Shown here: in pieces, positions 1 through 64,000 of the stretch
Layout: the number at the start of each line of letters is the position of its first letter
Numbering within the stretch: the stretch's first letter is position 1
From: Natronococcus sp. A-GB1
GTDB taxonomy: Archaea; Halobacteriota; Halobacteria; Halobacteriales; Natrialbaceae
Direction of reading: 5' to 3'
Assembly (NCBI RefSeq): GCF_029688845.1
Contig: NZ_JARUKW010000002.1
Location: 124,001-188,000 of the forward strand
Length of the DNA: 64,000 bases
Position numbers and translations under genes: made by a program
Notes under the pieces: model-generated
Database searches by the model: none
Seen by the model: only the letters and a program-made list of their open reading frames with translations
Told to the model about the DNA's origin: nothing

Positions 1-273
1 TCGATCTACCTCGCGGATCGAGCGGTCGCCGTCTCCGTGCCCGCGGAACCGGTAGACCACTACCTCGAGAAGGCCCGCGAGACGGGCCTGGTCGCCGACG
101 AGACGGACCCGCTGTTCCTGACTCCCGAGGGCGAGCCGATCGACCCCGACGAGTTCGAACTTGTCCACCGACGCGGACGGCTCGCGCAGGTCAACATGTC
201 GAGCCAGGGCGGGATCTGCGACGGGCTCCGGAAGTCCCGGGAACGGCGGCTCGGGGGAGTCGCGAACGACTGA
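1..273 (+). CDS. C-terminal part of an unidentified haloarchaeal protein (5' end outside window)
   Basis: The frame is open from the first base, with no start needed inside the window, and ends in TGA at 273. About 90 residues are visible. They are acidic, with the high-GC third positions of a real haloarchaeal gene. A phrase near the middle (LFLTPEGEPIDPDEFELV) looks like a folded domain with an ordered tail. I do not recognise the family. The stop lies 17 bases before the convergent LEA-type gene. The last 35 residues are richer in Arg and Ser than the rest, so a late frameshift is possible, but nothing proves it. Confidence 0.6.
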   Translation, partial: SIYLADRAVAVSVPAEPVDHYLEKARETGLVADETDPLFLTPEGEPIDPDEFELVHRRGRLAQVNMSSQGGICDGLRKSRERRLGGVAND

Positions 274-289
274 CCCGCCGACCGAGCGT

Positions 290-1441
290 TCAGGACTCGA
301 CCGCGATCGGGCCCTCACCGCCCTCGTCCGTGTCGCCCGTTTCGCCGCCGATCGACCCGTTAGGTTCGATCGGATCGACCGTCGCGCCGAGCGCCGCGAA
401 CGTCTCGTCGTCGGGGCTCGCCCAGGGGACGAACTCGCAGTGTTCCCGCACGATCTCGCTTCGCTGGTCGACGAAGATGTCGGTCCACACGCCGTACTCG
501 CAGCTGATGGCGTCCCCGTCGTCGGGAATCGTCACGGTCTCGCCGTCGACGTGCATCGCGAGTTGCGCGCGGAGCTCGGCCTCGGTGAACTCGTCGCCGT
601 CGACGTGAGTTGTGAACCACTCGACCACTTCGTCGTTGTCTAACTCGGCGACGAAGGTGATCTCGCGGCTCTCCCCCGGCGGGATGTTCGTATCGTACGT
701 CCCGCGGAGGAACTCGACCTCGTGGGCCTCCCACTCGGCGACCGGTCGCTCGTTGAACTCCATCTCGCCGGTCATCGCGGGCGTCGGCAGCGGATGGGCG
801 TTGGGGTTGTGGATCTCGTACGTGAAGTGGAGCTCCGTCCGCTCCTCACTCACCTCTCCCCACCCGGCGTCAGTGTCCCGAATTTTGACGGTCGGCTCGA
901 TGGTTCCACCTTCCGAGTCGGCCGGCGAGAGCGAGTGCTCTCCTTCCTGTTCGGCGAGCGTCTCCTCGATCATCGACTCGAGGTCGGTTTCGACCTCGTC
1001 CTCGTGGGTGTGGGAGGGTGACCCCGAGAGGGGCCCGACCGTCGCATGAGCCGTGAGGTCGACTTCGAGCGCGCTCCTCTCGTCGTTCCGAACGTGCGAA
1101 GCCCACCACGACGGCAGCCGATCGTACTCGAGATCGGTCCCGAGCTCCGTCGTCGAGTTGCCCGACGGAACCGCGACGTCGTCGGCCGAGCCGGTTGCGA
1201 GAGCCACGTCGTTCATGCCGAGTTCGTACTCGACGGCCAGGTCGTCGAGTTCGACGCCAGGATTGGGGTTGTCGATCCAAACGGCCGTGATCACCTCGAT
1301 GCGTTCCTCCTCTACCTCACCCCACGCGTTGTCCTCGAGGCCGGCGTCGGGGAGCCCGACTACCCCCGTCGCGGCGAGTCCTCCGAGCGCACCCGCGAGG
1401 CAGAGACCGATCACGAGGACGAACGCGAGATATCGTTCCAT
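290..1441 (-). CDS. Membrane-anchored LEA2/WHy-domain protein (two tandem domains)
   Basis: 383 residues. A hydrophobic segment at about residues 5-28 serves as signal or anchor and puts the rest outside the cell. Two copies of the water-stress/hypersensitive-response (LEA type 2) beta-sandwich follow. Each starts with a Trp-Gly-Glu-Val block (W40 and W194) and contains the typical Asn-Pro-Asn turn (about residues 58-60 and 212-214). A linker rich in His, Asp and Glu separates them. In haloarchaea such proteins are usually annotated LEA14-like; their exact role is unknown, and binding or stabilising envelope components under salt stress is an inference. The upstream region (1442-1480) is AT-rich and probably holds the promoter. 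Confidence 0.8.
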   Translation of the reverse strand: MERYLAFVLVIGLCLAGALGGLAATGVVGLPDAGLEDNAWGEVEEERIEVITAVWIDNPNPGVELDDLAVEYELGMNDVALATGSADDVAVPSGNSTTELGTDLEYDRLPSWWASHVRNDERSALEVDLTAHATVGPLSGSPSHTHEDEVETDLESMIEETLAEQEGEHSLSPADSEGGTIEPTVKIRDTDAGWGEVSEERTELHFTYEIHNPNAHPLPTPAMTGEMEFNERPVAEWEAHEVEFLRGTYDTNIPPGESREITFVAELDNDEVVEWFTTHVDGDEFTEAELRAQLAMHVDGETVTIPDDGDAISCEYGVWTDIFVDQRSEIVREHCEFVPWASPDDETFAALGATVDPIEPNGSIGGETGDTDEGGEGPIAVES

Positions 1442-1558
1442 GAAGATATAATATGAATAAAAATCATATATTTCTTCTGAATGGATAGGAAAACTATTCG
1501 CGCTGGCTCCGAGTGTTCGGTCGGACTCGAGATACGATCGAGCGCGACCGGACGCCGC

Positions 1559-2056
1559 CTACTTCTCGACCTCGAGCAGCGCCACCCGCTCGCGGACCAG
1601 TGCGCCCAGCGAGGCGTCGGTCGCCGCCCGTTCGCGGTCGGGAATCTCGAAGAACTCCTGGAGCGTCTCTTCGTCGGGCGACTCGAGGGTCGTCGCCGTC
1701 CCGCCGAACGCCGTGAGTTCCCGGACGTTCTCGAGCGCTGCGGCCTCGTCGCCCCCGTCCGCGATGACGACGGCCCGATTCTCGCCCTCGCCGACGCCCA
1801 TCTCCAGCGCGCGGTCGATCTGGCGGCGCCCCGCGGCGTACAGCAGGATCTCGACGGCTCGGTCACGGGCGACGTTCTCGCCGCGCTCGATCGAGCGATC
1901 CGCCAGTTCGACGGCGCGCTCGAGGTGGTGAGGCCCGGCGACGTAGCGGGCGTCGAACGCCTGCAGGGTGGTTCCGTGGGTCTCGCCGATTGCGCCGAGG
2001 TCGGCGACGAACGAATCGAGGTCGTCGATCGCGAGGGTACACTCGAGCAGCTCCAT
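1559..2056 (-). CDS. cgi121: KEOPS complex subunit Cgi121
   Basis: 165 residues, the usual size for archaeal Cgi121. In KEOPS this subunit binds the tRNA 3' end and helps Kae1-Bud32 make the universal t6A37 modification. Family features include the N-terminal strand followed by a DLDSFVADLGAIG-type helix, the central helix with the ALEMGVGEG segment, and the AALENVREL helix. The ATG overlaps the hel308 stop by one base (TGATG on the minus strand), so translation is almost certainly coupled. The pairing with Hel308 recurs in haloarchaea, but its reason is not known. Confidence 0.88.
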   Translation of the reverse strand: MELLECTLAIDDLDSFVADLGAIGETHGTTLQAFDARYVAGPHHLERAVELADRSIERGENVARDRAVEILLYAAGRRQIDRALEMGVGEGENRAVVIADGGDEAAALENVRELTAFGGTATTLESPDEETLQEFFEIPDRERAATDASLGALVRERVALLEVEK

Positions 2057-4401
2057 CAGAAGTCACCCAGGCTGGACTGGTTCTCCTCGTCGTCGGTCGT
2101 CGCGGTCGCCTCCGTCTCGGCAGTGCTGTTGTCGTGGTCGCCCGAGCCCGTCGCCGCAGCCGACGCGTCGGCCTCGACGCCGTCCATCGAGGGATCCTCG
2201 CGGCCGGCGTTCTCGAGGACGTTCTCGGCGGTCTTCTCTCCTTTGAGCGCTCCAAGGACGACCGACTTGTCCGCAGTGCGGAGATCGGCGGGCTCCTCGA
2301 TGCCGACCGCGTACAGGTCTCGAGCGCGTTTCCGGCCGACGCCGCGGACCGAAACCAGCTCGAGCAGCTCCTCGCCGACGCCGTGTTCGACGCGGGCGCG
2401 GGCCTCGCGGACGGCGACGGTCCACTCGCTGTCGATCTCTGCGGCCAGCGACTCGGCCGCGCCGAGCAGCCACTCGGCGGTGTCGACCTTTCCGCGCAGG
2501 TCGCCGGGACCGATCTTGTACCGTTCGGTGATCCGTTCCTCGTCCTCTTCCTCGGCCCAGTCCTCGAGCAGTTTCCCCGTCTTCAGCGCGGCGAGCCAGT
2601 CCTCGAAGCGATCCTCCTCGAACTCGCTCGGCCGATCGCCGAGCAGCTCGGCCTCGCGCTCGTAGTAGAGTTCGCCGAATTTCTCGTCCTCACCCGAACG
2701 GAGGTAGAGCTCGTACATGTCCGGCGTTCGGGAAACGAGCTGGTAGAGCCCCAGCGCGGTGGGGCGGTCGTCGGCGTCCTCGAGCCCGTGAACGATCGTC
2801 GCGGCGCTCATCGGATCCAGGTAGAGCCGGGAGACGGTGTGACCGAGGCTGGTCGCCTCGAGGTCCTCGCTTCGTCCACCGCTGTCCGCGAGGTCGGCTG
2901 CGGTCGTAAACGCGCCGGCGTCGTCGCTTCCATCTCCGCGGTCGCGTTCGATGAACTCGTTGCGCTCGAGGTAGTCGAGTACGCTATCCGTCACGGTCTC
3001 GAGCCGACCTGACTCCGTCGACTGGCTCGCGTACAGCGTCGCCTCGAGGAACTCGAGCAACCCCTCACGGGTGCGGGCGAAGCCGGAGGCGATCGTGGCG
3101 AGTACGTGGGTCCGCAGGGCGGGCTCGGCCGCGAGCTTCGACCGGACGGGCTCGGGCTCGGCCCAGATGTAGCGGTCGAACAGCTCCTCGCTCTCGTCGT
3201 GGCTCTTGGCGAGCAACACGGCCTCCCCGTAGGGGTCGAGCCCCGGTCGTCCAGCGCGGCCCATCATCTGGTGGACCTCGAGGACGTCGAGCGGGGCCAT
3301 CCCGCCCGCGGTCGGGTCGAACCGCCGCCAGTCGCGGACGATGACCCGGCGGGCGGGTGTGTTCACCCCCGCAGCGAGAGTGGGCGTCGCCGAGATTACC
3401 TTCAACAGCCGCTCGCGGAAGGCGTCCTCGACGAGCGAGCGCTGCGTGCTCGAGAGCCCCGCGTGGTGAAACGCCGAGCCGCGTTCGACGCAGTCGGCGA
3501 GGTCCGTGCTGGTCTCGGTGTCGCTGTCCTCACGGATCTCGTCGGCCAGCTCCGCCAGCTCGTCGCGCTCGCCGTCGGTCAGCTCTCGGCTCGTCACCTG
3601 TCCGAGCCTGCGGGCTGCGGCCTCGGCGTTGCGCCGGGAGTTGACGAACACGAGCGACGACCCTCCTTCTTGGACGATGTCGCGGACGAGCGCGGCCTCC
3701 TGCTTTTCGCTTCCCTCGACGGGCACCTCGCGGGTCGACCCGTCGTCGAAGTTCAGGGCGTTGCCGTAGTGGACGCCCATCTGCAGGTCGATCGGGCGCC
3801 AGTCGGTGTCGACGAGTTCGGCGTCGAGCCACGCCGCGATCTCGTCGGCGTTTCCCACGGTCGCGGAGAGGGCGACCGTCTGGAGGTCGGGATTGAGCCG
3901 GCGCAGCTTCGCGAGGGTGACCTCGAGCGTCGGTCCCCGATTCCGGTCGTCGATGAGGTGGACCTCGTCGCTGACGACGCAGGTCAGCTCGGAGAGCCAG
4001 CTCGCGCCGTTTCGCACGAGCGAGTCGACCTTCTCGCTGGTGGCGACGACGATGTCCTTCGAGGCGAGCCAGTCGCTGGTCGACTCGTAGTTGCCAGTCG
4101 TCACGCCGACGTCGACGCCGAAGGATTCGTAGGCGGCGAACTCCTCGCGCTTCTCGCTGGCCAGCGCCCGTAGCGGGACGATATAGAGGGCTTTCCCGCC
4201 GCGCTCGATCGCCGACAGCATCGACAGCGCGGCGATCATGGTCTTGCCGCTCGCCGTTGGGACGGCCGCGACGAGGTTCTCGCCCTCGGTCGTGCCGGCG
4301 TCGACGGCCTCGGCCTGGGGCGGGTAGAGCTCCTCGATCCCCTCGCTTCGGAAGTGCTCGAGCGCTCCGGGCGGGAGCCCCGACAGCTCCTCAATGTTCA
4401 T
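2056..4401 (-). CDS. hel308: ATP-dependent DNA helicase Hel308 (Ski2-type)
   Basis: 781 residues, normal for the family. This superfamily 2 3'-5' DNA helicase acts on stalled or collapsed replication forks. The Walker A lysine sits in PTASGKT (residues 48-54) and the DEVH box is at 145-148. Motif VI ([10 protein letters not shown]), the winged-helix/ratchet region and a C-terminal helix-hairpin-helix ([16 protein letters not shown]) follow in order. I chose ATG 4401 because a TATA box lies 29 bases upstream and the frame before it is not conserved-looking. The protein ends in QSSLGDF (775-781), which fits a PCNA-interacting (PIP) motif placed exactly at the C-terminus. Coupled to cgi121 downstream. 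Confidence 0.93.
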
Positions 4402-4425
4402 TACCCGCAGTTGGCGCGTGCTTCG

Positions 4426-4434
4426 GTTTAAACT
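4426..4434 (-). promoter_or_regulatory. TATA box for hel308-cgi121
   Basis: On the minus strand the element reads AGTTTAAAC and is centred 29 bases before the hel308 ATG, the spacing expected for a leaderless haloarchaeal transcript. Confidence 0.5.
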
Positions 4435-4513
4435 GTCGTCTCTCCCGCTCACCGATGGCTGGCACACCGCCCGCGGGCGACAGACCGATGTCGGTGGCGG
4501 GCGAAGCGAACGC

Positions 4514-4948
4514 ATGGCCGATCCAGACCGCGTCCTCGTTCCCACGGTCGGCCGACCGCGGGAGGACGAGGCCCTCGCCCACGCCCTCGAGACGTTCCCA
4601 GACGCCGACGTCACCCTGCTCGCGGTCGTCACGCCGCTGGACGCGCCGATGAGCGAAGGCGGGGTGCTCGAGCGCGACGAGGCCCGGGCCGACGAGGCTC
4701 GGGATCGCGCGACCCGACTGCTCGCGCCGATCGCCGATCCGTCCGCGACCGACCGAGTCGAAATCGAAACCGCGGCGGGCCGACCCGGGACGGTCATTCC
4801 CCGATACTCGACGAATCACGACATCGATCAGGTCGTCATGCGCGGCCACGACAGAAAGTCTTCAAGCCTGGTGCGGCGACTCCTCGGTCGCGGTGTCGCC
4901 GCCACGGTCGTCGAGCGAACCGATCGGCCGGTGACCGTCCTCAAGTGA
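4514..4948 (+). CDS. Universal stress protein (UspA family)
   Basis: 144 residues. Single UspA fold: an N-terminal VLVPTVGRP strand-turn, a TLLAVV strand, a long helix and a C-terminal RPVTVLK strand. The usual ATP-binding G-x2-G-x9-G(S/T) signature is only partly visible, in [24 protein letters not shown]. Cytoplasmic. Start chosen at ATG 4514, just before the conserved first strand. It converges with the phosphate transporter gene, leaving only two bases between the stops. Confidence 0.82.
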
Positions 4949-4950
4949 GT

Positions 4951-6159
4951 TCAGCCGCCGATGACCGCCGCGAGCGCCTGGTAGAGCCCGTAGCCGACGA
5001 GGATCGAACTCCCCAGCGTCAGCAACCAGAACGTGATGGTAAAGCCGATCTTTCGCTTCGAGACGCCGGCCGAGCCCGCGGCCAGCCCGCCGCCGATGAC
5101 TCCCGAGAGGATGATGTTGTTCAGCGAGATCGGGATGCCGAGCGCGATCGCCAGCTGGGCGATAACGAACCCCGGAACCAGCGCCGCGATCGAGCGCCGA
5201 ACCCCGAGCTGCGCGTACTCCCGCGAGGTCGCCTGCAACAGCCGTGGTGCGCCCATCCAGGCGCCGGCGAGGATCCCGGCGGCCCCCAGCGCGAGCAGCG
5301 TGATTCCCGGCAACCCGAGTTCGATCCGAAACAGGTTCTCGAGGGGACCGGTCGCGAGTCCGACCTGCGAGCCGCCCGAGGAGAACGCGACGATGCTGCC
5401 GAGGATCAGCAGGAACGATCGGATGCCATCCTCGACGGAGTCGAGCACCCGCTTGCGAACCCAGGAGAACGCGAGGACACCGACGACGACCGTCACAAGC
5501 ACGGTGCCGAAGTCGACGTCGCCGACTAACACCGGCCCGCCGCCGAACTGCCGGGAGACGAACCTGGCGAGGGTTCCCTGGTCGGCCGTCGGATCGGGGA
5601 TAACGCCCAGCCGGATGTTCGCGACGATCGCGCCGACGATACCCGCGAGCAGCGGGACCCCGACGGACTCAGGGATGTCGTCACGACGCAGGGTGACTGC
5701 CGTCGCGTACGCCAGTCCACCGGACATAAACGGGACCAACAGCCAGAAGGTGCCGAGGCGCTGGTAGGTCGCCATCGCCGGATCGCCGCCGAGCGAGAGC
5801 CCGACGCCGACCATCGCGCCCGTCGTCGCGAACGCCGCGGGGATCGGATATCGGGTGTAGATTCCGACCGCCATGAACGTCGCCGCCGTTAGCAATCCGG
5901 CGGTGGCAGCAAGCGGTGTGATCGTAACGCCGTCGATGAGGTCCGCACCGACCGTCTCGGAGATGCTCCCGCCCTGCATGAGCGCGCCGGCGGCGGCGAG
6001 CAGGCCGATGACGAACGCCGCTTGCATCGTCGAGATCGCGTTCGCGCCGATGGCGGGTGCGAACGGCGGCGAGTTGCTGTTGGCTCCCAGCACCCACGCC
6101 ATGAACAGACAGGTGAGAACAGCGGTTCCGACGAGGACGACGAACGACAGAGCAACCAT
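4951..6159 (-). CDS. Inorganic phosphate transporter, PiT family
   Basis: 402 residues with about 10-11 membrane segments. The two inverted PiT signatures are present. The N-terminal one begins GANSNSPPFAPAIGANAIS (about residues 26-44), and the C-terminal one is GIPISLNNIILSGVIGGGLA. A long loop separates the halves. The family imports phosphate by H+ or Na+ symport. The archaeal signature here is divergent from the bacterial GAND-x-ANA form, as in many haloarchaeal homologues. A TATA-like element and a short inverted repeat lie between the gene and its divergent neighbour region, suggesting regulation. Confidence 0.86.
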   Translation of the reverse strand: MVALSFVVLVGTAVLTCLFMAWVLGANSNSPPFAPAIGANAISTMQAAFVIGLLAAAGALMQGGSISETVGADLIDGVTITPLAATAGLLTAATFMAVGIYTRYPIPAAFATTGAMVGVGLSLGGDPAMATYQRLGTFWLLVPFMSGGLAYATAVTLRRDDIPESVGVPLLAGIVGAIVANIRLGVIPDPTADQGTLARFVSRQFGGGPVLVGDVDFGTVLVTVVVGVLAFSWVRKRVLDSVEDGIRSFLLILGSIVAFSSGGSQVGLATGPLENLFRIELGLPGITLLALGAAGILAGAWMGAPRLLQATSREYAQLGVRRSIAALVPGFVIAQLAIALGIPISLNNIILSGVIGGGLAAGSAGVSKRKIGFTITFWLLTLGSSILVGYGLYQALAAVIGG

Positions 6160-6168
6160 TCGATTGCA

Positions 6169-6196
6169 TGATGATTAGCATCACGGAACAAAAACG
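6169..6196 (-). promoter_or_regulatory. Promoter and inverted repeat upstream of the PiT gene
   Basis: A T-rich box (minus strand CGTTTTTGT, 6188-6196) lies about 33 bases before the PiT ATG. Between it and the start codon is the inverted repeat TGATG-ATTAG-CATCA (6169-6183), which would overlap the transcription start. That is a typical place for a repressor, but no regulator can be named. Confidence 0.35.
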
Positions 6197-6250
6197 TTCG
6201 TTCGTTACGTCCGCCGTCCGGTGACCCACTCCCGGCGGACCGACGGGGGA

Positions 6251-6985
6251 CTACACTTCCGAAACTTCGTAGCTCGTCTCGAGATGCTCGATCAGCTCGC
6301 CGACGAACGCGGGATCGTACGTCCAGACGCCGTCGTACTTCCCGGGCTGGCGCTCCTCGGCGACCAGCGCGCAGCTCTGGCGGTCGGTGTCGGCGGCCTC
6401 GAAGGCGACGAACCAGAATCGACCGATCTCGCCGGACGCGGAGACCACCGACGGCCCTTCGAGCGGTTCGTCCCACGCATCGTCGAGAAACGCCGTCACG
6501 GAAAGCGCTCCGCGGGTCGCCAGCCGCTCGTACACCTCGAGCTGGTCGGCGAACGCCGCCTCGCGCTGGAAGCCGGCGTACAGGGTCCCGTCGGCGACTC
6601 GCCACGCTCGCTCTTCGATCTCCCTCGAGACCGCGAGCAGCTGTCGCCGGTCGGCCGAAGCGAACGGCGTCCCCTCCAGAAAGTCGAGCAGTTCGCGGAG
6701 GTCGACGTCCGTCTCCTCGAGCGTCCAGGGCGGGTGGATCGACGGCGAGAGGAGCGCGTCGAACGCCTCGAGTCCCAGCGCGCCCCGAAACCCGCCGTCG
6801 GAATCGCGGACTACCACGAATCCGTCCTCGAACGCCGCGGCTCGGCGGTACTCGACCGCGACGTTCCGGCTCGTGAACTGGCGCTGTAGGTCGATCGCGA
6901 CGTCGCTATCGCTCGCGTGTACCTCGAGTCGCTTTCGCTCGGCTTCGGCGCGTTCGAGGGCTTCGCCGAGTGTCTCGAGGCTCAT
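6251..6985 (-). CDS. DICT sensory domain-containing protein
   Basis: 244 residues. It resembles the haloarchaeal DICT (diguanylate cyclase/two-component) sensory domain: an N-terminal helix, a SDVAIDLQRQFTSRN segment, a GGFRGALGLEAFDALL strand-helix, and a C-terminal block with FWFVAFEA and KYDGVWTYDPAFVGELIEHL. No output domain is attached. Its ATG overlaps the stop of the upstream HTH gene by four bases (ATGA), so the two are made together and probably form a sensor-regulator pair. The ligand is unknown. Confidence 0.78.
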   Translation of the reverse strand: MSLETLGEALERAEAERKRLEVHASDSDVAIDLQRQFTSRNVAVEYRRAAAFEDGFVVVRDSDGGFRGALGLEAFDALLSPSIHPPWTLEETDVDLRELLDFLEGTPFASADRRQLLAVSREIEERAWRVADGTLYAGFQREAAFADQLEVYERLATRGALSVTAFLDDAWDEPLEGPSVVSASGEIGRFWFVAFEAADTDRQSCALVAEERQPGKYDGVWTYDPAFVGELIEHLETSYEVSEV

Positions 6986-7338
6986 TCGCCGACTCCGAGG
7001 AAGTCGTAGACGGCCGGTGGTACGTCGACCTCCTCGACCGTCCTGTCGACCGGGTCGAACTCGATCAGTCCGTGGTCCTGGAGCCGGGGGAGGACCGAAT
7101 GATGGAGGTAGACATGTGCTCGCTCATATTCCGACTCGCCGGCGATCCGCCCATCGTCGACTGCGGCGGCACCGGTGATAGCTGTGGCGAGGTCGTCCAC
7201 CGTCGCGTTCGGATGATCGTACAGGTACGCGAGCGTGATCCGGACCTGTCGCGTTGAGAGAAGTCCGAGGAGCTCGTCGATATCGTGCTCTGATACGGCG
7301 TCCGCGAGCGCGGAAATATCCTCGAAGCTATTCTTCAT
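6982..7338 (-). CDS. Winged-helix regulator of the haloarchaeal DUF7344 type
   Basis: 118 residues from ATG 7338. The winged-helix core spans LLSTRQVRITLAYLYDHP, then a DLATAI helix, then ERAHVYLHHSVLPRLQDHGLI, a pattern seen in many haloarchaeal DUF7344 transcription factors. The frame stays open for 29 codons upstream. However, a TATA-like CTTATAC element at 7367-7373 sits about 30 bases before ATG 7338, which favours the shorter, leaderless start. Followed by the DICT gene with an ATGA overlap. Confidence 0.78.
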   Translation of the reverse strand: MKNSFEDISALADAVSEHDIDELLGLLSTRQVRITLAYLYDHPNATVDDLATAITGAAAVDDGRIAGESEYERAHVYLHHSVLPRLQDHGLIEFDPVDRTVEEVDVPPAVYDFLGVGE

Positions 7339-7529
7339 AATTGTTCGTGAACTAGGGTCCTCGATCGTATAAGCCGTATCGATGCCAAGCGAGACTGTAT
7401 CTCTATTCTGTATATCAAATAACATTATATTTGCTGCTCACGGCTCGCCGCCCCTGGACGACGATCGGGATCCGGCGCCCGGCCGTCACGACCGCTAACG
7501 ATTTACGACGATCGGTCCAACTCCCGGCC

Positions 7530-7775
7530 ATGAAAGTCGAGTTCGACGAGGAGACCTGTATCGGGATGTACCAGTGTGTCGCCGAGTGGGACGCCTTCGA
7601 GAAGGACAAGTCAGCGGGGAAAGCGATCCTCGAGGGTAGCGAGGAGATCGAGGACGGACTCTTCGTCCGCGAAGTGCCCGAGGAGGCCGAACTCGACGCG
7701 AAGTTCGCGGCCCGGACCTGTCCCGTCGACGCGATCACGATCTACGACGACGACGGCGAGCAGCTGATTCCCTGA
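7530..7775 (+). CDS. Single-cluster ferredoxin with Met in place of the second Cys
   Basis: 81 residues. Cluster ligands are C10, C16 and C64, the last in RTCPVDAI. The usual second cysteine of the C-x2-C-x2-C motif is replaced by Met13 (CIGMYQC). Small ferredoxins with a non-Cys residue here usually carry a 3Fe-4S cluster or a 4Fe-4S cluster with an unusual ligand. Several such ferredoxins in actinobacteria donate electrons to P450s. A P450 gene lies 0.7 kb away, with only one regulator gene between them. ATG 7530 is chosen because the motif starts at once and an AT-rich box lies about 27 bases upstream. Confidence 0.85.
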   Translation: MKVEFDEETCIGMYQCVAEWDAFEKDKSAGKAILEGSEEIEDGLFVREVPEEAELDAKFAARTCPVDAITIYDDDGEQLIP

Positions 7776-7783
7776 CGCTCTCC

Positions 7784-8437
7784 TCACCGCCGTAACGCTG
7801 CATCGACCAGCTCGGCTTCCGCCGACCGGAGCAGCGTCGACGCCGCGCTCTCGGAACACTCGAGCGTCTCGGCTACTGTCGCCAGATCGCCGCTCCGGGG
7901 AACCTCATAGTAGCCGACATCGCGGGCGACCTCGAGCGCTTCGAACTGTCTGGCCGTGAGTCGGCCGGCCAGCGTCTCCGAGCGGCGCTGGTGTTCGCTC
8001 ACTCGTTCGACCTCGATGCCGACCTCGTCGGGGGCGCGCTCGAGCAGTCCCGACATGGCTTCGGGCTCGCCGAGGACGGTAACGTGGACGTTCTCCCGAC
8101 CAGTGTAGACCATCGGCGGCACGACAACCAGCCCAGGGACGTCGAACGTTCCCAGCAGGGTGGCGTCGGCGGCCCGCAGGTCCATCTCGACGTAGCCGTA
8201 GAACGTCTCCCCGTCGACCGGCGTGACGTCGTACCGACGGACTGAGTCGAGATCCTCGGCCAGATTTCCGAGCGCACCGGGGTCGCCGACGATCAGCGAG
8301 AGAAAGCGCACGGTTTCGGACTCTGTATCGACCACCCAGGAGAGCACCTCCTCGCGCTGGAACGACTCGAGTGGTTCCTCGGGCGCCGGCAGTTGCATCG
8401 ATGGGGGAAGTCGGAGCGTGAGATCTGCCGACTGCAT
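7784..8437 (-). CDS. HTH_10 (Bat-type) transcriptional regulator
   Basis: 217 residues. An N-terminal ligand-sensing-like domain is followed by the haloarchaeal HTH_10 domain near the C-terminus (LTARQFEALEVARDVGYYEV, then VAETLECSESAASTLLRSAE). Members resemble the DNA-binding part of the bacterio-opsin activator. Start ATG 8437 is supported by a TATATC box about 24 bases upstream; the frame is open farther up but without domain content. It is divergent from the P450 with 80 bases between starts, so it is the natural candidate to control it. Confidence 0.85.
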   Translation of the reverse strand: MQSADLTLRLPPSMQLPAPEEPLESFQREEVLSWVVDTESETVRFLSLIVGDPGALGNLAEDLDSVRRYDVTPVDGETFYGYVEMDLRAADATLLGTFDVPGLVVVPPMVYTGRENVHVTVLGEPEAMSGLLERAPDEVGIEVERVSEHQRRSETLAGRLTARQFEALEVARDVGYYEVPRSGDLATVAETLECSESAASTLLRSAEAELVDAALRR

Positions 8438-8456
8438 ACCGGTCGTTCGACGAGAT

Positions 8457-8465
8457 GATATAAAG
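8457..8465. promoter_or_regulatory. TATA element in the regulator/P450 divergent promoter
   Basis: The element GATATAAAG lies 20-28 bases before the regulator start on the minus strand. It is 53 bases before the P450 ATG on the plus strand. It fits the regulator best; the P450 would need a short leader or another box. Confidence 0.4.
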
Positions 8466-8517
8466 AAGTTCAGTGCTTCGCGAGAGTACCGACAGTCGTT
8501 CGGTTCGAAAGAAGGGT

Positions 8518-9969
8518 ATGAGCGAGCCGCAAACGACGGCGAACGACCGTGAACAGTCGGCTGCCGACGCGGACGGCGACACCGGACCGACGCTAGCACC
8601 GACCGGAACGCCACCGCCCGGCCCGCGCGGGCTTCCGCTGGTCGACAGTACTCTCGCGTTCGTTCGCGACCCGCTCGAGTTCTTCTCCTCGATGCCCGAG
8701 TACGGCGACGTCGCGCGATACGAGGCCTTTGGCCGCGAGTTCGTGGTCGTCTCGGACCCGGGGCTCGTCGAGGAGGTGGTCGTCGCCCGCGACGACGAGT
8801 TCTGGCGCGGCGGGTTCGAGCACGAGTTCGGCGAGCTGCTCGACGTCGAGGGGTTGTTCTTCGCGGAGGGCGAGCGCTGGCGCCGCCAGCGTCTGCTCCT
8901 CCAGAACGCCTTCACGCCGGCTCGAATCCGGAGCTACGCCGACGATATGGTCGTGGAAGCCGTCCGGCTGGTCGAGAGCTGGTCGGATGGTGAGGTCGTC
9001 GACGTCCGGGAGGCGATGTCGACCCTGACGCTGCGAGCGCTGACGCGGTCGTTGTTCGATCTCGAGTTCGGAGACGGACGCGCCGATCGCGTGCGACGCT
9101 GGGTGCACGCCATGGGTGCGTACAGCGACAGCGAGTTCTTCGGCGCCCGCGCCGTCCTCCCGACGTGGATTCCGAGCCGGGCCGAACGCGAGTATCGGCG
9201 TGCAACGGCCGACGTCGAGGCGCTGGTCGAGGAGCTGGTGACCGAACGTCGCGGGTCCGAGGCGGACGGCGACGACCTGCTCTCGCTACTCGCGATCGGT
9301 GAGTACCCCGACGGCTCGAGCCCGCCGGCCGAGGAGATCACCGACCAGTTGCAGCTGTTCCTGCTGGCCGGCCACGAGACGACGGCGACCGCGCTGACCT
9401 ACGCTTGCTGGCTGCTGGCCGGCACCGAGGACGTTTGGTCGGGACTCGAGTGGGAGGTCGACGCTGTCTGTGGCGAGCGGGATCCGACATTTGCGGACCT
9501 GCCCGACCTGGCCGTCACCGAGGCCGTCGGACGGGAGGCGATGCGTCTCTATCCGCCGCTGCCGTTCCTCCAGCGCGAGCCCCACGAGGAGACCGTCCTC
9601 GCCGGCTACCGGATCGGATCGGGAACGACGGTCCAGTTGAACATGTACGGCATCCACCGCGACGAGCGATGGTGGGCCGATCCAGACGTGTTCCGGCCGG
9701 ATCGATGGGTGGCGAACGACGAGGACGCGGACGGGGACGAGCGAACCGTCCTCGCTGACCCCGACGACCGACCCGAGTACGCCTACTTCCCCTTCGGCGG
9801 TGGCTCGCGCCACTGCATCGGAATGCGGTTCGCGATGACCGAACTCCAGCTCTCGCTGGCGACGATGGTTCGACGCGTCGACCTCGAGCGAGTGACTGAG
9901 TCGATCGATCCCACGCCGAAGATATCGCTCGATTCCGGTCCAGTCGAGATGCGAGTCCGAAAGCGGTGA
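8518..9969 (+). CDS. Cytochrome P450
   Basis: 483 residues. Classic P450 landmarks are visible in order. The I-helix oxygen-binding motif LLAGHETTATAL starts near residue 281. The K-helix E-x-x-R is E340-R343 (EAMR). The heme loop FPFGGGSRHCIGMRF has the thiolate ligand at C433. There is no membrane anchor, so this is a soluble class-I type monooxygenase needing a ferredoxin and a reductase. Substrate unknown. The acidic, disordered first 30 residues are typical of halophile proteins. Context: divergent from an HTH_10 regulator and close to a ferredoxin gene with an atypical cluster motif. Confidence 0.93.
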   Translation: MSEPQTTANDREQSAADADGDTGPTLAPTGTPPPGPRGLPLVDSTLAFVRDPLEFFSSMPEYGDVARYEAFGREFVVVSDPGLVEEVVVARDDEFWRGGFEHEFGELLDVEGLFFAEGERWRRQRLLLQNAFTPARIRSYADDMVVEAVRLVESWSDGEVVDVREAMSTLTLRALTRSLFDLEFGDGRADRVRRWVHAMGAYSDSEFFGARAVLPTWIPSRAEREYRRATADVEALVEELVTERRGSEADGDDLLSLLAIGEYPDGSSPPAEEITDQLQLFLLAGHETTATALTYACWLLAGTEDVWSGLEWEVDAVCGERDPTFADLPDLAVTEAVGREAMRLYPPLPFLQREPHEETVLAGYRIGSGTTVQLNMYGIHRDERWWADPDVFRPDRWVANDEDADGDERTVLADPDDRPEYAYFPFGGGSRHCIGMRFAMTELQLSLATMVRRVDLERVTESIDPTPKISLDSGPVEMRVRKR

Positions 9970-10004
9970 TGGCTCTCCGATCCGTTACTCGAGGACCAGC
10001 GCCT

Positions 10005-10315
10005 CAGCCCGTGCAGGTCCTCGATCTCGTCGGCCGGCGTGACATCGAGGTCGATGTGCTAACAGTGCGACCGGCGAACGAACGTCGACTCGAGCCCGGC
10101 CCGTTCGGCCGCGACGATATCGCTCTCGCTGTCCCCGACGTACAGTGCAGACTCCGGTGACGCCGCCAGATCCTCGAGTGCGCGCTCGAGGTAGTGTGCG
10201 TTCGGCTTCTTCAGTCGAAGGCTCTCCACGGTCATCTCGCGGCCGTAGTAGGTGTCGACGTGCGTTCGATGAGTACGCCGTCGCTGTCGAAGAGCAGGGC
10301 GTCGTACGCTGTCAC
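10005..10315 (-). pseudogene. Decayed HAD-superfamily phosphatase gene
   Basis: From GTG 10315 the minus strand encodes a good HAD start (TAYDALLFDSDGVLIERT, motif I with Asp nucleophile), but this frame ends at a TGA at 10232-10234. A second frame then reads DTYYGREMTVESLRLKKPN and continues to YVGDSESDIVAAERAGLEST, which is the conserved C-terminal part (motif IV, GDS-x-SD). It is interrupted by an in-frame TAG after RRSHC. The middle of the protein (cap domain, motifs II and III) is missing. So there is a large internal deletion with a frameshift near 10255 plus a stop. The remnant overlaps nothing essential and sits between the P450 and malate dehydrogenase genes. Confidence 0.8.
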
Positions 10316-10401
10316 GCGCAGCGATACTCCGAACGGCCAGCTGATCGTTTCGGTCGGATGTTCGTGCAAAAACGGTCGAGTTGCAGTTCGAGACGAACCG
10401 A

Positions 10402-11316
10402 CTACGCGATCTTGTCGTACTGATCCGAGAGCTTCTCGGCGGCCTCGCCGAGCTGGTTGCGCTCGAACTCCGTCAGGTCCCACTCGACGATCTCCTCGAC
10501 GCCGTCGGCGCCGAGCTTCGCGGGAACGCCGAAGGCGGTGTTCTCGTGGCCGTACTCTCCCTCGAGGACGACGCTGCAAGGCAGCACCTCGCCCGTATCG
10601 CGGAGGATGGCCTCGACGGTGTGACCGACGCCCGTCGCGGGGCCCCACTGCGTGGCGCCTTTCTTCTCGATGACGTTCATCGCCGAGGTCTGGAGTTCCT
10701 CGAGCAGTTCCTCCTTCTCGTCGTCGGTGAACTCGAGGTCCCTCCCGTCGACGCGGACCTTCGAGAAGGCGGGAACCTGGGCGTCGCCGTGCTCGCCGAG
10801 GATCGTCGCCTCGACGTTTTGGACGGGGACGTCGAAGCGCTGGGCAATCACGTAGCGAAAGCGGGCGGAGTCGAGCCGACCGCCAAAGCCGATCACCTGC
10901 TTGCGGCTCCGATCGCCGGCCTCGTACAGGTGGCGGTTGAGCAGGTCGACGGGGTTCGAGGTGGTGACGGTGACGAAGTCGTCGTTGTGCTCGGCCAGCG
11001 AGGAGCCGATGTCCTCCATGATCGGTGCGTTGTCGCCGGCCAGATCGATCCGGGTCTGGCCCGGCTGGCGCGGAATTCCGGCCGTGATGACGACGACGTC
11101 CGAACCGGCGGTGTCCTCGTACTCGCCCTGTCGGATCGTCGTGTTCGAATCGTAGGCGACGCCGTGGTTCGTGTCGGCGGCCTGGCCGATCGTCGTCTCC
11201 TCCTGATCCGGGATGTCGACGAAGACGAGTTCGTCCGCGATGTCTCGGAGCGCGATGTTGTAGCCTGCGGCGGCACCGACCGTGCCGGCCGCGCCGACTA
11301 CGCTAACTTTCGTCAT
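10402..11316 (-). CDS. mdh: Malate dehydrogenase (LDH-like type)
   Basis: 304 residues, the usual length for halophilic malate dehydrogenases. NAD(H)-dependent interconversion of malate and oxaloacetate in the TCA cycle; cytoplasmic tetramer in studied relatives. The Rossmann motif [11 protein letters not shown] starts at residue 8. The substrate loop contains PRQPGQTR, and the catalytic His is in GEHGDAQV. Start at ATG 11316, just before the Rossmann motif, with a TTAAAT box (11344-11350) about 31 bases upstream. The frame remains open upstream but adds no family sequence. Confidence 0.95.
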
Positions 11317-11497
11317 ACCACGTGAAACTGCACCATCCCAGGCGTTAAATCCGTCGGATCGTCCACGCTCACCCGAGACTGACGATGGATTATACGTCAA
11401 TCGTCGAAATGCGCCGTCGGGCTCGACCGTCGAACGGGGAGATGAAATCCGAGTACTTTCACAATCGCTATCATCCCTCGCCCGAGCTATCGATCTC

Positions 11498-12721
11498 ATG
11501 GATCGGAACGATCGCCGGATCGCCCGCTTTACCATGCTCGGGCACGCGACGTTCCACCTCTACGAGCTGACGATCCCCCTGTTCGTCGTCGTCTGGCTCG
11601 AGGCGTTCGACGTCTCCGCGGCCGTCCTCGGGACGGTGGTCGCCGTCGGCTACGCACTCATCGGAATCGGAGCGCTCCCCAGCGGCGCGCTCGCGGACTC
11701 CTACGGCTCGAAGCGGCTCGTCGTCCTCTCGATGGCCGGGATGGGTGGGGGGTTCGTGCTGATCGCGGTCGCGCCGTCGCTCCCGCTGCTCGCGGTCGCG
11801 CTCGTACTCTGGGGCGCCGCAGCCAGCCTGTACCACCCCGCCGGCCTCTCGCTGATCACCCGCGGTTCGGAGCGCCAGGGAACCGTCCTCGCGTACCACG
11901 GCGTCGCCGGCAACGTCGGCACCGCCGTCGGCCCGCTGGTCGCTGCACTCTTGCTTACGTTTCTCGACTGGCGGCTCGTCGCTGGACTGTTCGCCGTCCC
12001 CGCCGCTCTCGCGATTCTCGTCGCAGGCCGTCTCGAGTTCGTCGAGCGGACGGCGACCGATCCCGACGAGTCGACGGCGACCGACGCTGACGGTCTCTCG
12101 GCGATCGTCGCGCAGTCGAGGGTACTGTTCGTCGGCAGCTTCCTGCTCGTCTTCGCCATCGCCGTTCTCGCGGGAACGTACTACCGCGGGCTGTTCACGT
12201 TCCTCCCCGACGTGCTGGCGGGGCTGCCGGTGTTCGAACCCGTCGAGATCGCGGGTGAGACGTTCGAGCCGAGCCAGTATGCCTATGCCGGCCTGCTGCT
12301 CGTCGGCGCTGCGGGCCAGTACACCGGTGGCCGCCTGAGCGACAGCCGTTCGCCCGAGCGAACGATCGTCGCCGTCTTCATCGCGCTGATCGTCGTCTCG
12401 CTGTCGTTCCCGGTCGTCACGTCGTTCGGCCTGTTCGCAACGGTCGCGATCTGTGCGCTGCTCGGTTTCTTCGTCTTCATGGAGGCGCCGATCCACCAGG
12501 CGCTGATCGGCGAGTACGTCGCCGCTGACGTCCAGGGGCTGTCGTTCGGCTACACCTACCTCGGCGTGTTCGGGATCGGCGCCGCGGGCGCGTCGATCGC
12601 CGGGATCGCGCTCACCTACGGCGGCACGGCCCTCCTGTTCGTCGCGCTCGCGGCGCTTCCGACCGGCGGGCTCGTCCTCGCCACGATCCTCCTCGTTCGA
12701 TCCCGGCGCCCGTCGCCGTAG
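11498..12721 (+). CDS. Major facilitator superfamily transporter
   Basis: 407 residues, about 12 membrane segments in two halves. An MFS motif-A-like loop follows TM2 ([15 protein letters not shown]). TM1 starts around residue 13 ([17 protein letters not shown]). Substrate unknown; the sequence resembles haloarchaeal MFS members of unassigned function. ATG 11498 chosen because the first membrane segment follows directly; the upstream open frame is charged and not conserved-looking. Divergent from mdh across 181 bases. Confidence 0.82.
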
Positions 12722-12766
12722 TTCGGGACCGAACCGGTCTTCCCGCTCGCCGTCGCGTCTCCGAGC

Positions 12767-13213
12767 ATGCGCGTCAGCGTCATCGGCGGCGGACGGATCA
12801 CGGAGGAGGCGACCGCTCGAGCCGAGGCCGTCGGCCGGGAGCTCGGCCGCCGAGGGCACACGGTCGTCTGTGGGGGGCTCGGCGGCGCGATGGAGGCGGT
12901 CTGTCGGGGCGCCAAAGCGGAGGGTGGGACGACGATCGGCATCCTCCCGACGGAGCGACCGGAGGATGCGAACGAGTACGTCGATGTCCCGATCGCGACC
13001 GGGCTCGGCCACGCCAGGAACGCGCTCGTCCCGCTGAACGGCGAGGCGGTGATCGCGCTCGCGGGGAGCCACGGCACCCTCTCGGAGATCGGCTTCGCCG
13101 GCGTCTACGACCGTCCCGTCGTCGGCCTCGAGACCCACGACCTGCCCGGCGTCGAAACCGTCGAGACGCCCGAGATCGCGGTCGACGCCGTCGAAGCCGC
13201 GGTTTCGAACTGA
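12767..13213 (+). CDS. LOG/TIGR00725-like Rossmann-fold nucleotide-binding protein
   Basis: 148 residues. Features of the LOG/DprA-like fold are visible: MRVSVIGGG at the N-terminus, a GGLGGAMEAVCRGAKAEGG segment (the PGGxGT-like phosphate-binding region of the family is modified), and GSHGTLSEIGFA near residue 105. Some LOG relatives release cytokinin-type bases from nucleoside monophosphates, but this short archaeal type has no demonstrated substrate. Follows the MFS gene by 45 bases on the same strand. Confidence 0.75.
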   Translation: MRVSVIGGGRITEEATARAEAVGRELGRRGHTVVCGGLGGAMEAVCRGAKAEGGTTIGILPTERPEDANEYVDVPIATGLGHARNALVPLNGEAVIALAGSHGTLSEIGFAGVYDRPVVGLETHDLPGVETVETPEIAVDAVEAAVSN

Positions 13214-13271
13214 GCCTCGCCTCGAGTCGCGTCCTTCGGACTGTCTCCGTGATGCACGATAACAGATAACA

Positions 13272-13305
13272 CCCGGAACGTCGACGCTACAACCGACGTT
13301 CCGGG
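13272..13305. repeat. Perfect 12-bp inverted repeat (stem-loop)
   Basis: Left arm CCCGGAACGTCG (13272-13283), loop of 10 bases, right arm CGACGTTCCGGG (13294-13305). It lies 58 bases after the LOG-like gene and 46 bases before the SnoaL-like gene. It may end the first transcript or act in the leader or operator of the second. No U-tract follows, so simple intrinsic termination is doubtful. Confidence 0.7.
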
Positions 13306-13351
13306 AGCGACGTGAGCGACCGACCGCTCAGAGCGATCACGAGGTGAGCAC

Positions 13352-13786
13352 ATGGCAACCCAGACCGAATCCAACACGGAACTCGTTCGACAGTATCTGG
13401 CCGCGTTCAACGACCGGGATCGGGAACCCCTCTCGGAACTCCTCGCGGAGGACGTGGTCGAGCACGGCATTCACGACGAACGCCACGGCGTCGACGAACT
13501 CCTCGAGAAGCTCGAGTCCCATTTCGAGCCGTTGCCGGACTACTCGGGGACGACCGAGACGATGGTCACCGAGGGCGATCTGGTCGCGGTCCGGTACACG
13601 GTCGGCGGGACCCACACCGGCGCGTACCGCGACGTGGAGCCGACGGGCCACGTCGCGGAGTGGACCGGCATGGCCATGTACCGAATCGAGGACGGCGAGA
13701 TCGCCGAGGTCTGGCTCGAGGAGGACCGGCTCGGACTGCTCGAGCAACTCGAGGTCGTCGACCCCCCGGCCCACCTCCGAACCTGA
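13352..13786 (+). CDS. SnoaL-like / ester cyclase family protein
   Basis: 144 residues, single NTF2-like alpha+beta barrel. Visible: an N-terminal helix with LVRQYLAAFNDRD, a DVVEHGIHDERHGVDEL segment, a VAVRYTVGGTHTGAY strand pair, and a final AMYRIEDGEIAEVWLEED hairpin typical of SnoaL/ester cyclase proteins. Members range from polyketide cyclases to hydrolases and binding proteins, so the reaction cannot be assigned. Confidence 0.8.
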   Translation: MATQTESNTELVRQYLAAFNDRDREPLSELLAEDVVEHGIHDERHGVDELLEKLESHFEPLPDYSGTTETMVTEGDLVAVRYTVGGTHTGAYRDVEPTGHVAEWTGMAMYRIEDGEIAEVWLEEDRLGLLEQLEVVDPPAHLRT

Positions 13787-13824
13787 CCGGTATCGCTTTT
13801 TCCCCGCCGGATCTGGACGCCGAC

Positions 13825-14247
13825 ATGAGCGACGTTTCCGATCCGTACGTAATTCGTGATCGACTCCCCGAACCCGACACGTTTGCCGCCCTACGCGAGG
13901 CAACCGGAATGACTCCTCGCTCGCTCGAGGGGATCGAGCGGGGGCTGCCGAACTCGTTGTTCGGCGCCGTCGCCGTCCACGAACCCACGGACGAGACCGT
14001 CGGAATGGGGCGAATTGTCGGTGACGGCGGCACGGTGTACCTGCTCTCGGATATCGCGGTTCATCCCGATCACCAGGGACGCGGACTCGGCACGCGGATC
14101 GTCCGGCGACTCGAGGGCTACCTCGAGCGCGAGGCGCCCCCCGAGGCGTACGTCACCCTGATCGCGGACGTCGACGACTTCTACGAGCGATTCGGGTACG
14201 AGGACGTCCGCCCCGCCTCAAAGGGGATGTACCGCCGCACGGAGTAG
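13825..14247 (+). CDS. GNAT-family N-acetyltransferase
   Basis: 140 residues. Acetyl-CoA binding motif A is clear (DIAVHPDHQGRGLGTRIV, with Q/R-x-x-G-x-G/A). The C-terminal FYERFGYEDV strand is typical of the family. Acceptor unknown. A T-rich promoter box (13796-13801) lies 27 bases before ATG 13825, so the transcript is probably leaderless. Confidence 0.88.
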   Translation: MSDVSDPYVIRDRLPEPDTFAALREATGMTPRSLEGIERGLPNSLFGAVAVHEPTDETVGMGRIVGDGGTVYLLSDIAVHPDHQGRGLGTRIVRRLEGYLEREAPPEAYVTLIADVDDFYERFGYEDVRPASKGMYRRTE

Positions 14248-14288
14248 GGTCCGCAGGTTTTTCGCCGCTGGGCCGCCTTCGAACGGGT

Positions 14289-15029
14289 ATGAGCGACTTC
14301 GACAAGGAAGCCGAGCGCGAGAAGCTTCGCGAGAAGTACGAGCGCGACAAGGCAGAGCGGGAGGCCACCCAGCGGATGAGTGACCTCCTGCTCAAGGGAG
14401 CGACGATGACCAACAGCCACTGTGGCACCTGCGGCGATCCCCTCTTTCAGCAGGACGGAACGACGTTCTGTCCCAGCTGTCACGGCAACCCCGACGCCGT
14501 CCAGGGGACGAATCTCGAGGCCCAGCCGGCCGAGGACGTGGCCCCACGGGACGACGCCGACGAGGAATCGGATCGCCCCCAGCCCGAGATCGACGGCACG
14601 CGGTCCGAGACCGACGAGGACGGCCCCGAGACGGCACCCGAGCGTCCGGGCCAGGGGCAGACCGCTGACACCGACCCGGCGGGCGACGCGAGCGCACGCC
14701 CGTCCTCGCCGCCGTCGAGCTCGACGGCCGACGGAGAGGTCAGAACACAGTCCCAGGACGACCCGTCTCGCGATCCGGAGTCCGATCGAGCACAGCGAGA
14801 CGGACACCACGACGAGCCGCATCGCCCCGGCGAACTGTCACGACGGCCGACCGACTCGCGAACGCGAGCGTCGTCGGGAACCGGCGACCTCGAGAATGCC
14901 CGCGCCTCGCTGGTCGCGGCTCTCGAGAAGTTCTCACGGGAGGCAAGCGAAACGGACGATCCCCGCTACGCCCGGGAGTGTCTTGAGGCTGCCCGGGAAG
15001 CCGGGAAAACCCTCGAGACGCTGCGCTAG
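14289..15029 (+). CDS. SSSCA1/ZNRD2-like zinc-ribbon protein
   Basis: 246 residues. A charged N-terminal helix leads into the Sjogren's syndrome/scleroderma autoantigen 1-type zinc ribbon: MSDLLLKGATMTNSHC, then CGTCGDPLF and CPSCHG (four cysteines, roughly residues 42-65). The rest is a long disordered acidic linker ending in a predicted helix. Role in archaea unknown. A T-rich box (14257-14263) precedes the ATG by 29 bases. The stop overlaps the stop of the convergent DCC gene (CTAG). Confidence 0.82.
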   Translation: MSDFDKEAEREKLREKYERDKAEREATQRMSDLLLKGATMTNSHCGTCGDPLFQQDGTTFCPSCHGNPDAVQGTNLEAQPAEDVAPRDDADEESDRPQPEIDGTRSETDEDGPETAPERPGQGQTADTDPAGDASARPSSPPSSSTADGEVRTQSQDDPSRDPESDRAQRDGHHDEPHRPGELSRRPTDSRTRASSGTGDLENARASLVAALEKFSREASETDDPRYARECLEAAREAGKTLETLR

Positions 15030-15442
15030 TCGAGAAACCGCTCCTGGACGTTTCCGGTCGGCATCATACACTGGTCTTTCTTGCCGAACACGCGATAGCG
15101 GTTGGCGGCGACGACGTCGTACCCCCAGTCTCGGAGCCGTCGCGGGAGGTATCGCAGCGGTCGCCCGAGCGCGTAGACGCCGCCGAGGCGCTCGCCGATC
15201 CGGAGAACGGCCGCGGACTTGACGTATGCGTCCTCGCCTTCGATCAGGACGATCGAATCGAGGTGGGCCTCGGCGAGGCCGTGGTCGGCCAGCAGCCGCT
15301 GGCCGACGTCGGACTGCAGCGACGCGAAGTGAAAGACCTCCTCGTCGTCCCGCGGCACGATAAACTGGACGAATCCGGCACAGAGGTTACAGACGCCGTC
15401 GAAGAGGACGATCGGCTCCTCGTCGGGAATCTCCTCGCTCAT
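15026..15442 (-). CDS. DCC1-like thiol-disulfide oxidoreductase (DUF393)
   Basis: 138 residues. The family-naming motif is FDGVCNLC (D-x3-C-x2-C), about residues 14-21. The rest follows the thioredoxin-like DUF393 pattern (VFHFASLQSDVGQRLL; AAVLRIGERLGG; ANRYRVFGKKDQCMMP). ATG 15442 is chosen because the motif follows within 15 residues. It lies 76 bases downstream of the HTTM gene on the same strand, a pairing often seen in bacteria and archaea. The two are thought to work together on a membrane thiol reaction, but the substrate is unknown. Confidence 0.88.
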   Translation of the reverse strand: MSEEIPDEEPIVLFDGVCNLCAGFVQFIVPRDDEEVFHFASLQSDVGQRLLADHGLAEAHLDSIVLIEGEDAYVKSAAVLRIGERLGGVYALGRPLRYLPRRLRDWGYDVVAANRYRVFGKKDQCMMPTGNVQERFLD

Positions 15443-15518
15443 TGCCAGGAGTTGGAGTCGATCGCAGTTCAGCATTCCGGTCGGAGACACAGACCGCACG
15501 GACCCAACGGCTCGATTC

Positions 15519-17117
15519 TTAGGAGTCAGGCGGCTGGATTTCCGTCGGCTCGTTGTCGCCACAGCCGTGTGCGGAGACCGGTCTGATCTCCCGGTCGCGG
15601 TCGCTCGGATCGCTTACGGTGTCCATGGTGACGGTCTCGACCACCTGATACATGTTGACGTGGGTGAGCTCCGTCCCGTGTTCTTCCTCCCAGCTCGTAC
15701 AGATGTACTCCGCCAGGTACTCGTCGGCGTCGCTGGTTCCCTGGATTCCGCCGCGCCGGACGCTGTTCATGTAGAACCGCTCGCGGTAGGAGCCGTACTG
15801 CTCCTGGAGCTGGCTTCCCTCGTATGGTCGGTCGTAGGAGACCGACGCCTGGCCGTTGTAGACGTCGACCACCTCGCCGTCGGCGGTCTGTGCCGGGAAG
15901 ACGTAGTAGCTGTCGGTCGTCCGCGGGGTCGGTGCGAAGACGCTCCAGTCGGGCTGGTCGATGCTCAACTGCTGGGCGCGGTCCTCGATCTGTTCCTCGA
16001 CGACGGTCTCCTCGTCGGCGAGGCCGCCGAGCGGAACCGTAGAGAGGGCCACGAACAGCACGATCGACAGCACGACGATCCCGAGCGCCGCGTTGTAGCC
16101 CAGCTCCCTCGCGCGTCGCTGGCGTTCGCCGCCGAACCGAACGTCCGGAACGCGTCTCGCGAACCGCACGAGCCGTTCCCGGCGGACCTCGAGCCCGTCG
16201 AGATCGAGCTCGAGGAAGCGAGCGACCGCCTTCAGATCGTCCCAGAACTGTGCCTGAAGGAACAACATGACGCCGGCGATCGCGACGTAGGGGAACGCAC
16301 CGATCCGCACCGTAACGATGAACGAGGCGTGCGAGGCCACGAACATCCCGACGAGAGCCATCCGTAGCCGGCCACGCAGCACGAACAGCAGCCAGGAGAA
16401 CACCAGCATGTAGAACCACGTCAGTCCGCCGATCTGGAGCAACGTCTGGAACTCTCGGAGGTAGGGGGCGAGAAAAAACGTCGTGTCGTGGAGGCCCATG
16501 ATCAGCGGCGTCGCCTCGCCGCTCGTCCAGAGCTCGTCCTGGGCCTTGTGGTAGCCGTTGACAAAGTACATGACGACCATCTGGGCGAGAATAAGCGCCG
16601 ACGCGACGCTGGCGATCCCCGCCCGGGGCTCCCGGTCGGCGTGGACGGCGTCGATCGACCACCGCTCGCCGAGCGGCAGGAAGATCGCCCAGAACAACAG
16701 GAGCCGGAACAGCGTGTCGGCGTAGCTCAACACCAGCGGGTTGTGGTGGTCGAGCGAGACCACGAGCAGGAATGAGAGAATCGTGGCGATCCGGGTCTTG
16801 TAGCCGACGATGAGCTGAACGGCGATCAATCCCTGGAGCACGAACAGGCCGGCGATGACGGTCGGATCGGTCGTGTAGTGATAGATCGAGATCGCCCCCT
16901 CGGAGCTCATCGCCTGTGCCAGCGACTGGGGGACGGCTCCGTCGTTCGTGTAATAAAACGAAAAGTTTCGACTCCGAAGCAGCAGGTCAGCGACGATCAA
17001 CAGCCCGACGACCACCCGAAAGACCGCGAGCGTTCGCGTGTCGATCCGGACCCGGTCGGCGACGCCTCGCCGGACTCGAGCCGAAAGCGAGCGGGGGTCG
17101 AGCGCGCCGTTACTCAT
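15519..17117 (-). CDS. HTTM-domain membrane protein (gamma-carboxylase-like fold)
   Basis: 532 residues. The HTTM domain (four or more membrane helices related to vitamin K-dependent gamma-carboxylase) occupies about residues 30-290, with FSFYYTNDGAVPQ and the conserved FVNGYHKAQDELW block. A membrane helix near residue 350 leads to a soluble domain (residues about 370-532) that presumably faces outside. Catalysis is unproven for prokaryotic members. Downstream is the DCC thiol oxidoreductase. Upstream, the ATG overlaps the end of a 35-codon reading frame, and the transcript appears to start with an unusual leader. Confidence 0.87.
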   Translation of the reverse strand: MSNGALDPRSLSARVRRGVADRVRIDTRTLAVFRVVVGLLIVADLLLRSRNFSFYYTNDGAVPQSLAQAMSSEGAISIYHYTTDPTVIAGLFVLQGLIAVQLIVGYKTRIATILSFLLVVSLDHHNPLVLSYADTLFRLLLFWAIFLPLGERWSIDAVHADREPRAGIASVASALILAQMVVMYFVNGYHKAQDELWTSGEATPLIMGLHDTTFFLAPYLREFQTLLQIGGLTWFYMLVFSWLLFVLRGRLRMALVGMFVASHASFIVTVRIGAFPYVAIAGVMLFLQAQFWDDLKAVARFLELDLDGLEVRRERLVRFARRVPDVRFGGERQRRARELGYNAALGIVVLSIVLFVALSTVPLGGLADEETVVEEQIEDRAQQLSIDQPDWSVFAPTPRTTDSYYVFPAQTADGEVVDVYNGQASVSYDRPYEGSQLQEQYGSYRERFYMNSVRRGGIQGTSDADEYLAEYICTSWEEEHGTELTHVNMYQVVETVTMDTVSDPSDRDREIRPVSAHGCGDNEPTEIQPPDS

Positions 17118-17217
17118 CGCTCGCCCGCGCCGCGGTCGGCCGGTCTCTCCCCGTATCGCGTTCGGAGGAGCGTCTGGTCTCGTGACTGTACTCGCCGTGC
17201 GAGTCGTCGCCCATCAT
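17110..17217 (-). CDS. Possible 35-residue protein overlapping the HTTM start
   Basis: Starts ATGATG at 17217 and ends in TAA, overlapping the first 8 bases of HTTM in another frame. The peptide starts MMGDDSHGEYSHETRRSSE. It is polar and charged with high-GC third positions, as expected for a real gene, but it has no family I recognise. The start overlaps the stop of another tiny frame (ATGA). It may be a genuine small protein, or a reading frame that carries ribosomes to the HTTM start. Confidence 0.35.
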   Translation of the reverse strand: MMGDDSHGEYSHETRRSSERDTGRDRPTAARASDE

Positions 17218-17300
17218 TGGCACCCTTGGCTGGCCGCCCGGCTTCGGGTCGAGAGCGCGGGGTTCCCGCGCCCCCACCGTGGAGGGAACGAGGCGGCCAT
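17214..17300 (-). CDS. Possible 28-residue leader peptide of the HTTM operon
   Basis: ATG 17300 lies about 31 bases below a strong TATA box (17326-17335), the right distance for a leaderless start. The 28 codons are Arg-, Ser- and Pro-rich (MAASFPPRWGRGNP...), which is unlike a normal acidic haloarchaeal protein. The stop is joined to the next start by ATGA. The DNA is also highly self-complementary (17232-17238 pairs with 17292-17298). It could be a leader peptide, a structured leader, or chance. Confidence 0.3.
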   Translation of the reverse strand: MAASFPPRWGRGNPALSTRSRAASQGCQ

Positions 17301-17325
17301 TCTACACGATAATCGATACGCAACC

Positions 17326-17335
17326 AGTATATATG
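17326..17335 (-). promoter_or_regulatory. TATA box for the HTTM-DCC transcript
   Basis: The minus strand reads CATATATACT. It is the only strong TATA element upstream of HTTM and lies about 214 bases before its ATG. That predicts an unusually long leader containing two small reading frames. Confidence 0.5.
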
Positions 17336-17391
17336 TTCCGTTCGTGAGGATCGATCGCTGCGTTCGATCCGGCCGGTAGCGTTCGCCTCCG

Positions 17392-19848
17392 TCATCCCGT
17401 ATACTCGCTGCCGATCACGTCGCGGATCCGTTCGGCGGTCACCCGGCCGACGCCGTCGGCAGCCGTTAGTTCGTCCTCGGTCGCGATCATCACCGCCTCG
17501 ACGGTGCCGAACTCCTCGAGCAGCGCTCGAGCGGTGACGGGACCGATCTCGGCGATCGAGGAGACGACGTACTCCTGCTGTTCGGCCATCGTCTTCGCCT
17601 GTTTTTCGCCGTGGACCGACACCTCTCGGTTGGAAGTCTCCTGTTCGCGGCCGGCGATTACCGCAAGCAGCTCGGTCGTGTCGGCTTCGCTTTCGGTCCG
17701 GAGGACGCTCGCGCCGAAGTCGACGGCCAGACTCGAGAGCGCGCCACGGACGGCGTTCGGATGGACGTCCCGCTGTTCGTACAGCCCCTCGCCCTCGACG
17801 ATTACGATCGGGCGGGCGTAGTGACGGCCCATCGCGCCGACCTGCTCGAACACCGAGCGGTCGCCGCCGACCAGCGAGTCGACGAAGTCCGCGACGGACT
17901 TGCGCTCGACGGCGACCCGGTCCGACAGCACGTAGTCGCCGACTTCGAGGGTCTCGAGGCGGATCTCGTACTCCTCGCGTCTCGAGAGTTCCCGTGCGAT
18001 GTTGGCGTCCATCTCGCGCTGGTCGGCGACGACCTCGACCGCATCGCCCTCGGCGTGGGGTTCGTGGGTCTCGACGCTTCCTTCCGTGACTGAGTCGGTG
18101 CTGTCCGAGCCGTCGCCACCACTGCTCGAGTCCGAGCTCTCCTCGGCGAACTCCTGCAGCCCCGGTCGCTCGTCGACCCCCCCGTTTCCGCTGGAGGTCC
18201 CGCTGCCCGGTTGCGGTTTTCCGCCCTCGGGATTTACTTCCGCTCCGCTCTCGAACGCCGCGAGCGACTGCTGGGCGTCGTCGAGTTCCTCCTCGAGGTC
18301 GTCGGCCATCCCCTTTAGCTCACGGAGTTCGGACTCCATCTCCTTCTCACGGCGCTTCGAGATCCAGAAGTAGGCCTCGTCGCGGGTGTCCTCTGCCAGC
18401 AGGACGACGACCCGTCCCTCCGACTGGCGTCCAGTGCGGCCCTTGCGCTGGATCGACCGGATCGCCGTCGGGACGGGCTCGTAAAAGAGGACGAGGTCGA
18501 CCTCGGGGACGTCCAGTCCCTCCTCGGCGACCGACGTCGAGACGAGCACCTCGAACTCCCCGCCCCGGAAGGCGTCGAGGACCTCCTGCTGTTCTTTCTG
18601 TGTCATCCCGTCCGACCCCTCGCGGTCGCCCTGGCCGACGAACCGCTTCGCGTCGAAGCTCTCGTTCAGGAAGTCGGTTAGTGCCTCCGCGGTGTCGCGC
18701 GATTCGGTGAAGACGATTACCCGGTCGCCGCCCTCGAGCCCCAGGGTCTCGGCGAGCAGCATCCGCGTTTTCCGATACTTGGGGTGGAGCTGGTCGAAGC
18801 GCTCGGCCTTTCGCATCGACTCTCGAACCCGGGGGTCAGAGACCATCCGCTGGCTGGCCTTCGAGGCTCCCGAGGAGCGAGCCTGGTTGCGCTGGCGGTC
18901 GAAGTACCGCCGCAGGGCCTCGACGCTCTGGGTCTCGACGAGGGTTACGGCCTGGCGGAGCTTCATCACCTCCGCGTGGACGGACATCCCCTCGAACCCC
19001 TCCGACTGGTCGTTGTTGATCAGTTTCTGGAGTTCCGCGCGCATCCGGTTCAAATCCTTCTGGGACTGGTCGGGCTGGGTCGAGGAGGCCACTCCGAGCT
19101 CCTTTAATTTCTCGAGGCGATCTTTGATCACCTCGTTCAGGGCGTCGCGGATCTCGAGGACCTCCTCGGGAAGCTCGATGCGTTCCCACTCGACGTCGGT
19201 GTCGTGGGTGAACTCCGCGACGTCGGCGTCCTCCTCAGTCATCACCTCGACCTCCTGGAGGCCGAGGTTCTCACAGACCTCGAGGATCGCCTCCTCGTCG
19301 CCGCCAGGCGAGGCGCTCATTCCGGTCACGAGCGGATCGTTGGCGTCGGCGTGGTAGCGCTCGGCGATGTAGTTGTAGGCGTAGTCGCCGGTCGCGCGGT
19401 GGCACTCGTCGAACGTGCAGTGGGTGACGTCGGCGAGCGAAATTCGGCTACCGACCAGATCGTTCTCGATCACCTGGGGGGTGGCCATCACGACCGTCGC
19501 GTCCTTCCAGAGGGCCGCTCGGTCGTCGGGGCTGACGTCGCCGGTGAAGACGACGATCTCGTCGTCCGGTATCTGGAGGGCCTCGCGGTAGAACTCGGCG
19601 TGTTGCTGGACGAGGGGCTTGGTAGGGGCGAGCATCAGCGACGTGCCGCCGACCTCCTCGAGCCTGCGGGCGGTCACCAGCAGGCTTACCGTCGTCTTCC
19701 CCAGTCCCGTTGGGAGACAGACGAGCGTGTGGTGGTTCGCGGCCGTCCCCGCGAGCTTGAGCTGGTAGAGCCGGCGCTCGAGGAAGTTCGGCTCGAGCAG
19801 AGGGTGGTCGATCGTCGGCTGGCCGCCGTCCTCGTCCGTCGCTGCCAT
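17392..19848 (-). CDS. hef: Hef helicase-nuclease (XPF/FANCM family)
   Basis: 818 residues. The N-terminal superfamily 2 helicase has the Walker A GKT at 50-52 and DECH at 147-150. TGMSASPGG and the QRKGRTGR arginine finger follow. An acidic linker separates it from an XPF-type nuclease with the intact active site V-x-ERK (E648-R649-K650, in GDYVLSDRVAVERKSVAD). Tandem helix-hairpin-helix motifs occupy the last 60 residues. Archaeal Hef unwinds and cuts branched DNA at stalled forks; in Haloferax volcanii it is an alternative to the resolvase Hjc. All key residues are present, so it should be active both as helicase and nuclease. Confidence 0.93.
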   Translation of the reverse strand: MAATDEDGGQPTIDHPLLEPNFLERRLYQLKLAGTAANHHTLVCLPTGLGKTTVSLLVTARRLEEVGGTSLMLAPTKPLVQQHAEFYREALQIPDDEIVVFTGDVSPDDRAALWKDATVVMATPQVIENDLVGSRISLADVTHCTFDECHRATGDYAYNYIAERYHADANDPLVTGMSASPGGDEEAILEVCENLGLQEVEVMTEEDADVAEFTHDTDVEWERIELPEEVLEIRDALNEVIKDRLEKLKELGVASSTQPDQSQKDLNRMRAELQKLINNDQSEGFEGMSVHAEVMKLRQAVTLVETQSVEALRRYFDRQRNQARSSGASKASQRMVSDPRVRESMRKAERFDQLHPKYRKTRMLLAETLGLEGGDRVIVFTESRDTAEALTDFLNESFDAKRFVGQGDREGSDGMTQKEQQEVLDAFRGGEFEVLVSTSVAEEGLDVPEVDLVLFYEPVPTAIRSIQRKGRTGRQSEGRVVVLLAEDTRDEAYFWISKRREKEMESELRELKGMADDLEEELDDAQQSLAAFESGAEVNPEGGKPQPGSGTSSGNGGVDERPGLQEFAEESSDSSSGGDGSDSTDSVTEGSVETHEPHAEGDAVEVVADQREMDANIARELSRREEYEIRLETLEVGDYVLSDRVAVERKSVADFVDSLVGGDRSVFEQVGAMGRHYARPIVIVEGEGLYEQRDVHPNAVRGALSSLAVDFGASVLRTESEADTTELLAVIAGREQETSNREVSVHGEKQAKTMAEQQEYVVSSIAEIGPVTARALLEEFGTVEAVMIATEDELTAADGVGRVTAERIRDVIGSEYTG

Positions 19849-19947
19849 TGCCGGGCGTTCATCCTCGCCGCGAATAAGGGTTCGCGTATCGGGGTGAAAG
19901 TGAAGCCGACGGAAACGTCTTTGCCGAAACGGAGCGATGATGATTTC

Positions 19948-20175
19948 GTGAGCGAACGAATCTGCGTCTTCGAATCGACCTACGCGGAACTCGAGTCGCT
20001 ACGGGGGGCGGACGAGACGTTCGACGACGTCGTCTCCCCCCTGCTCGATGGGCGGCATCGGCGAGTCCATACCGGAGCCGGATACTGGCGTGACAGCGAC
20101 GCGTCCGAGTGTGCGCGGCAAACTCGGGTCGAACTGAAGCGCGACGTCGGCCTCGAGCGCTGCTGCCGGGACTGA
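19948..20175 (+). CDS. Small VapB-like antitoxin family protein (orphan)
   Basis: 75 residues from GTG 19948. The N-terminal RICVFESTYAELESLRGADETFDDVVSPLL follows the pattern of haloarchaeal VapB/DUF7557-type antitoxin helices (strand, helix, ETFDD, helix). The C-terminal half is Arg- and Cys-rich and not recognised. No PIN-domain toxin follows; the next gene is TspO. It may be a stand-alone regulator. The start choice is uncertain because the frame is open upstream through the back of hef. Confidence 0.45.
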   Translation: MSERICVFESTYAELESLRGADETFDDVVSPLLDGRHRRVHTGAGYWRDSDASECARQTRVELKRDVGLERCCRD

Positions 20176-20239
20176 CGCCGTTCACTCGCGTCGTGCGTTG
20201 CAACGAATCTTCCAAGCGCCTGCGGCCCGTCGAGGGTGT

Positions 20240-20740
20240 ATGGAAACCTCGAGGGACACTCTCAGTCTGCCGGAGCCCCGTTCGATCCTCACGGCGATCG
20301 GCTTCGTCGTCCTGGTCAACGCCGTTGGCAGCGCGCCCGCCCTGATCTCGTCGTCGGACACGGCCTGGTTCCAGGCGCTCGACAAGCCCTGGTTCTACCC
20401 GCCCGGCATCGCCTTCTCGATCGTCTGGACGCTACTGTTTACCCTGCTCGGCGTCGCGCTCTGGCTCGTCTGGCGCAGCGACAGCGACGGACGACGGCTC
20501 GCGCTCGGCCTGTTCGTCGCCCAGATGGCGGTCAACGTCTCCTGGACGCCCGCGTTCTTCTCGCTCGAGCGACTGCTCGTCGCGTTCGGCATCATCGTCA
20601 CTCTCTGGGTGCTCGTCGTTGCGACCATCGTCGCCTTCCGGCAGGTCGACCGTCGCGCCGCCGCCTTGCTCGTTCCCTACCTCGCCTGGATTACGTTCGC
20701 CGCCGTGCTCAAATTCGAAATCTGGCGGCTGAACGCCTGA
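20240..20740 (+). CDS. tspO: TspO/MBR family membrane protein
   Basis: 166 residues, five membrane segments. Trp- and Pro-rich family landmarks are present: KPWFYPPGIAFSIVWTLLF and NVSWTPAFF. TspO proteins bind porphyrins and other hydrophobic ligands and are linked to oxidative-stress and tetrapyrrole handling. Here, tetrapyrrole genes occur some 30 kb away in the same window. ATG 20240 is chosen because TM1 follows after a short charged N-terminus. Confidence 0.93.
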   Translation: METSRDTLSLPEPRSILTAIGFVVLVNAVGSAPALISSSDTAWFQALDKPWFYPPGIAFSIVWTLLFTLLGVALWLVWRSDSDGRRLALGLFVAQMAVNVSWTPAFFSLERLLVAFGIIVTLWVLVVATIVAFRQVDRRAAALLVPYLAWITFAAVLKFEIWRLNA

Positions 20741-20780
20741 TGTGGAACCGCAGCGAGCACCCTCAGCTCTCGATACCCCC

Positions 20781-21713
20781 TCAACACTCCCCGGGTAGAC
20801 GCGGCCGGTTCGGATCGACCGCGTGTGCGAGCACCTCGAGCCCGGTCCCGAGCGGGTACTCGAGGATCTGGGCCGGCTCCTCGAGCACGCGTCCGAACAC
20901 CAGCTCCGACAGTCGAGCGACGGGGTTCCAGGTGTCGTAGTAGGCGTCGTACACCCCACCCATCGCCTCGGTCTCCATGTACCCGCAGAGGACGTAGCCG
21001 TCGGGTCGGCGCTCGAGGACGATCGACTCGGTGTACATGTTCTCGGCCTCGAGCATCGCCCCGCTCCAGCGCTCGACGGGGCCGAGCTCGATCTCGCCGG
21101 CTGTGACGCGCCGCGAGAGGCCCGCGAACCGATCCGCGAGCCGCTCGGCCAGCCCCGGTTTCAGGTGCAACTGGACGAGGTCGACGTCGACGCCGTCCTC
21201 GAGCCCCGCCCCGCCGACGACGAGGGGGCCGTCGTCGGCTCCCGTTGTAGTGCGGGGTCGGTGCGGGTTGACCGCGTGGACCAGCAGCTCCCGATCGACG
21301 CGAGTCTCCGTGGCGGCGAGGGCGTCGTGCTCGAGGGGAAACGCCGCCTCGACCCGCGACTCCGGATTCTCCCAGTCGGCCGTCGCGGAGCGGGGAACCT
21401 CGACGTACCAGAGCAGCTCGGGATCGTCGCCCGCGTCGAGAATCAGCGAGGCCGTGGTCGCGCCCTCGAGGCCGAGCAGTGGTCGGGGGTCGTCGGGGTT
21501 GGCACAGCGCTCTGCAACGGCTTCGCGAACCGACTCGAGGCGATCACCGTCGACGCGCCGGCGGACGAGAAACGCGCTCGCGTGGCGCTCGGTGATATAC
21601 CTCGAGTCGCTCACTACTGATCCGCGACGCCTGCGATACTGTACGTAGCCCAGGCCGGCGACGACGACGGTTCCCAGCGCGAGACTCCGGCATCCCCACG
21701 ATTCGAGTGCCAT
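20781..21713 (-). CDS. Membrane-anchored DUF6176-like protein
   Basis: 310 residues. One hydrophobic segment (about residues 6-24) precedes a basic RRRR stretch, so the protein is anchored with the bulk in the cytoplasm or outside (topology unclear). The C-terminal third (LVQLHLKPGLAERLADRF, LEAENMYTESIVLERRPDG, GVYDAYYDTWNPV) looks like the haloarchaeal DUF6176 domain. The N-terminal half has a related but weaker pattern and may be a second copy. Function unknown. ATG 21713 is chosen because the membrane segment follows directly. Divergent from an HTH_10 regulator. Confidence 0.65.
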   Translation of the reverse strand: MALESWGCRSLALGTVVVAGLGYVQYRRRRGSVVSDSRYITERHASAFLVRRRVDGDRLESVREAVAERCANPDDPRPLLGLEGATTASLILDAGDDPELLWYVEVPRSATADWENPESRVEAAFPLEHDALAATETRVDRELLVHAVNPHRPRTTTGADDGPLVVGGAGLEDGVDVDLVQLHLKPGLAERLADRFAGLSRRVTAGEIELGPVERWSGAMLEAENMYTESIVLERRPDGYVLCGYMETEAMGGVYDAYYDTWNPVARLSELVFGRVLEEPAQILEYPLGTGLEVLAHAVDPNRPRLPGEC

Positions 21714-21796
21714 ACTGGATCGTCGACGCGAGCGACGTTCGCAGTGTTCCCGAAACCCATCGGCCATTCAAGTATGCTCCGTCCGTACGACCGACC

Positions 21797-22441
21797 GTGA
21801 AGTCAGTCGGCATCGAACTGCGCTACGAGCGAGATGCGCTTTCCCCGATCCACGAGGGGATCTGTTCGTCGCCCGCCCTCGAGCGCGAGCTGATCCTCGG
21901 TGGGCAGGCCGTCGACGGCGTCGAGACGATCACGTCGTTCGTCGACGGCGAGCCTGCGGCCTACGAGCCGCTGATAGCCGACAGGGAGCGGGTTCACGAG
22001 TACGAACTCACGCCTGCCGAGGACGGCTTCTTCCTCTACCTGCGCCAGGAGCTCGGCCCCGAGGGAGCTTCGTTGCTGGACGCGCTCGCACAGGAGACGG
22101 TCGTCGTCGTCCCACCGATCGAGGTTCGCTCCGACCGAACGATGCGACTGACGCTCGTGGGCCACCCTGACGATCTCGGCACGATCCTCGAGACGGTTCC
22201 CGACGGCGTCTCGCTGGACGTCCTGTGGGCCCGCGACGAGCTGACCGTCTCCGGGAGCGTCTCGGACCGCCAGCGCGAGGCCCTCGAGGTCGCTCGAGAG
22301 CTCGGTTACTACGAGGTGCCGCGCCGGAACGGGATCGAGGCCGTCGCGGCCGAACTCGAGTGTGCCGTCTCGACGGCCTCCGAACTGTTGCGGCGGGGCG
22401 AGTCCCGAGCAGTTGCGGGAGTCCTCGACGGGGAGCCGTGA
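21797..22441 (+). CDS. HTH_10 (Bat-type) transcriptional regulator
   Basis: 214 residues from GTG 21797. The sensing half is followed by the HTH_10 domain (VSDRQREALEVARELGYYEV, then VAAELECAVSTASELLRRGE). It is a paralogue of the regulator next to the P450: the two DNA-binding domains match closely in pattern, while the sensing halves differ. The start sits before a conserved-looking first strand (KSVGIELRYERD). Neighbour genes give no clear target. Confidence 0.85.
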   Translation: MKSVGIELRYERDALSPIHEGICSSPALERELILGGQAVDGVETITSFVDGEPAAYEPLIADRERVHEYELTPAEDGFFLYLRQELGPEGASLLDALAQETVVVVPPIEVRSDRTMRLTLVGHPDDLGTILETVPDGVSLDVLWARDELTVSGSVSDRQREALEVARELGYYEVPRRNGIEAVAAELECAVSTASELLRRGESRAVAGVLDGEP

Positions 22442-22468
22442 GCAACCCGAAGAACGGACGAGCGGGAT

Positions 22469-22735
22469 ATGGACCTCCACAAAACACTTGGACACATGAT
22501 GTGTCTCTCGGGCATGTACGGCGATTCGAACCCGACCGGCGCTTTCGGGAGCGTTCACGCGGTGCTCATAGTCGTTCTCGCGCTAGCGATCGGCGGGACG
22601 TTCGGATTGTCCCGTCTCGGGCTGTCGGGCGGGTCCATCGGTGCCGCCTTTATTGTTCTTCTCGCCGGTTTGCTAGCTCTCGCGTGGCCTCTGTTTCGGA
22701 AGGCCCAACCGCGCCACGACCGGAATCGTGAGTAA
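22469..22735 (+). CDS. Small two-helix membrane protein
   Basis: 88 residues with two membrane segments (about 28-48 and 56-76) and a charged tail. The first 25 residues contain MMCLSGMYG; a later ATG inside this stretch is also possible as start. No family recognised. Begins 27 bases after the HTH_10 gene on the same strand, so co-transcription is likely. Confidence 0.55.
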   Translation: MDLHKTLGHMMCLSGMYGDSNPTGAFGSVHAVLIVVLALAIGGTFGLSRLGLSGGSIGAAFIVLLAGLLALAWPLFRKAQPRHDRNRE

Positions 22736-23040
22736 TTCCTCGAGCACGATCGCCGTCCTCGAGCGGTCGTGACGGCGACGAACACCACGGGTACGCCGCC
22801 AACGCCTCGTCTCGCGAAACCCTCCGATGAGAAGACCGCGTTCGGTTCGGACCCACCAGTTGGTTCGCTCTCGGCGAGTGCGACGGACGAACGCTCCCGG
22901 TGGATGCCGTACTGTACTCGGCTTACTCGAGAGCGTCATAGAACCGTTCTCATGGGGTCGTTTCCATCCCTATTTCGGCGAACCAACCGCTACGTAGAGG
23001 GTGCGAATGTAACGGTGCGTTCAGTGCGGTAGGAAAACAG
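22736..23040. other. Gene-poor spacer, no feature recognised
   Basis: About 305 bases. Short open frames on both strands have no family sequence and no start signal. Base composition falls toward the right end, leading into the AT-richer membrane gene at 23041. No tRNA-like or repeat structure seen. Confidence 0.5.
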
Positions 23041-23472
23041 ATGTCCGCACAGTCTGTAATACTTCTTATGAAAGAGACTTCCACTGGGTCACATCCGTTA
23101 CTGGGTGCTGACGAGCGGACACGGATTCTTCGGTCGTTTCTGTTTTCGCTCGCTCTAACCCCGTTATTACTGATGATTGAGCCTGCCCGTCGGATTGTCT
23201 CGCTTGAGGCAACGCTAGTGGCTATTGCAGTAGGTATATTTCTCGGGATTGTGGCAGCCATTGGACTGGCCGACATCAACCTTCAGAATGCCAACAGCGT
23301 GACGGCATCAATTGTAGCCCTCGTTTGTATCTCTGTGGCCACCATCGTCGTGTGGTTGATTGTGCCCCACCAGCATATCGGGACTTTCACTCAGTTTACA
23401 GTCGCGTTCATCTGGGCAATGCCCATTACTGAACTGCTTTATTATCGCCTCTGGGCACACGAACCCAGCTAA
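23041..23472 (+). CDS. Four-helix membrane protein, unusual base composition
   Basis: 143 residues with four predicted membrane segments starting around residues 32, 57, 88 and 115. No family recognised. Third codon positions use many A and T (for example ATT, GTA, GCA, CTT), in clear contrast to neighbouring genes, which suggests recent acquisition. A second in-frame ATG at 23068 is an alternative start. Spacers without genes flank it on both sides. Confidence 0.55.
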   Translation: MSAQSVILLMKETSTGSHPLLGADERTRILRSFLFSLALTPLLLMIEPARRIVSLEATLVAIAVGIFLGIVAAIGLADINLQNANSVTASIVALVCISVATIVVWLIVPHQHIGTFTQFTVAFIWAMPITELLYYRLWAHEPS

Positions 23473-23718
23473 GGGCACGGTTACCTTCCTGATACTCCCC
23501 CACCCTCTATTCAGCAGACGTTTTTGACAGCTATCTGTGGAATCGAGTACTGCGCCGTTACCTACTTGCCCTGTACGTACCGCTTACGTCGGGTCGTCGA
23601 GAAAGGTATGCGGACCGCTCTGTGACTCCCGCTTAGTTCCCTATCCGCTGTCGGTGATGTTCACCGCCGCATTAGCACCGATTGCAGACTCCGGACACCG
23701 ATCCCGTACCGTCTACCG

Positions 23719-24303
23719 CTACAGAAACTCGAGTGCCAGGTACGCCAGTACGCTCGCGTAGATCGGGATCGTCAGGTTGTCGTCGACGATGAAGTCGCCG
23801 ATCTGTACCTTGATGCCGTCGGCGATCGTTGCCCCCACCGCCGCGGCAAGCACGGCCAGAGGTGCCTCGTAGAGGAACGGGGCGGCGAGGACGGCGCTGA
23901 CGACGAACATCGTAATCAGGACCCTCGGCCCCTTGATGGTCTTGAGGGTGTCGTCCGAAACCGCGCCGCTGATCGGGTCGCCGATCGCGAGCATTAACAT
24001 GGCAGGGAGGGCGATCGCGGGCTGAAAGAGGAGCACGGCCACCGTCATGCTGACCATGTAGTAGCCGTAGCCGGCGAACTGGTCCTGTTCGTACTCGCGG
24101 GTGAGCTTGTCGTAAATCGTCCAGTCCAGGCCGACCCGCAGCCGCAGGAACTCGAGACCGATGACGCCGAGTGCGAGGAACACCATCAGTACGCGAAACC
24201 GGTCCCAGGTGAGTCCGAGCTCGAGGAAGCTAGCGAGGAGGTACAGCGCGACCAGCCCTGCCCCGCTCGAGTGGACGAGACGGCGCTTCAGTTCGTCGGC
24301 CAT
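23719..24303 (-). CDS. Dolichol kinase-like membrane protein
   Basis: 194 residues with about 6 membrane segments. Resembles archaeal dolichol kinase/CDP-diacylglycerol synthase-like enzymes. Visible: RRLVHSSGAGLVALYLL at the N-terminus, the AIGDPISGAV motif (residues about 96-105, the conserved D-x-x-[AS] region of the CTP-dependent kinases), and GATIADGIKVQIGDFIVDDNLTIP near the end. Would phosphorylate polyprenol for N-glycan carriers. ATG 24303 preferred over a GTG one codon earlier. Confidence 0.8.
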   Translation of the reverse strand: MADELKRRLVHSSGAGLVALYLLASFLELGLTWDRFRVLMVFLALGVIGLEFLRLRVGLDWTIYDKLTREYEQDQFAGYGYYMVSMTVAVLLFQPAIALPAMLMLAIGDPISGAVSDDTLKTIKGPRVLITMFVVSAVLAAPFLYEAPLAVLAAAVGATIADGIKVQIGDFIVDDNLTIPIYASVLAYLALEFL

Positions 24304-24400
24304 CACCGCAATCCTCGAAAGACGGTACCTTCAGTCCGTCGGTTACGTTTGCGTCCGAGCTATCGGGACTCGAATCTGGATTCCCGGGCGCAGCTCGGGC

Positions 24401-24733
24401 TCATTCGTCCGGCGATTCGACGGCCACGGTACCGTGACTCGAGACGATCACCCGGCAGCCCTCGTATGAAAAGGTCACCTCGACGGGCGTGTCCCGGTTC
24501 GACGCGACGAGGTCGACGAGCGCCTCGGGGTCAACGGTCGCAAACAGCGGTGAGAGGTCCTCGGTCTTGCGGTTCGTGACGGCCGCGACGGTCTCGACGA
24601 TCGCTATAACGGCGGTGGTGTAATCGGTGCCGAAACGGGCGTACGACGCGTCGGCGGTTGGGTCGTATCCCACGACGTCCTTACCGAGCCCTGCAGCGGA
24701 CGTCGAATCGGATTCGGTCGTATTATCGTTCAC
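24401..24733 (-). CDS. HalOD1 output-domain protein
   Basis: 110 residues from a GTG start. After a disordered Ser/Thr/Asp-rich N-terminus the HalOD1 pattern follows: TTAVIAIVETVAAVTNRKTE, then LSPLFATVDPEALVDLV, then EVTFSYEGCRVIVSSHGTVAV. HalOD1 is a haloarchaeal output domain, often found near signal-transduction genes. Its action is unknown. It lies just downstream of the PAS-Bat regulator on the same strand (47-base gap) and may share its transcript. Confidence 0.85.
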   Translation of the reverse strand: MNDNTTESDSTSAAGLGKDVVGYDPTADASYARFGTDYTTAVIAIVETVAAVTNRKTEDLSPLFATVDPEALVDLVASNRDTPVEVTFSYEGCRVIVSSHGTVAVESPDE

Positions 24734-24780
24734 GGCTCCTCCCTATGACTGACGTCGTGGTAAGGGGGGACGCTGACCAG

Positions 24781-25908
24781 TCAGCGTGCTTCCGCACCCG
24801 ACTTTTCGAAGAGATGACGGAACACCGTCCGCTGTGCTTTGCGAAGGTGCTGGTTGAACGTCTGTCGCGTCACGCCGAACCGATCCGCCAGTTCGTCGCC
24901 GGTACTCGTTCTCGGCGTGTCGAAGTAGCCGCCGAAGTACGCGGCGTCGAGCACGGCGAGCTGGCGCTCGGTGAGCGCGTCAGCGACGACGTCGTACAGC
25001 AGGTGCGGGGAGTAGACGAGATCCTCGCACACCAGTTCGACATCCCGGTGGAACTCCCGTATCCCGTCGGCGGCCAGCCGGGGGTCGACGTCGCCCGGAA
25101 GCTCCCCGAGGAACCGCACCTCGTCCGGATCGATGACGATCGTTCGGGCGCGACCGCCGAGGGAGGGAAAGACCTGTGCGACGGTCGTCGACTCGGCGTG
25201 AGCCTCGACGCGGTTGTAGCCATCGGTCGAACTGAGCAATCGCGCGTCGATGTAGTGAGGGACCTCCTCGACGGCGGTGACGAAGTCGCTCGCGGCGAGA
25301 TCCGCCGTCCCCATGTACTGAACGGTCGTCCCGTCCGGCAGCGGGACGACCGAGTCGATATCGATCCGCGTCTCGCCGCCCTCGATTCGAAGCGACGGCG
25401 GGACCGCCGACCCGTTCGCGCGGAACTCGAGTCGGCGGACGTGGTCGCTGGTCAGTCGCTTCTCGCGTCGCTTCAGCTGCGTCACGTCCTCGAAGGCCAC
25501 GACGACGTACTCGACGTCTCCCTCTTCGTTCGGAACGGGAGCGGTGTTGCTCGAGAGCCACCGTTCGGAGCCGTCGGGCAGTTCGATCCAGTGTTCGAAC
25601 CCGAACACCGGCTCGCCCGTCTCGAAGACGCGGGCCACGGGATTTTCCTCGTCCGGAACGGGTCGCCCGTCGTCGTAGTAGATGTTCCACTCGCCCGCGT
25701 CGTACGTTCGGTCGGTAATCTCCTCCCGCGAGAGGTCGAGTGTCGTGGCTGCTCGCTCGTTCGCGAAGACCATCGTGCCACTCGAGTCGACGACAATGGT
25801 GCCGACCGGGTTCACGTCGAACACCAGTCGGGCGAGGTCCTCCGGTGGCGTACACGCCCGCTCGTCCCTCCACCCCTCGGTCGATCCGTCCGTCGATCGG
25901 TCGCTCAC
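24781..25908 (-). CDS. PAS-domain Bat-type transcriptional regulator
   Basis: 375 residues from GTG 25908. A PAS domain (about residues 20-145: ARLVFDVNPVGTIVVDSSG, WLSSNTAPV, VVVAFEDVTQLKRREK) is followed by the Bat/GAF-like central domain and a C-terminal HTH_10 (LTERQLAVLDAAYFGGYF; ELADRFGVTRQTFNQHLRKA). These proteins sense redox, light or ligands and activate transcription in haloarchaea. The frame is open for 39 codons more, but GTG 25908 overlaps the stop of a small leaderless frame (GTGA) and the extra residues match nothing. Confidence 0.85.
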   Translation of the reverse strand: MSDRSTDGSTEGWRDERACTPPEDLARLVFDVNPVGTIVVDSSGTMVFANERAATTLDLSREEITDRTYDAGEWNIYYDDGRPVPDEENPVARVFETGEPVFGFEHWIELPDGSERWLSSNTAPVPNEEGDVEYVVVAFEDVTQLKRREKRLTSDHVRRLEFRANGSAVPPSLRIEGGETRIDIDSVVPLPDGTTVQYMGTADLAASDFVTAVEEVPHYIDARLLSSTDGYNRVEAHAESTTVAQVFPSLGGRARTIVIDPDEVRFLGELPGDVDPRLAADGIREFHRDVELVCEDLVYSPHLLYDVVADALTERQLAVLDAAYFGGYFDTPRTSTGDELADRFGVTRQTFNQHLRKAQRTVFRHLFEKSGAEAR

Positions 25909-25988
25909 GGACTCACCTCCGGTCGGCGACGCTGACGCGCCGCGGTAGGGTGGTCGAACGACGACGGGATGACTCGAGGCGGAATCAT
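25905..25988 (-). other. Possible 27-residue upstream reading frame of the PAS-Bat gene
   Basis: ATG 25988 lies about 25 bases below an AT-rich box (minus strand ACATATT, near 26011-26017), as for a leaderless start. It encodes a basic peptide (MIPPRVIPSSFDHP...) and its stop overlaps the regulator start as GTGA. It sits at the end of a decayed acetamidase gene, so it may simply be leftover sequence. Confidence 0.3.
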
Positions 25989-25994
25989 GTCGTC

Positions 25995-26388
25995 GGTACG
26001 GTCCCAGCGAATATGTGTGTTCCACAGGTTCCCGCCGTGGCGGAACTCGCCGGCTCGATGTCCGTTCGCCTCCATTGCGGTGCTACCGCTCGAGCCCGTC
26101 GACGAACCGTGGGACACTGTCCTCGAGCTCCCAGACGTACAGATCCGGCTCCGGGAACTCGTCGGCGAGGGACCCGAGCTCCATCGCGTCGGGCATGATC
26201 AGCGTCTGTCCCCACTCCTCGTGTTTGAGCTCGAGCAGTTCGACCTCGAGGACGTCGCCCGACCGGGCTCCCTCGATCCCGACCGGTCCCGTCAGCGGGT
26301 GGATCGGCTCGAGGCCGTTGTCCCAACTGCTGTGAACCGCGTCGTCCGCGCTCACCCGATGGTCCACCGAGTACGTCTCGCCTGACAT
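25995..26388 (-). pseudogene. Decayed acetamidase/formamidase (FmdA/AmdA) gene
   Basis: An intact family member has about 300 residues; here 101 codons stay open. From ATG 26388 the start (YSVDHRVSADDAVHSSWDNG, the metal-binding His/Trp-Asp region) jumps directly to IHPLTGPVGIEGARSGDVLE, losing about 40 residues. It then continues through FPEPDLYVWELED to VDGLER and a TAG. The later HGGNLWNTHI block, the family's conserved Gly-Gly-Asn element, appears after the stop in another frame. So there are at least two deletions and a frameshift, and it cannot encode an active enzyme. The open front part might still be transcribed. Confidence 0.75.
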
Positions 26389-26481
26389 TCGAGTACGGTA
26401 TGCGCGCCAGTAGAATAAGGATGTAGCGACGATCGTTGCATTGGCGGCCGCTCCTCCGATCGACCTCGAGAGACGGCGACG

Positions 26482-28257
26482 CTACAGTGCCTCGAACTCG
26501 CGGTCGCCGTTTCGGATCGCGGCCAGCGTTTCGGCGAGCTTATCCACCGCGAGTCGCTTCTGTTCGGTTGAATCTCGCTCGCGAACGGTGACGGTCGTCT
26601 CCTCGGCCTCCACGGTCTCGTAGTCCACCGTTACACAGAACGGCGTCCCGACCTCGTCCTGGCGGCGGTAGCGCCGACCGATGTTACCCGAGTCGTCATA
26701 CGTCACGGAGAGCCCCGCCTCGCGGAGGTCGTCGACGACACCGTTCGCGACGGCCTCGAGCTCGTCGTCGCTCTGCAGGGGGAAGACGCCGACGAAGGTG
26801 GGTGCGACCTCGGGATCGAGCTCGAGGTAGGTTCGTTCCTCACCGTCGACCTCGTCCTCGCTGTAGGCGTGATGGAGCACGGTGTAGACGACCCGATCGA
26901 CGCCGAAGGAGGGTTCGATGACGTGGGGCGTGACGTGTTCGCCGGCGATCGTCTCCTCGTCGACCGAAAACCCGGTCTTCTCGACCGGGAGCTCGTGGCT
27001 CTCGTCCTCGAGTTCGACCTCGACGGTCTTGCCCTCGAACGCCGAACGGTCCCGTTCGGCCAGCGTCTCGAGTTCGCTGACGACGTCCCCCGCCGCGCCG
27101 CCGAACTCCGGTCCCAGGTAGCTCATGTCGGGATCGACGGTCGCCCGTTCGACGGTCTTTGGCTCGTCGTACTGTTTGAAGATCGTAAAGCGGTCCTCGG
27201 AGTACTCCTCGTGTTTCGAGAGGTCGTAGTCGGTCCGGTTGGCGAAGCCGGCCATCTCGATCCAGTTTCCATCAATTTCACTCTCTGCGTCCCAGCAGTC
27301 CGCCGCGTAGTGGGCCCGCTCGCCCGAGAGGTGTTGGCGGAACCGAAACCGGTCCATGTCGACGCCGACAGCTTCGTACCAGGGTTTGGCGACCCCGAGG
27401 AAGTACGCGACCCACTCGTCGGCGATGACGCCCTCTTCGACCGCTTCGCCGATCGTCGTCTCGATCTCCGACCCGTTTTCGTCGTTCTGTTCGCCGACGG
27501 GGTAGAGACGAACTTCGACGTCCTCGACGCGCTCGAGGGGCGGTTCGTCGGTCTCGGGATCGACGAAGTACTCGAGTTCGGCCTGGGTGAACTCGCGCGT
27601 CCGAATAATGGATCGGCGCGGACTGATCTCGTTGCGGTAGGCGCGACCGATCTGGGTGACGCCGAACGGCAGCTGGTTGCGGGCGTACTCCTTCAGGCGT
27701 GGGAACTCGACGAAGATCCCCTGGGCGGTCTCGGGACGTAGGTAGCCCGGCTGGGAGTCGCCGGGGCCGATGTTCGTGTCGAACATCAGGTTGAACGTCT
27801 CGACGGCCTGGCCCGCCAGTCCCGCACCACAGGAGGGACAGACGAGCTCGTACTCGGCAATGACCTCCTCGACCTCCGGGATGGGGAGGCTCTCGGCGTC
27901 CTCGTAGCTCGTGTTGTCCTCGACGACGTGGTCTGCACGGTGGCTCTCACCACACTCGGGACACTCGACGAGCATGTCGTCGAACCCCTCGAGGTGACCT
28001 GAGGCCTCGAACACCGGCTCGGGCATGATCGTCGGGGCGTCGATCTCCATGTTGCCCTCCGCGACGGCGAAGCGGTCGCGCCAGGCGTCCTCGACGTTGC
28101 CCTTCAGAGATGCACCCTGCGGACCGAACGTGTAGAAGCCGCCGACGCCGCCGTAGGCGCCCGAGGACTGGAAGAAGTACCCCCGCCGCTTGGCGAGTTC
28201 GACCAGCTTCTCGCTTGTGGGCTGGTCGGTCGCGTCGGAGTCGTTCGCCTCACTCAT
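26482..28257 (-). CDS. glyS: Glycyl-tRNA synthetase (alpha2, class II)
   Basis: 591 residues. Charges tRNA-Gly. Class II motif 2 is seen in GRAYRNEISPR, followed by REFTQAELEYFVDP, which is diagnostic for the archaeal/eukaryotic dimeric enzyme. The N-terminal GAYGGVGGFYTFGPQGASLK is conserved. An inserted zinc-binding region has CPECGESHRADH and CPSCGAGL. The anticodon-binding domain (APTFVGVFPLQ...) is at the C-terminus. Overlaps the end of the upstream CBS gene by 8 bases, so the two are translated from one transcript. Confidence 0.96.
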   Translation of the reverse strand: MSEANDSDATDQPTSEKLVELAKRRGYFFQSSGAYGGVGGFYTFGPQGASLKGNVEDAWRDRFAVAEGNMEIDAPTIMPEPVFEASGHLEGFDDMLVECPECGESHRADHVVEDNTSYEDAESLPIPEVEEVIAEYELVCPSCGAGLAGQAVETFNLMFDTNIGPGDSQPGYLRPETAQGIFVEFPRLKEYARNQLPFGVTQIGRAYRNEISPRRSIIRTREFTQAELEYFVDPETDEPPLERVEDVEVRLYPVGEQNDENGSEIETTIGEAVEEGVIADEWVAYFLGVAKPWYEAVGVDMDRFRFRQHLSGERAHYAADCWDAESEIDGNWIEMAGFANRTDYDLSKHEEYSEDRFTIFKQYDEPKTVERATVDPDMSYLGPEFGGAAGDVVSELETLAERDRSAFEGKTVEVELEDESHELPVEKTGFSVDEETIAGEHVTPHVIEPSFGVDRVVYTVLHHAYSEDEVDGEERTYLELDPEVAPTFVGVFPLQSDDELEAVANGVVDDLREAGLSVTYDDSGNIGRRYRRQDEVGTPFCVTVDYETVEAEETTVTVRERDSTEQKRLAVDKLAETLAAIRNGDREFEAL

Positions 28258-29101
28258 AGAGGGCCTCCAGGAGGTCGACGTCTCGCACGACGCCGACGAG
28301 CTGTTCGCCCGTCACCATCGGGAGCTGTTCGATATCGTTGCTGATCATCCGCTGGGCGGTTTCCTGGATCGACGTCTGTGCCGAGACCGTCACCACGTCT
28401 TCGCTCATGAACTCCCGAACGGCGCCGTTCGGGATCTCGATGTCCCGTGTCGGCAGGTAGCGACTCCCGACGCCCTTGATCCCCTCCCAGGACCACTGGG
28501 CGTCCTGATCCGGGAAGTTGTCACCGGTCTCCTCCTCGCCCTCGACGATGCGGGCGACGTCGATGATGTCGACCTCGGTGAGGACGCCGCTCATCTCGCC
28601 GTCGTCGTCGAGTGCGACGGTGTAGGGAACGTTCGCGTAGTACAGCTCGCGCTCGGCGACCGGCAGCGGCGCACCCTCGTAGGTCGTGTTGACGTTCCCG
28701 CTCGAGTGGCCCTCGACGGTGTCGTCGGTCTCCTGGTCGCCGGTCGCGATCGCGTGGACGACGTCGGTCACCGTGACGATTCCCTCGAACTCCCCGTCGA
28801 CCACGGGAATCCGGCGCTCGCCCTCGTCGAACATCAGTCGGGCGACCTCCTCGAGGGAGGTGTCGGCCGTCGTCGACGGGACGTCGTCCATCAGCATGAC
28901 GAGCTGGTCCTCGTCGGGCTGTTCGATCAGGACGTCTCGGGAGACCAGGCCGCGGTACTCCATGCTGCCCCCTTCCTCCGCGACGACCGGAACTGACGAG
29001 AACGACTGTTCCTGCAGGTACTCGAGGACGTCCTCGCGAGTGCCTGGTAACTCGACGGTCACCACGTCTTCTCGAGGCGTCATCGCGTCGGCTACGTTCA
29101 T
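28250..29101 (-). CDS. Four-CBS-domain protein
   Basis: 283 residues made of four CBS motifs in two Bateman modules: DAMTPREDVVTVELP (residue 5 on), MDDVPSTTADTSLEEVA (near 72), a divergent third copy with YYANVPYTVALDDDGEMSG, and FMSEDVVTVSAQTSIQETA near the end. CBS pairs bind adenosyl nucleotides and signal energy state. No effector domain is attached. A TTTATAC box (29129-29134) lies about 30 bases before the ATG. The gene is coupled to glyS, so it may report on, or be regulated with, translation. Confidence 0.9.
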   Translation of the reverse strand: MNVADAMTPREDVVTVELPGTREDVLEYLQEQSFSSVPVVAEEGGSMEYRGLVSRDVLIEQPDEDQLVMLMDDVPSTTADTSLEEVARLMFDEGERRIPVVDGEFEGIVTVTDVVHAIATGDQETDDTVEGHSSGNVNTTYEGAPLPVAERELYYANVPYTVALDDDGEMSGVLTEVDIIDVARIVEGEEETGDNFPDQDAQWSWEGIKGVGSRYLPTRDIEIPNGAVREFMSEDVVTVSAQTSIQETAQRMISNDIEQLPMVTGEQLVGVVRDVDLLEALYE

Positions 29102-29125
29102 TATGGTACCCGGTACGGCGAAAAT

Positions 29126-29135
29126 GAGTATAAAC
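29126..29135 (-). promoter_or_regulatory. TATA box for the CBS-glyS operon
   Basis: Minus strand GTTTATACTC, centred about 30 bases before the CBS ATG; leaderless transcript expected. Confidence 0.6.
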
Positions 29136-29190
29136 CCAGTGTTTCATTTGCGGACGGGCGCGCCGACGGTGAACGGTCCGTTCCGACGCG

Positions 29191-29198
29191 TTTATATG
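29191..29198 (+). promoter_or_regulatory. TATA box for the 53-residue gene
   Basis: TTTATATG, centred about 27 bases before ATG 29221, the standard position for a leaderless transcript. This supports the small gene downstream being real. Confidence 0.6.
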
Positions 29199-29220
29199 TG
29201 TCAGGCATTCACATTCATGT

Positions 29221-29382
29221 ATGATGTCATCCGATCTCACTCTCGCCGGTGACGAGACGGTCGTCGGCGCGGTCGATCCGACCGAGTTCGGCGACCGCTA
29301 CGTTATCGCGGACATCTCGGTGGACGACGCGTGGCTCTCGATGCGGGCCGACGACGCGCCGACGCTGCCGTCGATGCGGTGA
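29221..29382 (+). CDS. 53-residue haloarchaeal protein (DUF7556-like)
   Basis: MMSSDLTLAGDETVVGAVD begins the protein. The middle (EFGDRYVIADISVDDAWLSM) matches my memory of a small haloarchaeal family of about 50 residues with ADIS-x-DDAWLS at its centre. Codon use is strongly haloarchaeal and a TATA box sits at the correct distance. Function unknown. Divergent from the CBS-glyS operon. Confidence 0.75.
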   Translation: MMSSDLTLAGDETVVGAVDPTEFGDRYVIADISVDDAWLSMRADDAPTLPSMR

Positions 29383-29460
29383 ACCGGTCGCCCGAACTCC
29401 GGTGAGTAGCGGTTCCGTCTCCCCACAGTACTTGCACCTCAGGCGCTTGCTTTTCGATAG

Positions 29461-29961
29461 ATGGTTGGACCGACCCCTCGGAGCGACCGGAGCGAACGAT
29501 CCGGCGCCGACGACGACTCCAGGTACACGACCGCGAACTTCCTCGCCGCGCTGGTTCCGACGGCGCTGGCGCGACGGCTGCTTCGGGTCTCCGTCGAAAC
29601 CGATCGGCAGGTCTACGACCGCGACGACCCCGTCGAGATCACCGTCGAGTTCAAGAACCCCCTGCCGGTGCCGATCGATATCCCGACACCCGAACAGCGC
29701 CGCTGGGGGTGGACGATCGACGGGCTCCTCGAGGCCAGCGACGAGGATCGCTACACCCGCAGTCGGCCGAGTTCCTTCTCGTTCGGCGGCGGGGAACGGA
29801 AGCGAACGTCGTTCGTCTGGAACGGTCGGTTCGAACGCCACCGCGGGGACTACCGCGAGTCGGTCGTTCCCGATCCCGATGAGTACGAGATCAGGGTCTT
29901 CGTGGCGACTCACGAGGGAAGCTTCCGACCGAGCGACAGTACGACCGTCACGATCCGTTGA
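29461..29961 (+). CDS. Conserved haloarchaeal protein with beta-sandwich-like domain
   Basis: 166 residues, soluble, no signal peptide. A disordered N-terminus (about 25 residues) precedes LLRVSVETDRQVYDRDDPVEITVEFKN-type strands, the pattern of an Ig-like or arrestin-like fold with alternating Val/Thr strands, and a final DEYEIRVFVATHEG strand pair. I recognise the general look from haloarchaeal genomes but cannot give a function. Starts 78 bases after the 53-residue gene. Confidence 0.65.
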   Translation: MVGPTPRSDRSERSGADDDSRYTTANFLAALVPTALARRLLRVSVETDRQVYDRDDPVEITVEFKNPLPVPIDIPTPEQRRWGWTIDGLLEASDEDRYTRSRPSSFSFGGGERKRTSFVWNGRFERHRGDYRESVVPDPDEYEIRVFVATHEGSFRPSDSTTVTIR

Positions 29962-30013
29962 CAAAACCCGTTGCGTCGATTGAATGCTGATTCCGCTCGA
30001 GTACGACCGCCGA

Positions 30014-30169
30014 CTACCCGGTGAGCATCCCGCCGGCCGGAGCCTGCGTCTCGGGTCGGCCGTCGTCGCTCGTCTGAACGCCGGTGAACTCCGGCGAGTT
30101 GTCGATCGCTCGTCGCACCTTCATACCGAACACCGTGGTCGTCGCCAGGATTGACATAATCTTACTCAT
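30014..30169 (-). CDS. Small 51-residue protein
   Basis: Starts MSKIMSILATTTVFGMKVRR and continues AIDNSPEFTGVQTSDDGRPE to a Gly-rich end. The N-terminal half is a weakly hydrophobic helix with Arg at its end, so it may sit at the membrane. Third positions are GC-rich and a TTTATAC box lies at 30204-30210, with the start 35-40 bases below it. No family known to me. It lies between a conserved protein gene and the ABC transporter operon. Confidence 0.5.
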   Translation of the reverse strand: MSKIMSILATTTVFGMKVRRAIDNSPEFTGVQTSDDGRPETQAPAGGMLTG

Positions 30170-30344
30170 TCACGAGTTAATAGTGATGTCGGCCGCTTAA
30201 GACTTTATACCACCAAAGATAGTTCTGTATGATAGTTCCCACGGGATACGTCTCACCCTATCAAACGGCGTCGAGCGGAGCGATCGAACCCAACGAGCCT
30301 ACGGCTCACGGATCGGAGCACGCCTCGGAGAAGGTCGCCGGAGA

Positions 30345-31676
30345 TCAGCGGTGGAGGTGACAGGCCGCGAAGTGAGTATCGGTACCGTACTCCGGCTGGA
30401 TCTCGTAGGCCGGTCGCTCGGTCGCACAGATACTCTCGCGGGCGAACGACTCGAGCAGCAGTTCGCGGGCCTCCTCCCAGTCGTCGTGGTCCTCGTCGTG
30501 CTCCTCGCTGTCGTCGTGATCGGTCGCGACGAGATCGATCGCCTCCGTGACGATCTCGCCGGCCTCGCCATGGGGAAGGTCACCACCGAAGAACTCCTGC
30601 CGGAGCTCGCCCGCGGGCATCGGCTCGAACGTCCGACGCTTGACCGAGCGCATGAACGTTCGGGTGTGGGCCCACTCCTCGTCGGTCCACTCGTACCCCT
30701 CGGGGGCGATCAGACGCGGACACCGGGTGCGGAATCGACAGCCCGACGGCGGATTGACCGGACTGGGGACCTCGCCCTCGAGGACCCCCCGGGCGTCTCG
30801 CTCCCGAGGATCGGGGACGGGGATCGAGTCGAGCAACGCCCTCGTGTAGGGATGTTGGGGGTTCTCGAACAGCTCTTCCTTGTCGGCGAGTTCGACGATG
30901 TTGCCGAGATACATCACGGCGACCCGGTCGGAGATGTGCCGGATCACCGAGAGATCGTGGGCGATAAAGAGGTAGGTCAGCCCGAACTCTTCCTGGAGCT
31001 CTTCCATCGTGTTCAGCACCTGGGCCTGGATCGAAACGTCGAGCGCCGAGACGGGCTCGTCGCAGACGATGAACTCAGGATCGACCGACAGCGCCCGCGC
31101 GAGGTTGACCCGCTGGCGCTGCCCGCCGGAGAACGCGTGGGGGTAGCGGTTGTAGTGGTGGGGGTCGAGCCCGACCTTCTCGAGCAGTTCCTTCGCCCGC
31201 TGTTCGCGGCCCTCGCCGTCCAACATTCCGTGGGCCTGCATCGGCTCTTCGACGATCTTGCCGACCTTCATCCGCGGGTCGAGAGACGCCTGGGGATCCT
31301 GAAAGATCATCTGGATATCCGAGCGCTTCTGGCGGAGTTCCTCGCCGGTCATTTCCGCCAGGTCCTCGCCCTTGAAGTCGATCGTTCCCTCGGTCGGCTT
31401 GAGCAGCCGCAACAGCGTCCGCCCGAGCGTACTCTTTCCGCAGCCGGACTCGCCGACGAGCCCCAGGGTTTCACCCCGTCGGATCTCGAAGTCCACGTCG
31501 TCGACGGCCTTGACCCGCTGCTGGCCGACGTCGATCGGCGGGAACTGGCTCGAGTCGAACGAGATCCCGCTTAGAAGGCCCGAATCTTGGTTGAAGTACT
31601 TCTTGAGATTTCGAACGCGGACCAGCGGCTCGCTGCCGGGCTCGTTTGTCGGCCCCGACTCGGCCGGACTACTCAC
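30345..31676 (-). CDS. dppF: Peptide/nickel ABC transporter ATP-binding protein (DppF type)
   Basis: 443 residues from GTG 31676. Walker A is GESGCGKST, the ABC signature FSGGQRQRV, Walker [12 protein letters not shown]. The oligopeptide-type C-terminal domain has a Cys-rich [11 protein letters not shown] segment. After it comes an acidic His/Asp-rich extension unusual in bacteria. The start is favoured by a Shine-Dalgarno-like GGAGGTG (about 31684-31690), with the GTG overlapping the end of dppD. A GTG three codons upstream is an alternative. Energises import together with DppD. Confidence 0.9.
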
Positions 31677-32784
31677 CGTTCTCACCTCCGGGCGTGCTCG
31701 CGGTCAGCTGTGGCTCCGTCTCGAGCGGCGGGCTCTCGTCGTAGCCGACGTCGAAGACGTCGTGTTTGACGCAGGCCGCGTTGTGCGGGTATCCGTCGGC
31801 GCGGTCGACCTCTTTGGGCTCCGGATGCACTCGCTGACAAACCTCCCTGGCGTCCGGACACCGCGGGTGGAACCGACAGCCCGACGGCGGCGAGATCGCT
31901 TCGGGCATCACACCCTCGATCGGATCGAGCTCCTCGACCGTGCGGTCGGGCCGTGGCATCGACTTCAATAGCGCCTGCGTGTAGGGATGTTTGGTGTCGT
32001 AGAACAGTTCGTCTACCGGTGCCTGCTCGATGATCTCCCCGAGATACATGACGTTGACTCGGTCGCAGATCTCCGCGACGACGCCCATATCGTGGGTGAC
32101 CCAGACGAAGCTCGTGTCGTACTTCTCCTGGAGATCGTCGACGAGATCGATGATCTGGCCCTCGACGGTGACGTCCAGCGCCGTCGTCGGCTCGTCGGCG
32201 ATGATGAGACTCGGCTCGCAGGCCAGCGCCATCGCGATTAGCACGCGCTGGCGCATCCCGCCCGAGAACTGGTGGGGGTACTCCTCGTAGCGCTCCTCGG
32301 GGTCGGGAATGCCGACCTCCCGGAGCATCTGGATTGCTTCCGCCTTGGCCTCCTTCCCCGAGAGATCGCGGTTGAGTTCGATGAACTCCCGGATCTGCCC
32401 GCCAACCTTGAACACGGGGTTGAGCGACTCCATCGGGTCCTGGAAGATGACGGCGATCTCGTTGCCCCGGATCCGATCTCGCACTGCCTGGTTCGAGAGC
32501 ATGTCCTCGCGCTCGCGGAGTTCGCCGTCGGGGCCCTCCTCGAGGCCGAAGAGCGTCTCCCCCTTGTAGGTAATCTCGCCGGCGACGATCTCGCCGGGGT
32601 GTTCGACGAGCCGTAACAGGCTCATCGAGGCGACGCTTTTACCGGCGCCGCTCTCCCCAACGAGGCCGACGATCTCGCCCTCGTGGACCTCGAAGGAGAT
32701 CCCGTCGACTGCGCGCACTGTACCAGCGTTCGTAAAGAACTGCGTCTTGAGATTCTCGACGCGAAGTAGTGGTTCGGAACTCAT
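31669..32784 (-). CDS. dppD: Peptide/nickel ABC transporter ATP-binding protein (DppD type)
   Basis: 371 residues. Walker [10 protein letters not shown], signature FSGGMRQRV, Walker [12 protein letters not shown], switch His in WVTHDMGV, and the oligopeptide C-terminal block [18 protein letters not shown]. Partner of DppF in the heterodimeric ATPase. Two bases separate it from dppC; it overlaps dppF by 8 bases. Confidence 0.93.
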
Positions 32785-32786
32785 TG

Positions 32787-33788
32787 TTAGTCCTCAAGCC
32801 GTGGATCGAGAGCGTCCTGGAGACCGTCTCCGAAGAGGTTGAATCCCATAATCGTGATCATGATCGCTACTCCTGGCCAGATCGACAGCCAGACGTTCGA
32901 GTGCATGTATCCGTGGGAAGTGTTAAGCATCTCGCCCCAGTCCGGCGTCGGGGGCTGTGCCCCGAATCCGAGGAACGAGAGACCGGCGACGATGAGGATC
33001 GTCACGCCGATCTGGAGGGTCGCATAAACCATCACCGGTGCGAAGCTGTTCGGGATGACATGCCGGAGGATGATGTTTCGGTCCTTTACCCCGGCCGCCC
33101 GCGCGGCTTCGATGTAATCCATCTCGCGGACTGACAACACCTCGCTGCGGATGATCCGGGCGAACACCGGCACGAACGCGAGTCCGACGCCGACGATCGC
33201 GAACTGGACGTCCGGACTGCCGCCGCTGACGAAGACGGTAAAGACGATGATGAGGATCAGCGGTGGGATCGCGTACACCGTCTCGACGGCGCGCATCAGT
33301 GCGTCGTCGACCCAGCCGCCGTAGTAGCCGGCGACGGCCCCGACGGCCGTGCCGCCGACCAGTCCGAGAAACGTCGCGGCGATCCCGACGGTGACTGATA
33401 CCTGGGCCCCGTAGACGATCCGAGTGAAGTAGTCCCGGCCGTTCGGGTCGGTACCCAGCGGGTGCGAGAGCGACCCGTCGGCGTGGAACGCGGGCGGCTG
33501 GTTCGTCTCGGCCTCGCCCGGTGCCGGCAGCCGCTCGGGGTGCTCGAAGAACGGGAGTGCCTCGGCGAAGGTAAAGTCCGACATCGTGCCGAACGTGAGC
33601 CGAGACAGATTGCCGTCGACGAGCGTGTAGGCCGTGATAGCGAGTACGAACCCGATAACGTACATCCCCCAGCGGGCGGTCGTATCCTGTTTTATTTTTC
33701 TGGCGGTGTTTCGCCACCCGGTGTCGGGTTCGACTTCCTTTTCGGCCGGTTCGGAGCCGCTTCCGATCTGTGATTCACCTACCGCCAT
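32787..33788 (-). CDS. dppC: Peptide ABC transporter permease (DppC type)
   Basis: 333 residues, about six membrane segments with a large extracytoplasmic loop after TM1, typical for DppC. The permease EAA-like loop that contacts the ATPase reads YIEAARAAGVKDRNIILRHV. The acidic N-terminus (about 30 residues) is cytoplasmic. Same operon. Confidence 0.92.
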   Translation of the reverse strand: MAVGESQIGSGSEPAEKEVEPDTGWRNTARKIKQDTTARWGMYVIGFVLAITAYTLVDGNLSRLTFGTMSDFTFAEALPFFEHPERLPAPGEAETNQPPAFHADGSLSHPLGTDPNGRDYFTRIVYGAQVSVTVGIAATFLGLVGGTAVGAVAGYYGGWVDDALMRAVETVYAIPPLILIIVFTVFVSGGSPDVQFAIVGVGLAFVPVFARIIRSEVLSVREMDYIEAARAAGVKDRNIILRHVIPNSFAPVMVYATLQIGVTILIVAGLSFLGFGAQPPTPDWGEMLNTSHGYMHSNVWLSIWPGVAIMITIMGFNLFGDGLQDALDPRLED

Positions 33789-33790
33789 GA

Positions 33791-34789
33791 TTATTCACTC
33801 TCCCCGTACGTGACGCGTGGATCGATGTAGGCGTACGCGATGTCGGTGATGACGACACCGATAACGAACATCGTTGCGATGATCATCGTAATTCCCATAA
33901 TAAGCTGGTAGTCGAGTTGTATGATCGCCTCGTAGAACAGCCGTCCGAGCCCGTTGATATCGAAGACGAACTCGATGAGGACGGAGCCCCCCAGCGCCGT
34001 CGAGAGGTTGAGTCCGACGATCGTAATGATCGGCAGCTGAGCGACCTGGAATGCGTGCTTCCGCATGATCGTCCGTTCGGGGACGCCGTAGGCTCGCGCG
34101 AGCTTGACGTACTCTCCCTGAAGCGACTCGATCATCTGGGTTCGTTCGACCCGCATCAGGGTTGCCATCTGGAGCGTTCCGAGCGCGATCATCGGCAACA
34201 GCAGGTGGCGTATCACTTGATAGAAGTGTTCGCCGTACCCGTCGTGGCCGTACGTCTCCGGCGACCACCACGGATAGACGAGGTCGCTGGAGGGCAGCCA
34301 ACCGAGCTGAACCGCGAAGATCAGGATCAGCATGATCCCGATCCAGAACGACGGCGTACTCACGCCGAACAGCGCAACGATGCGCGAGACGTGATCGAAG
34401 GGATCGTTGCGTCGCTTGGCGGCGATAATACCGAGGGGGATCGACGTGGCGAGCGCGAACACGTACGCCGAGAGTACGAGCAGCAGGGTCGGGCCGATCC
34501 GGTTGGCGATCAGCTCAGAGACCGGCGCGTTCCGGTGGAAGCTATGGCCCATATCGCCCTGCACGAGACCCCCCATGTAGGTGAGATACCGCTCGTGTAT
34601 CGGTTGGTCGAGGCCGTACTGTGCTTCGAGCCGCTCGATCGTCTCCTGATCGGCTTCCTGTCCCTGTAGCATGAGCCTGACCGGATCGCCGGGGGTCAGG
34701 TTAGCGAGAGCGAACGTAAGGATAGAGACACCGATCAGAACCGGGATCGCTTGAATGAGTCGATAGGTCGTGTAGCGAAGGAGTCCCAT
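33791..34789 (-). CDS. dppB: Peptide ABC transporter permease (DppB type)
   Basis: 332 residues, six membrane segments. N-terminal LLRYTTYRLIQAIPVLIGVS and ANLTPGDPVR are typical for DppB, as is the EAA-like loop (YVKLARAYGVPERTIMRKHA). Lies 95 bases below the stop of the substrate-binding gene; the gap is AT-rich toward the dppB start and may hold a processing site or secondary promoter. Confidence 0.93.
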   Translation of the reverse strand: MGLLRYTTYRLIQAIPVLIGVSILTFALANLTPGDPVRLMLQGQEADQETIERLEAQYGLDQPIHERYLTYMGGLVQGDMGHSFHRNAPVSELIANRIGPTLLLVLSAYVFALATSIPLGIIAAKRRNDPFDHVSRIVALFGVSTPSFWIGIMLILIFAVQLGWLPSSDLVYPWWSPETYGHDGYGEHFYQVIRHLLLPMIALGTLQMATLMRVERTQMIESLQGEYVKLARAYGVPERTIMRKHAFQVAQLPIITIVGLNLSTALGGSVLIEFVFDINGLGRLFYEAIIQLDYQLIMGITMIIATMFVIGVVITDIAYAYIDPRVTYGESE

Positions 34790-34884
34790 ATATCGGGCTG
34801 TAATTGGATTATTTTTCGGGTTAGTTAATTCCTTCCGTACAAAACGGTTCGAGTACGAGAGGCAAAGGCTGGCGTGTGGCGACG

Positions 34885-36564
34885 TTACTCGTCGATCCAG
34901 GTGTTCTGGTACTCGGAGACGATGCGCGGGTTGTAGCTCACCGACGGATGTGCGTGGAGGTCCTGGACCTCCTCACGGGCTGCCATCGTGTTGTGTTCGG
35001 AGTAGGCCGGCAACACTGGCATGTACTCGATGATCTCCTCGGTAACGTCGATGTACAGCTCACGTCGTTCCTCCTGGTCGGCGCTCTCGCGGGCGTTCAG
35101 GATGTTGTCGTGGAACTCGCCCTGCCCCTCGTAGAAGTGCCCCTGGCCGACGCCCTCCTGGCTCTCGTGGAAGAGGTTGTAGTAGTAGACGTCGGGGTCG
35201 GGACCACCGGTCCAGCCCAGCAGGTACATCTCGTAGTCGTCGGCGTTGCCGGTCGGGTAGGTGTCGACGAGCGTCGCGAACGACATGCCCTGGACGTCGG
35301 CGCCGTATCCGATCTCGCTGAGTCGCGAGCCGATCCGCTCGGCCAGCGCCTCGCGGGGTCCACCCTCGGGTGCGATGATTCGGGGCTCCCAGTCGTCCGG
35401 AACGCCGGCCTCCTCGAGGAGTTCCTCGGCCTGATCCGGATCGTACTCGGGCATCTGCTCCTGCCAGTCGTCGACCGGGAAGTCCCAGCCACCCTCCTCG
35501 TTGGTGATCTGCGGGACCGGGCTCGAGAGCGCGTCAGCCGCGGGACCGAGGTGGTCGTCGACGAAATCCTGCATCGAGAACGAGTGACCGACCGCACGTC
35601 GCACGTCGGGATCGGTCGTTTCGCCCTCGTTACAGTTGAACGCCAGGTACATGTACGACGGGCTGCGGGAGCCGTGGATCCGGACTCCGTCGGCGCCGTC
35701 GACCTCGTCCCACTCCGTCGCGGGCACGGTGTCGATGACGTCGGTGTCGCCAGCGAGGATCTGTGCGACGCGGTTGGCGTCGTCGGGCGTTGCCTCGAAC
35801 CGAATTCGTTCGATATACGGCTGCGGTTCGTCCCAGTAGTCGTCCCAGCGCTCGAGTTCGACGTACTCGCCCTCCTGGAACTCGTCGAACTGGAAGGGAC
35901 CCGAACCTATCGGATCCGTGTTGAACGCGTCGGTGTCCTCCGTTCGGACCTCCTCGGGAACGACGTTGATCGCGACCGTCGAGAGCGTGAAGGGACCGTA
36001 GGGGTGTTCGAGGTTGACCTCGAGCGAGTAGTCGTCGATCGCCTCGGCCGACTCGATCATCGCGTAGGTCGCCGCGTTCTCGGTCTCCTCCTCGACCGGG
36101 GCCAGGAAGGAGTGGGCGACGTCGCTTGCAGTGACCTCGTCGCCGTTGTGGAACTCGATACCCTCCTGGATGTCGATATAGTACGTCTCGCCGTCGTCGT
36201 CCTCCTCTGGCATCCCGTCAGCGATCTTCGGCTCGACTTCGAGGCCGTCGTCCCACTCGTAGAGGCCGTCGAACACGAGGTTGACGACCTGCTGGCTGTA
36301 GGAGTCGAACGTGACGACGGGGTCGAAGTCCTCGTCGCGGTCAGCTGGCTGGAGGAACTCGAGTTGGTCGCTCCGATCCTCGTCGTCAGGCTCCTCCCCG
36401 TCGTGTTGATACTCGCTGATGTCCGCGACCTCGTCTTCTCCGTTACCGTTGCCGTTGTCGTCGTCGCCGTTCCCACCGATGCACCCTGCAACAGCCGCTG
36501 CGGAAACCGCAGCACCCGAGGCGAGCATGTGCCGTCGGGTCCATACCTGCTGATTGTTTGCCAT
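34885..36564 (-). CDS. dppA: Peptide ABC transporter substrate-binding lipoprotein (DppA type)
   Basis: 559 residues. The N-terminus carries a twin-arginine signal (TRRHMLASG) followed by a hydrophobic stretch and the lipobox AGC, so it is a Tat-exported lipoprotein. A long Asp/Gly/Asn spacer then leads into the family 5 solute-binding fold. Visible fold segments are GLYEWDDGLEVEPKIAD, IEFHNGDEVTASDVAHS and DPIGSGPFQFDEFQ. ATG 36564 was chosen for the signal peptide and for a TATA box about 31 bases upstream. Specificity (peptide or other) cannot be read from sequence. Confidence 0.92.
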   Translation of the reverse strand: MANNQQVWTRRHMLASGAAVSAAAVAGCIGGNGDDDNGNGNGEDEVADISEYQHDGEEPDDEDRSDQLEFLQPADRDEDFDPVVTFDSYSQQVVNLVFDGLYEWDDGLEVEPKIADGMPEEDDDGETYYIDIQEGIEFHNGDEVTASDVAHSFLAPVEEETENAATYAMIESAEAIDDYSLEVNLEHPYGPFTLSTVAINVVPEEVRTEDTDAFNTDPIGSGPFQFDEFQEGEYVELERWDDYWDEPQPYIERIRFEATPDDANRVAQILAGDTDVIDTVPATEWDEVDGADGVRIHGSRSPSYMYLAFNCNEGETTDPDVRRAVGHSFSMQDFVDDHLGPAADALSSPVPQITNEEGGWDFPVDDWQEQMPEYDPDQAEELLEEAGVPDDWEPRIIAPEGGPREALAERIGSRLSEIGYGADVQGMSFATLVDTYPTGNADDYEMYLLGWTGGPDPDVYYYNLFHESQEGVGQGHFYEGQGEFHDNILNARESADQEERRELYIDVTEEIIEYMPVLPAYSEHNTMAAREEVQDLHAHPSVSYNPRIVSEYQNTWIDE

Positions 36565-36590
36565 TCTCACAGTAATGGCCGTAGCACCAA

Positions 36591-36600
36591 AGTATATATG
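36591..36600 (-). promoter_or_regulatory. TATA box of the dpp operon
   Basis: Minus strand CATATATACT, centred 31-32 bases before the dppA ATG. An inverted repeat TCCAC-TT-GTGGA (36655-36666) lies about 60 bases farther upstream in very AT-rich DNA and could bind an activator. Confidence 0.55.
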
Positions 36601-36823
36601 TTTTGGTTCCCACTCAAAAGACGAGCGACCAATACTCGATATTATACAACAACATCCACTTGTGGACATCACTCTTGATTTTTTAAAACATCGGGGTTTA
36701 TAATTACAAACTCCTGCCGGACGTAGCCGCCGGTGTTCCTCGCACGATCGGTCGGCCGCACCGAATATTTCTCCGTCGTCCGGACCGGTGTGCTTTTTCA
36801 CTCGGCCGCCACAGTAGTCTCGT

Positions 36824-36922
36824 ATGAACTATCGAGCCGCCGAACCCGCGACCGAGGACGTGGACGTCGCCAGCGCCGAGCACGAGGGTAACGAGACGAC
36901 CGAACTCGACCACCGGTTCTGA
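36824..36922 (+). CDS. Possible 32-residue protein directly before polC
   Basis: MNYRAAEPATEDVDVASAEH begins an acidic peptide that ends one base before the polC ATG (TGA-G-ATG). Third positions are GC-rich. A T-rich box (GCTTTTTCAC, near 36791-36800) lies about 28 bases upstream of its ATG, better placed for this frame than for polC. It might be a real small protein or a device to bring ribosomes to polC. Confidence 0.45.
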   Translation: MNYRAAEPATEDVDVASAEHEGNETTELDHRF

Positions 36923-36923
36923 G

Positions 36924-39900
36924 ATGCGCGAGGAAGACGAACGCTACTTCCGCCGACTCGAGTCCCAGCTCGATACCGCGTTCGACGTCGCCGAACGGGC
37001 CAAAGAGCGGGGCGCCGATCCCGAACCCGAAGTCGAGATCCCGGTCGCCAAGGACATGGCCGACCGCGTCGAGAACATCCTCGGGATCGACGGTGTCGCC
37101 GAGCGCGTCCGCGAACTCGAGGGCGAGATGAGCCGCGAGGAGGCCGCTCTAGAGCTCGCAGAGGACTTTGCGGAGGGGCGAGTCGGCGACTACGAGACGA
37201 GAGCCGGCAAGGTCGAGGGGGCGGTTCGCACGGCGGTCGCCCTGCTCACGGAGGGCGTCGTCGCCGCCCCCATCGAGGGGATCGATAGGGTCGAACTGCT
37301 CGAGAACGACGACGGCACGGAGTTCGTCAACGTCTACTACGCGGGGCCGATCCGCTCGGCCGGCGGGACCGCCCAGGCCCTCTCGGTGCTCGTCGCCGAC
37401 TACACGCGCGCACTCGTCGGCATCGAACAGTACGATGCTCGCAGCGAGGAGGTCGAACGCTACGCCGAGGAGATCGGCCTCTACGACAAGGAGACGGGAC
37501 TACAGTACACTCCGAAGGATAAGGAGACGAAGTTCATCGCCAAACACCTCCCAATCATGCTCGACGGGGAGGCCACGGGCGACGAGGAGGTTTCCGGGTT
37601 CCGGGACTTAGAGCGCGTCGACACCAACAACGCCCGCGGCGGGATGTGTCTCGTCCTGGCCGAGGGGATCGCCCTGAAGGCCCCGAAGATCCAGCGCTAC
37701 ACCTCCGCGCTCGACGAGATCGACTGGCCCTGGCTCCAGGACCTCATCGACGGCAACTACGCCGACGACGCGGCCGACGCGGCGGAGGACGAAGATGATG
37801 AGGCAGACGATGAGTCCGACGGTGACGGCGAGCGCGAGACGGAGCCCGCCGACCCCGAGGGCCCCGTCCGGGCGAAGCCCTCCCAGAAGTTCCTCCGCGA
37901 TCTGATCGCCGGCCGTCCCGTCTTCTCGCATCCGAGCGCCGCGGGCGGCTTCCGGCTCCGGTACGGCCGCGCGCGCAACCACGGCTTCGCGACCGGCGGG
38001 GTCCACCCCGCGACGATGCACCTCCTCGACGACTTCCTCGCGACCGGGACCCAGATCAAGACCGAGCGACCCGGTAAGGCCCACGGGATCGTCCCGGTCG
38101 ACACGATCGACGGCCCGACGGTCAAACTGGCCAACGGCGACGTCCGCCGAATCGACGACCCCCAGGAGGCCCTCGAGATCAGAAACGGCGTCGAGCGGAT
38201 CCTCGACGCCGGCGAGTACCTGGTCAACTACGGCGAGTTCGTCGAGAACAACCATCCCCTCTCGCCCGCATCGTACGTCTTCGAGTGGTGGATCCAGGAT
38301 CTCGAGGCCGCGGGTGCGGACGTCCAGGCCCTCGAGGACGACCCCCGGATCGACCTCGAGAACCCCGAGGCCGACCGGGCCCTCGAGTGGGCAACGTCGT
38401 ACGACGCGCCGCTTCACCCGCAGTACACCTACCTCTGGCACGACGTCTCCGTCGCGGAGTTCCGTAGGCTCGCCGACGCGGTCGCGAACGGTCGGATCGA
38501 ACGCGCCGACAGCGGCGACGGAACGCTCGTCCTCGACCACGACGACGCCGTCCGCGAGGCCCTCGAGGCGATCATCGTCGAGCACCGCCAGCGTCCCGAC
38601 GACGGCCGGATCGAGATCGACGATTGGAAACCGTTCGCGCACACGATCGGCTGCGAGCCCAGGGAAACGGTCGCCGACGGCGCGGCGGCCGACCCCGACG
38701 CTCGGGATCGACGTCCGAGCGTCGAACTCGAGCGCACCTGGAGCGACGGCGACCTCTCCGAGCGTGCCCGCACGTGGGGCCACGAGGAGGAAGGCGACAA
38801 CGCCATCGAGGCGGTCAACGAGGTCGCCCCCTTCGCGGTTCGAGAGCGCGCGCCCACGCGTATCGGCAATCGGATGGGCCGTCCCGAGAAGTCGGAGCGC
38901 CGGGACCTGAGCCCGCCGGTCCACACCCTGTTCCCGATCGGCGAGGCCGGAGGTCCACAGCGCAACGTCGCGGACGCGGCCAAACACGCCGAGACGATGT
39001 CGGATACACCCGGCGTCGTCGAACTCGAGATCGGTCGCCAGCGCTGTGAGAACTGCGGAACGGAGACGTTCAAGAACCGGTGCCCGGACTGTAACGAACG
39101 GACGACGCCCGACTACCGTTGTCCCGACTGCGAGACGCAGATCGAACCTGACGAGGCGGGTCGCGTCGAGTGTGGCCGCTGTGAGGTCGAGGCCACCTGC
39201 GTCGAGCGCCGCGAGGTCGACCTCAACGAGGAGTATCGCGACGCCCTCGAGTCGGTCGGCGAGCGCGAGAACGCCTTCGAGATCCTCAAGGGCGTGAAGG
39301 GGCTGACCTCGACGACGAAAGTCCCCGAGCCCATCGAGAAGGGCGTGTTGCGGGCCAAACACGACGTCTCGTCGTTCAAGGACGGCACCGTCCGATACGA
39401 CATGACCGACCTGCCCGTCACCTCCGTACGGGCCACCGAACTCGACGTCGACGTCGGCCAGCTCCAGGCGCTCGGTTACGAGACGGACATCCACGGCGAC
39501 CCTCTCGTCCACGAGGACCAGCTGGTCGAGCTGAAGGTACAGGATATCGTCCTCTCGGACGGGGCCGCCGAGCACATGATGCAGACCGCCGACTTCATCG
39601 ACGACCTCCTCGAGCAGTACTACGGGCTCGAGCCGTTCTACGAGCTCGAGGATCGACAGGAGCTCGTCGGCGAGCTGGTGTTCGGGATGGCGCCACACAC
39701 GAGTGCGGCAACTGTCGGAAGAGTGATTGGATTCACGAGCGCTGCGGTCGGATACGCACATCCGTACTTTCACGCCGCGAAACGCCGCAATTGCTTCCAC
39801 CCTGAGACAACGATTCGTTACGAAGATGAATCGGGAGTCGTCCGTGAGGAATCGATCGAGACGTTCGTCGAGTCGCGACTGACTGATCCTCGCGAAGACG

Positions 39901-42635
39901 ATTTCGGTACGTTGATTCAGGAGTTCGACGGATCCGTCGCCGTTCCGTCGATCGATGACGACGGACGCCACGTAACCCGGTCGGTCGAAGCTGTTTCGAA
40001 ACATCCCGCACCCGACCATCTGATCCGCGTCGAAACTCGCAACGGTCGGTCGTTGACGGTTACACCGGACCACACGATGGTCGTCTGGAACGACGGTCTC
40101 GAGCGGGTCGTCGCAAGCGAACTCGAGGCCGACGACGAGATTCCGACTCCGGCGGGCGCTGGCTCGACGAACGGAGCGAACTCGAGTACACGAACAGCGG
40201 GTATCGCGGACGGTAGCGGTCAGACGGTTGATATAGTGAAACGAGTCGAAATCGTTCCATCCGATGTCGAGTACACCTACTGTCTCACGGTTTCGGACAC
40301 GAACACGCTCGTGGCGAACGGACTGCACACGGCGCAATGCGACGGGGACGAGGACTGCGTAATGTTGCTTATGGACGGACTCCTGAACTTTTCCCGGTCG
40401 TATCTCCCGGACAAGCGCGGCGGCAGCGTCGCGGAGGATTCGCGACTGATCGCGTTCGATCCCGACGGTAACCTGCGGTTCATGACCTTCGACGAGTTCT
40501 GGGACGAACTCGACGTCCCGATCGAGATCGACGGCAAGTTCCACAAGAAGGCCGCCGCGCTCGAGGGATGGACAACCTACGCGTTCGACGACGAGCACGA
40601 GGCGGCACCGAAGCCGATCGAGAAGGCGATCCGGTACGAGGCCGACGACGACGAGGAGCTACTACGGATCTCCACGCAGTTCGGACGCGAACTCGAGATC
40701 ACGACCGATCACAGCCTCTTCCGGTACGACGACGGGATCGAGGAGATCGCCGGCTCCGACCTCGAGAAAGGAGACCTCATCGTTGCACCACAAAATCTCG
40801 GCGTAGAACCGATCGAAACGACGATCGATACGCTCAAATGCGTCGACGATCCGTACGTGTTACTCGATACCGAGCACGAGGAGTGGCTGACCGAAGTCTG
40901 GAACGACGCGGAACGCGGCGGTGATACACGCGTTGCCTTCGACGGTGGCCTCTCTTACCGGCTCTCGAAGAAGAAAGTCTGTCGTGAAACGCTCGAAGAA
41001 ATCGAATCCGAACACGACGATGCCGATCTCCCCGCTGGCTGTTCGATCGGCTGGAAGGGATCGTCGGACTGCATCGATCGCCACATCGACGTCGACGAGA
41101 ACTTCGCGTGGCTACTCGGGATGTTCGTCGCGGAAGGATCGCTTTCGGGAACGCGACCGGCGATCCACAACGCGGACGAGAAACTCGTCGATCGAGTTGT
41201 CGAGACGACCGAGTCCGTGCTCGGTTGCGAGCCAAGCGTTCGCTGGTCGAACAAGGCCTACGAGGTCGCATTTCCGGCCGTCTTCTTCGACGTGTTGCAC
41301 GAGCTCGGTTTCGAGGACTGCGATTCGTACAACTCGAGCGAAAAGATCGTTCCCGACCGTATCCTCCGAGCCGAACGCGACGTCGTCCTCGCCTTCTTGC
41401 GCGGATTCATCGCTGGCGATGGCTCCGAATCCAGCGACGACAACTACACGTCGATCGAATTCCACACGACGAGTGAGAACGTCAAAGACGGGATCGTCTT
41501 CTGTTGTCACCGCCTCGGACTCGTCGCGAACGTCTCGCATCGCGAGCGAGATTCGTCACGACAACCGATCTATACGGTCTCCGTCTCCGGGGGTGCCTCC
41601 CGAAATCCGCTCGAGCAAATTCTCGACGGGAACGAACCGTACCAGCCGAAAAGTCTCGTCGTCTCCATTCCCGACGAACTGATGGGAATCCGTGAGATGG
41701 AGATCGAGGGGATCAAACAGCTGATTCCGAAGTATCTGAAGCGACGCGACAACATCTCGCTCGAGAAACTCGAGGAGATCATCGACGAACTCGATCGTCG
41801 CGATCTTCCGAACGAAGCCGAGACGAAACTCGAGGAAATCCGGCCGTTGGTCGACGGTGATCTCTCGTACCTTCGGATTACTGATATCAAACGCGTCGAG
41901 TACGACGGCTATCTCTACGATCTGCAGGTCGGCGGTGATCCGATCTTCACAGCGAACTGGCTCTACGCACACAACTCGATGGACGCACCGTTGGTCATGT
42001 CCTCGAGGATCGACCCTTCCGAGATCGACGACGAGGCCCACAACATCGACATCGCCTCGCAGTACCCCCGCGAGTTCTACGAGGCGACCTTAGAGCAGGC
42101 CGACCCCGGCGAGGTCGACATTCGGATCGGCGAGGACACCCTCGGCACCGACCTCGAGTACACCGGGTTCGAACACACCCACGACGTCACCGACATCGCG
42201 ATGGGACCCGACCTCTCGGCGTACAAGACGCTCGGGTCGATGATGGAGAAGATGGACGCCCAGCTCGAGCTCTCCCGGAAGCTCCGGGCCGTCGACGAGA
42301 CCGACGTCGCCGAACGGGTGATCGAGTACCACTTCCTGCCGGATCTGATCGGGAACCTGCGGGCCTTTTCGCGTCAGGAGACCCGCTGTCTCGACTGCGG
42401 CGAGAAGTTCCGCCGGATGCCCCTGACGGGGGACTGCCGGAAGTGTGGTGGCCGCGTCAACCTCACCGTCCACCAGGGGTCGGTCAACAAGTACATGCAG
42501 ACCGCGATCCAGGTTGCTGACGAGTACGACTGCCGGGACTACACGAAACAGCGCCTCGAGGTGCTCGAGAAATCGCTCGAGAGCATCTTCGAGAACGACA
42601 AAAACAAGCAGTCCGGGATCGAGGACTTCATGTAA
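36924..42635 (+). CDS. polC: DNA polymerase D large subunit DP2, with two inteins
   Basis: 1903 codons; without the two inteins (182 and 517 residues) the mature protein is about 1204 residues, normal for haloarchaeal DP2. Catalytic subunit of the archaeal replicative polymerase PolD. Family blocks are seen: YYAGPIRSAGGTAQALSVL near residue 138, AKPSQKFLRDLIAGRPVF, the zinc-binding cysteine sets (CENCGTETFKNRCPDC, CPDCETQIEPD), and the catalytic-site NxDGDED block CDGDEDCVMLLMDGLLNFS, split from its preceding Asn by intein 1. A second zinc set (CLDCGEKFRRMP, CRKCGG) is near the end. The C-terminus, QSGIEDFM, is a PIP motif for PCNA. The start follows a 32-codon frame by one base. Confidence 0.95.
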   Translation: MREEDERYFRRLESQLDTAFDVAERAKERGADPEPEVEIPVAKDMADRVENILGIDGVAERVRELEGEMSREEAALELAEDFAEGRVGDYETRAGKVEGAVRTAVALLTEGVVAAPIEGIDRVELLENDDGTEFVNVYYAGPIRSAGGTAQALSVLVADYTRALVGIEQYDARSEEVERYAEEIGLYDKETGLQYTPKDKETKFIAKHLPIMLDGEATGDEEVSGFRDLERVDTNNARGGMCLVLAEGIALKAPKIQRYTSALDEIDWPWLQDLIDGNYADDAADAAEDEDDEADDESDGDGERETEPADPEGPVRAKPSQKFLRDLIAGRPVFSHPSAAGGFRLRYGRARNHGFATGGVHPATMHLLDDFLATGTQIKTERPGKAHGIVPVDTIDGPTVKLANGDVRRIDDPQEALEIRNGVERILDAGEYLVNYGEFVENNHPLSPASYVFEWWIQDLEAAGADVQALEDDPRIDLENPEADRALEWATSYDAPLHPQYTYLWHDVSVAEFRRLADAVANGRIERADSGDGTLVLDHDDAVREALEAIIVEHRQRPDDGRIEIDDWKPFAHTIGCEPRETVADGAAADPDARDRRPSVELERTWSDGDLSERARTWGHEEEGDNAIEAVNEVAPFAVRERAPTRIGNRMGRPEKSERRDLSPPVHTLFPIGEAGGPQRNVADAAKHAETMSDTPGVVELEIGRQRCENCGTETFKNRCPDCNERTTPDYRCPDCETQIEPDEAGRVECGRCEVEATCVERREVDLNEEYRDALESVGERENAFEILKGVKGLTSTTKVPEPIEKGVLRAKHDVSSFKDGTVRYDMTDLPVTSVRATELDVDVGQLQALGYETDIHGDPLVHEDQLVELKVQDIVLSDGAAEHMMQTADFIDDLLEQYYGLEPFYELEDRQELVGELVFGMAPHTSAATVGRVIGFTSAAVGYAHPYFHAAKRRNCFHPETTIRYEDESGVVREESIETFVESRLTDPREDDFGTLIQEFDGSVAVPSIDDDGRHVTRSVEAVSKHPAPDHLIRVETRNGRSLTVTPDHTMVVWNDGLERVVASELEADDEIPTPAGAGSTNGANSSTRTAGIADGSGQTVDIVKRVEIVPSDVEYTYCLTVSDTNTLVANGLHTAQCDGDEDCVMLLMDGLLNFSRSYLPDKRGGSVAEDSRLIAFDPDGNLRFMTFDEFWDELDVPIEIDGKFHKKAAALEGWTTYAFDDEHEAAPKPIEKAIRYEADDDEELLRISTQFGRELEITTDHSLFRYDDGIEEIAGSDLEKGDLIVAPQNLGVEPIETTIDTLKCVDDPYVLLDTEHEEWLTEVWNDAERGGDTRVAFDGGLSYRLSKKKVCRETLEEIESEHDDADLPAGCSIGWKGSSDCIDRHIDVDENFAWLLGMFVAEGSLSGTRPAIHNADEKLVDRVVETTESVLGCEPSVRWSNKAYEVAFPAVFFDVLHELGFEDCDSYNSSEKIVPDRILRAERDVVLAFLRGFIAGDGSESSDDNYTSIEFHTTSENVKDGIVFCCHRLGLVANVSHRERDSSRQPIYTVSVSGGASRNPLEQILDGNEPYQPKSLVVSIPDELMGIREMEIEGIKQLIPKYLKRRDNISLEKLEEIIDELDRRDLPNEAETKLEEIRPLVDGDLSYLRITDIKRVEYDGYLYDLQVGGDPIFTANWLYAHNSMDAPLVMSSRIDPSEIDDEAHNIDIASQYPREFYEATLEQADPGEVDIRIGEDTLGTDLEYTGFEHTHDVTDIAMGPDLSAYKTLGSMMEKMDAQLELSRKLRAVDETDVAERVIEYHFLPDLIGNLRAFSRQETRCLDCGEKFRRMPLTGDCRKCGGRVNLTVHQGSVNKYMQTAIQVADEYDCRDYTKQRLEVLEKSLESIFENDKNKQSGIEDFM
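39792..40337 (+). other. Intein 1 in PolD DP2 (mini-intein, C-terminal Gln)
   Basis: Encodes 182 residues from the Cys after RRN to the Gln before CDGDED. Block A is CFHPETTIRY. Block B is LTVTPDHTMVVW (with the conserved T-x-x-H). Block F is YTYCLTVSDTNTLVANG. Block G is HTAQ followed by Cys. There is no room for a homing endonuclease, so it is a mini-intein. The last residue is Gln instead of Asn, a variant known from Pyrococcus PolII inteins at what appears to be the same site. Confidence 0.9.
40425..41975 (+). other. Intein 2 in PolD DP2 (Ser nucleophile, LAGLIDADG endonuclease)
   Basis: Encodes 517 residues from Ser (SVAEDSRLIAF, after DKRGG) to the terminal HN before SMDAPLV. Block B is LEITTDHSLFRY. 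The endonuclease has two dodecapeptide motifs, WLLGMFVAEGSL and FLRGFIAGDGSE, both with the acidic catalytic residue kept (Glu and Asp). The C-terminal blocks are YLYDLQVGGDPIFTANW and AHN. Everything needed for splicing and cutting seems intact. The site lies 28 codons after intein 1, on the other side of the catalytic block. Confidence 0.92.
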
Positions 42636-42738
42636 TTTCGCGTCGTCGCTCGCCGGCCACTCTCCGTCTGGACGGATCTTATATTTACCATTAATTAGAA
42701 GGCGGAAATCAAATAGTGTGGTATGTTGACACCCTTTT

Positions 42739-44274
42739 ATGAGCCACGATAACTGTTGTAGTGGTAGTATCGAACCCGATCCGGAGGCGCTCCCGTCGGT
42801 CGCGACCGAGCGGCGATCGTTCATCAAGGGAGTCGGTGCACTCACCGGGGGTGCTGCCCTCTCCGGTCGAGCGGCCGCCGACGACGGTGACGAGGAGAGC
42901 GACGCGGATCGCGCGGAGGAGTGTCGAAACGCGATCACGTTCATCCACGACGGAATGGGCCCGACTCAGGTCACGGGCGCCCGTTACCTGAAGGCCTACC
43001 AGGAGGACCCAGAGCAGTTCCCGCTGAACGCCGATCCGTCCGAGACGCCGCTGCACATGGACCGCCACGAGGCCCACGGGACGATGACCGTCTTCCCCGA
43101 CGATCCTAACGAGGTCGTCATCGACTCGGCGGCCGGAGCGACGAGTCCGGGCGCGATCGACTGCGCCGCCTCGGCCACCGGGATCGGCGCCGGGGTCAAG
43201 ACGTACAACGGCGCGATCGGCGGCATCAGGAACGAGGACGGCGAGTTCGTTCCCGTCGAGACGATCCTCGAGGCGGCCAGCGACGCGGGGCTCGCGACGG
43301 GGCTGGTGACGACCACGCGGATCACCCACGCGACGCCGGCTGCGTTCGCCGCCCACGTCCCCCACCGGTCGATGGAGGACGAGATCGCCGAACAGTACAT
43401 CGACGCGGCCGACGTCGACGTCCTGTTGGGCGGCGGGAAGGCCCACTTCGACCCAGAGCAGCGCGACGACGGTCGGGATTTGCTCGGCGCCGCGGAAGAG
43501 CAGGGGTACCGGATCGTCGAGACCGACGAGGAACTCGCAGACGTGGAGGAGTCGCCCGTTCTCGGGCTCTTCACCGAGGACGACAGCCACCTGAACTACT
43601 ACCTCGATCGCCAGTCCGACACGACCCAGCCGGGACTCGTCGAGATGACCGAGAAGGCGCTCGATCTCCTCTCGGAGAACGACGAGGGCTTTTTCGTCAT
43701 GGTCGAGGCGGGACGGGTCGACCACTGTGGGCACAAGAACGACCCGGCGATCCTCGACGAACAGCTCGAGGGCGACCGGGCCGTCGGCGCCTGCCTCGAC
43801 TTCGCGCGGGACGATGGGACGGCGCCGACGACCGTCGTGACGACCGCCGACCACGAGTGCGGCGGCTTCTCGCTCGGTCGCGACGGGATCTACAACGTCG
43901 ACTACGAGATGATCGACGCGCTCCAGGCCAGTGTCACCGAGGGGATCGTACCCGCGATCGACGAGGAAGTCGAGGACGTCGAAGACCTCCAGACCGTCAT
44001 GTCGGAGGTCGCGGGGATCGAACTCGAGGATGTGGATCGAAACCACTCCGACGCCGATATCTACCGAGCGATCGATCTCGGCCCGCTCTACGCCGAGGTT
44101 CCGGCGCTCCGCGACATGCTCAACAGGCAGATGTTGATCGACTTCACCTCCCACGGTCACACGGGCGTCGACGTGCCGCTGTACGCCGACGGGCCGAACG
44201 CCGAGTTCTTCGACAGAGCGCGTGACAACACCGACATCGCCGACGTGATGGCCGACGCGCTGGGGGTCAAGTGA
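42739..44274 (+). CDS. Tat-exported alkaline phosphatase
   Basis: 511 residues. Twin-arginine signal ERRSFIKG at about residues 30-37, followed by a hydrophobic stretch; no lipobox. PhoA-family landmarks: the first metal ligand in IHDGMGPTQ, the nucleophile Ser in DSAAGAT, metal ligands in VEAGRVDHCGH, TADHECGGF and SHGHTGVDVPLY. Releases phosphate from organic esters outside the cell. The upstream 100 bases are AT-rich with two possible TATA elements (42679-42688 and near 42704-42712). The PiT transporter at 4951-6159 could take up the product. Confidence 0.93.
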   Translation: MSHDNCCSGSIEPDPEALPSVATERRSFIKGVGALTGGAALSGRAAADDGDEESDADRAEECRNAITFIHDGMGPTQVTGARYLKAYQEDPEQFPLNADPSETPLHMDRHEAHGTMTVFPDDPNEVVIDSAAGATSPGAIDCAASATGIGAGVKTYNGAIGGIRNEDGEFVPVETILEAASDAGLATGLVTTTRITHATPAAFAAHVPHRSMEDEIAEQYIDAADVDVLLGGGKAHFDPEQRDDGRDLLGAAEEQGYRIVETDEELADVEESPVLGLFTEDDSHLNYYLDRQSDTTQPGLVEMTEKALDLLSENDEGFFVMVEAGRVDHCGHKNDPAILDEQLEGDRAVGACLDFARDDGTAPTTVVTTADHECGGFSLGRDGIYNVDYEMIDALQASVTEGIVPAIDEEVEDVEDLQTVMSEVAGIELEDVDRNHSDADIYRAIDLGPLYAEVPALRDMLNRQMLIDFTSHGHTGVDVPLYADGPNAEFFDRARDNTDIADVMADALGVK

Positions 44275-44414
44275 CGGGAGGCGTCCGACTCGAGCGCTTC
44301 GTCGAGCGATCGCGATTTTCGGAGCTCTGAAGACGGAGTTTCCGCCGTTCGTCACCCGGTAGCCGTTTCCCTCTCGCTCGTGATCGGATCCCGGACCGAA
44401 TTAATATCGCGGGC

Positions 44415-44428
44415 AGTGGTTTACCACT
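44415..44428. repeat. 14-bp palindrome in an intergenic promoter region
   Basis: AGTGGT-TT-ACCACT with perfect 6-base arms, directly after an AT-rich box (TTAATATC, 44401-44408). The next gene on the plus strand starts 107 bases later and has its own closer box. It could be an operator for an unseen small transcript or for that gene. Confidence 0.4.
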
Positions 44429-44535
44429 CGGCTGGCAGTCGGTCGGTCGGAGCGCGGAACGTTCTCGAGAACGGCACGTTCAGGCCGTCCGAGGACCGTA
44501 TTCCCTTTATGACGCTCGAGCGCGTCGGAGATCGC

Positions 44536-44835
44536 ATGACCGAAAACGGCGACACCACTCGTCTCGGGTTCGGCACGAAGATCTACACCGAGGACGGGAC
44601 CCAGGTCGGGCGCATCCGCGGGTTCGACGAGGACGGGTTCTACGTCACGATGCGCGAGGGGCTCGAGGGGATGAGCGTGGAGCACGTCCGTTCGGGAAAG
44701 GAGTTCGGCGAGGCCCACCTTATGTGGCGCTGCTGGGAGTGTGGAGAGATGGGACGGCTCGACTCCGAGCTACCCGAAAGCTGTCCGTCCTGTGGCGCCG
44801 ATCGCGAGGATCTGTACTACTGGACTGAGGACTAA
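44536..44835 (+). CDS. Rubredoxin-like zinc-ribbon protein (DUF7130 type)
   Basis: 99 residues. N-terminal small barrel (GTKIYTEDGTQVGRIRGFDEDG, a PRC-like pattern), then a rubredoxin-type ribbon with CWECGEMGRL and CPSCGADREDLYYW (four cysteines). Probably binds zinc or iron. ATG 44536 preferred because a CTTTATG box lies about 30 bases upstream and an earlier ATG (44509) overlaps it. Confidence 0.8.
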   Translation: MTENGDTTRLGFGTKIYTEDGTQVGRIRGFDEDGFYVTMREGLEGMSVEHVRSGKEFGEAHLMWRCWECGEMGRLDSELPESCPSCGADREDLYYWTED

Positions 44836-44875
44836 CGACAACCGTTTTTATCGTTCCGAAACCACCCCTCGAGCG

Positions 44876-45775
44876 ATGGAGATCGTCGTCTTTGGCGCCG
44901 GCAGCCTGGGGAGTCTCGTCGGTGGCGTTCTCGCGCGCGAACACGAGGTAACGCTCGTCGGACGCGAGGCCCACGTCGATGCCGTCCGGAAGCGCGGGCT
45001 CGTCCTCGAGGGCGAGCTCGAGGCGATAGTCGAGCCGCAGGCGACGACCGCCGGCACGGAACTCGCGGCCGACCTCGCGATCGTGGCGGTGAAATCCTAC
45101 GACACGAGGCGGGCCGCCGAAACGCTCTCGACGGGGGCGTTCGACGCCGTCCTCTCCCTGCAAAACGGGATGGGAAACGAGGAGGTACTCGCCGAGACGC
45201 TGGGCGAGCCCGTACTCGCCGGAACGGCCTCCTACGGCGCCGTTCTGCGGGAACCGGGTGTCGTCGAGTGTACCGGGGTCGGCGAGATCGTCCTCGGCGA
45301 CCGCCGCGGGGGCGGATCCACGGTCGCCGACCGTACTGCCGACGCCTTTCGCTCAGCAGGGCTCGAGGCCACGGCCTCCGAGTCGATGCCTTGCCGGCTC
45401 TGGGAGAAGCTCGCGGTCAACGCCGCGATCAATCCGGTGACAGCGCTGACCGCGACCGAGAACGCGGCGGTGCTCGAGGAGCCGGCCGCGGACCTCGCTC
45501 GCGGGGCGGCTCGCGAGACGGCTCGCGTCGCCCGCGCCGAGGGCGTCGGGCTCTCGAACCGCGAGGCGCTCGCGGCGACGGAGCGAGTCGTCGCGGAGAC
45601 GGCGGCCAACACCTCTTCGATGCGCCAGGACGTTCTCGCGGAACGCCGAACGGAGATCGACGCGATCAACGGCTACGTCCTCGAGCGGGCGGCCGAATGC
45701 GGGCTCGAAGCTCCGACGAACCGCATGCTTGCGGCGCTCGTACGGACGTGGGAACGGGGACGCGGCCTCCGATAG
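44876..45775 (+). CDS. panE: 2-dehydropantoate 2-reductase
   Basis: 299 residues. Reduces ketopantoate to pantoate with NADPH, on the route to coenzyme A. The dinucleotide motif GAGSLGSLVGG is at residue 7 on. VKSYDTRRA and the catalytic Lys block LWEKLAVNAAINPVTAL are present, with a helical C-terminal domain. A TTTTTATC box (44845-44852) lies 28 bases before the ATG, so the transcript is leaderless. Confidence 0.92.
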   Translation: MEIVVFGAGSLGSLVGGVLAREHEVTLVGREAHVDAVRKRGLVLEGELEAIVEPQATTAGTELAADLAIVAVKSYDTRRAAETLSTGAFDAVLSLQNGMGNEEVLAETLGEPVLAGTASYGAVLREPGVVECTGVGEIVLGDRRGGGSTVADRTADAFRSAGLEATASESMPCRLWEKLAVNAAINPVTALTATENAAVLEEPAADLARGAARETARVARAEGVGLSNREALAATERVVAETAANTSSMRQDVLAERRTEIDAINGYVLERAAECGLEAPTNRMLAALVRTWERGRGLR

Positions 45776-45830
45776 AGTCCGGCAGCTCTCGATTCCAGAG
45801 AAAACACGAGAACGGATCGGAAACGACGCC

Positions 45831-46187
45831 TTAGAACGGAGCCTCTGGTCCCTCGTCGGACTCGCCGTCGTCGACGGTTTCGCCGGGGAACGAGGGGCTC
45901 ATGCCGCCGCCCATGTCGTCGCCGCCGTCCATGCCGGTGTGGGCGTTGACCTTCTCAATCTCGGGGATCTCCTTGACCATTCGGCTCTTGATCGCCTGGA
46001 TCGTCATCGGTGAGATCCCACAGCCACTGCAGGCGCCACCGAGCGCGATGGTGACTTCGCCGGATTCGCGGTCGAGGTCCTGAATCGCCGCCGAGCCGCC
46101 GTGCATCTGGATCTGCGGGAAGTTCCGTCGCAGGAAGTTCGAGACGCGGTCCTCGAGATCGTCTCCGTCCTGAGTTTCGGTGCTCAT
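45831..46187 (-). CDS. NifU C-terminal-type Fe-S scaffold protein
   Basis: 118 residues. The NifU/Nfu domain has the C-x2-C cluster ligands in GACSGCGIS, preceded by the MHGGSAAIQDL strand pattern. The last 35 residues are a disordered Gly/Met/Asp tail (GMDGGDDMGGGMSP...). Assembles or carries 4Fe-4S clusters. Convergent with panE, leaving 55 bases. Confidence 0.9.
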   Translation of the reverse strand: MSTETQDGDDLEDRVSNFLRRNFPQIQMHGGSAAIQDLDRESGEVTIALGGACSGCGISPMTIQAIKSRMVKEIPEIEKVNAHTGMDGGDDMGGGMSPSFPGETVDDGESDEGPEAPF

Positions 46188-46235
46188 GTCCCGCCGTTGG
46201 GGGCGAACCTCCCTAAACCTTCCGTCGCTTCCCGT

Positions 46236-46553
46236 TCAGTCGAACTCGAAGACCCGCTCGAGTTCCCGTTCGATCTCCTCGATGTGGATCTCGAGGACCT
46301 CCTCGAAGCGCTCCTCCTCGACCAGCACGCCCGTCACCCGGTCGTAGGGGTCGTCGGGGAGTTCGACGCGGAATTCCCCACCCCCTTCGTAGAACGGCTC
46401 GCTCTCGTTCAAGACCTGCTGGTCGATCGCGTGGACCAGTTCGGAGTCGTAGCGGTCGTTCATCCGATTGAACGCGTTCTTGTAGGCTTGCTGGAGTTCG
46501 GGAAAGTAGTTGGCGTACTTGTCCTCGAACTTCTCGGGGTCGAACTCTGCCAT
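46236..46553 (-). CDS. Conserved haloarchaeal protein (DUF5783-like)
   Basis: 105 residues, acidic and mostly helical: FDPEKFEDKYANYFPELQQA at the start, YDSELVHAIDQQVLNES in the middle and a charged EEIERELERVFEFD coiled end. Start at ATG 46553, before the FDPEKFEDKY block. No known role. Precedes the NifU-type gene on the same strand with a 48-base gap, so an operon is possible. Confidence 0.7.
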   Translation of the reverse strand: MAEFDPEKFEDKYANYFPELQQAYKNAFNRMNDRYDSELVHAIDQQVLNESEPFYEGGGEFRVELPDDPYDRVTGVLVEEERFEEVLEIHIEEIERELERVFEFD

Positions 46554-46716
46554 ACCGTCTACGAACGCGAGCGAGGACAAAAGTCGGACGATCGTCCGCT
46601 TGACCCCAGTTAACACGGGTACTAGTAACGACACTGATACGGTACGGGGTTCCTACATACGGCGCACGCGTACGCAAGCGGCACCACCATCCCTCTCACC
46701 GGGATAGCCGGCAACG

Positions 46717-47097
46717 ATGTCATCCGATCAACACCCCGTCCCGCCGGAAGCGCTTCCGCCAGGATGGGGGCCGGTCGAGTGCTGTCGTGGCTACCTCGCG
46801 TACCGTCACGCTCGGCCACCGATCGAACTCATCGCGGACCAGACGACCGCCGACGGGTTCCATCCCGGACTCGGATTAGGCCACTGCTGGGAACTGCAGT
46901 ACCGGTACGCACTCGATGACCGGGCGCTCACCGAGTGCATCGGTCGCGTGCCGACCCGAGGGGCCGCCGTCGAGGGGCTGCTCGAGTGTATGTCCCGACT
47001 ACACGACCGCCTCGAGAACCGGACCGATCCGCTCGAGATCCGGAGCGTTCTAAACGGCGTCTCGCTTGGCGATGCGATTCCGGACGGCTCCCGCTGA
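46717..47097 (+). CDS. Haloarchaeal protein of unknown function, 126 residues
   Basis: Pro-rich start (VPPEALPPGWGPVECCRGYLAYRH), then a central IELIADQ strand, GLGHCWELQYRYAL, and a helical end with AAVEGLLECMSRLHDRLE. It contains two adjacent Cys and two more Cys. I do not recognise the family, but codon use is that of a real gene. Confidence 0.6.
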   Translation: MSSDQHPVPPEALPPGWGPVECCRGYLAYRHARPPIELIADQTTADGFHPGLGLGHCWELQYRYALDDRALTECIGRVPTRGAAVEGLLECMSRLHDRLENRTDPLEIRSVLNGVSLGDAIPDGSR

Positions 47098-47352
47098 CGC
47101 CCCGGAGTTGAGTTCGCCCGCCGTAATAACCGCTTACTGACCGGCTATGTCAAGGTACGGTCGCTGCAATTTTTGCGAGCGGTCGGCGTCAGAAGCGAGT
47201 TCGCCGCTATCGGTCTTTCGTGGTGAGGCAGTCCGACCCGGACGCACCAATAAATTTCATATTGCGATATAGAATCCGTCCGCGAGACGTGGCGGAGCGC
47301 TTATGCGACCGTCCGAACTACCGTGTACAACGGACGCTATTCGAGAGGTCTC

Positions 47353-48108
47353 ATGACTGCTCAGATCCCTTTCGCCATCGACTTTCACGTTCACTCGGAC
47401 GACTCATACGACGGCCACGAGCCGATCGAGCTCGTTCTCGAGCACGCTGCGGATATCGGGCTCGACGGGGTCGTTATCACTGACCACGACGAGATCGGCG
47501 AGTCACTCCGTGCGGCCGAGATCGCACCGGAGTACGGCCTCGTCGGAATCCCTGGTGTCGAGGTCTCGACGCGACACGGCCACCTGCTGGCGATCGGCGT
47601 CGAGGAGCGCCCCGATCCGGGCCAGCCGTTCGTGGAGACGGTCGAGACGGTTCGGGATCTCGGTGGCGTCGCGATCGTTCCCCACCCGTTCCAGCGCAGC
47701 CGTCACGGCGTTCGCAAGCGCCACATCCGAGACGCCGATGCGATCGAGGTCTACAACTCGATGCTGTTTACCGGCTACCGCAACCGTCGCGCCCGAACGT
47801 TCGCCAGACGACGGGAGTACCCCGAGATCGGCGCCAGCGACGCTCACTACCTGCCGAACGTCGGCCGCGCTTACACCGAAATCCTCGTCACGCCCGACGC
47901 CGCGAACCCGACCAAAGCCGAGATCGACGGCGACGACCTCATCGACGCCATCCTCGAGGGACGGACCCAGATTCGAGGCAAGCGCACGCCGGTGTATAAA
48001 AGTTCGATCCAGTACGCCAAGGGGGCGGTCCGGAAGTCGACGTACCTGCTGACCTCGCGTGCGCCACTGATGCCGACGGTGCCGGCGTCGATGGACCGCT
48101 CGAGTTGA
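47353..48108 (+). CDS. PHP-domain metal-dependent phosphoesterase
   Basis: 251 residues. PHP motifs: DFHVHSDDSYDG (motif 1), VITDHDEIGE (motif 2), PGVEVSTRHGHLLAIG (motif 3) and GASDAHYLPNVG (late Asp-x-His motif). Family members hydrolyse phosphate monoesters or nucleotides using a trinuclear metal site. Substrate unknown. ATG 47353 immediately precedes motif 1. Its stop abuts the stop of the convergent DHH gene. Confidence 0.88.
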   Translation: MTAQIPFAIDFHVHSDDSYDGHEPIELVLEHAADIGLDGVVITDHDEIGESLRAAEIAPEYGLVGIPGVEVSTRHGHLLAIGVEERPDPGQPFVETVETVRDLGGVAIVPHPFQRSRHGVRKRHIRDADAIEVYNSMLFTGYRNRRARTFARRREYPEIGASDAHYLPNVGRAYTEILVTPDAANPTKAEIDGDDLIDAILEGRTQIRGKRTPVYKSSIQYAKGAVRKSTYLLTSRAPLMPTVPASMDRSS

Positions 48109-49611
48109 TCAGGAGAGCTGGTCGCCGACGATCTCGTCGGCCCGTTCGACGAACTCCGCCTCCGCTCCCTTCGGAACCGTCGCGCCGGCGGCGACGTCGT
48201 GGCCGCCGCCGTCGCCGCCGACCGCCCGCGAGGCCTCGCCCATCACCCGCGAGAGGTCCAGTCCCTTTCGGACGAGACCGTGGGTGCCGCGGCCCGAAAC
48301 TTTGATCTCCTCGGCGTCGGTCTCGGTTTCGCCGTTCCCGTCTCCACCCTTTTCGGCGAACGCGAGAATCGGCTTCGATCGACTGACCCCGTCGTTGCCC
48401 ATCGCCATCCCGGCGACGATGCCGACGATCGTCTCGCGGATGCGATCCTCGGCGTGGAACCACTGGACGTGTGTTTCGTGGGTGACACCCTCCTCGGTGA
48501 CGAGGTCGATCCCCTCCGAGAGGTTCCGGCGGTGGTTGCGCAGGAGCTTGCGAGCGCGCTCGAGCGCTCCCTCCCGGTCGCCGAGACACACCCCAAGGCC
48601 GACGTCGGCGCGCTCGTAGCGGGCGGTCGCGTTCAGCAGCGTCGAGAACTCGCTCGCGTCCCGCAGCTCCGTGCCGACCGGCTCCTCGCTGAGGACGTAG
48701 CTGGTGCCAACCAGCTGGTCGATCTTCGGCGCGGGAACGCCCCGTTCGACCGCCCGCTTGACCAGGGCGCTGGCGACGGTCTGTTGTTCTTCCCTGGTCA
48801 GTTCGGCCCAGCAGCGCCACTCGCCCCCGGACTGCAACTCGAGGTCGAGCCCGTCGAGAAACGAGAGCGCTCCGCGCTGATCGTTCGAGATTCCTGGGAT
48901 GCGAACGTCGGTTGCGTACTCGAGGAGCTTCGGCAGTGGGCGGGTCTGTTTGCCGTACAGGGCGAGATCGGTTCCGGTCTCGAGGACGCCGGCCTCGACG
49001 CCCTCGGCGACGATCCCTTCGTTGGCGCCGTGGAGTTCGCCCCCGGAGGCCTGCATGTCGCCGACGGCGCCGACCACCGCGAGGGCGGCGAGGTCGCGGT
49101 TGTCGGCGCGTGCGGTCGCAGTCCCTCCATCGGCCGCCGCGATCGGGTCGCTGTCGTCGGTTTCCGCCCTGAGCTCGGCGAGTGCCCGCGCGAGGACGTA
49201 GCTTGCGCCCGCACCCGACAGCTCCGAGGCGCCGTCGATCCCGAACAGCAGCGGGTTGAGGTGGTACTCGGTGTCGCGGTCAGCGGGCTGGTGGTGGTCG
49301 GCGATAACCGGCGTGAACGCGCCGTCGTCCTCGTGTTCGCCGATGATATCGAGCTGGCCGCTGCCGAAGTCCGTGAACAACACGGTGTCGTAGTCGGTCG
49401 CGGCGATGTCGGCGATCGCCGTCTCGTCGAGCTGTTTCTCGAAGACGGTCTCGAAGGGGATCGCCGCGCGCTCGAGTGCTTGCGCGGCGATCGCGGCGCT
49501 CGTCAGTCCGTCGGCGTCGATGTGGGAGGCGAGCAACACGCGGTCGCAGTCGCGGAGGTGTCGTGCACAGGCGAGCGCTCGTTCGTCGAGTTCGGGAACC
49601 GGTCCGGTCAT
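48109..49611 (-). CDS. DHH/DHHA1 phosphoesterase (RecJ-like)
   Basis: 500 residues. DHH motifs in order: SHIDADGLTSAAI (near residue 29), LFTDFGSGQ, IADHHQP (the family-naming DHH near 104) and AVVGAVGDM. A DHHA1 domain with GGGHDVAAGATVP ends the protein. Archaeal relatives are the GAN/RecJ exonucleases that work with GINS, or nanoRNase/c-di-AMP hydrolases. Size and order favour the RecJ-like nuclease group, but which one cannot be decided by eye. Confidence 0.88.
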   Translation of the reverse strand: MTGPVPELDERALACARHLRDCDRVLLASHIDADGLTSAAIAAQALERAAIPFETVFEKQLDETAIADIAATDYDTVLFTDFGSGQLDIIGEHEDDGAFTPVIADHHQPADRDTEYHLNPLLFGIDGASELSGAGASYVLARALAELRAETDDSDPIAAADGGTATARADNRDLAALAVVGAVGDMQASGGELHGANEGIVAEGVEAGVLETGTDLALYGKQTRPLPKLLEYATDVRIPGISNDQRGALSFLDGLDLELQSGGEWRCWAELTREEQQTVASALVKRAVERGVPAPKIDQLVGTSYVLSEEPVGTELRDASEFSTLLNATARYERADVGLGVCLGDREGALERARKLLRNHRRNLSEGIDLVTEEGVTHETHVQWFHAEDRIRETIVGIVAGMAMGNDGVSRSKPILAFAEKGGDGNGETETDAEEIKVSGRGTHGLVRKGLDLSRVMGEASRAVGGDGGGHDVAAGATVPKGAEAEFVERADEIVGDQLS

Positions 49612-49671
49612 CGGCTCATCGGTCGATCGTGGGTCGGCATACGGGATAAAGCTCCGGTCCCGACCGAACCG

Positions 49672-50022
49672 TTAAGCGGCGATCGGCGAGCTCCCGGAGA
49701 GCAACAGGATGACGTTGTTCGTCACGAGGACGAAGTAGACCGCCACCATCCCGCCGACGAACCGGCGGTCGAGCGGGTCCGAGAGGACGTGGCCGATCGC
49801 GACGACGATCGCGGCGTAACACGCCGCCGCGAGCGCGACGCCCGGCAGGCCGAACACGTCGTAGAACAGCACGGTGACGGGGTTGAGTTCGGTCGCGTAG
49901 GGGACGAGAAAGAAGAGCGTAGCGGCGACCATGTCGATTCCCCAGAGGACGAAAAACGCGACTCTGAGCCCGACCGTTCCGGGCGGGTCGACCTCGAGCG
50001 TGTGCGATCGTTCTACTGTCAT
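49672..50022 (-). CDS. Four-helix membrane protein, unknown function
   Basis: 116 residues with about three to four membrane segments (GLRVAFFVLWGIDMVAATLF; VALAAACYAAIVVAIGHVL; GGMVAVYFVLVTNNVILLL). ATG 50022 gives a short polar N-terminus. No family recognised. Downstream of it is the DHH gene on the same strand, 60 bases away. Confidence 0.65.
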   Translation of the reverse strand: MTVERSHTLEVDPPGTVGLRVAFFVLWGIDMVAATLFFLVPYATELNPVTVLFYDVFGLPGVALAAACYAAIVVAIGHVLSDPLDRRFVGGMVAVYFVLVTNNVILLLSGSSPIAA

Positions 50023-50168
50023 TCGACCTCGCCTAGCCACGCGGAGAAATTACGGTGCGTCCTTGCGAGAGCCGACTGAGACCCACTCACACGGATCTTC
50101 GCCGAAAGCGAGCCTGCGCTCTCGAGGGCTCGCCGTCGCTCTCGCTCCAGCCGATAGTCTGGAGTCGG

Positions 50169-50912
50169 TCAGTCGCGGTACGTCGGCGCCGCGGCCTCGA
50201 CCGTCTCGCAGGCCAGCGCGTCGAACGTCGCCTCGCTCGCGACCACGTCGACGTCGATTCCGTGCTCGGCGGCCGTCTCTCGGGTCGGCTCTCCGATGAC
50301 GCCGACGGTCGCGCCCTCGAGCCCCGCGAGCGCCTCCTCGCGCAGCCCCCGAGCCGCGGCGGCCTCGAGGAAGTGCTCGACGGTCAGCGACGAGGTGAAG
50401 CAGGCGGCGTCGAGTTCGCCGCTGGCCGCCCGCTCGGCCGATTCGCCGCTACCTTCGGGTCGGACAAGCCGGTAGAGAATCGTCTCGTGGACGTACGCGC
50501 CGGCGGCCTCGAACCCGTCGAGCAGGACGGGGCTCCCATGGTCGCTGCGGGCGACCTCGACTCGGGCTCCGTCGATCCGATCGGAAAGGCTGGCGACCAG
50601 GCCGCTCGAGGTGTACTCGTCGGGAACGACGTCGACCTCGTACCCCGCCCCGCGGACGGCCTCGGCCGTCTTCGGGCCGATCGCACAGACGGTCGCGTCG
50701 CCGGGATTCCAGCCCGAGTCGGCGACGAGTTCGGCGCCGGTCTTGCTCGTCAGGACGACGTAGTCGGCGTCCCCCCGGGGGGTGGCGTCGGTCGATTCGA
50801 TCGATAGCATCGGGTCCGGTATCGGCGTTGCGCCCAGCGAGTCGATCAGCTCGACCGCGGTGGCGAGGCGTTCGTCGTCCGGGCGGAACACCGCGACGGA
50901 GAGATCTCGCAT
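50169..50912 (-). CDS. hemD: Uroporphyrinogen-III synthase
   Basis: 247 residues. Closes the linear tetrapyrrole to uroporphyrinogen III. The family is poorly conserved in sequence, but the two-domain pattern is clear: DYVVLTSKTGAELV, VCAIGPKTAEAVRGAGYEVD, CFTSSLTVEHFLEA and TVGVIGEPTRETAAEHGI. Starts four bases after the cobA stop; hemC, cobA and hemD form one operon. Confidence 0.9.
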   Translation of the reverse strand: MRDLSVAVFRPDDERLATAVELIDSLGATPIPDPMLSIESTDATPRGDADYVVLTSKTGAELVADSGWNPGDATVCAIGPKTAEAVRGAGYEVDVVPDEYTSSGLVASLSDRIDGARVEVARSDHGSPVLLDGFEAAGAYVHETILYRLVRPEGSGESAERAASGELDAACFTSSLTVEHFLEAAAARGLREEALAGLEGATVGVIGEPTRETAAEHGIDVDVVASEATFDALACETVEAAAPTYRD

Positions 50913-50916
50913 TCGA

Positions 50917-51708
50917 TCACACCTCCTTGTCCGCCGTCTCGTTGGCGATGAACTCGAGGACGGTCGCCCTGGTCGCGGCGACCTCGCCCACGACGGTCAC
51001 CGCGGGGGGCTCGATTCCGACCTCATCGCGGGCGTCGACGATCGTCTCGAGTGTTCCCGTCGCAACCTGCTGGTTCGGCCAGGTGGCGCGCTCGACGAGC
51101 GCGACCGGCGTCTCGGGGAGCATCCCGGCCTCGAGCAGCGCGCCGGTGTAGTCGGGGAGCCGCCTGACGCCCATCAGGACGACGATGGTTCCGCCGACGG
51201 CGGCCAGGGCCTCCCAGTCGACGGCGGACTCGGGCTTCGTCGGATCCTCGTGGCCCGTGACGATCGAGATCGAGGACGTGTGTTCGCGGTGGGTGACGGG
51301 GATCCCGGCGACGGCGGGGGCGGCGGTAGCCGAGGTGACGCCGGGGACAATTTCGAACGGAATGCCGTGGGCCGCGAGGTACTCTGCTTCCTCGCCGCCG
51401 CGGCCGAAGACGAACGAGTCGCCGCCCTTCAGCCGGACGACCGAGTTCCCCTCGCGGGCGAATCCGACCAGCCGCTCGTTGATCTCGGGCTGGGGCGTGC
51501 GCTCGCCGCCGCCACGTTTGCCGACGTCCTCGCATCGTTCGGCCGACAGCCCCTCGAGGATCTCGGGGCCGGGCAGCCTGTCGTGGAGAACGACGTCCGC
51601 GCGCTCGAGCAGTCGCTTCGCCTTCACGGTCAGCAGTTCGGGATCGCCGGGCCCGCTGCCGACGAGGTAGACGGTTCCGGGCTCCGGCGCTGTGGCAGCG
51701 TCGGTCAT
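50917..51708 (-). CDS. cobA: Uroporphyrinogen-III C-methyltransferase
   Basis: 263 residues. Adds two methyl groups from SAM to make precorrin-2, the branch point to cobalamin and siroheme. Motifs: VGSGPGDPELLTVKAKRLL at residue 15 on, VLHDRLPGPEIL, VGKRGG, the RLKGGDSFVFGRGGEE block and GIPVTHRE. Single-domain enzyme with no CysG-type dehydrogenase. ATG 51708 overlaps the hemC stop by one base. Confidence 0.93.
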   Translation of the reverse strand: MTDAATAPEPGTVYLVGSGPGDPELLTVKAKRLLERADVVLHDRLPGPEILEGLSAERCEDVGKRGGGERTPQPEINERLVGFAREGNSVVRLKGGDSFVFGRGGEEAEYLAAHGIPFEIVPGVTSATAAPAVAGIPVTHREHTSSISIVTGHEDPTKPESAVDWEALAAVGGTIVVLMGVRRLPDYTGALLEAGMLPETPVALVERATWPNQQVATGTLETIVDARDEVGIEPPAVTVVGEVAATRATVLEFIANETADKEV

Positions 51709-52829
51709 CAGTTCCCCGCTGGCTCCTCCGAGGTGGGCTCGGCGTCCTCGCGGGCGTCGTCGATCAGTTCTGCGGCGCCGCGGTCGGCGAGGTCGGCGGC
51801 GAACTCGCGGGCGGCTTCGGCGTGGCGCTCGACGGGCAGATCTCGGCTCGCCGTAACGGACTCCTCGCCGTCGCGGTCGAACACCGTGACTGTGGCGCGG
51901 ACGTACTCTCCCTGGAGGACCGCGTAGACGCCGATCGGCGCGATACAGCCTCCGCCCAGCTCCGCGAGCACGGTGCGCTCGACGGTCGTCTCGGCGCGGC
52001 TCCGGGGATGGTCGAGTAGCGTCTGGAGATCGTCTGCGGTCTCGCCGTCGACCGCGGTGACGGCCAGGGCCCCCTGTCCCGGCGCGGGGACGAACGTCGT
52101 CGGCGACAGCTGTCGGTAGTCGACGGAGTGGACGAGCCCGCTTCGCTCGAGGCCGGCCTCGGCGAGCACGATCGCGTCGTACTCGGTCTCGACCTCTCGA
52201 CCCAGCGCCTGCTTCTCGAGTTCGGAGAGGTCGTCGAACCACTCGTCGACGGTTCGGTCGTACTCGGGTTCGAACTCCTCGTCGTCGGCATTAGCCTCCC
52301 GTTTCTCCTCGGCGTCGTTGCGCTCCTGGTGTTCGACCTGCAGCGACGGCGCGAGCAGCTTCTCGAGGCGCGTGTCGACGTTCCCCCGCAGCGGCTCGAT
52401 CTCGAGGTCGGGTCGCTCGGACAGCAGCTGTGCGCGCCGGCGCAGGCTCGAGGTGCCCACGGTCGCCCCGTCGGGCAACTCCCCGAGGGTAGCGCCGTCG
52501 GGCGTGACGAGGACGTCGCCCGGCCGTCCCCGCTCGGGAACCGCCGCCGTCACCAGCTCCTCGGGCTGGTCGGTCGGCATGTCCTTCATCGAGTGGATCG
52601 CCCCGTCGACCTCCCCCTCGAGGACCCGCTCGTCGAGCTCGCGGACGAACGCTCCCGTCTTCCCCAGCCGGTGGATCAGTTCGTCCCGTATCTGGTCGCC
52701 CGTCGTCTCGACGGTGACGAGCTCGACCTCGTACCGTCGCTCCTCGAGAGCCTCCTTCACGAGGCCGGCCTGTCGCCGGGCCAGATCCGACCCCCGCGTC
52801 GCCAGTCGCAGCGTCCCGCGCGTTCTCAT
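51708..52829 (-). CDS. hemC: Hydroxymethylbilane synthase (porphobilinogen deaminase)
   Basis: 373 residues, against about 310 in most organisms. Joins four porphobilinogens. Landmarks: LRLATRGSDLARRQ, HSMKDMPTD, GTSSLRRRAQLL, GNVDTRLEKL, and the dipyrromethane-cofactor Cys in LGGGCIAPIG. The extra length is an acidic insert of about 50 residues between GNVDTR and EYDAIVLAEAGL. ATG 52829 is chosen because the first strand follows within a few residues; the open frame upstream adds only basic residues. Confidence 0.94.
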   Translation of the reverse strand: MRTRGTLRLATRGSDLARRQAGLVKEALEERRYEVELVTVETTGDQIRDELIHRLGKTGAFVRELDERVLEGEVDGAIHSMKDMPTDQPEELVTAAVPERGRPGDVLVTPDGATLGELPDGATVGTSSLRRRAQLLSERPDLEIEPLRGNVDTRLEKLLAPSLQVEHQERNDAEEKREANADDEEFEPEYDRTVDEWFDDLSELEKQALGREVETEYDAIVLAEAGLERSGLVHSVDYRQLSPTTFVPAPGQGALAVTAVDGETADDLQTLLDHPRSRAETTVERTVLAELGGGCIAPIGVYAVLQGEYVRATVTVFDRDGEESVTASRDLPVERHAEAAREFAADLADRGAAELIDDAREDAEPTSEEPAGN

Positions 52830-52986
52830 GGGCAGTACTCGTCGCCTGAGGTATGAAAAGCGCACGCTTGTCGGACGCCCAGCAGCCGGCCGTTCTCGGC
52901 ACCGGTTCGTGTCGCGGAACCGGCAGGGTTCAGGAGAGCGTGTTACTCTCAGTCACTATCTCCGTTGTAACATATTCGGGAGGGGG

Positions 52987-52993
52987 TTTATTC
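52987..52993 (+). promoter_or_regulatory. TATA-like box for the truncated haemoglobin gene
   Basis: TTTATTC centred 28 bases before ATG 53018, fitting a leaderless transcript. A second AT element (ACATATTC, near 52970) lies 17 bases farther upstream. Confidence 0.45.
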
Positions 52994-53017
52994 GGGAGAA
53001 GTCGCAACCTACGCGGG

Positions 53018-53383
53018 ATGACGAAGACTCTGTACGAACGACTCGGCGGCCGAGACGCGATCGGCACCGTCGTCGACGAGTTCTACGACCGGGTGCTCGA
53101 GGACGAGCGAGTCGCGTACTACTTCGAGGATATCGACATGCAACGACAGCGGGCCCACCAGACGCAGTTCATCAGCTCCGTGACGGGGGGCCCCGTCGAG
53201 TACTCGGGGGCGGACATGGAGGCGGCCCACGAGGGGATGGGGATCACACCGACGGAGTTCGACGCGATCGCGACCCACCTCGAGGAGACGCTGGCATCGT
53301 TCGACGTCGACGACGAGGACCGACGGGCCGTCATGGAGACGGTCGCGAGCTACCGACCGGAGATCGTCACCGCGTCGGACTGA
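53018..53383 (+). CDS. Group I truncated haemoglobin
   Basis: 121 residues, the standard size. Opens with LYERLGGRDAIGTVVDEFYDRV. The E-helix area is HQTQFISSVTGGPVEYSG, and the proximal heme His is in AAHEGMGITPTEFD. Likely binds O2 or NO. Encoded on the opposite strand inside a group of heme-biosynthesis genes, between hemC and hemL. Confidence 0.93.
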   Translation: MTKTLYERLGGRDAIGTVVDEFYDRVLEDERVAYYFEDIDMQRQRAHQTQFISSVTGGPVEYSGADMEAAHEGMGITPTEFDAIATHLEETLASFDVDDEDRRAVMETVASYRPEIVTASD

Positions 53384-53389
53384 GCGCGA

Positions 53390-54076
53390 TCACGGGCTTC
53401 CGAGGGTTTGGTGGCGACGCAGCAGGTAGTAGCCGGCGAGGATCGGCTGTAACGGCGCCACAAACAGGGTCAGGAAGGCGAAGCCGAGGTAGAGCCCGGG
53501 ATTCGGTCGCCAGGTGTTGCTTCGAGTACAGACGTAGGCCGCATCCTGGTGGATCGCGATCGGAAACGCCCCGAAGGCGATCGCCCCGGAGAGCCCGATT
53601 ACGGTCAGCAACGGCCCCGGAAACGCGAGGGCGACGGCGACGACCGCCGCGACGAGCCCGACCACCGTCGTCGCGAATGAGACCGCGACGACGAGCCACC
53701 ACTCCGACCAGCCCGGCGGCGTCCCGAAGCGACGGTGGCGCCGAAAGAGGTAGACGACGCCCGCGATCGGCGCCCAGAGCAGCGCGAACGCCGCGTTGAG
53801 CCACGGGTTCGGTCGCCACTCGCCGCTCGCTCGCGGCTGTCGACGCACTCGACGCGCGTCCAGAAGGAGTGCCCCGGCTAACCCGATTGTCAGGAGCGTG
53901 TACCCGAATGTGCCGAACAGGACCAGCCCCCGCTGGAGCAGCGGGACCCCGAGATCGGCCTCCCGGAGCACCCCGACGACGCCGACGCCGATCACCGGCG
54001 GGAACAGATAGAGCAGTCGCTCCGCGACGCGGGCCCAGTCGAGTTCGACCGCACTCGAGGGCAACCTGAAGTCCAT
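53390..54076 (-). CDS. Multi-helix membrane protein, unknown function
   Basis: 228 residues with six predicted membrane segments. Two related short motifs, EWRPNPWLN and TWRPNPGLYLG, precede membrane helices in each half. This suggests an internal duplication of a small helix unit. No family named. Sits 6 bases from the haemoglobin gene end (convergent) and downstream of hemL. Confidence 0.65.
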   Translation of the reverse strand: MDFRLPSSAVELDWARVAERLLYLFPPVIGVGVVGVLREADLGVPLLQRGLVLFGTFGYTLLTIGLAGALLLDARRVRRQPRASGEWRPNPWLNAAFALLWAPIAGVVYLFRRHRRFGTPPGWSEWWLVVAVSFATTVVGLVAAVVAVALAFPGPLLTVIGLSGAIAFGAFPIAIHQDAAYVCTRSNTWRPNPGLYLGFAFLTLFVAPLQPILAGYYLLRRHQTLGSP

Positions 54077-54149
54077 CAGTCGTCGACACTCGAGTCGGTC
54101 GGCGGTCGCCCGTCCGTCCGCTGCCGAAGCTCCGCCATCACCGTCGCGA

Positions 54150-55496
54150 CTACAGCGCCTCCTTGTACGCCTCGAGGGTCTCCTCGACGTCCTCCTCGGT
54201 GTGGCCGTAGCTGACGAACTGGCACTCGAACTGGTTCTGCGAGAGGAACACGCCCCGCTCTTTCATCTGGCCCCAGAAGATCCGCCGCCAGCGGTCGGTC
54301 TCGGCGTTTTTGACGTCGGCCGCGTTCTTCGGACAGCTGTCGTAGCGCGGGCAGGTCGGCCGCTGTCGGCAGCCGTTCGAGCACTGCTCCTCGAGGGAGT
54401 TCGCGCCCGGTCCGTCGCGGGTGAAGATCACCTTGAACATACTGTCGGTGCCGGTGACGGTGTAGCTCGGCGCCTGCTCGGCGAGGATCTCCGTCAGCCC
54501 GCTCCGCAACTGCTCGCCGAGCCCGTTGACATGGTCGTAGACGTCGTTCTCGGCGGCGAACTGCAGGGTTTCGAGACCCGCGGCCATCGTGACGGGGTGG
54601 CCCGAGAACGTGCCGGCCTGGAACACCGGGCCCGAGGGTGCCAGCTGTTCGATGATCTCGGCGCGACCGCCGAGCGCGCCGACGGGGAAGCCGCCGCCGA
54701 CGATCTTGCCGAACGTCGTCAGGTCGGGGGTGACGCCGAACTCGCTCTGGGCACAGCCCAGTCCGCCGACCCGAAAGCCCGTGATCACCTCGTCGAAGAT
54801 CAGCAGCGAGCCGTGCTCGTCGGTGATCTCGCGGAGGAACTCGTGGTAGCCGTCCTCGGGGTAGACAACCCCGTGGTTCGCCAGGATGGGTTCGGTCATC
54901 ACTGCGGCAATGTCGTCGCCGTGTTCTTCGAAGACCTTCCGAATCGCGTCCTCGTCGTTGAACGGTACCGGGAGGGTGTGTTCGGCGAAAGACTGCGGAA
55001 CGCCCGCGGAGGAGGGGGCCGGGTTCTCGGCGTCGCCCTCGACCAGCGTCGACTCCTGGGCGCCGTGGTAGCCGCCCTGCATGACGACGATCTTGTTTCG
55101 CCCCGTGTACCCCCGGGCGAGTCGCACCGCGGAGGTGGTCGCTTCGGTGCCGGAGTTGACGAACCGGATCTTCTCGACGCTGGGTACGTGGCGAACGACG
55201 AACTCCGCAAGGTCAACCTCGATCTCGGTCGGGGTGCCGTAGATCGGCCCCTCGCTGGCGTTTCGCTGGATGCCCGCGCGAACGGGCTCGGGCAGGTCGT
55301 GGCCCAGCAGCAGCGGACCCAGCCCCATCACCCAGTCGATGTAGCGGTTGCCGTCCGCGTCGATGACGTGGCCGCCGTCGCCCTTCTGGACGAAGAATGG
55401 GTAGGGTTCGATCGCCGCCCGAACCGCCGAGTTGACGCCGCCGGGCATCACCGACAGCGCCCGGTCGTACAGCTCGCGAGAGTGATCGTCGGTCAT
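54150..55496 (-). CDS. hemL: Glutamate-1-semialdehyde 2,1-aminomutase
   Basis: 448 residues. Makes 5-aminolevulinate from glutamate-1-semialdehyde (C5 pathway) with PLP. Landmarks: [11 protein letters not shown] at residues 17-27, [48 protein letters not shown], and the PLP Lys in [19 protein letters not shown] Cys-rich insert near residue 365-385 ([18 protein letters not shown]) is absent from bacterial enzymes but, as I recall, seen in haloarchaeal ones. It might bind a metal. Confidence 0.95.
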
Positions 55497-55592
55497 GGGC
55501 GAGCCTTACGAGCGGGACGGCAAAGTAGTACCGAGGTTCGCTCGTCGGTCCGCGCTCGAGCGGGCGACGCGCTCGCGACCTCGAGCCGACCG

Positions 55593-55605
55593 AAAAAAGC
55601 CGCGG
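55593..55605 (-). terminator. T-rich terminator-like site after the Amt-PII gene
   Basis: On the minus strand a GC-rich run (CCGCGGC) is followed by six T, about 25 bases after the amt stop. Runs of T are the usual archaeal termination signal. Confidence 0.4.
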
Positions 55606-55622
55606 TACCCGTTTCGATCCGA

Positions 55623-57374
55623 TCAGACCGCGTCGGTGCCGGTCTTTCCGGTTCGAATCTGGACGGCGCGCTCGACGGGGGTGACGAAGACCTTCCCGTC
55701 GCCGGACTCGCCGGTGTTCGCGCCCTCGCAGATCGCGTCGACGACCGTTTCGGCCGGGATGTCGGCGACGACGCACTCGATCTTGACCTTCTGGTGGAGG
55801 TCGACCGTGTACTCCTCGCCGCGCCACTGGCCCTTCTTGGCGGGCTGTGAACCACGACCCGAGACGTTCGTCACCGTCAGCGAGGGTGCGCCGGCCTCGG
55901 CGAGCGACTGCTTGACCGCGCCGAGGCGGTCGGGACGGACGATCGCGGTGACCATCTTGATCTCACCGCCGTTCGGGCTTCCCCCATCGGTTCGAATGCG
56001 CTTGTTGTCGACGCTTCCGCCGTCCGTCGCGACGTCTGGACCGCCGAACTCGGGGTAGGTGTCGACGCCGTGTTCAGTGACGTCGAGCCCGTCGCGCTCG
56101 TGTTCGGGGGTCACGCGGGCCTGTCCGATCGCTTTGAATGCGCCCCAGACGGCGGCGGTCGCGGCCACCGTCCAGACCGTGATCACGGCGACGCCGACGA
56201 GCTGTGGGACGAACGCGCTTGCCTCGATCGAGAGGATCCCGCCGGCGACGACGCCGCCGCCGATCGCGGTTCCCTCGATCGACCACAGCGGGTAGATCAC
56301 CAGTCCGAGCATTCCTGCGGTCCCGTGAACCGGGAACACCGCACAGACGTCGTCGATGTTGAGCCGCTCGTCGACGAACTTGAACACGATCGGGAGCTGG
56401 GCGCCGGCGAGGAAACCGATCGCGATCGCGCCCATCGGCGTGATGAGATTGGTCGGCCCCGTGACGCCGACGAGCCCGGCGAGCATCCCGTTGGCGACGT
56501 ACAGCGTGTCGACCTTGCCGTTTATCGCCAGCGAGACGCTCGAGGCACCGATCGCGCCCAGCCCCATCCCGAGGGCGGTGACCATCGCGACGCTACCGAC
56601 GTACTCGAAGTCGGCCAGCCCGACGACCTCGCCGGCCGCCGCGCCGGCGTCGACGTCGACGACCGTCGCGGCCGTCCCGACGTTGAAGCCGAACCAGCCG
56701 AAACAGAGGATCAGCGTCCCCAGGACGGCGAACGTCATCGAGTGGCCGGGAATGATGTTGACGCTGCCGTCGTCGTTGTACTTGTCCATCCGAGCGCCGA
56801 GCATCCAGGCGGCGGTGAGCCCGGCGACCCCGCCGACGCCGTGGACGACCATTCCGCCCGCGAAGTCCGAGAAGCCGAGACTCGCCAGGACCGGCTCCCC
56901 ACCGGGGGCGTACCAGACCATCGCGGCGACGACCGGGTAGATGACTGCCGCGAGCAGGAACGTGTAGGTGACGTACGCCCGGAGCCTCGCACGGCCGGCG
57001 ACGGCACCCGAGACGATCGTGGCGGCCGTCATTGCGAACACCGCGCTGAACAGCCACATCGCCCAGTCGAACGAGCCCTCGCCGAACATCGTCAGCGGGC
57101 CGGCGTCGCCGCCGCCCAGTGCCGCACCAACGTTGTTCGAGAGCCCCATCCCGATCACGAAGAAGACGAAGATGCCGACCGCCCAGGTCAGCATGTTCTT
57201 CGTCAGCTGGTTCGCGACGTTCTTCGAGCGGACCTGGCCCGCCTCGAGCATCGCGAAGCCGGCGTGCATGAAGAAGATCAGGAACGTCACGGTGAGTGCC
57301 CACATCAGGTTCATTCCCGTCGCGAGCTGCTCAATATCGGCCGTCGAGACCTCGAGGGCGATCGGCTCGATCAC
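55623..57374 (-). CDS. Ammonium transporter fused to a PII signalling domain (Amt-GlnK)
   Basis: 583 residues from a GTG start. Residues about 15-430 form an Amt channel with 11 helices. Landmarks are [13 protein letters not shown] at TM1 and the twin pore histidines in [11 protein letters not shown] and [13 protein letters not shown] linker of about 40 disordered residues joins it to a complete PII domain (about 472-583). Its elements are [19 protein letters not shown], a T-loop with the conserved Tyr ([10 protein letters not shown]), KVKIECVV, and the nucleotide-binding [22 protein letters not shown] normally is a separate GlnK trimer that plugs Amt; here it is tethered. No stop or frameshift separates the parts. 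Confidence 0.93.
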
Positions 57375-57848
57375 GAGCTACCCACCTCGGTCGTAGTCTT
57401 TCCGTCCGAATTTGGCAAACGACTGTCCACACCGAGTCCACTATCTTTTGCGTATGTGTTCGGATTCACGGGTATGGTTGATGGAAGTGAATGGTATAAG
57501 GATTAGTGTTGGTGAATGTGCACATATTGTTGGCTACCTGTGACAGACGTAGATATTTATAAGCGATATATTCTGTATAAGGCCATCCGAGAGCGGCTGC
57601 GATCGCGGTTCCGACCGCTGACGTACCGGTTGCGAACGACGTTCACGTGAGATCATCGACGCTCGAGGTAAATTTCTCTCTCGTCGGTGTCGATCCGAGC
57701 TCGCGCGGAAAATGTTGCCCCATCTACGTTCCGATCGACCTGCAGATGGACGTTCGTCAGAAACCGCCGACGCTGCGCTCGTACGGCACTCGACGAGCGA
57801 TCGGGTGTTCGTTCCCCGAACGGCCACTCGGTGACGGCGCGACTGCGA
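57375..57848. other. AT-rich spacer between amt-PII and hemB, with promoter-like elements
   Basis: 474 bases without a convincing gene. The left part (57440-57590) is much more AT-rich than the surroundings, with TTATA-type elements on the minus strand at about 57495-57503 and 57550-57560. These are candidate amt promoters that would give a leader of over 100 bases. An 11-base palindrome GAACG-A-CGTTC lies at 57634-57644. Open frames in the right part lack family sequence. Confidence 0.5.
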
Positions 57849-58877
<1,029 letters not shown>

Positions 58878-58926
58878 ACCTGCCCTATCGAGGGCACGTC
58901 CAAAAGCGGTGCGCTCGAGGACGGGG

Positions 58927-60024
58927 TCAGGACATCGTCTCGTCACCGACCTCGGGGTTCTCGCGGACAAACTCGACTAGGGCGTCGACGTAGGACTCGA
59001 ACGGTGGACACTCGATCCCGGTTCCGGCGAGCGCGCGCCGGGTGTTCGGACAGGCGTACCGCGTCGGATGGTCCAGATAGTCGAGCGTCGCGGGCTCGGC
59101 GGGCACTCCTCGCGCCGCGGCGGCGTCCAGCAGGCGCCTCGTGACCGATTTCGAGCCGGGCACCGAGAGGACGCGGTGTCCGATCGCGTCGGCGACGGCG
59201 TCGACGAACGCAGGCACAGACAGCGGCGCCGGATCACACAGCTGGTACACCTCGCCAGTGGTGTCTTCGCGGGCGCTCAGGTGATCGATCGCGTCGATGA
59301 CGAAATCCCGTGGAACGACGTTGAGCTCGCTCCCGGCCGCACCGGGGAGGCTGGTCGTCACCGACAACCACGACGGCTGAGAACGGAGCATCCGGAGCAG
59401 GTAGTACGGTCCATCGTACTTCTCGGTTTCGCCCGTTTCGCTGTCGCCGACGGTGATCGCCGGCCGGTAGATCGTCGCCGGGAGCCCGTCGGCCAGTCGC
59501 TTCTGGACGGCGACTTCGGCCTCGTACTTCGTCCGTTCGTAGTGGTTGTTGAACGTCTGGCCCTCACGCAGGTGGGCCTCAGTGAAGACCCCGTCGTACC
59601 GACCGCTGACGTAACACGTGCTGACGTACTGGAACCGGTCGACATCGAGCTCCTCGGCGACGTCGAGGACGCGTTCGGTTCCCCGGACGTTGACCGCCTC
59701 GGCTGGTTCGGGATCGACGGCCAGGTCGTAGATCGCCGCGAGGTGGTACAGCTCCTCGACGGGCTCGAGTTCGGCCAGCGAGTTCTCGAGTCCGAGCCCG
59801 GGCTCGGTGATATCGCCCTCGTAGAGTCGGATCCGGTCGTCGTCGGGGCCGGCGAGTTCGGCCGCGCGGCGCTCGGCGAGTGCGCGGTACGTCGGCTGGA
59901 CCAGACAGGCGATCGGCCCGTCGCCGCGCTCGAGCAGTCGATCGACCAGCGCCGAGCCCAGAAAACCGGGGAAGCCGGTGAGGAGGACGGTCGGTGGCTC
60001 CCCGTCGCCGTCGTCGCCGCTCAT
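58927..60024 (-). CDS. Extended SDR-family reductase (thioester/fatty-acyl reductase-like)
   Basis: 365 residues. N-terminal NAD(P) motif [17 protein letters not shown] (TGxxGxxG), the [14 protein letters not shown] strand, and the catalytic Tyr-x3-Lys in YERTKYEAE. The pattern with [10 protein letters not shown] and DITEPGLGL is closest to the acyl-reductase-like SDRs. ATG 60024 overlaps the stop of the aldehyde dehydrogenase gene by four bases (ATGA), so both enzymes are probably made together and may act on the same aldehyde/acid chain. Substrate unknown. Confidence 0.85.
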
Positions 60025-61628
60025 CGGAGCCACCTCGCGACGCTCGCGGCGGTCGGCAGCCGGCGTTGCAGCCGCGTCAGCGTGACCATCCCGCGGGCGT
60101 ACCAGGAGGTCGGTACGCCCGGCGGTGCGTCGAGCGGCCCGACCCGGGAGGTAGCGATCGTTCGGGTCTCGAGGTAGCGATCGATCCCCTCGGGGCCGTG
60201 GCGCCGGCCGAGTCCGGAGTCGCCGACCCCGCCCATCGGGGCATCGATCGCCGCCCAGCCGGAGACGTAGGCGTCGTTGACACAGACGGTGCCGCAGTCG
60301 ATCTCACGGGCGACCTCGAGGCCCCGGTCTCGACTGCCAGTCCAGACGCTGGCGTTCAGCCCGTACGGGGAGTCGTTGGCCGCCTCGATCGCCGTCTCGG
60401 CGTCTGGAACGGGCTGTACGGAGACGACAGGGCCGAACGTCTCCTCGCGGGCGACCAGTGAGTCGGGATCGACGCCGGTCAGGATCGTCGGCTCGTAACA
60501 GAACGGGCCGACGTCAGGCCGGTGGCGACCGCCGGTGAGCAGGGACGCCCCCGAGTCGACGGCGTCCTCGACGTGGGTCTCGACCTGCTCGAGGTGGTCG
60601 CCGTCGATCAGCGAGCCAACGTCGTCCTCGAAGTCGAAGCCGGTGCCCAGTGAGAGCCGCCGCGTCTCGCCGACGAAGGCGTCGACGAACGCGTCGTACA
60701 CCGACTTGTCGACGTAGATGCGCTCGGCGGCGAGACAGAGCTGGCCAGCATTGGTAAAACAGGCCTGGACTGCACCGCGGGCGGCCTCCTCGACGTCGGC
60801 GTCGTCGAGCACGACCAGCGGATTCTTCCCGCCGAGTTCGAGCGAGCAGTCGATCAGGTTCCGACCGGCCCGCGCGGCGACGATCCGACCGGTCTCGGTG
60901 CTCCCCGTGAAGCTCACGTAGTCGACGTGGTCGATCAGTGTCGGGCCGGCGACGGACCCTGCTCCCGTCACGATTTCGAGGACGCCGTCGGGAAGGCCGG
61001 CTCGCTCGAGCAACTCGACGAGCGCGAGCGCAATAAACGGCGTCTTCTCGTCGGGCTTTAGGACAACGGTGTTCCCGGCGAGCAGTGCGGGAACAACGTC
61101 GGTGAGCGAGAGTGTGAGCGGGTAGTTCCACGGGGAGATAACGCCGACGACGCCGACCGGGTTCTTCGTGACGCTGGCGGTCGTCGCCGGCGGGATCGCC
61201 CCGCGCCGGCGTTCGTCGGTAACCGCTGTCGGTCCGCTGTCAGCGTAGTACGAGCAGGTCAGCGGTACATCGAGTACCTCCTCGACGGCGTGGCGGCGGG
61301 ACTTGCCCGTCTCGAGCTGGAGCAGATCCAGCAGCTCCGCGCGGTGTTTGAGGACGAGGTCGCCGAACCGCTCGAGGATCGTGGCACGCTCGTCGACCGG
61401 CGTCTCGGCCCAGTTCGACTGTGCGTCGCGGGCACGCTCGACGGCCCTCTCGACGTCGCGTTCCGTACACGCGGGGACGTCGCCGATTTCGCCGTCCGTC
61501 GCAGGAGCACGAACGGTGAACTGCTCTGCCGAGTCGGCAGCGACACGGTTCGACAGCGTCTCGAGTCGGTTCGGCGAAAGCTGCGTCGCGGAGAGTGCAG
61601 CCGCCGTTGTCTCTGATTCTATCGTCAT
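60021..61628 (-). CDS. NAD(P)-dependent aldehyde dehydrogenase, succinate-semialdehyde type
   Basis: 535 residues. Active-site Cys in FTNAGQLCLAAER, general base Glu in LELGGKNPLVVLDDAD, SFTGSTETG, and the VVGVISPWNYPLTL cofactor loop. The sequence is closest by eye to succinic semialdehyde dehydrogenases. The C-terminus is longer than usual by about 50 residues (VPTSWYARGMVTLTRLQ..., Arg-rich), possibly a membrane-associating helix. It is the first gene of the pair with the SDR. Confidence 0.88.
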   Translation of the reverse strand: MTIESETTAAALSATQLSPNRLETLSNRVAADSAEQFTVRAPATDGEIGDVPACTERDVERAVERARDAQSNWAETPVDERATILERFGDLVLKHRAELLDLLQLETGKSRRHAVEEVLDVPLTCSYYADSGPTAVTDERRRGAIPPATTASVTKNPVGVVGVISPWNYPLTLSLTDVVPALLAGNTVVLKPDEKTPFIALALVELLERAGLPDGVLEIVTGAGSVAGPTLIDHVDYVSFTGSTETGRIVAARAGRNLIDCSLELGGKNPLVVLDDADVEEAARGAVQACFTNAGQLCLAAERIYVDKSVYDAFVDAFVGETRRLSLGTGFDFEDDVGSLIDGDHLEQVETHVEDAVDSGASLLTGGRHRPDVGPFCYEPTILTGVDPDSLVAREETFGPVVSVQPVPDAETAIEAANDSPYGLNASVWTGSRDRGLEVAREIDCGTVCVNDAYVSGWAAIDAPMGGVGDSGLGRRHGPEGIDRYLETRTIATSRVGPLDAPPGVPTSWYARGMVTLTRLQRRLPTAASVARWLR

Positions 61629-61818
61629 TCTGTACTATGCCTCACCTGTTGAGTGACGAGACGGTATCTCCATGGTTCGGGGGGTATTCTTCCAGCGAGA
61701 GTATCTTGGTACCCCGCCCTGATTCGGCGGAGTTCTCAGACGGTTTACTGTAAGTCAGTTCCGGCGCAACCGCCATTCGGGTAGCGGTTGCACCGGGAAA
61801 TCGGTACAGCAATCCGTC

Positions 61819-63297
61819 TCAGTCGTCCGAGGCCACTTCGTCGGCCCGCAGCCGATCCATGTCCTCGCTGGCGAGTTCCCGGATCTTCTCGTTGGTGAAT
61901 GTCTCGCCGTTGTACAGGACGCTGACGAGCCAGATCGTTATTAGGGCCGACAGCGTCGCCGGCACGGCGGGCTCGACCTGCCCCTGTCCGGCGATGATTT
62001 CGGGCGAGCCGAGGCCGAACTCCCAGATGACGAAGACGATCCCGCCGACGATGAAGCCGGGCAGTCCGGCCTCGCGGACGGTGCCGTCCCAGAGCATCAT
62101 CAGCAGGCCGGCGAACAGCACGGACATGATGCCCATCCCGAGAGTGTTGATCACGATGATCTCGATCCCGCTGAACGCGATCACCGCGGCACCGACGCCG
62201 AAGACGACGATCGCGATTCGCGTGACCAGGACGAGGCGGTCCTCGTTGACCGCCTCGCGGCCGCCGCGGATCGGGATGTAGATGTCGTTGATGAAACTCG
62301 TCGCGCCAGCGAGCAGAAACGAGTCCGCACCCGTGATAACTGAGGAGACCGCCGCGGCGAGCAATAGGCCGGCCAGCGCGTCGGGGAGCGTGTTCGTGAT
62401 CGTCCAGGCGAAGGCCATCTCGGAGGCGATGTCGGCCCCCTGGGCGTTCGCGATCATCCCGGCGGCCGCCGAGAGGATCCCGAAGCCCGTGATGATCGTC
62501 CCCGCGAGGAAGGTCCCGAACATCGCGACTTGCCTGTTCTTGGCGGACCAGGTTCGCTGGAGCATCTGCTGTTGGGCGCCGGCGACGGTGAGGTACATCA
62601 GGTACCAGGTCCCGATCTGGACGATCCCCACGCCGAACCAGTTCATGTGCTCGCTCGGCACGTCCGCGGAGATCGCTCCGACGCCGCCGACGTTCGAGAC
62701 GGCAAGCGGGATCGCGATGATCATTCCGACGATGATGACGACGCCGTGGAGCGTGTCGGTGTAGGCGACCGTGCTCATCCCGCCGTAGGCGGTGAGCCCC
62801 ACGAAGATGGCGACGCTGATCCAGAACGCCGTCGTAAGATTCATTCCCGTGGTGACCGCGAGCACCGATGCCATCCCGATCGTCTGACCGGCAGTGAGCG
62901 CGACCTGTCCGGCGACGGTAAACAGTCCGGCAAAGTACTGCGTGTACTCCCCGTATACCCGGCCGAGCAGTTCGGGAACGCTCACGACGTCGAACGAGTA
63001 AATAAAGCCGATGAACAGCGTCATCGTCATCCAGGCCAGCCCCTGGGTCATGGCGTACCACTGGGCGCTGATGCCCTCGATGAACGCGTGCTGAGCGAGT
63101 CCCATCGTGAGTCCGCTCCCCGCGAACGTCGCGAAGTACGTCATCAGGTAGACCGGCAGGCTCAGATTTCGGCCGGCCAGCGTGAACTCGACGTACCCCT
63201 CGCCGGCGCCCCGTCCGTACCAGAGTCCGACGGCAAGCGTCACCGCGAAGTACCCGATCATCGTCGCGACGATCGGATCAGTAAGCGTATCAATCAT
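61819..63297 (-). CDS. Sodium:solute symporter (SSS family)
   Basis: 492 residues, about 13 membrane segments. SSS landmarks: YVEFTLAGRNLSLPVYLMTY (TM1-2, Na2 site), GLTMGLAQHAFIEGISAQWY, and SSVITGADSFLLAGATSFINDIY (TM8, with the Ser/Thr pair of the sodium site). C-terminal cytoplasmic tail acidic. Substrate (acetate, sugar, amino acid or proline) is not determined. Divergent from the TrmB-type gene across 388 bases; that regulator may control it. Confidence 0.9.
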   Translation of the reverse strand: MIDTLTDPIVATMIGYFAVTLAVGLWYGRGAGEGYVEFTLAGRNLSLPVYLMTYFATFAGSGLTMGLAQHAFIEGISAQWYAMTQGLAWMTMTLFIGFIYSFDVVSVPELLGRVYGEYTQYFAGLFTVAGQVALTAGQTIGMASVLAVTTGMNLTTAFWISVAIFVGLTAYGGMSTVAYTDTLHGVVIIVGMIIAIPLAVSNVGGVGAISADVPSEHMNWFGVGIVQIGTWYLMYLTVAGAQQQMLQRTWSAKNRQVAMFGTFLAGTIITGFGILSAAAGMIANAQGADIASEMAFAWTITNTLPDALAGLLLAAAVSSVITGADSFLLAGATSFINDIYIPIRGGREAVNEDRLVLVTRIAIVVFGVGAAVIAFSGIEIIVINTLGMGIMSVLFAGLLMMLWDGTVREAGLPGFIVGGIVFVIWEFGLGSPEIIAGQGQVEPAVPATLSALITIWLVSVLYNGETFTNEKIRELASEDMDRLRADEVASDD

Positions 63298-63685
63298 ACA
63301 GATACCACGTGAAAAATTCCACTCTCGTCATACGATACCTCTCTCAATTGGAAATTTGCCGAAACGGCCTGCAAGTGTAGGCCGCTTATCAGCTTCTCAG
63401 CGAGCCATTCGGAGTCACAGCTGGTACTCCCCCAGTGGTAGCGACTCGGCGGACGGCCACAGCGCTTCTTCCGGAAGACTGTCGCCGATGCGTTGTCACC
63501 GGCGGAGCAACACCCTATAGTAACAACTGAAGACGAGTGCTGGCGGTTTGACTGTTGCCGTCTGGTAAGATCAATCGATTGGCAGTACCGGTGGCTGTCC
63601 GTGCGGCGGAACGGAGCTCGGTCAACTGGGGTGAACGATACCGCGAGAACGTCCGACTTTTAGCCGCCGATACCCGTGTCCACGT
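63298..63685. promoter_or_regulatory. Divergent control region between SSS symporter and TrmB-type gene
   Basis: 388 bases without a gene. Two symmetric elements stand out. One is a stem-loop CGGCCT-N8-AGGCCG (63365-63384), near the symporter side. The other is a 12-bp palindrome TCTTCCGGAAGA (63467-63478), in the middle. A TTTTA box (63657-63662) precedes the TrmB ATG by about 26 bases. Confidence 0.45.
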
Positions 63686-64000
63686 ATGCCCAAAACTGAG
63701 GAAGCGGTCTCCGCGCTGTCGGAACTCGGGCTCACCGAGTACGAAGCGCGGTGTTTCGTCGCGCTGACGAAGCTCACGACCGGGACGGCGAAGGAGATCA
63801 GTCAGGTCTCCGACGTTCCCCGATCCCGCGTGTACGACACGATCGAGCGACTCGACCGGAAGGGGCTTGTCGACGTCCAGCAGTCAGACCCCCGAGAGTA
63901 CCGGGCGGTCGAGGTCGAGACGGCCTGTCGCCGAATCCGCGAAAACTACGACTCCCGGATCAATACCGCCGAGAACGCCCTCGAGCAGATCGAACAGCCC
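63686..64000 (+). CDS. TrmB-type transcriptional regulator (3' end outside window)
   Basis: 105 codons are visible. TrmB-type winged helix: LSELGLTEYEARCFVALTKL, then TAKEISQVSDVPRSRVYDTI, then LDRKGLVDVQQSDPREYRAV. The start is at ATG 63686, with a T-rich box 26 bases upstream. The following helix (RIRENYDSRINTAENALEQI) begins the coiled segment that links to the ligand-binding domain, which is not in the window. TrmB proteins regulate sugar uptake and metabolism. Confidence 0.88.
   Translation, partial: MPKTEEAVSALSELGLTEYEARCFVALTKLTTGTAKEISQVSDVPRSRVYDTIERLDRKGLVDVQQSDPREYRAVEVETACRRIRENYDSRINTAENALEQIEQP

Follow-up and report, generated by a model that had tools for sequence, protein, structure and literature searches.

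A one-gene fusion of an ammonium transporter and PII in Natronococcus sp. A-GB1 and its distribution among haloarchaea

In the haloarchaeon Natronococcus sp. A-GB1, an ammonium transporter (Amt) and a PII protein are encoded by a real and functional-looking fusion gene, a tethered variant of the known AmtB-GlnK pair. The gene occupies positions 55623-57374 on the minus strand of the window (the whole 64,000-nucleotide stretch of DNA analyzed), where the list of open reading frames and the translation give one uninterrupted frame of 583 codons and a protein of 583 aa. With a probability of about three in four, it makes a tethered channel/plug pair of the AmtB-GlnK type that gates in cis, the cell's sole PII being a dedicated gate. 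A wider proposal, made with somewhat less assurance although favored on balance, is that most haloarchaeal species have a single PII permanently attached to their single ammonium channel, acting as a cis gate and not as a diffusible hub, and that this state and the two-gene state interconvert.

Architecture and conserved residues of the fused gene

The coding sequence starts with a GTG at 57374 and its stop codon ends at 55623; direct reading of the sequence places a Shine-Dalgarno-like GAGGTG 8 nt 5' of the start (57383-57388; this and all features below are on the minus strand unless stated otherwise). The ammonium transporter domain spans residues 25-440 (56055-57302), matches Pfam Ammonium_transp (PF00909) over model positions 2-399 of 399 (2e-93; 313.6 bits against a cut-off of 23.2), and forms long membrane helices in an AlphaFold model. 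Alignment to E. coli AmtB equates the pore pair H168 and H318 with H178 (codon 56841-56843) and H350 (codon 56325-56327), and likewise D160 with D170, W148 with W154, F107 with F113, and F215 with F230; none of these six residues of the window protein varies across 140 fused Amts. The canonical Amt C-terminal region (residues 420-443; 56046-56117), which in the regulated AmtB-GlnK pair contacts GlnK, is equally well kept, its R, V, E, G, L, D, H, G, Y, P, E, and F being invariant among the 140 fused sequences. Because the score falls below the cut-off of the NCBIfam "amt" subfamily TIGR00836 (320.6 versus 343.3 bits), which is narrower than PF00909, the protein is best regarded, from these profile scores, as a somewhat divergent Amt belonging to a divergent haloarchaeal subfamily.

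A DGG-rich linker of the form ATDGG...RTDGG (residues 444-471; 55962-56045) resembles the tails of Amts from two-gene pairs and leads into a complete GlnK-type PII domain (residues 472-583; 55626-55961). The latter matches Pfam P-II (PF00543) at residues 473-577 over model positions 2-102 of 102 (5e-27; 94.7 bits against a cut-off of 25), and its nearest solved relative is 4ozj, a 143-aa P-II protein (E = 1.4e-57). The T-loop (residues 507-525; 55800-55856) contains the RGEEY stretch with R518 (equivalent to R47) and Y522 (equivalent to Y51); among 139 fused sequences, R518 is present in 100% and Y522 in 94%, with F in another 5%. Together with G519, E521, K529, T554-K561, and R574-T575, these residues make up a T-loop and nucleotide site that are conserved whether PII is fused or free. 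The AlphaFold model of a single chain contains both expected folds (mean pLDDT 76, pTM 0.69) with a relative domain placement that is undefined, a disordered T-loop, and a disordered linker (pLDDT < 50 at 430-470). The (A/R)TDGG repeats of the Amt tail are retained in fused and two-gene forms alike despite this disorder and a variable length.

The preliminary description of this DNA had read the frame as a full Amt, with both pore histidines, running without a stop into a complete PII domain that keeps the T-loop Tyr and the nucleotide-binding motif. Each of these points was borne out, by two full-length Pfam domains in the same protein within one open frame, by H178 and H350, and by Y522 along with TGESGDGK and R574-T575.

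Distribution and switching between one-gene and two-gene forms

In the whole genome (4.5 Mb, 99.96% complete), PF00543 and PF00909 each match once, in the window fusion gene; a genome-wide search with the two profiles found neither a second PII nor a second Amt elsewhere. The earlier remark that no free glnK is near can hence be extended to the entire genome: the only PF00543 match is the fused domain, and the separate diffusible GlnK of the AmtB-GlnK pair is absent. The fusion is widespread and not an oddity of this strain. In a search of 391 Halobacteria genomes for PII, with fusion scored by open-frame length, 216 genomes carried the fusion with no other PII, 28 had both fused and free forms, 129 had free PII only, and 18 were without PII. 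The fusion is therefore present in 244 of 391 genomes, which is the outcome of the previously suggested search for single haloarchaeal proteins containing both domains, and in 89 of the 101 genomes of the window's family. As a check on the length proxy, 80 fused-only genomes chosen across families were searched for Amt, and all 80 have exactly one, in an open frame of the same length as that of the PII; Amt is found in none of the 18 PII-less haloarchaeal genomes. A 543-aa frame of Natronococcus sp. A-GB7 that had been counted by length proved to be a copy of PII preceded by an unrelated reading frame and was rejected as a fusion, although this organism has a true fusion besides.

Outside Halobacteria, a phylum sample (n = 393) presents a different picture. 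Among the non-haloarchaeal matches listed, spans covering Amt and PII hold one or two stop codons between the domains, and these matches are therefore two-gene pairs, although rare fusions may exist there; long Amt open frames in four methanogens (G671, G454, G519, and G500) were also rejected as fusions. The generalization that Amt and GlnK are separate in nearly all archaea thus holds outside Halobacteria but fails within them, where fusion is the majority state. No description of an Amt-PII fusion was found in the open-access literature, although an earlier mention may exist elsewhere; PMC5764959 refers to Tremblay and Hallenbeck 2009 on Amt proteins that carry other fused domains.

The history of the fusion was reconstructed from Amt instead of PII, whose tree (119 aa) is too short for this purpose and gives 30 changes. 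In an Amt tree of 186 rows, at least 19 changes of fused or two-gene state are required, 11 of them forced by starred branches, compared with about 60 when labels are shuffled; a more careful tree of 66 rows requires 16 changes, 9 of them forced, these counts being silent on gain versus loss. No bootstrap tree of the latter has a single change, and a single clade of all fused haloarchaeal Amts was rejected (AU p = 2e-7, with the fused rows of the 66-row tree held together). On the evidence of these trees, fused and two-gene states interconvert repeatedly, and part of the interleaved pattern may reflect horizontal transfer between families. Four fused proteins lie within an otherwise two-gene Amt subgroup and represent further fusions. 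In the two-gene haloarchaeal pairs, Amt has a C-terminal tail of the same type, ...YPEFG...DGG...RTDGG, and in most cases the PII fold starts within about 0-30 nt of the amt stop. Switching should be easy because two-gene Amts already possess this tail with glnK only a few bases away: where amt and glnK overlap or adjoin, a minor alteration of the amt stop would be sufficient for a fusion to arise or be lost.

Fused and two-gene forms also share a chromosomal setting. The neighboring frames at 54150-55496 and 57849-58970, which we take from their translations to be hemL and hemB, respectively, recur on both sides at 49 of 80 related loci, with at least one of them at 70 of 80, and both gene forms sit between them. 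Across many haloarchaea, the amt-glnK locus, whether fused or split, is accordingly flanked by these putative genes of tetrapyrrole synthesis (window 54150-58970; loci L033-L112). An extra PII copy is found beside the fusion in several genomes (L034:1888-3516, with PII at its end, L152, L151, L166, and L167), with up to 98% identity to the fused domain. The copy at L034 has no clear start site. In Natronococcus sp. A-GB7, the copy adjoining the fusion is 98% identical over the domain. These sequences look as if free PII were sometimes regenerated by local duplication. At two other loci (L102:3803-4399 and L168:2049-2645), a 199-aa PII frame with a hydrophobic N-terminal segment and a DGG linker stands beside an Amt-PII fusion, possibly encoding a membrane-anchored PII. 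In one genome (L179), two Amt-PII fusions lie side by side and belong to different haloarchaeal Amt subgroups.

Alternative readings of the gene

That an assembly or sequencing error has joined two genes is so improbable as to be negligible. Relatives often have the two-gene form, which departs from the fused one by just a few bases at the junction, but the same unbroken gene is present in Natronococcus amylolyticus (98%) and Natronococcus sp. A-GB7 (97%) among 80 related loci of the genome collection, and because these close relatives are fused too, the join is not a read error. Moreover, 157 open frames, drawn from many assemblies of which several are complete chromosomes (some loci being the same genome taken twice), contain both domains joined by a related linker, which rules out the frameshift that the preliminary description had named as its possible undoing. 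A more serious, though still unlikely, reading is that the gene has two products, with an ordinary cytosolic PII also released by an internal start at M474 (55953-55955), the sole ATG at the junction, or by cleavage of the linker. Of 157 fused genes, 122 have an ATG at the junction, and at least one relative, Natronococcus sp. A-GB7, has the extra PII next to its fusion, as though a free copy were of some use. Against an internal start, 35 of 157 junctions have L in place of M, and initiation at M474 would cut the first two residues off the PII fold. A Shine-Dalgarno match at 5-6 of 6 positions precedes 28 of 32 free glnK starts, compared with 14 of 122 fused junction ATGs (none at 6), the latter rate being close to that of control internal ATGs of the same genes (171 of 1875 at 5-6 of 6); this comparison bears on Shine-Dalgarno-led starts, and leaderless initiation or cleavage may still occur. 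The strong Shine-Dalgarno that precedes free glnK is missing from the fused genes, which argues against a separately translated PII. As for cleavage, AmtB1-Flag of Hfx. mediterranei appeared in blots mostly as a C-terminal fragment, perhaps a preparation artefact (PMC3831643); proteolysis could free the PII domain, which is a point against permanent tethering.

Somewhat less probable again is a role as a transceptor, in which Amt would mainly sense ammonium and PII would relay the signal to membrane-recruited partners such as glutamine synthetase, with transport being secondary, as in Ks-Amt5. The closest solved Amt structures are 6eu6 and 8qj3, the latter a 644-residue Amt with an extra C-terminal part, and the only PII of a cell might be expected to reach other targets. 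Ks-Amt5 has an intramembrane NH4+ pocket formed by Q24, E31, N47, D50, T51, T109, and T112 (PMC5764959). The first five of these seven positions were compared and correspond to H37, E44, N60, T63, and W64 of the window protein, so that a pocket of this type is not conserved there; among the residues that block the pore in Ks-Amt5, F27 is retained and Y30 and F34 are lost. In addition, PII is never kept without Amt among the genomes tested.

Proposed mechanism and relation to known systems

In the AmtB-GlnK system under plentiful nitrogen, the Amt trimer is capped by a GlnK trimer whose T-loops shut the pores. The mechanism proposed here for a tethered counterpart builds on the architecture, the conserved residues, the genome-wide uniqueness of the gene, its distribution, the repeated switching, and the lack of a glnK ribosome-binding site described above; for trimer docking, gating in cis, and ligand logic, we infer the following course. 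Three chains would make up an Amt trimer, and the PII domains at their C termini would come together as a single PII trimer, kept immediately below the membrane by the linker, which is flexible and acidic. At high internal nitrogen (low 2-oxoglutarate, ADP-bound PII), this PII trimer would dock, its T-loops entering and closing the three pores; as ATP and 2-oxoglutarate rise, it would undock while remaining attached. Because it is the cell's only PII on the only Amt, the domain would act in cis as a dedicated channel gate, carrying no signal through the cytosol as free GlnK does. Such intramolecular gating is plausible in view of the residues retained. The 1:1 stoichiometry is nothing new, since E. 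coli AmtB and GlnK also bind as one trimer to another; the consequence of tethering is instead the absence of any PII free in the cytosol.

This absence is what gives the fusion its wider interest. PII in bacteria is described as a freely moving nitrogen integrator that visits many targets, whereas in the many haloarchaea that have the fusion alone the sole PII seems tied to the channel, and close relatives have a free PII, often encoded at the same chromosomal site. If the wider proposal is true, the interconverting one-gene and two-gene states amount to a natural experiment on the purpose of a free PII pool, and fused and free relatives would allow a direct test of which PII functions need the free protein. 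The fusion also offers a ready-made 1:1 construct for structural work on a transient complex.

The closest known system is the AmtB-GlnK pair (E. coli 2nuu/2ns1; Hfx. mediterranei AmtB1/GlnK, PMC3831643), which comprises the same two families with a conserved pore, C-terminal region, and T-loop, and whose genes are adjacent in two-gene relatives. Free GlnK of Haloferax mediterranei joins AmtB1 in the membranes following an ammonium shock (PMC3831643). The window gene differs from this pair in specifying one polypeptide, in a genome with no free PII, and in having no glnK ribosome-binding site. Ks-Amt5, an ammonium sensor histidine kinase (PMC5764959), likewise combines an Amt and a C-terminal soluble signaling domain in one chain, but its fused domain is a histidine kinase, and the window protein does not preserve its ammonium pocket. 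Single Amt-PII genes also occur on plasmids in Bacillota, in Enterococcus raffinosus (WP_222227351.1) and Ruminococcus albus (WP_013483901.1), where they are annotated "ammonium transporter." As in the window, Amt is followed by PII in one CDS with both Pfam domains above cut-off; identity to the window protein is about 31-32%, the T-loop is different, and because the linkers are unrelated, the Bacillota fusions probably arose independently.
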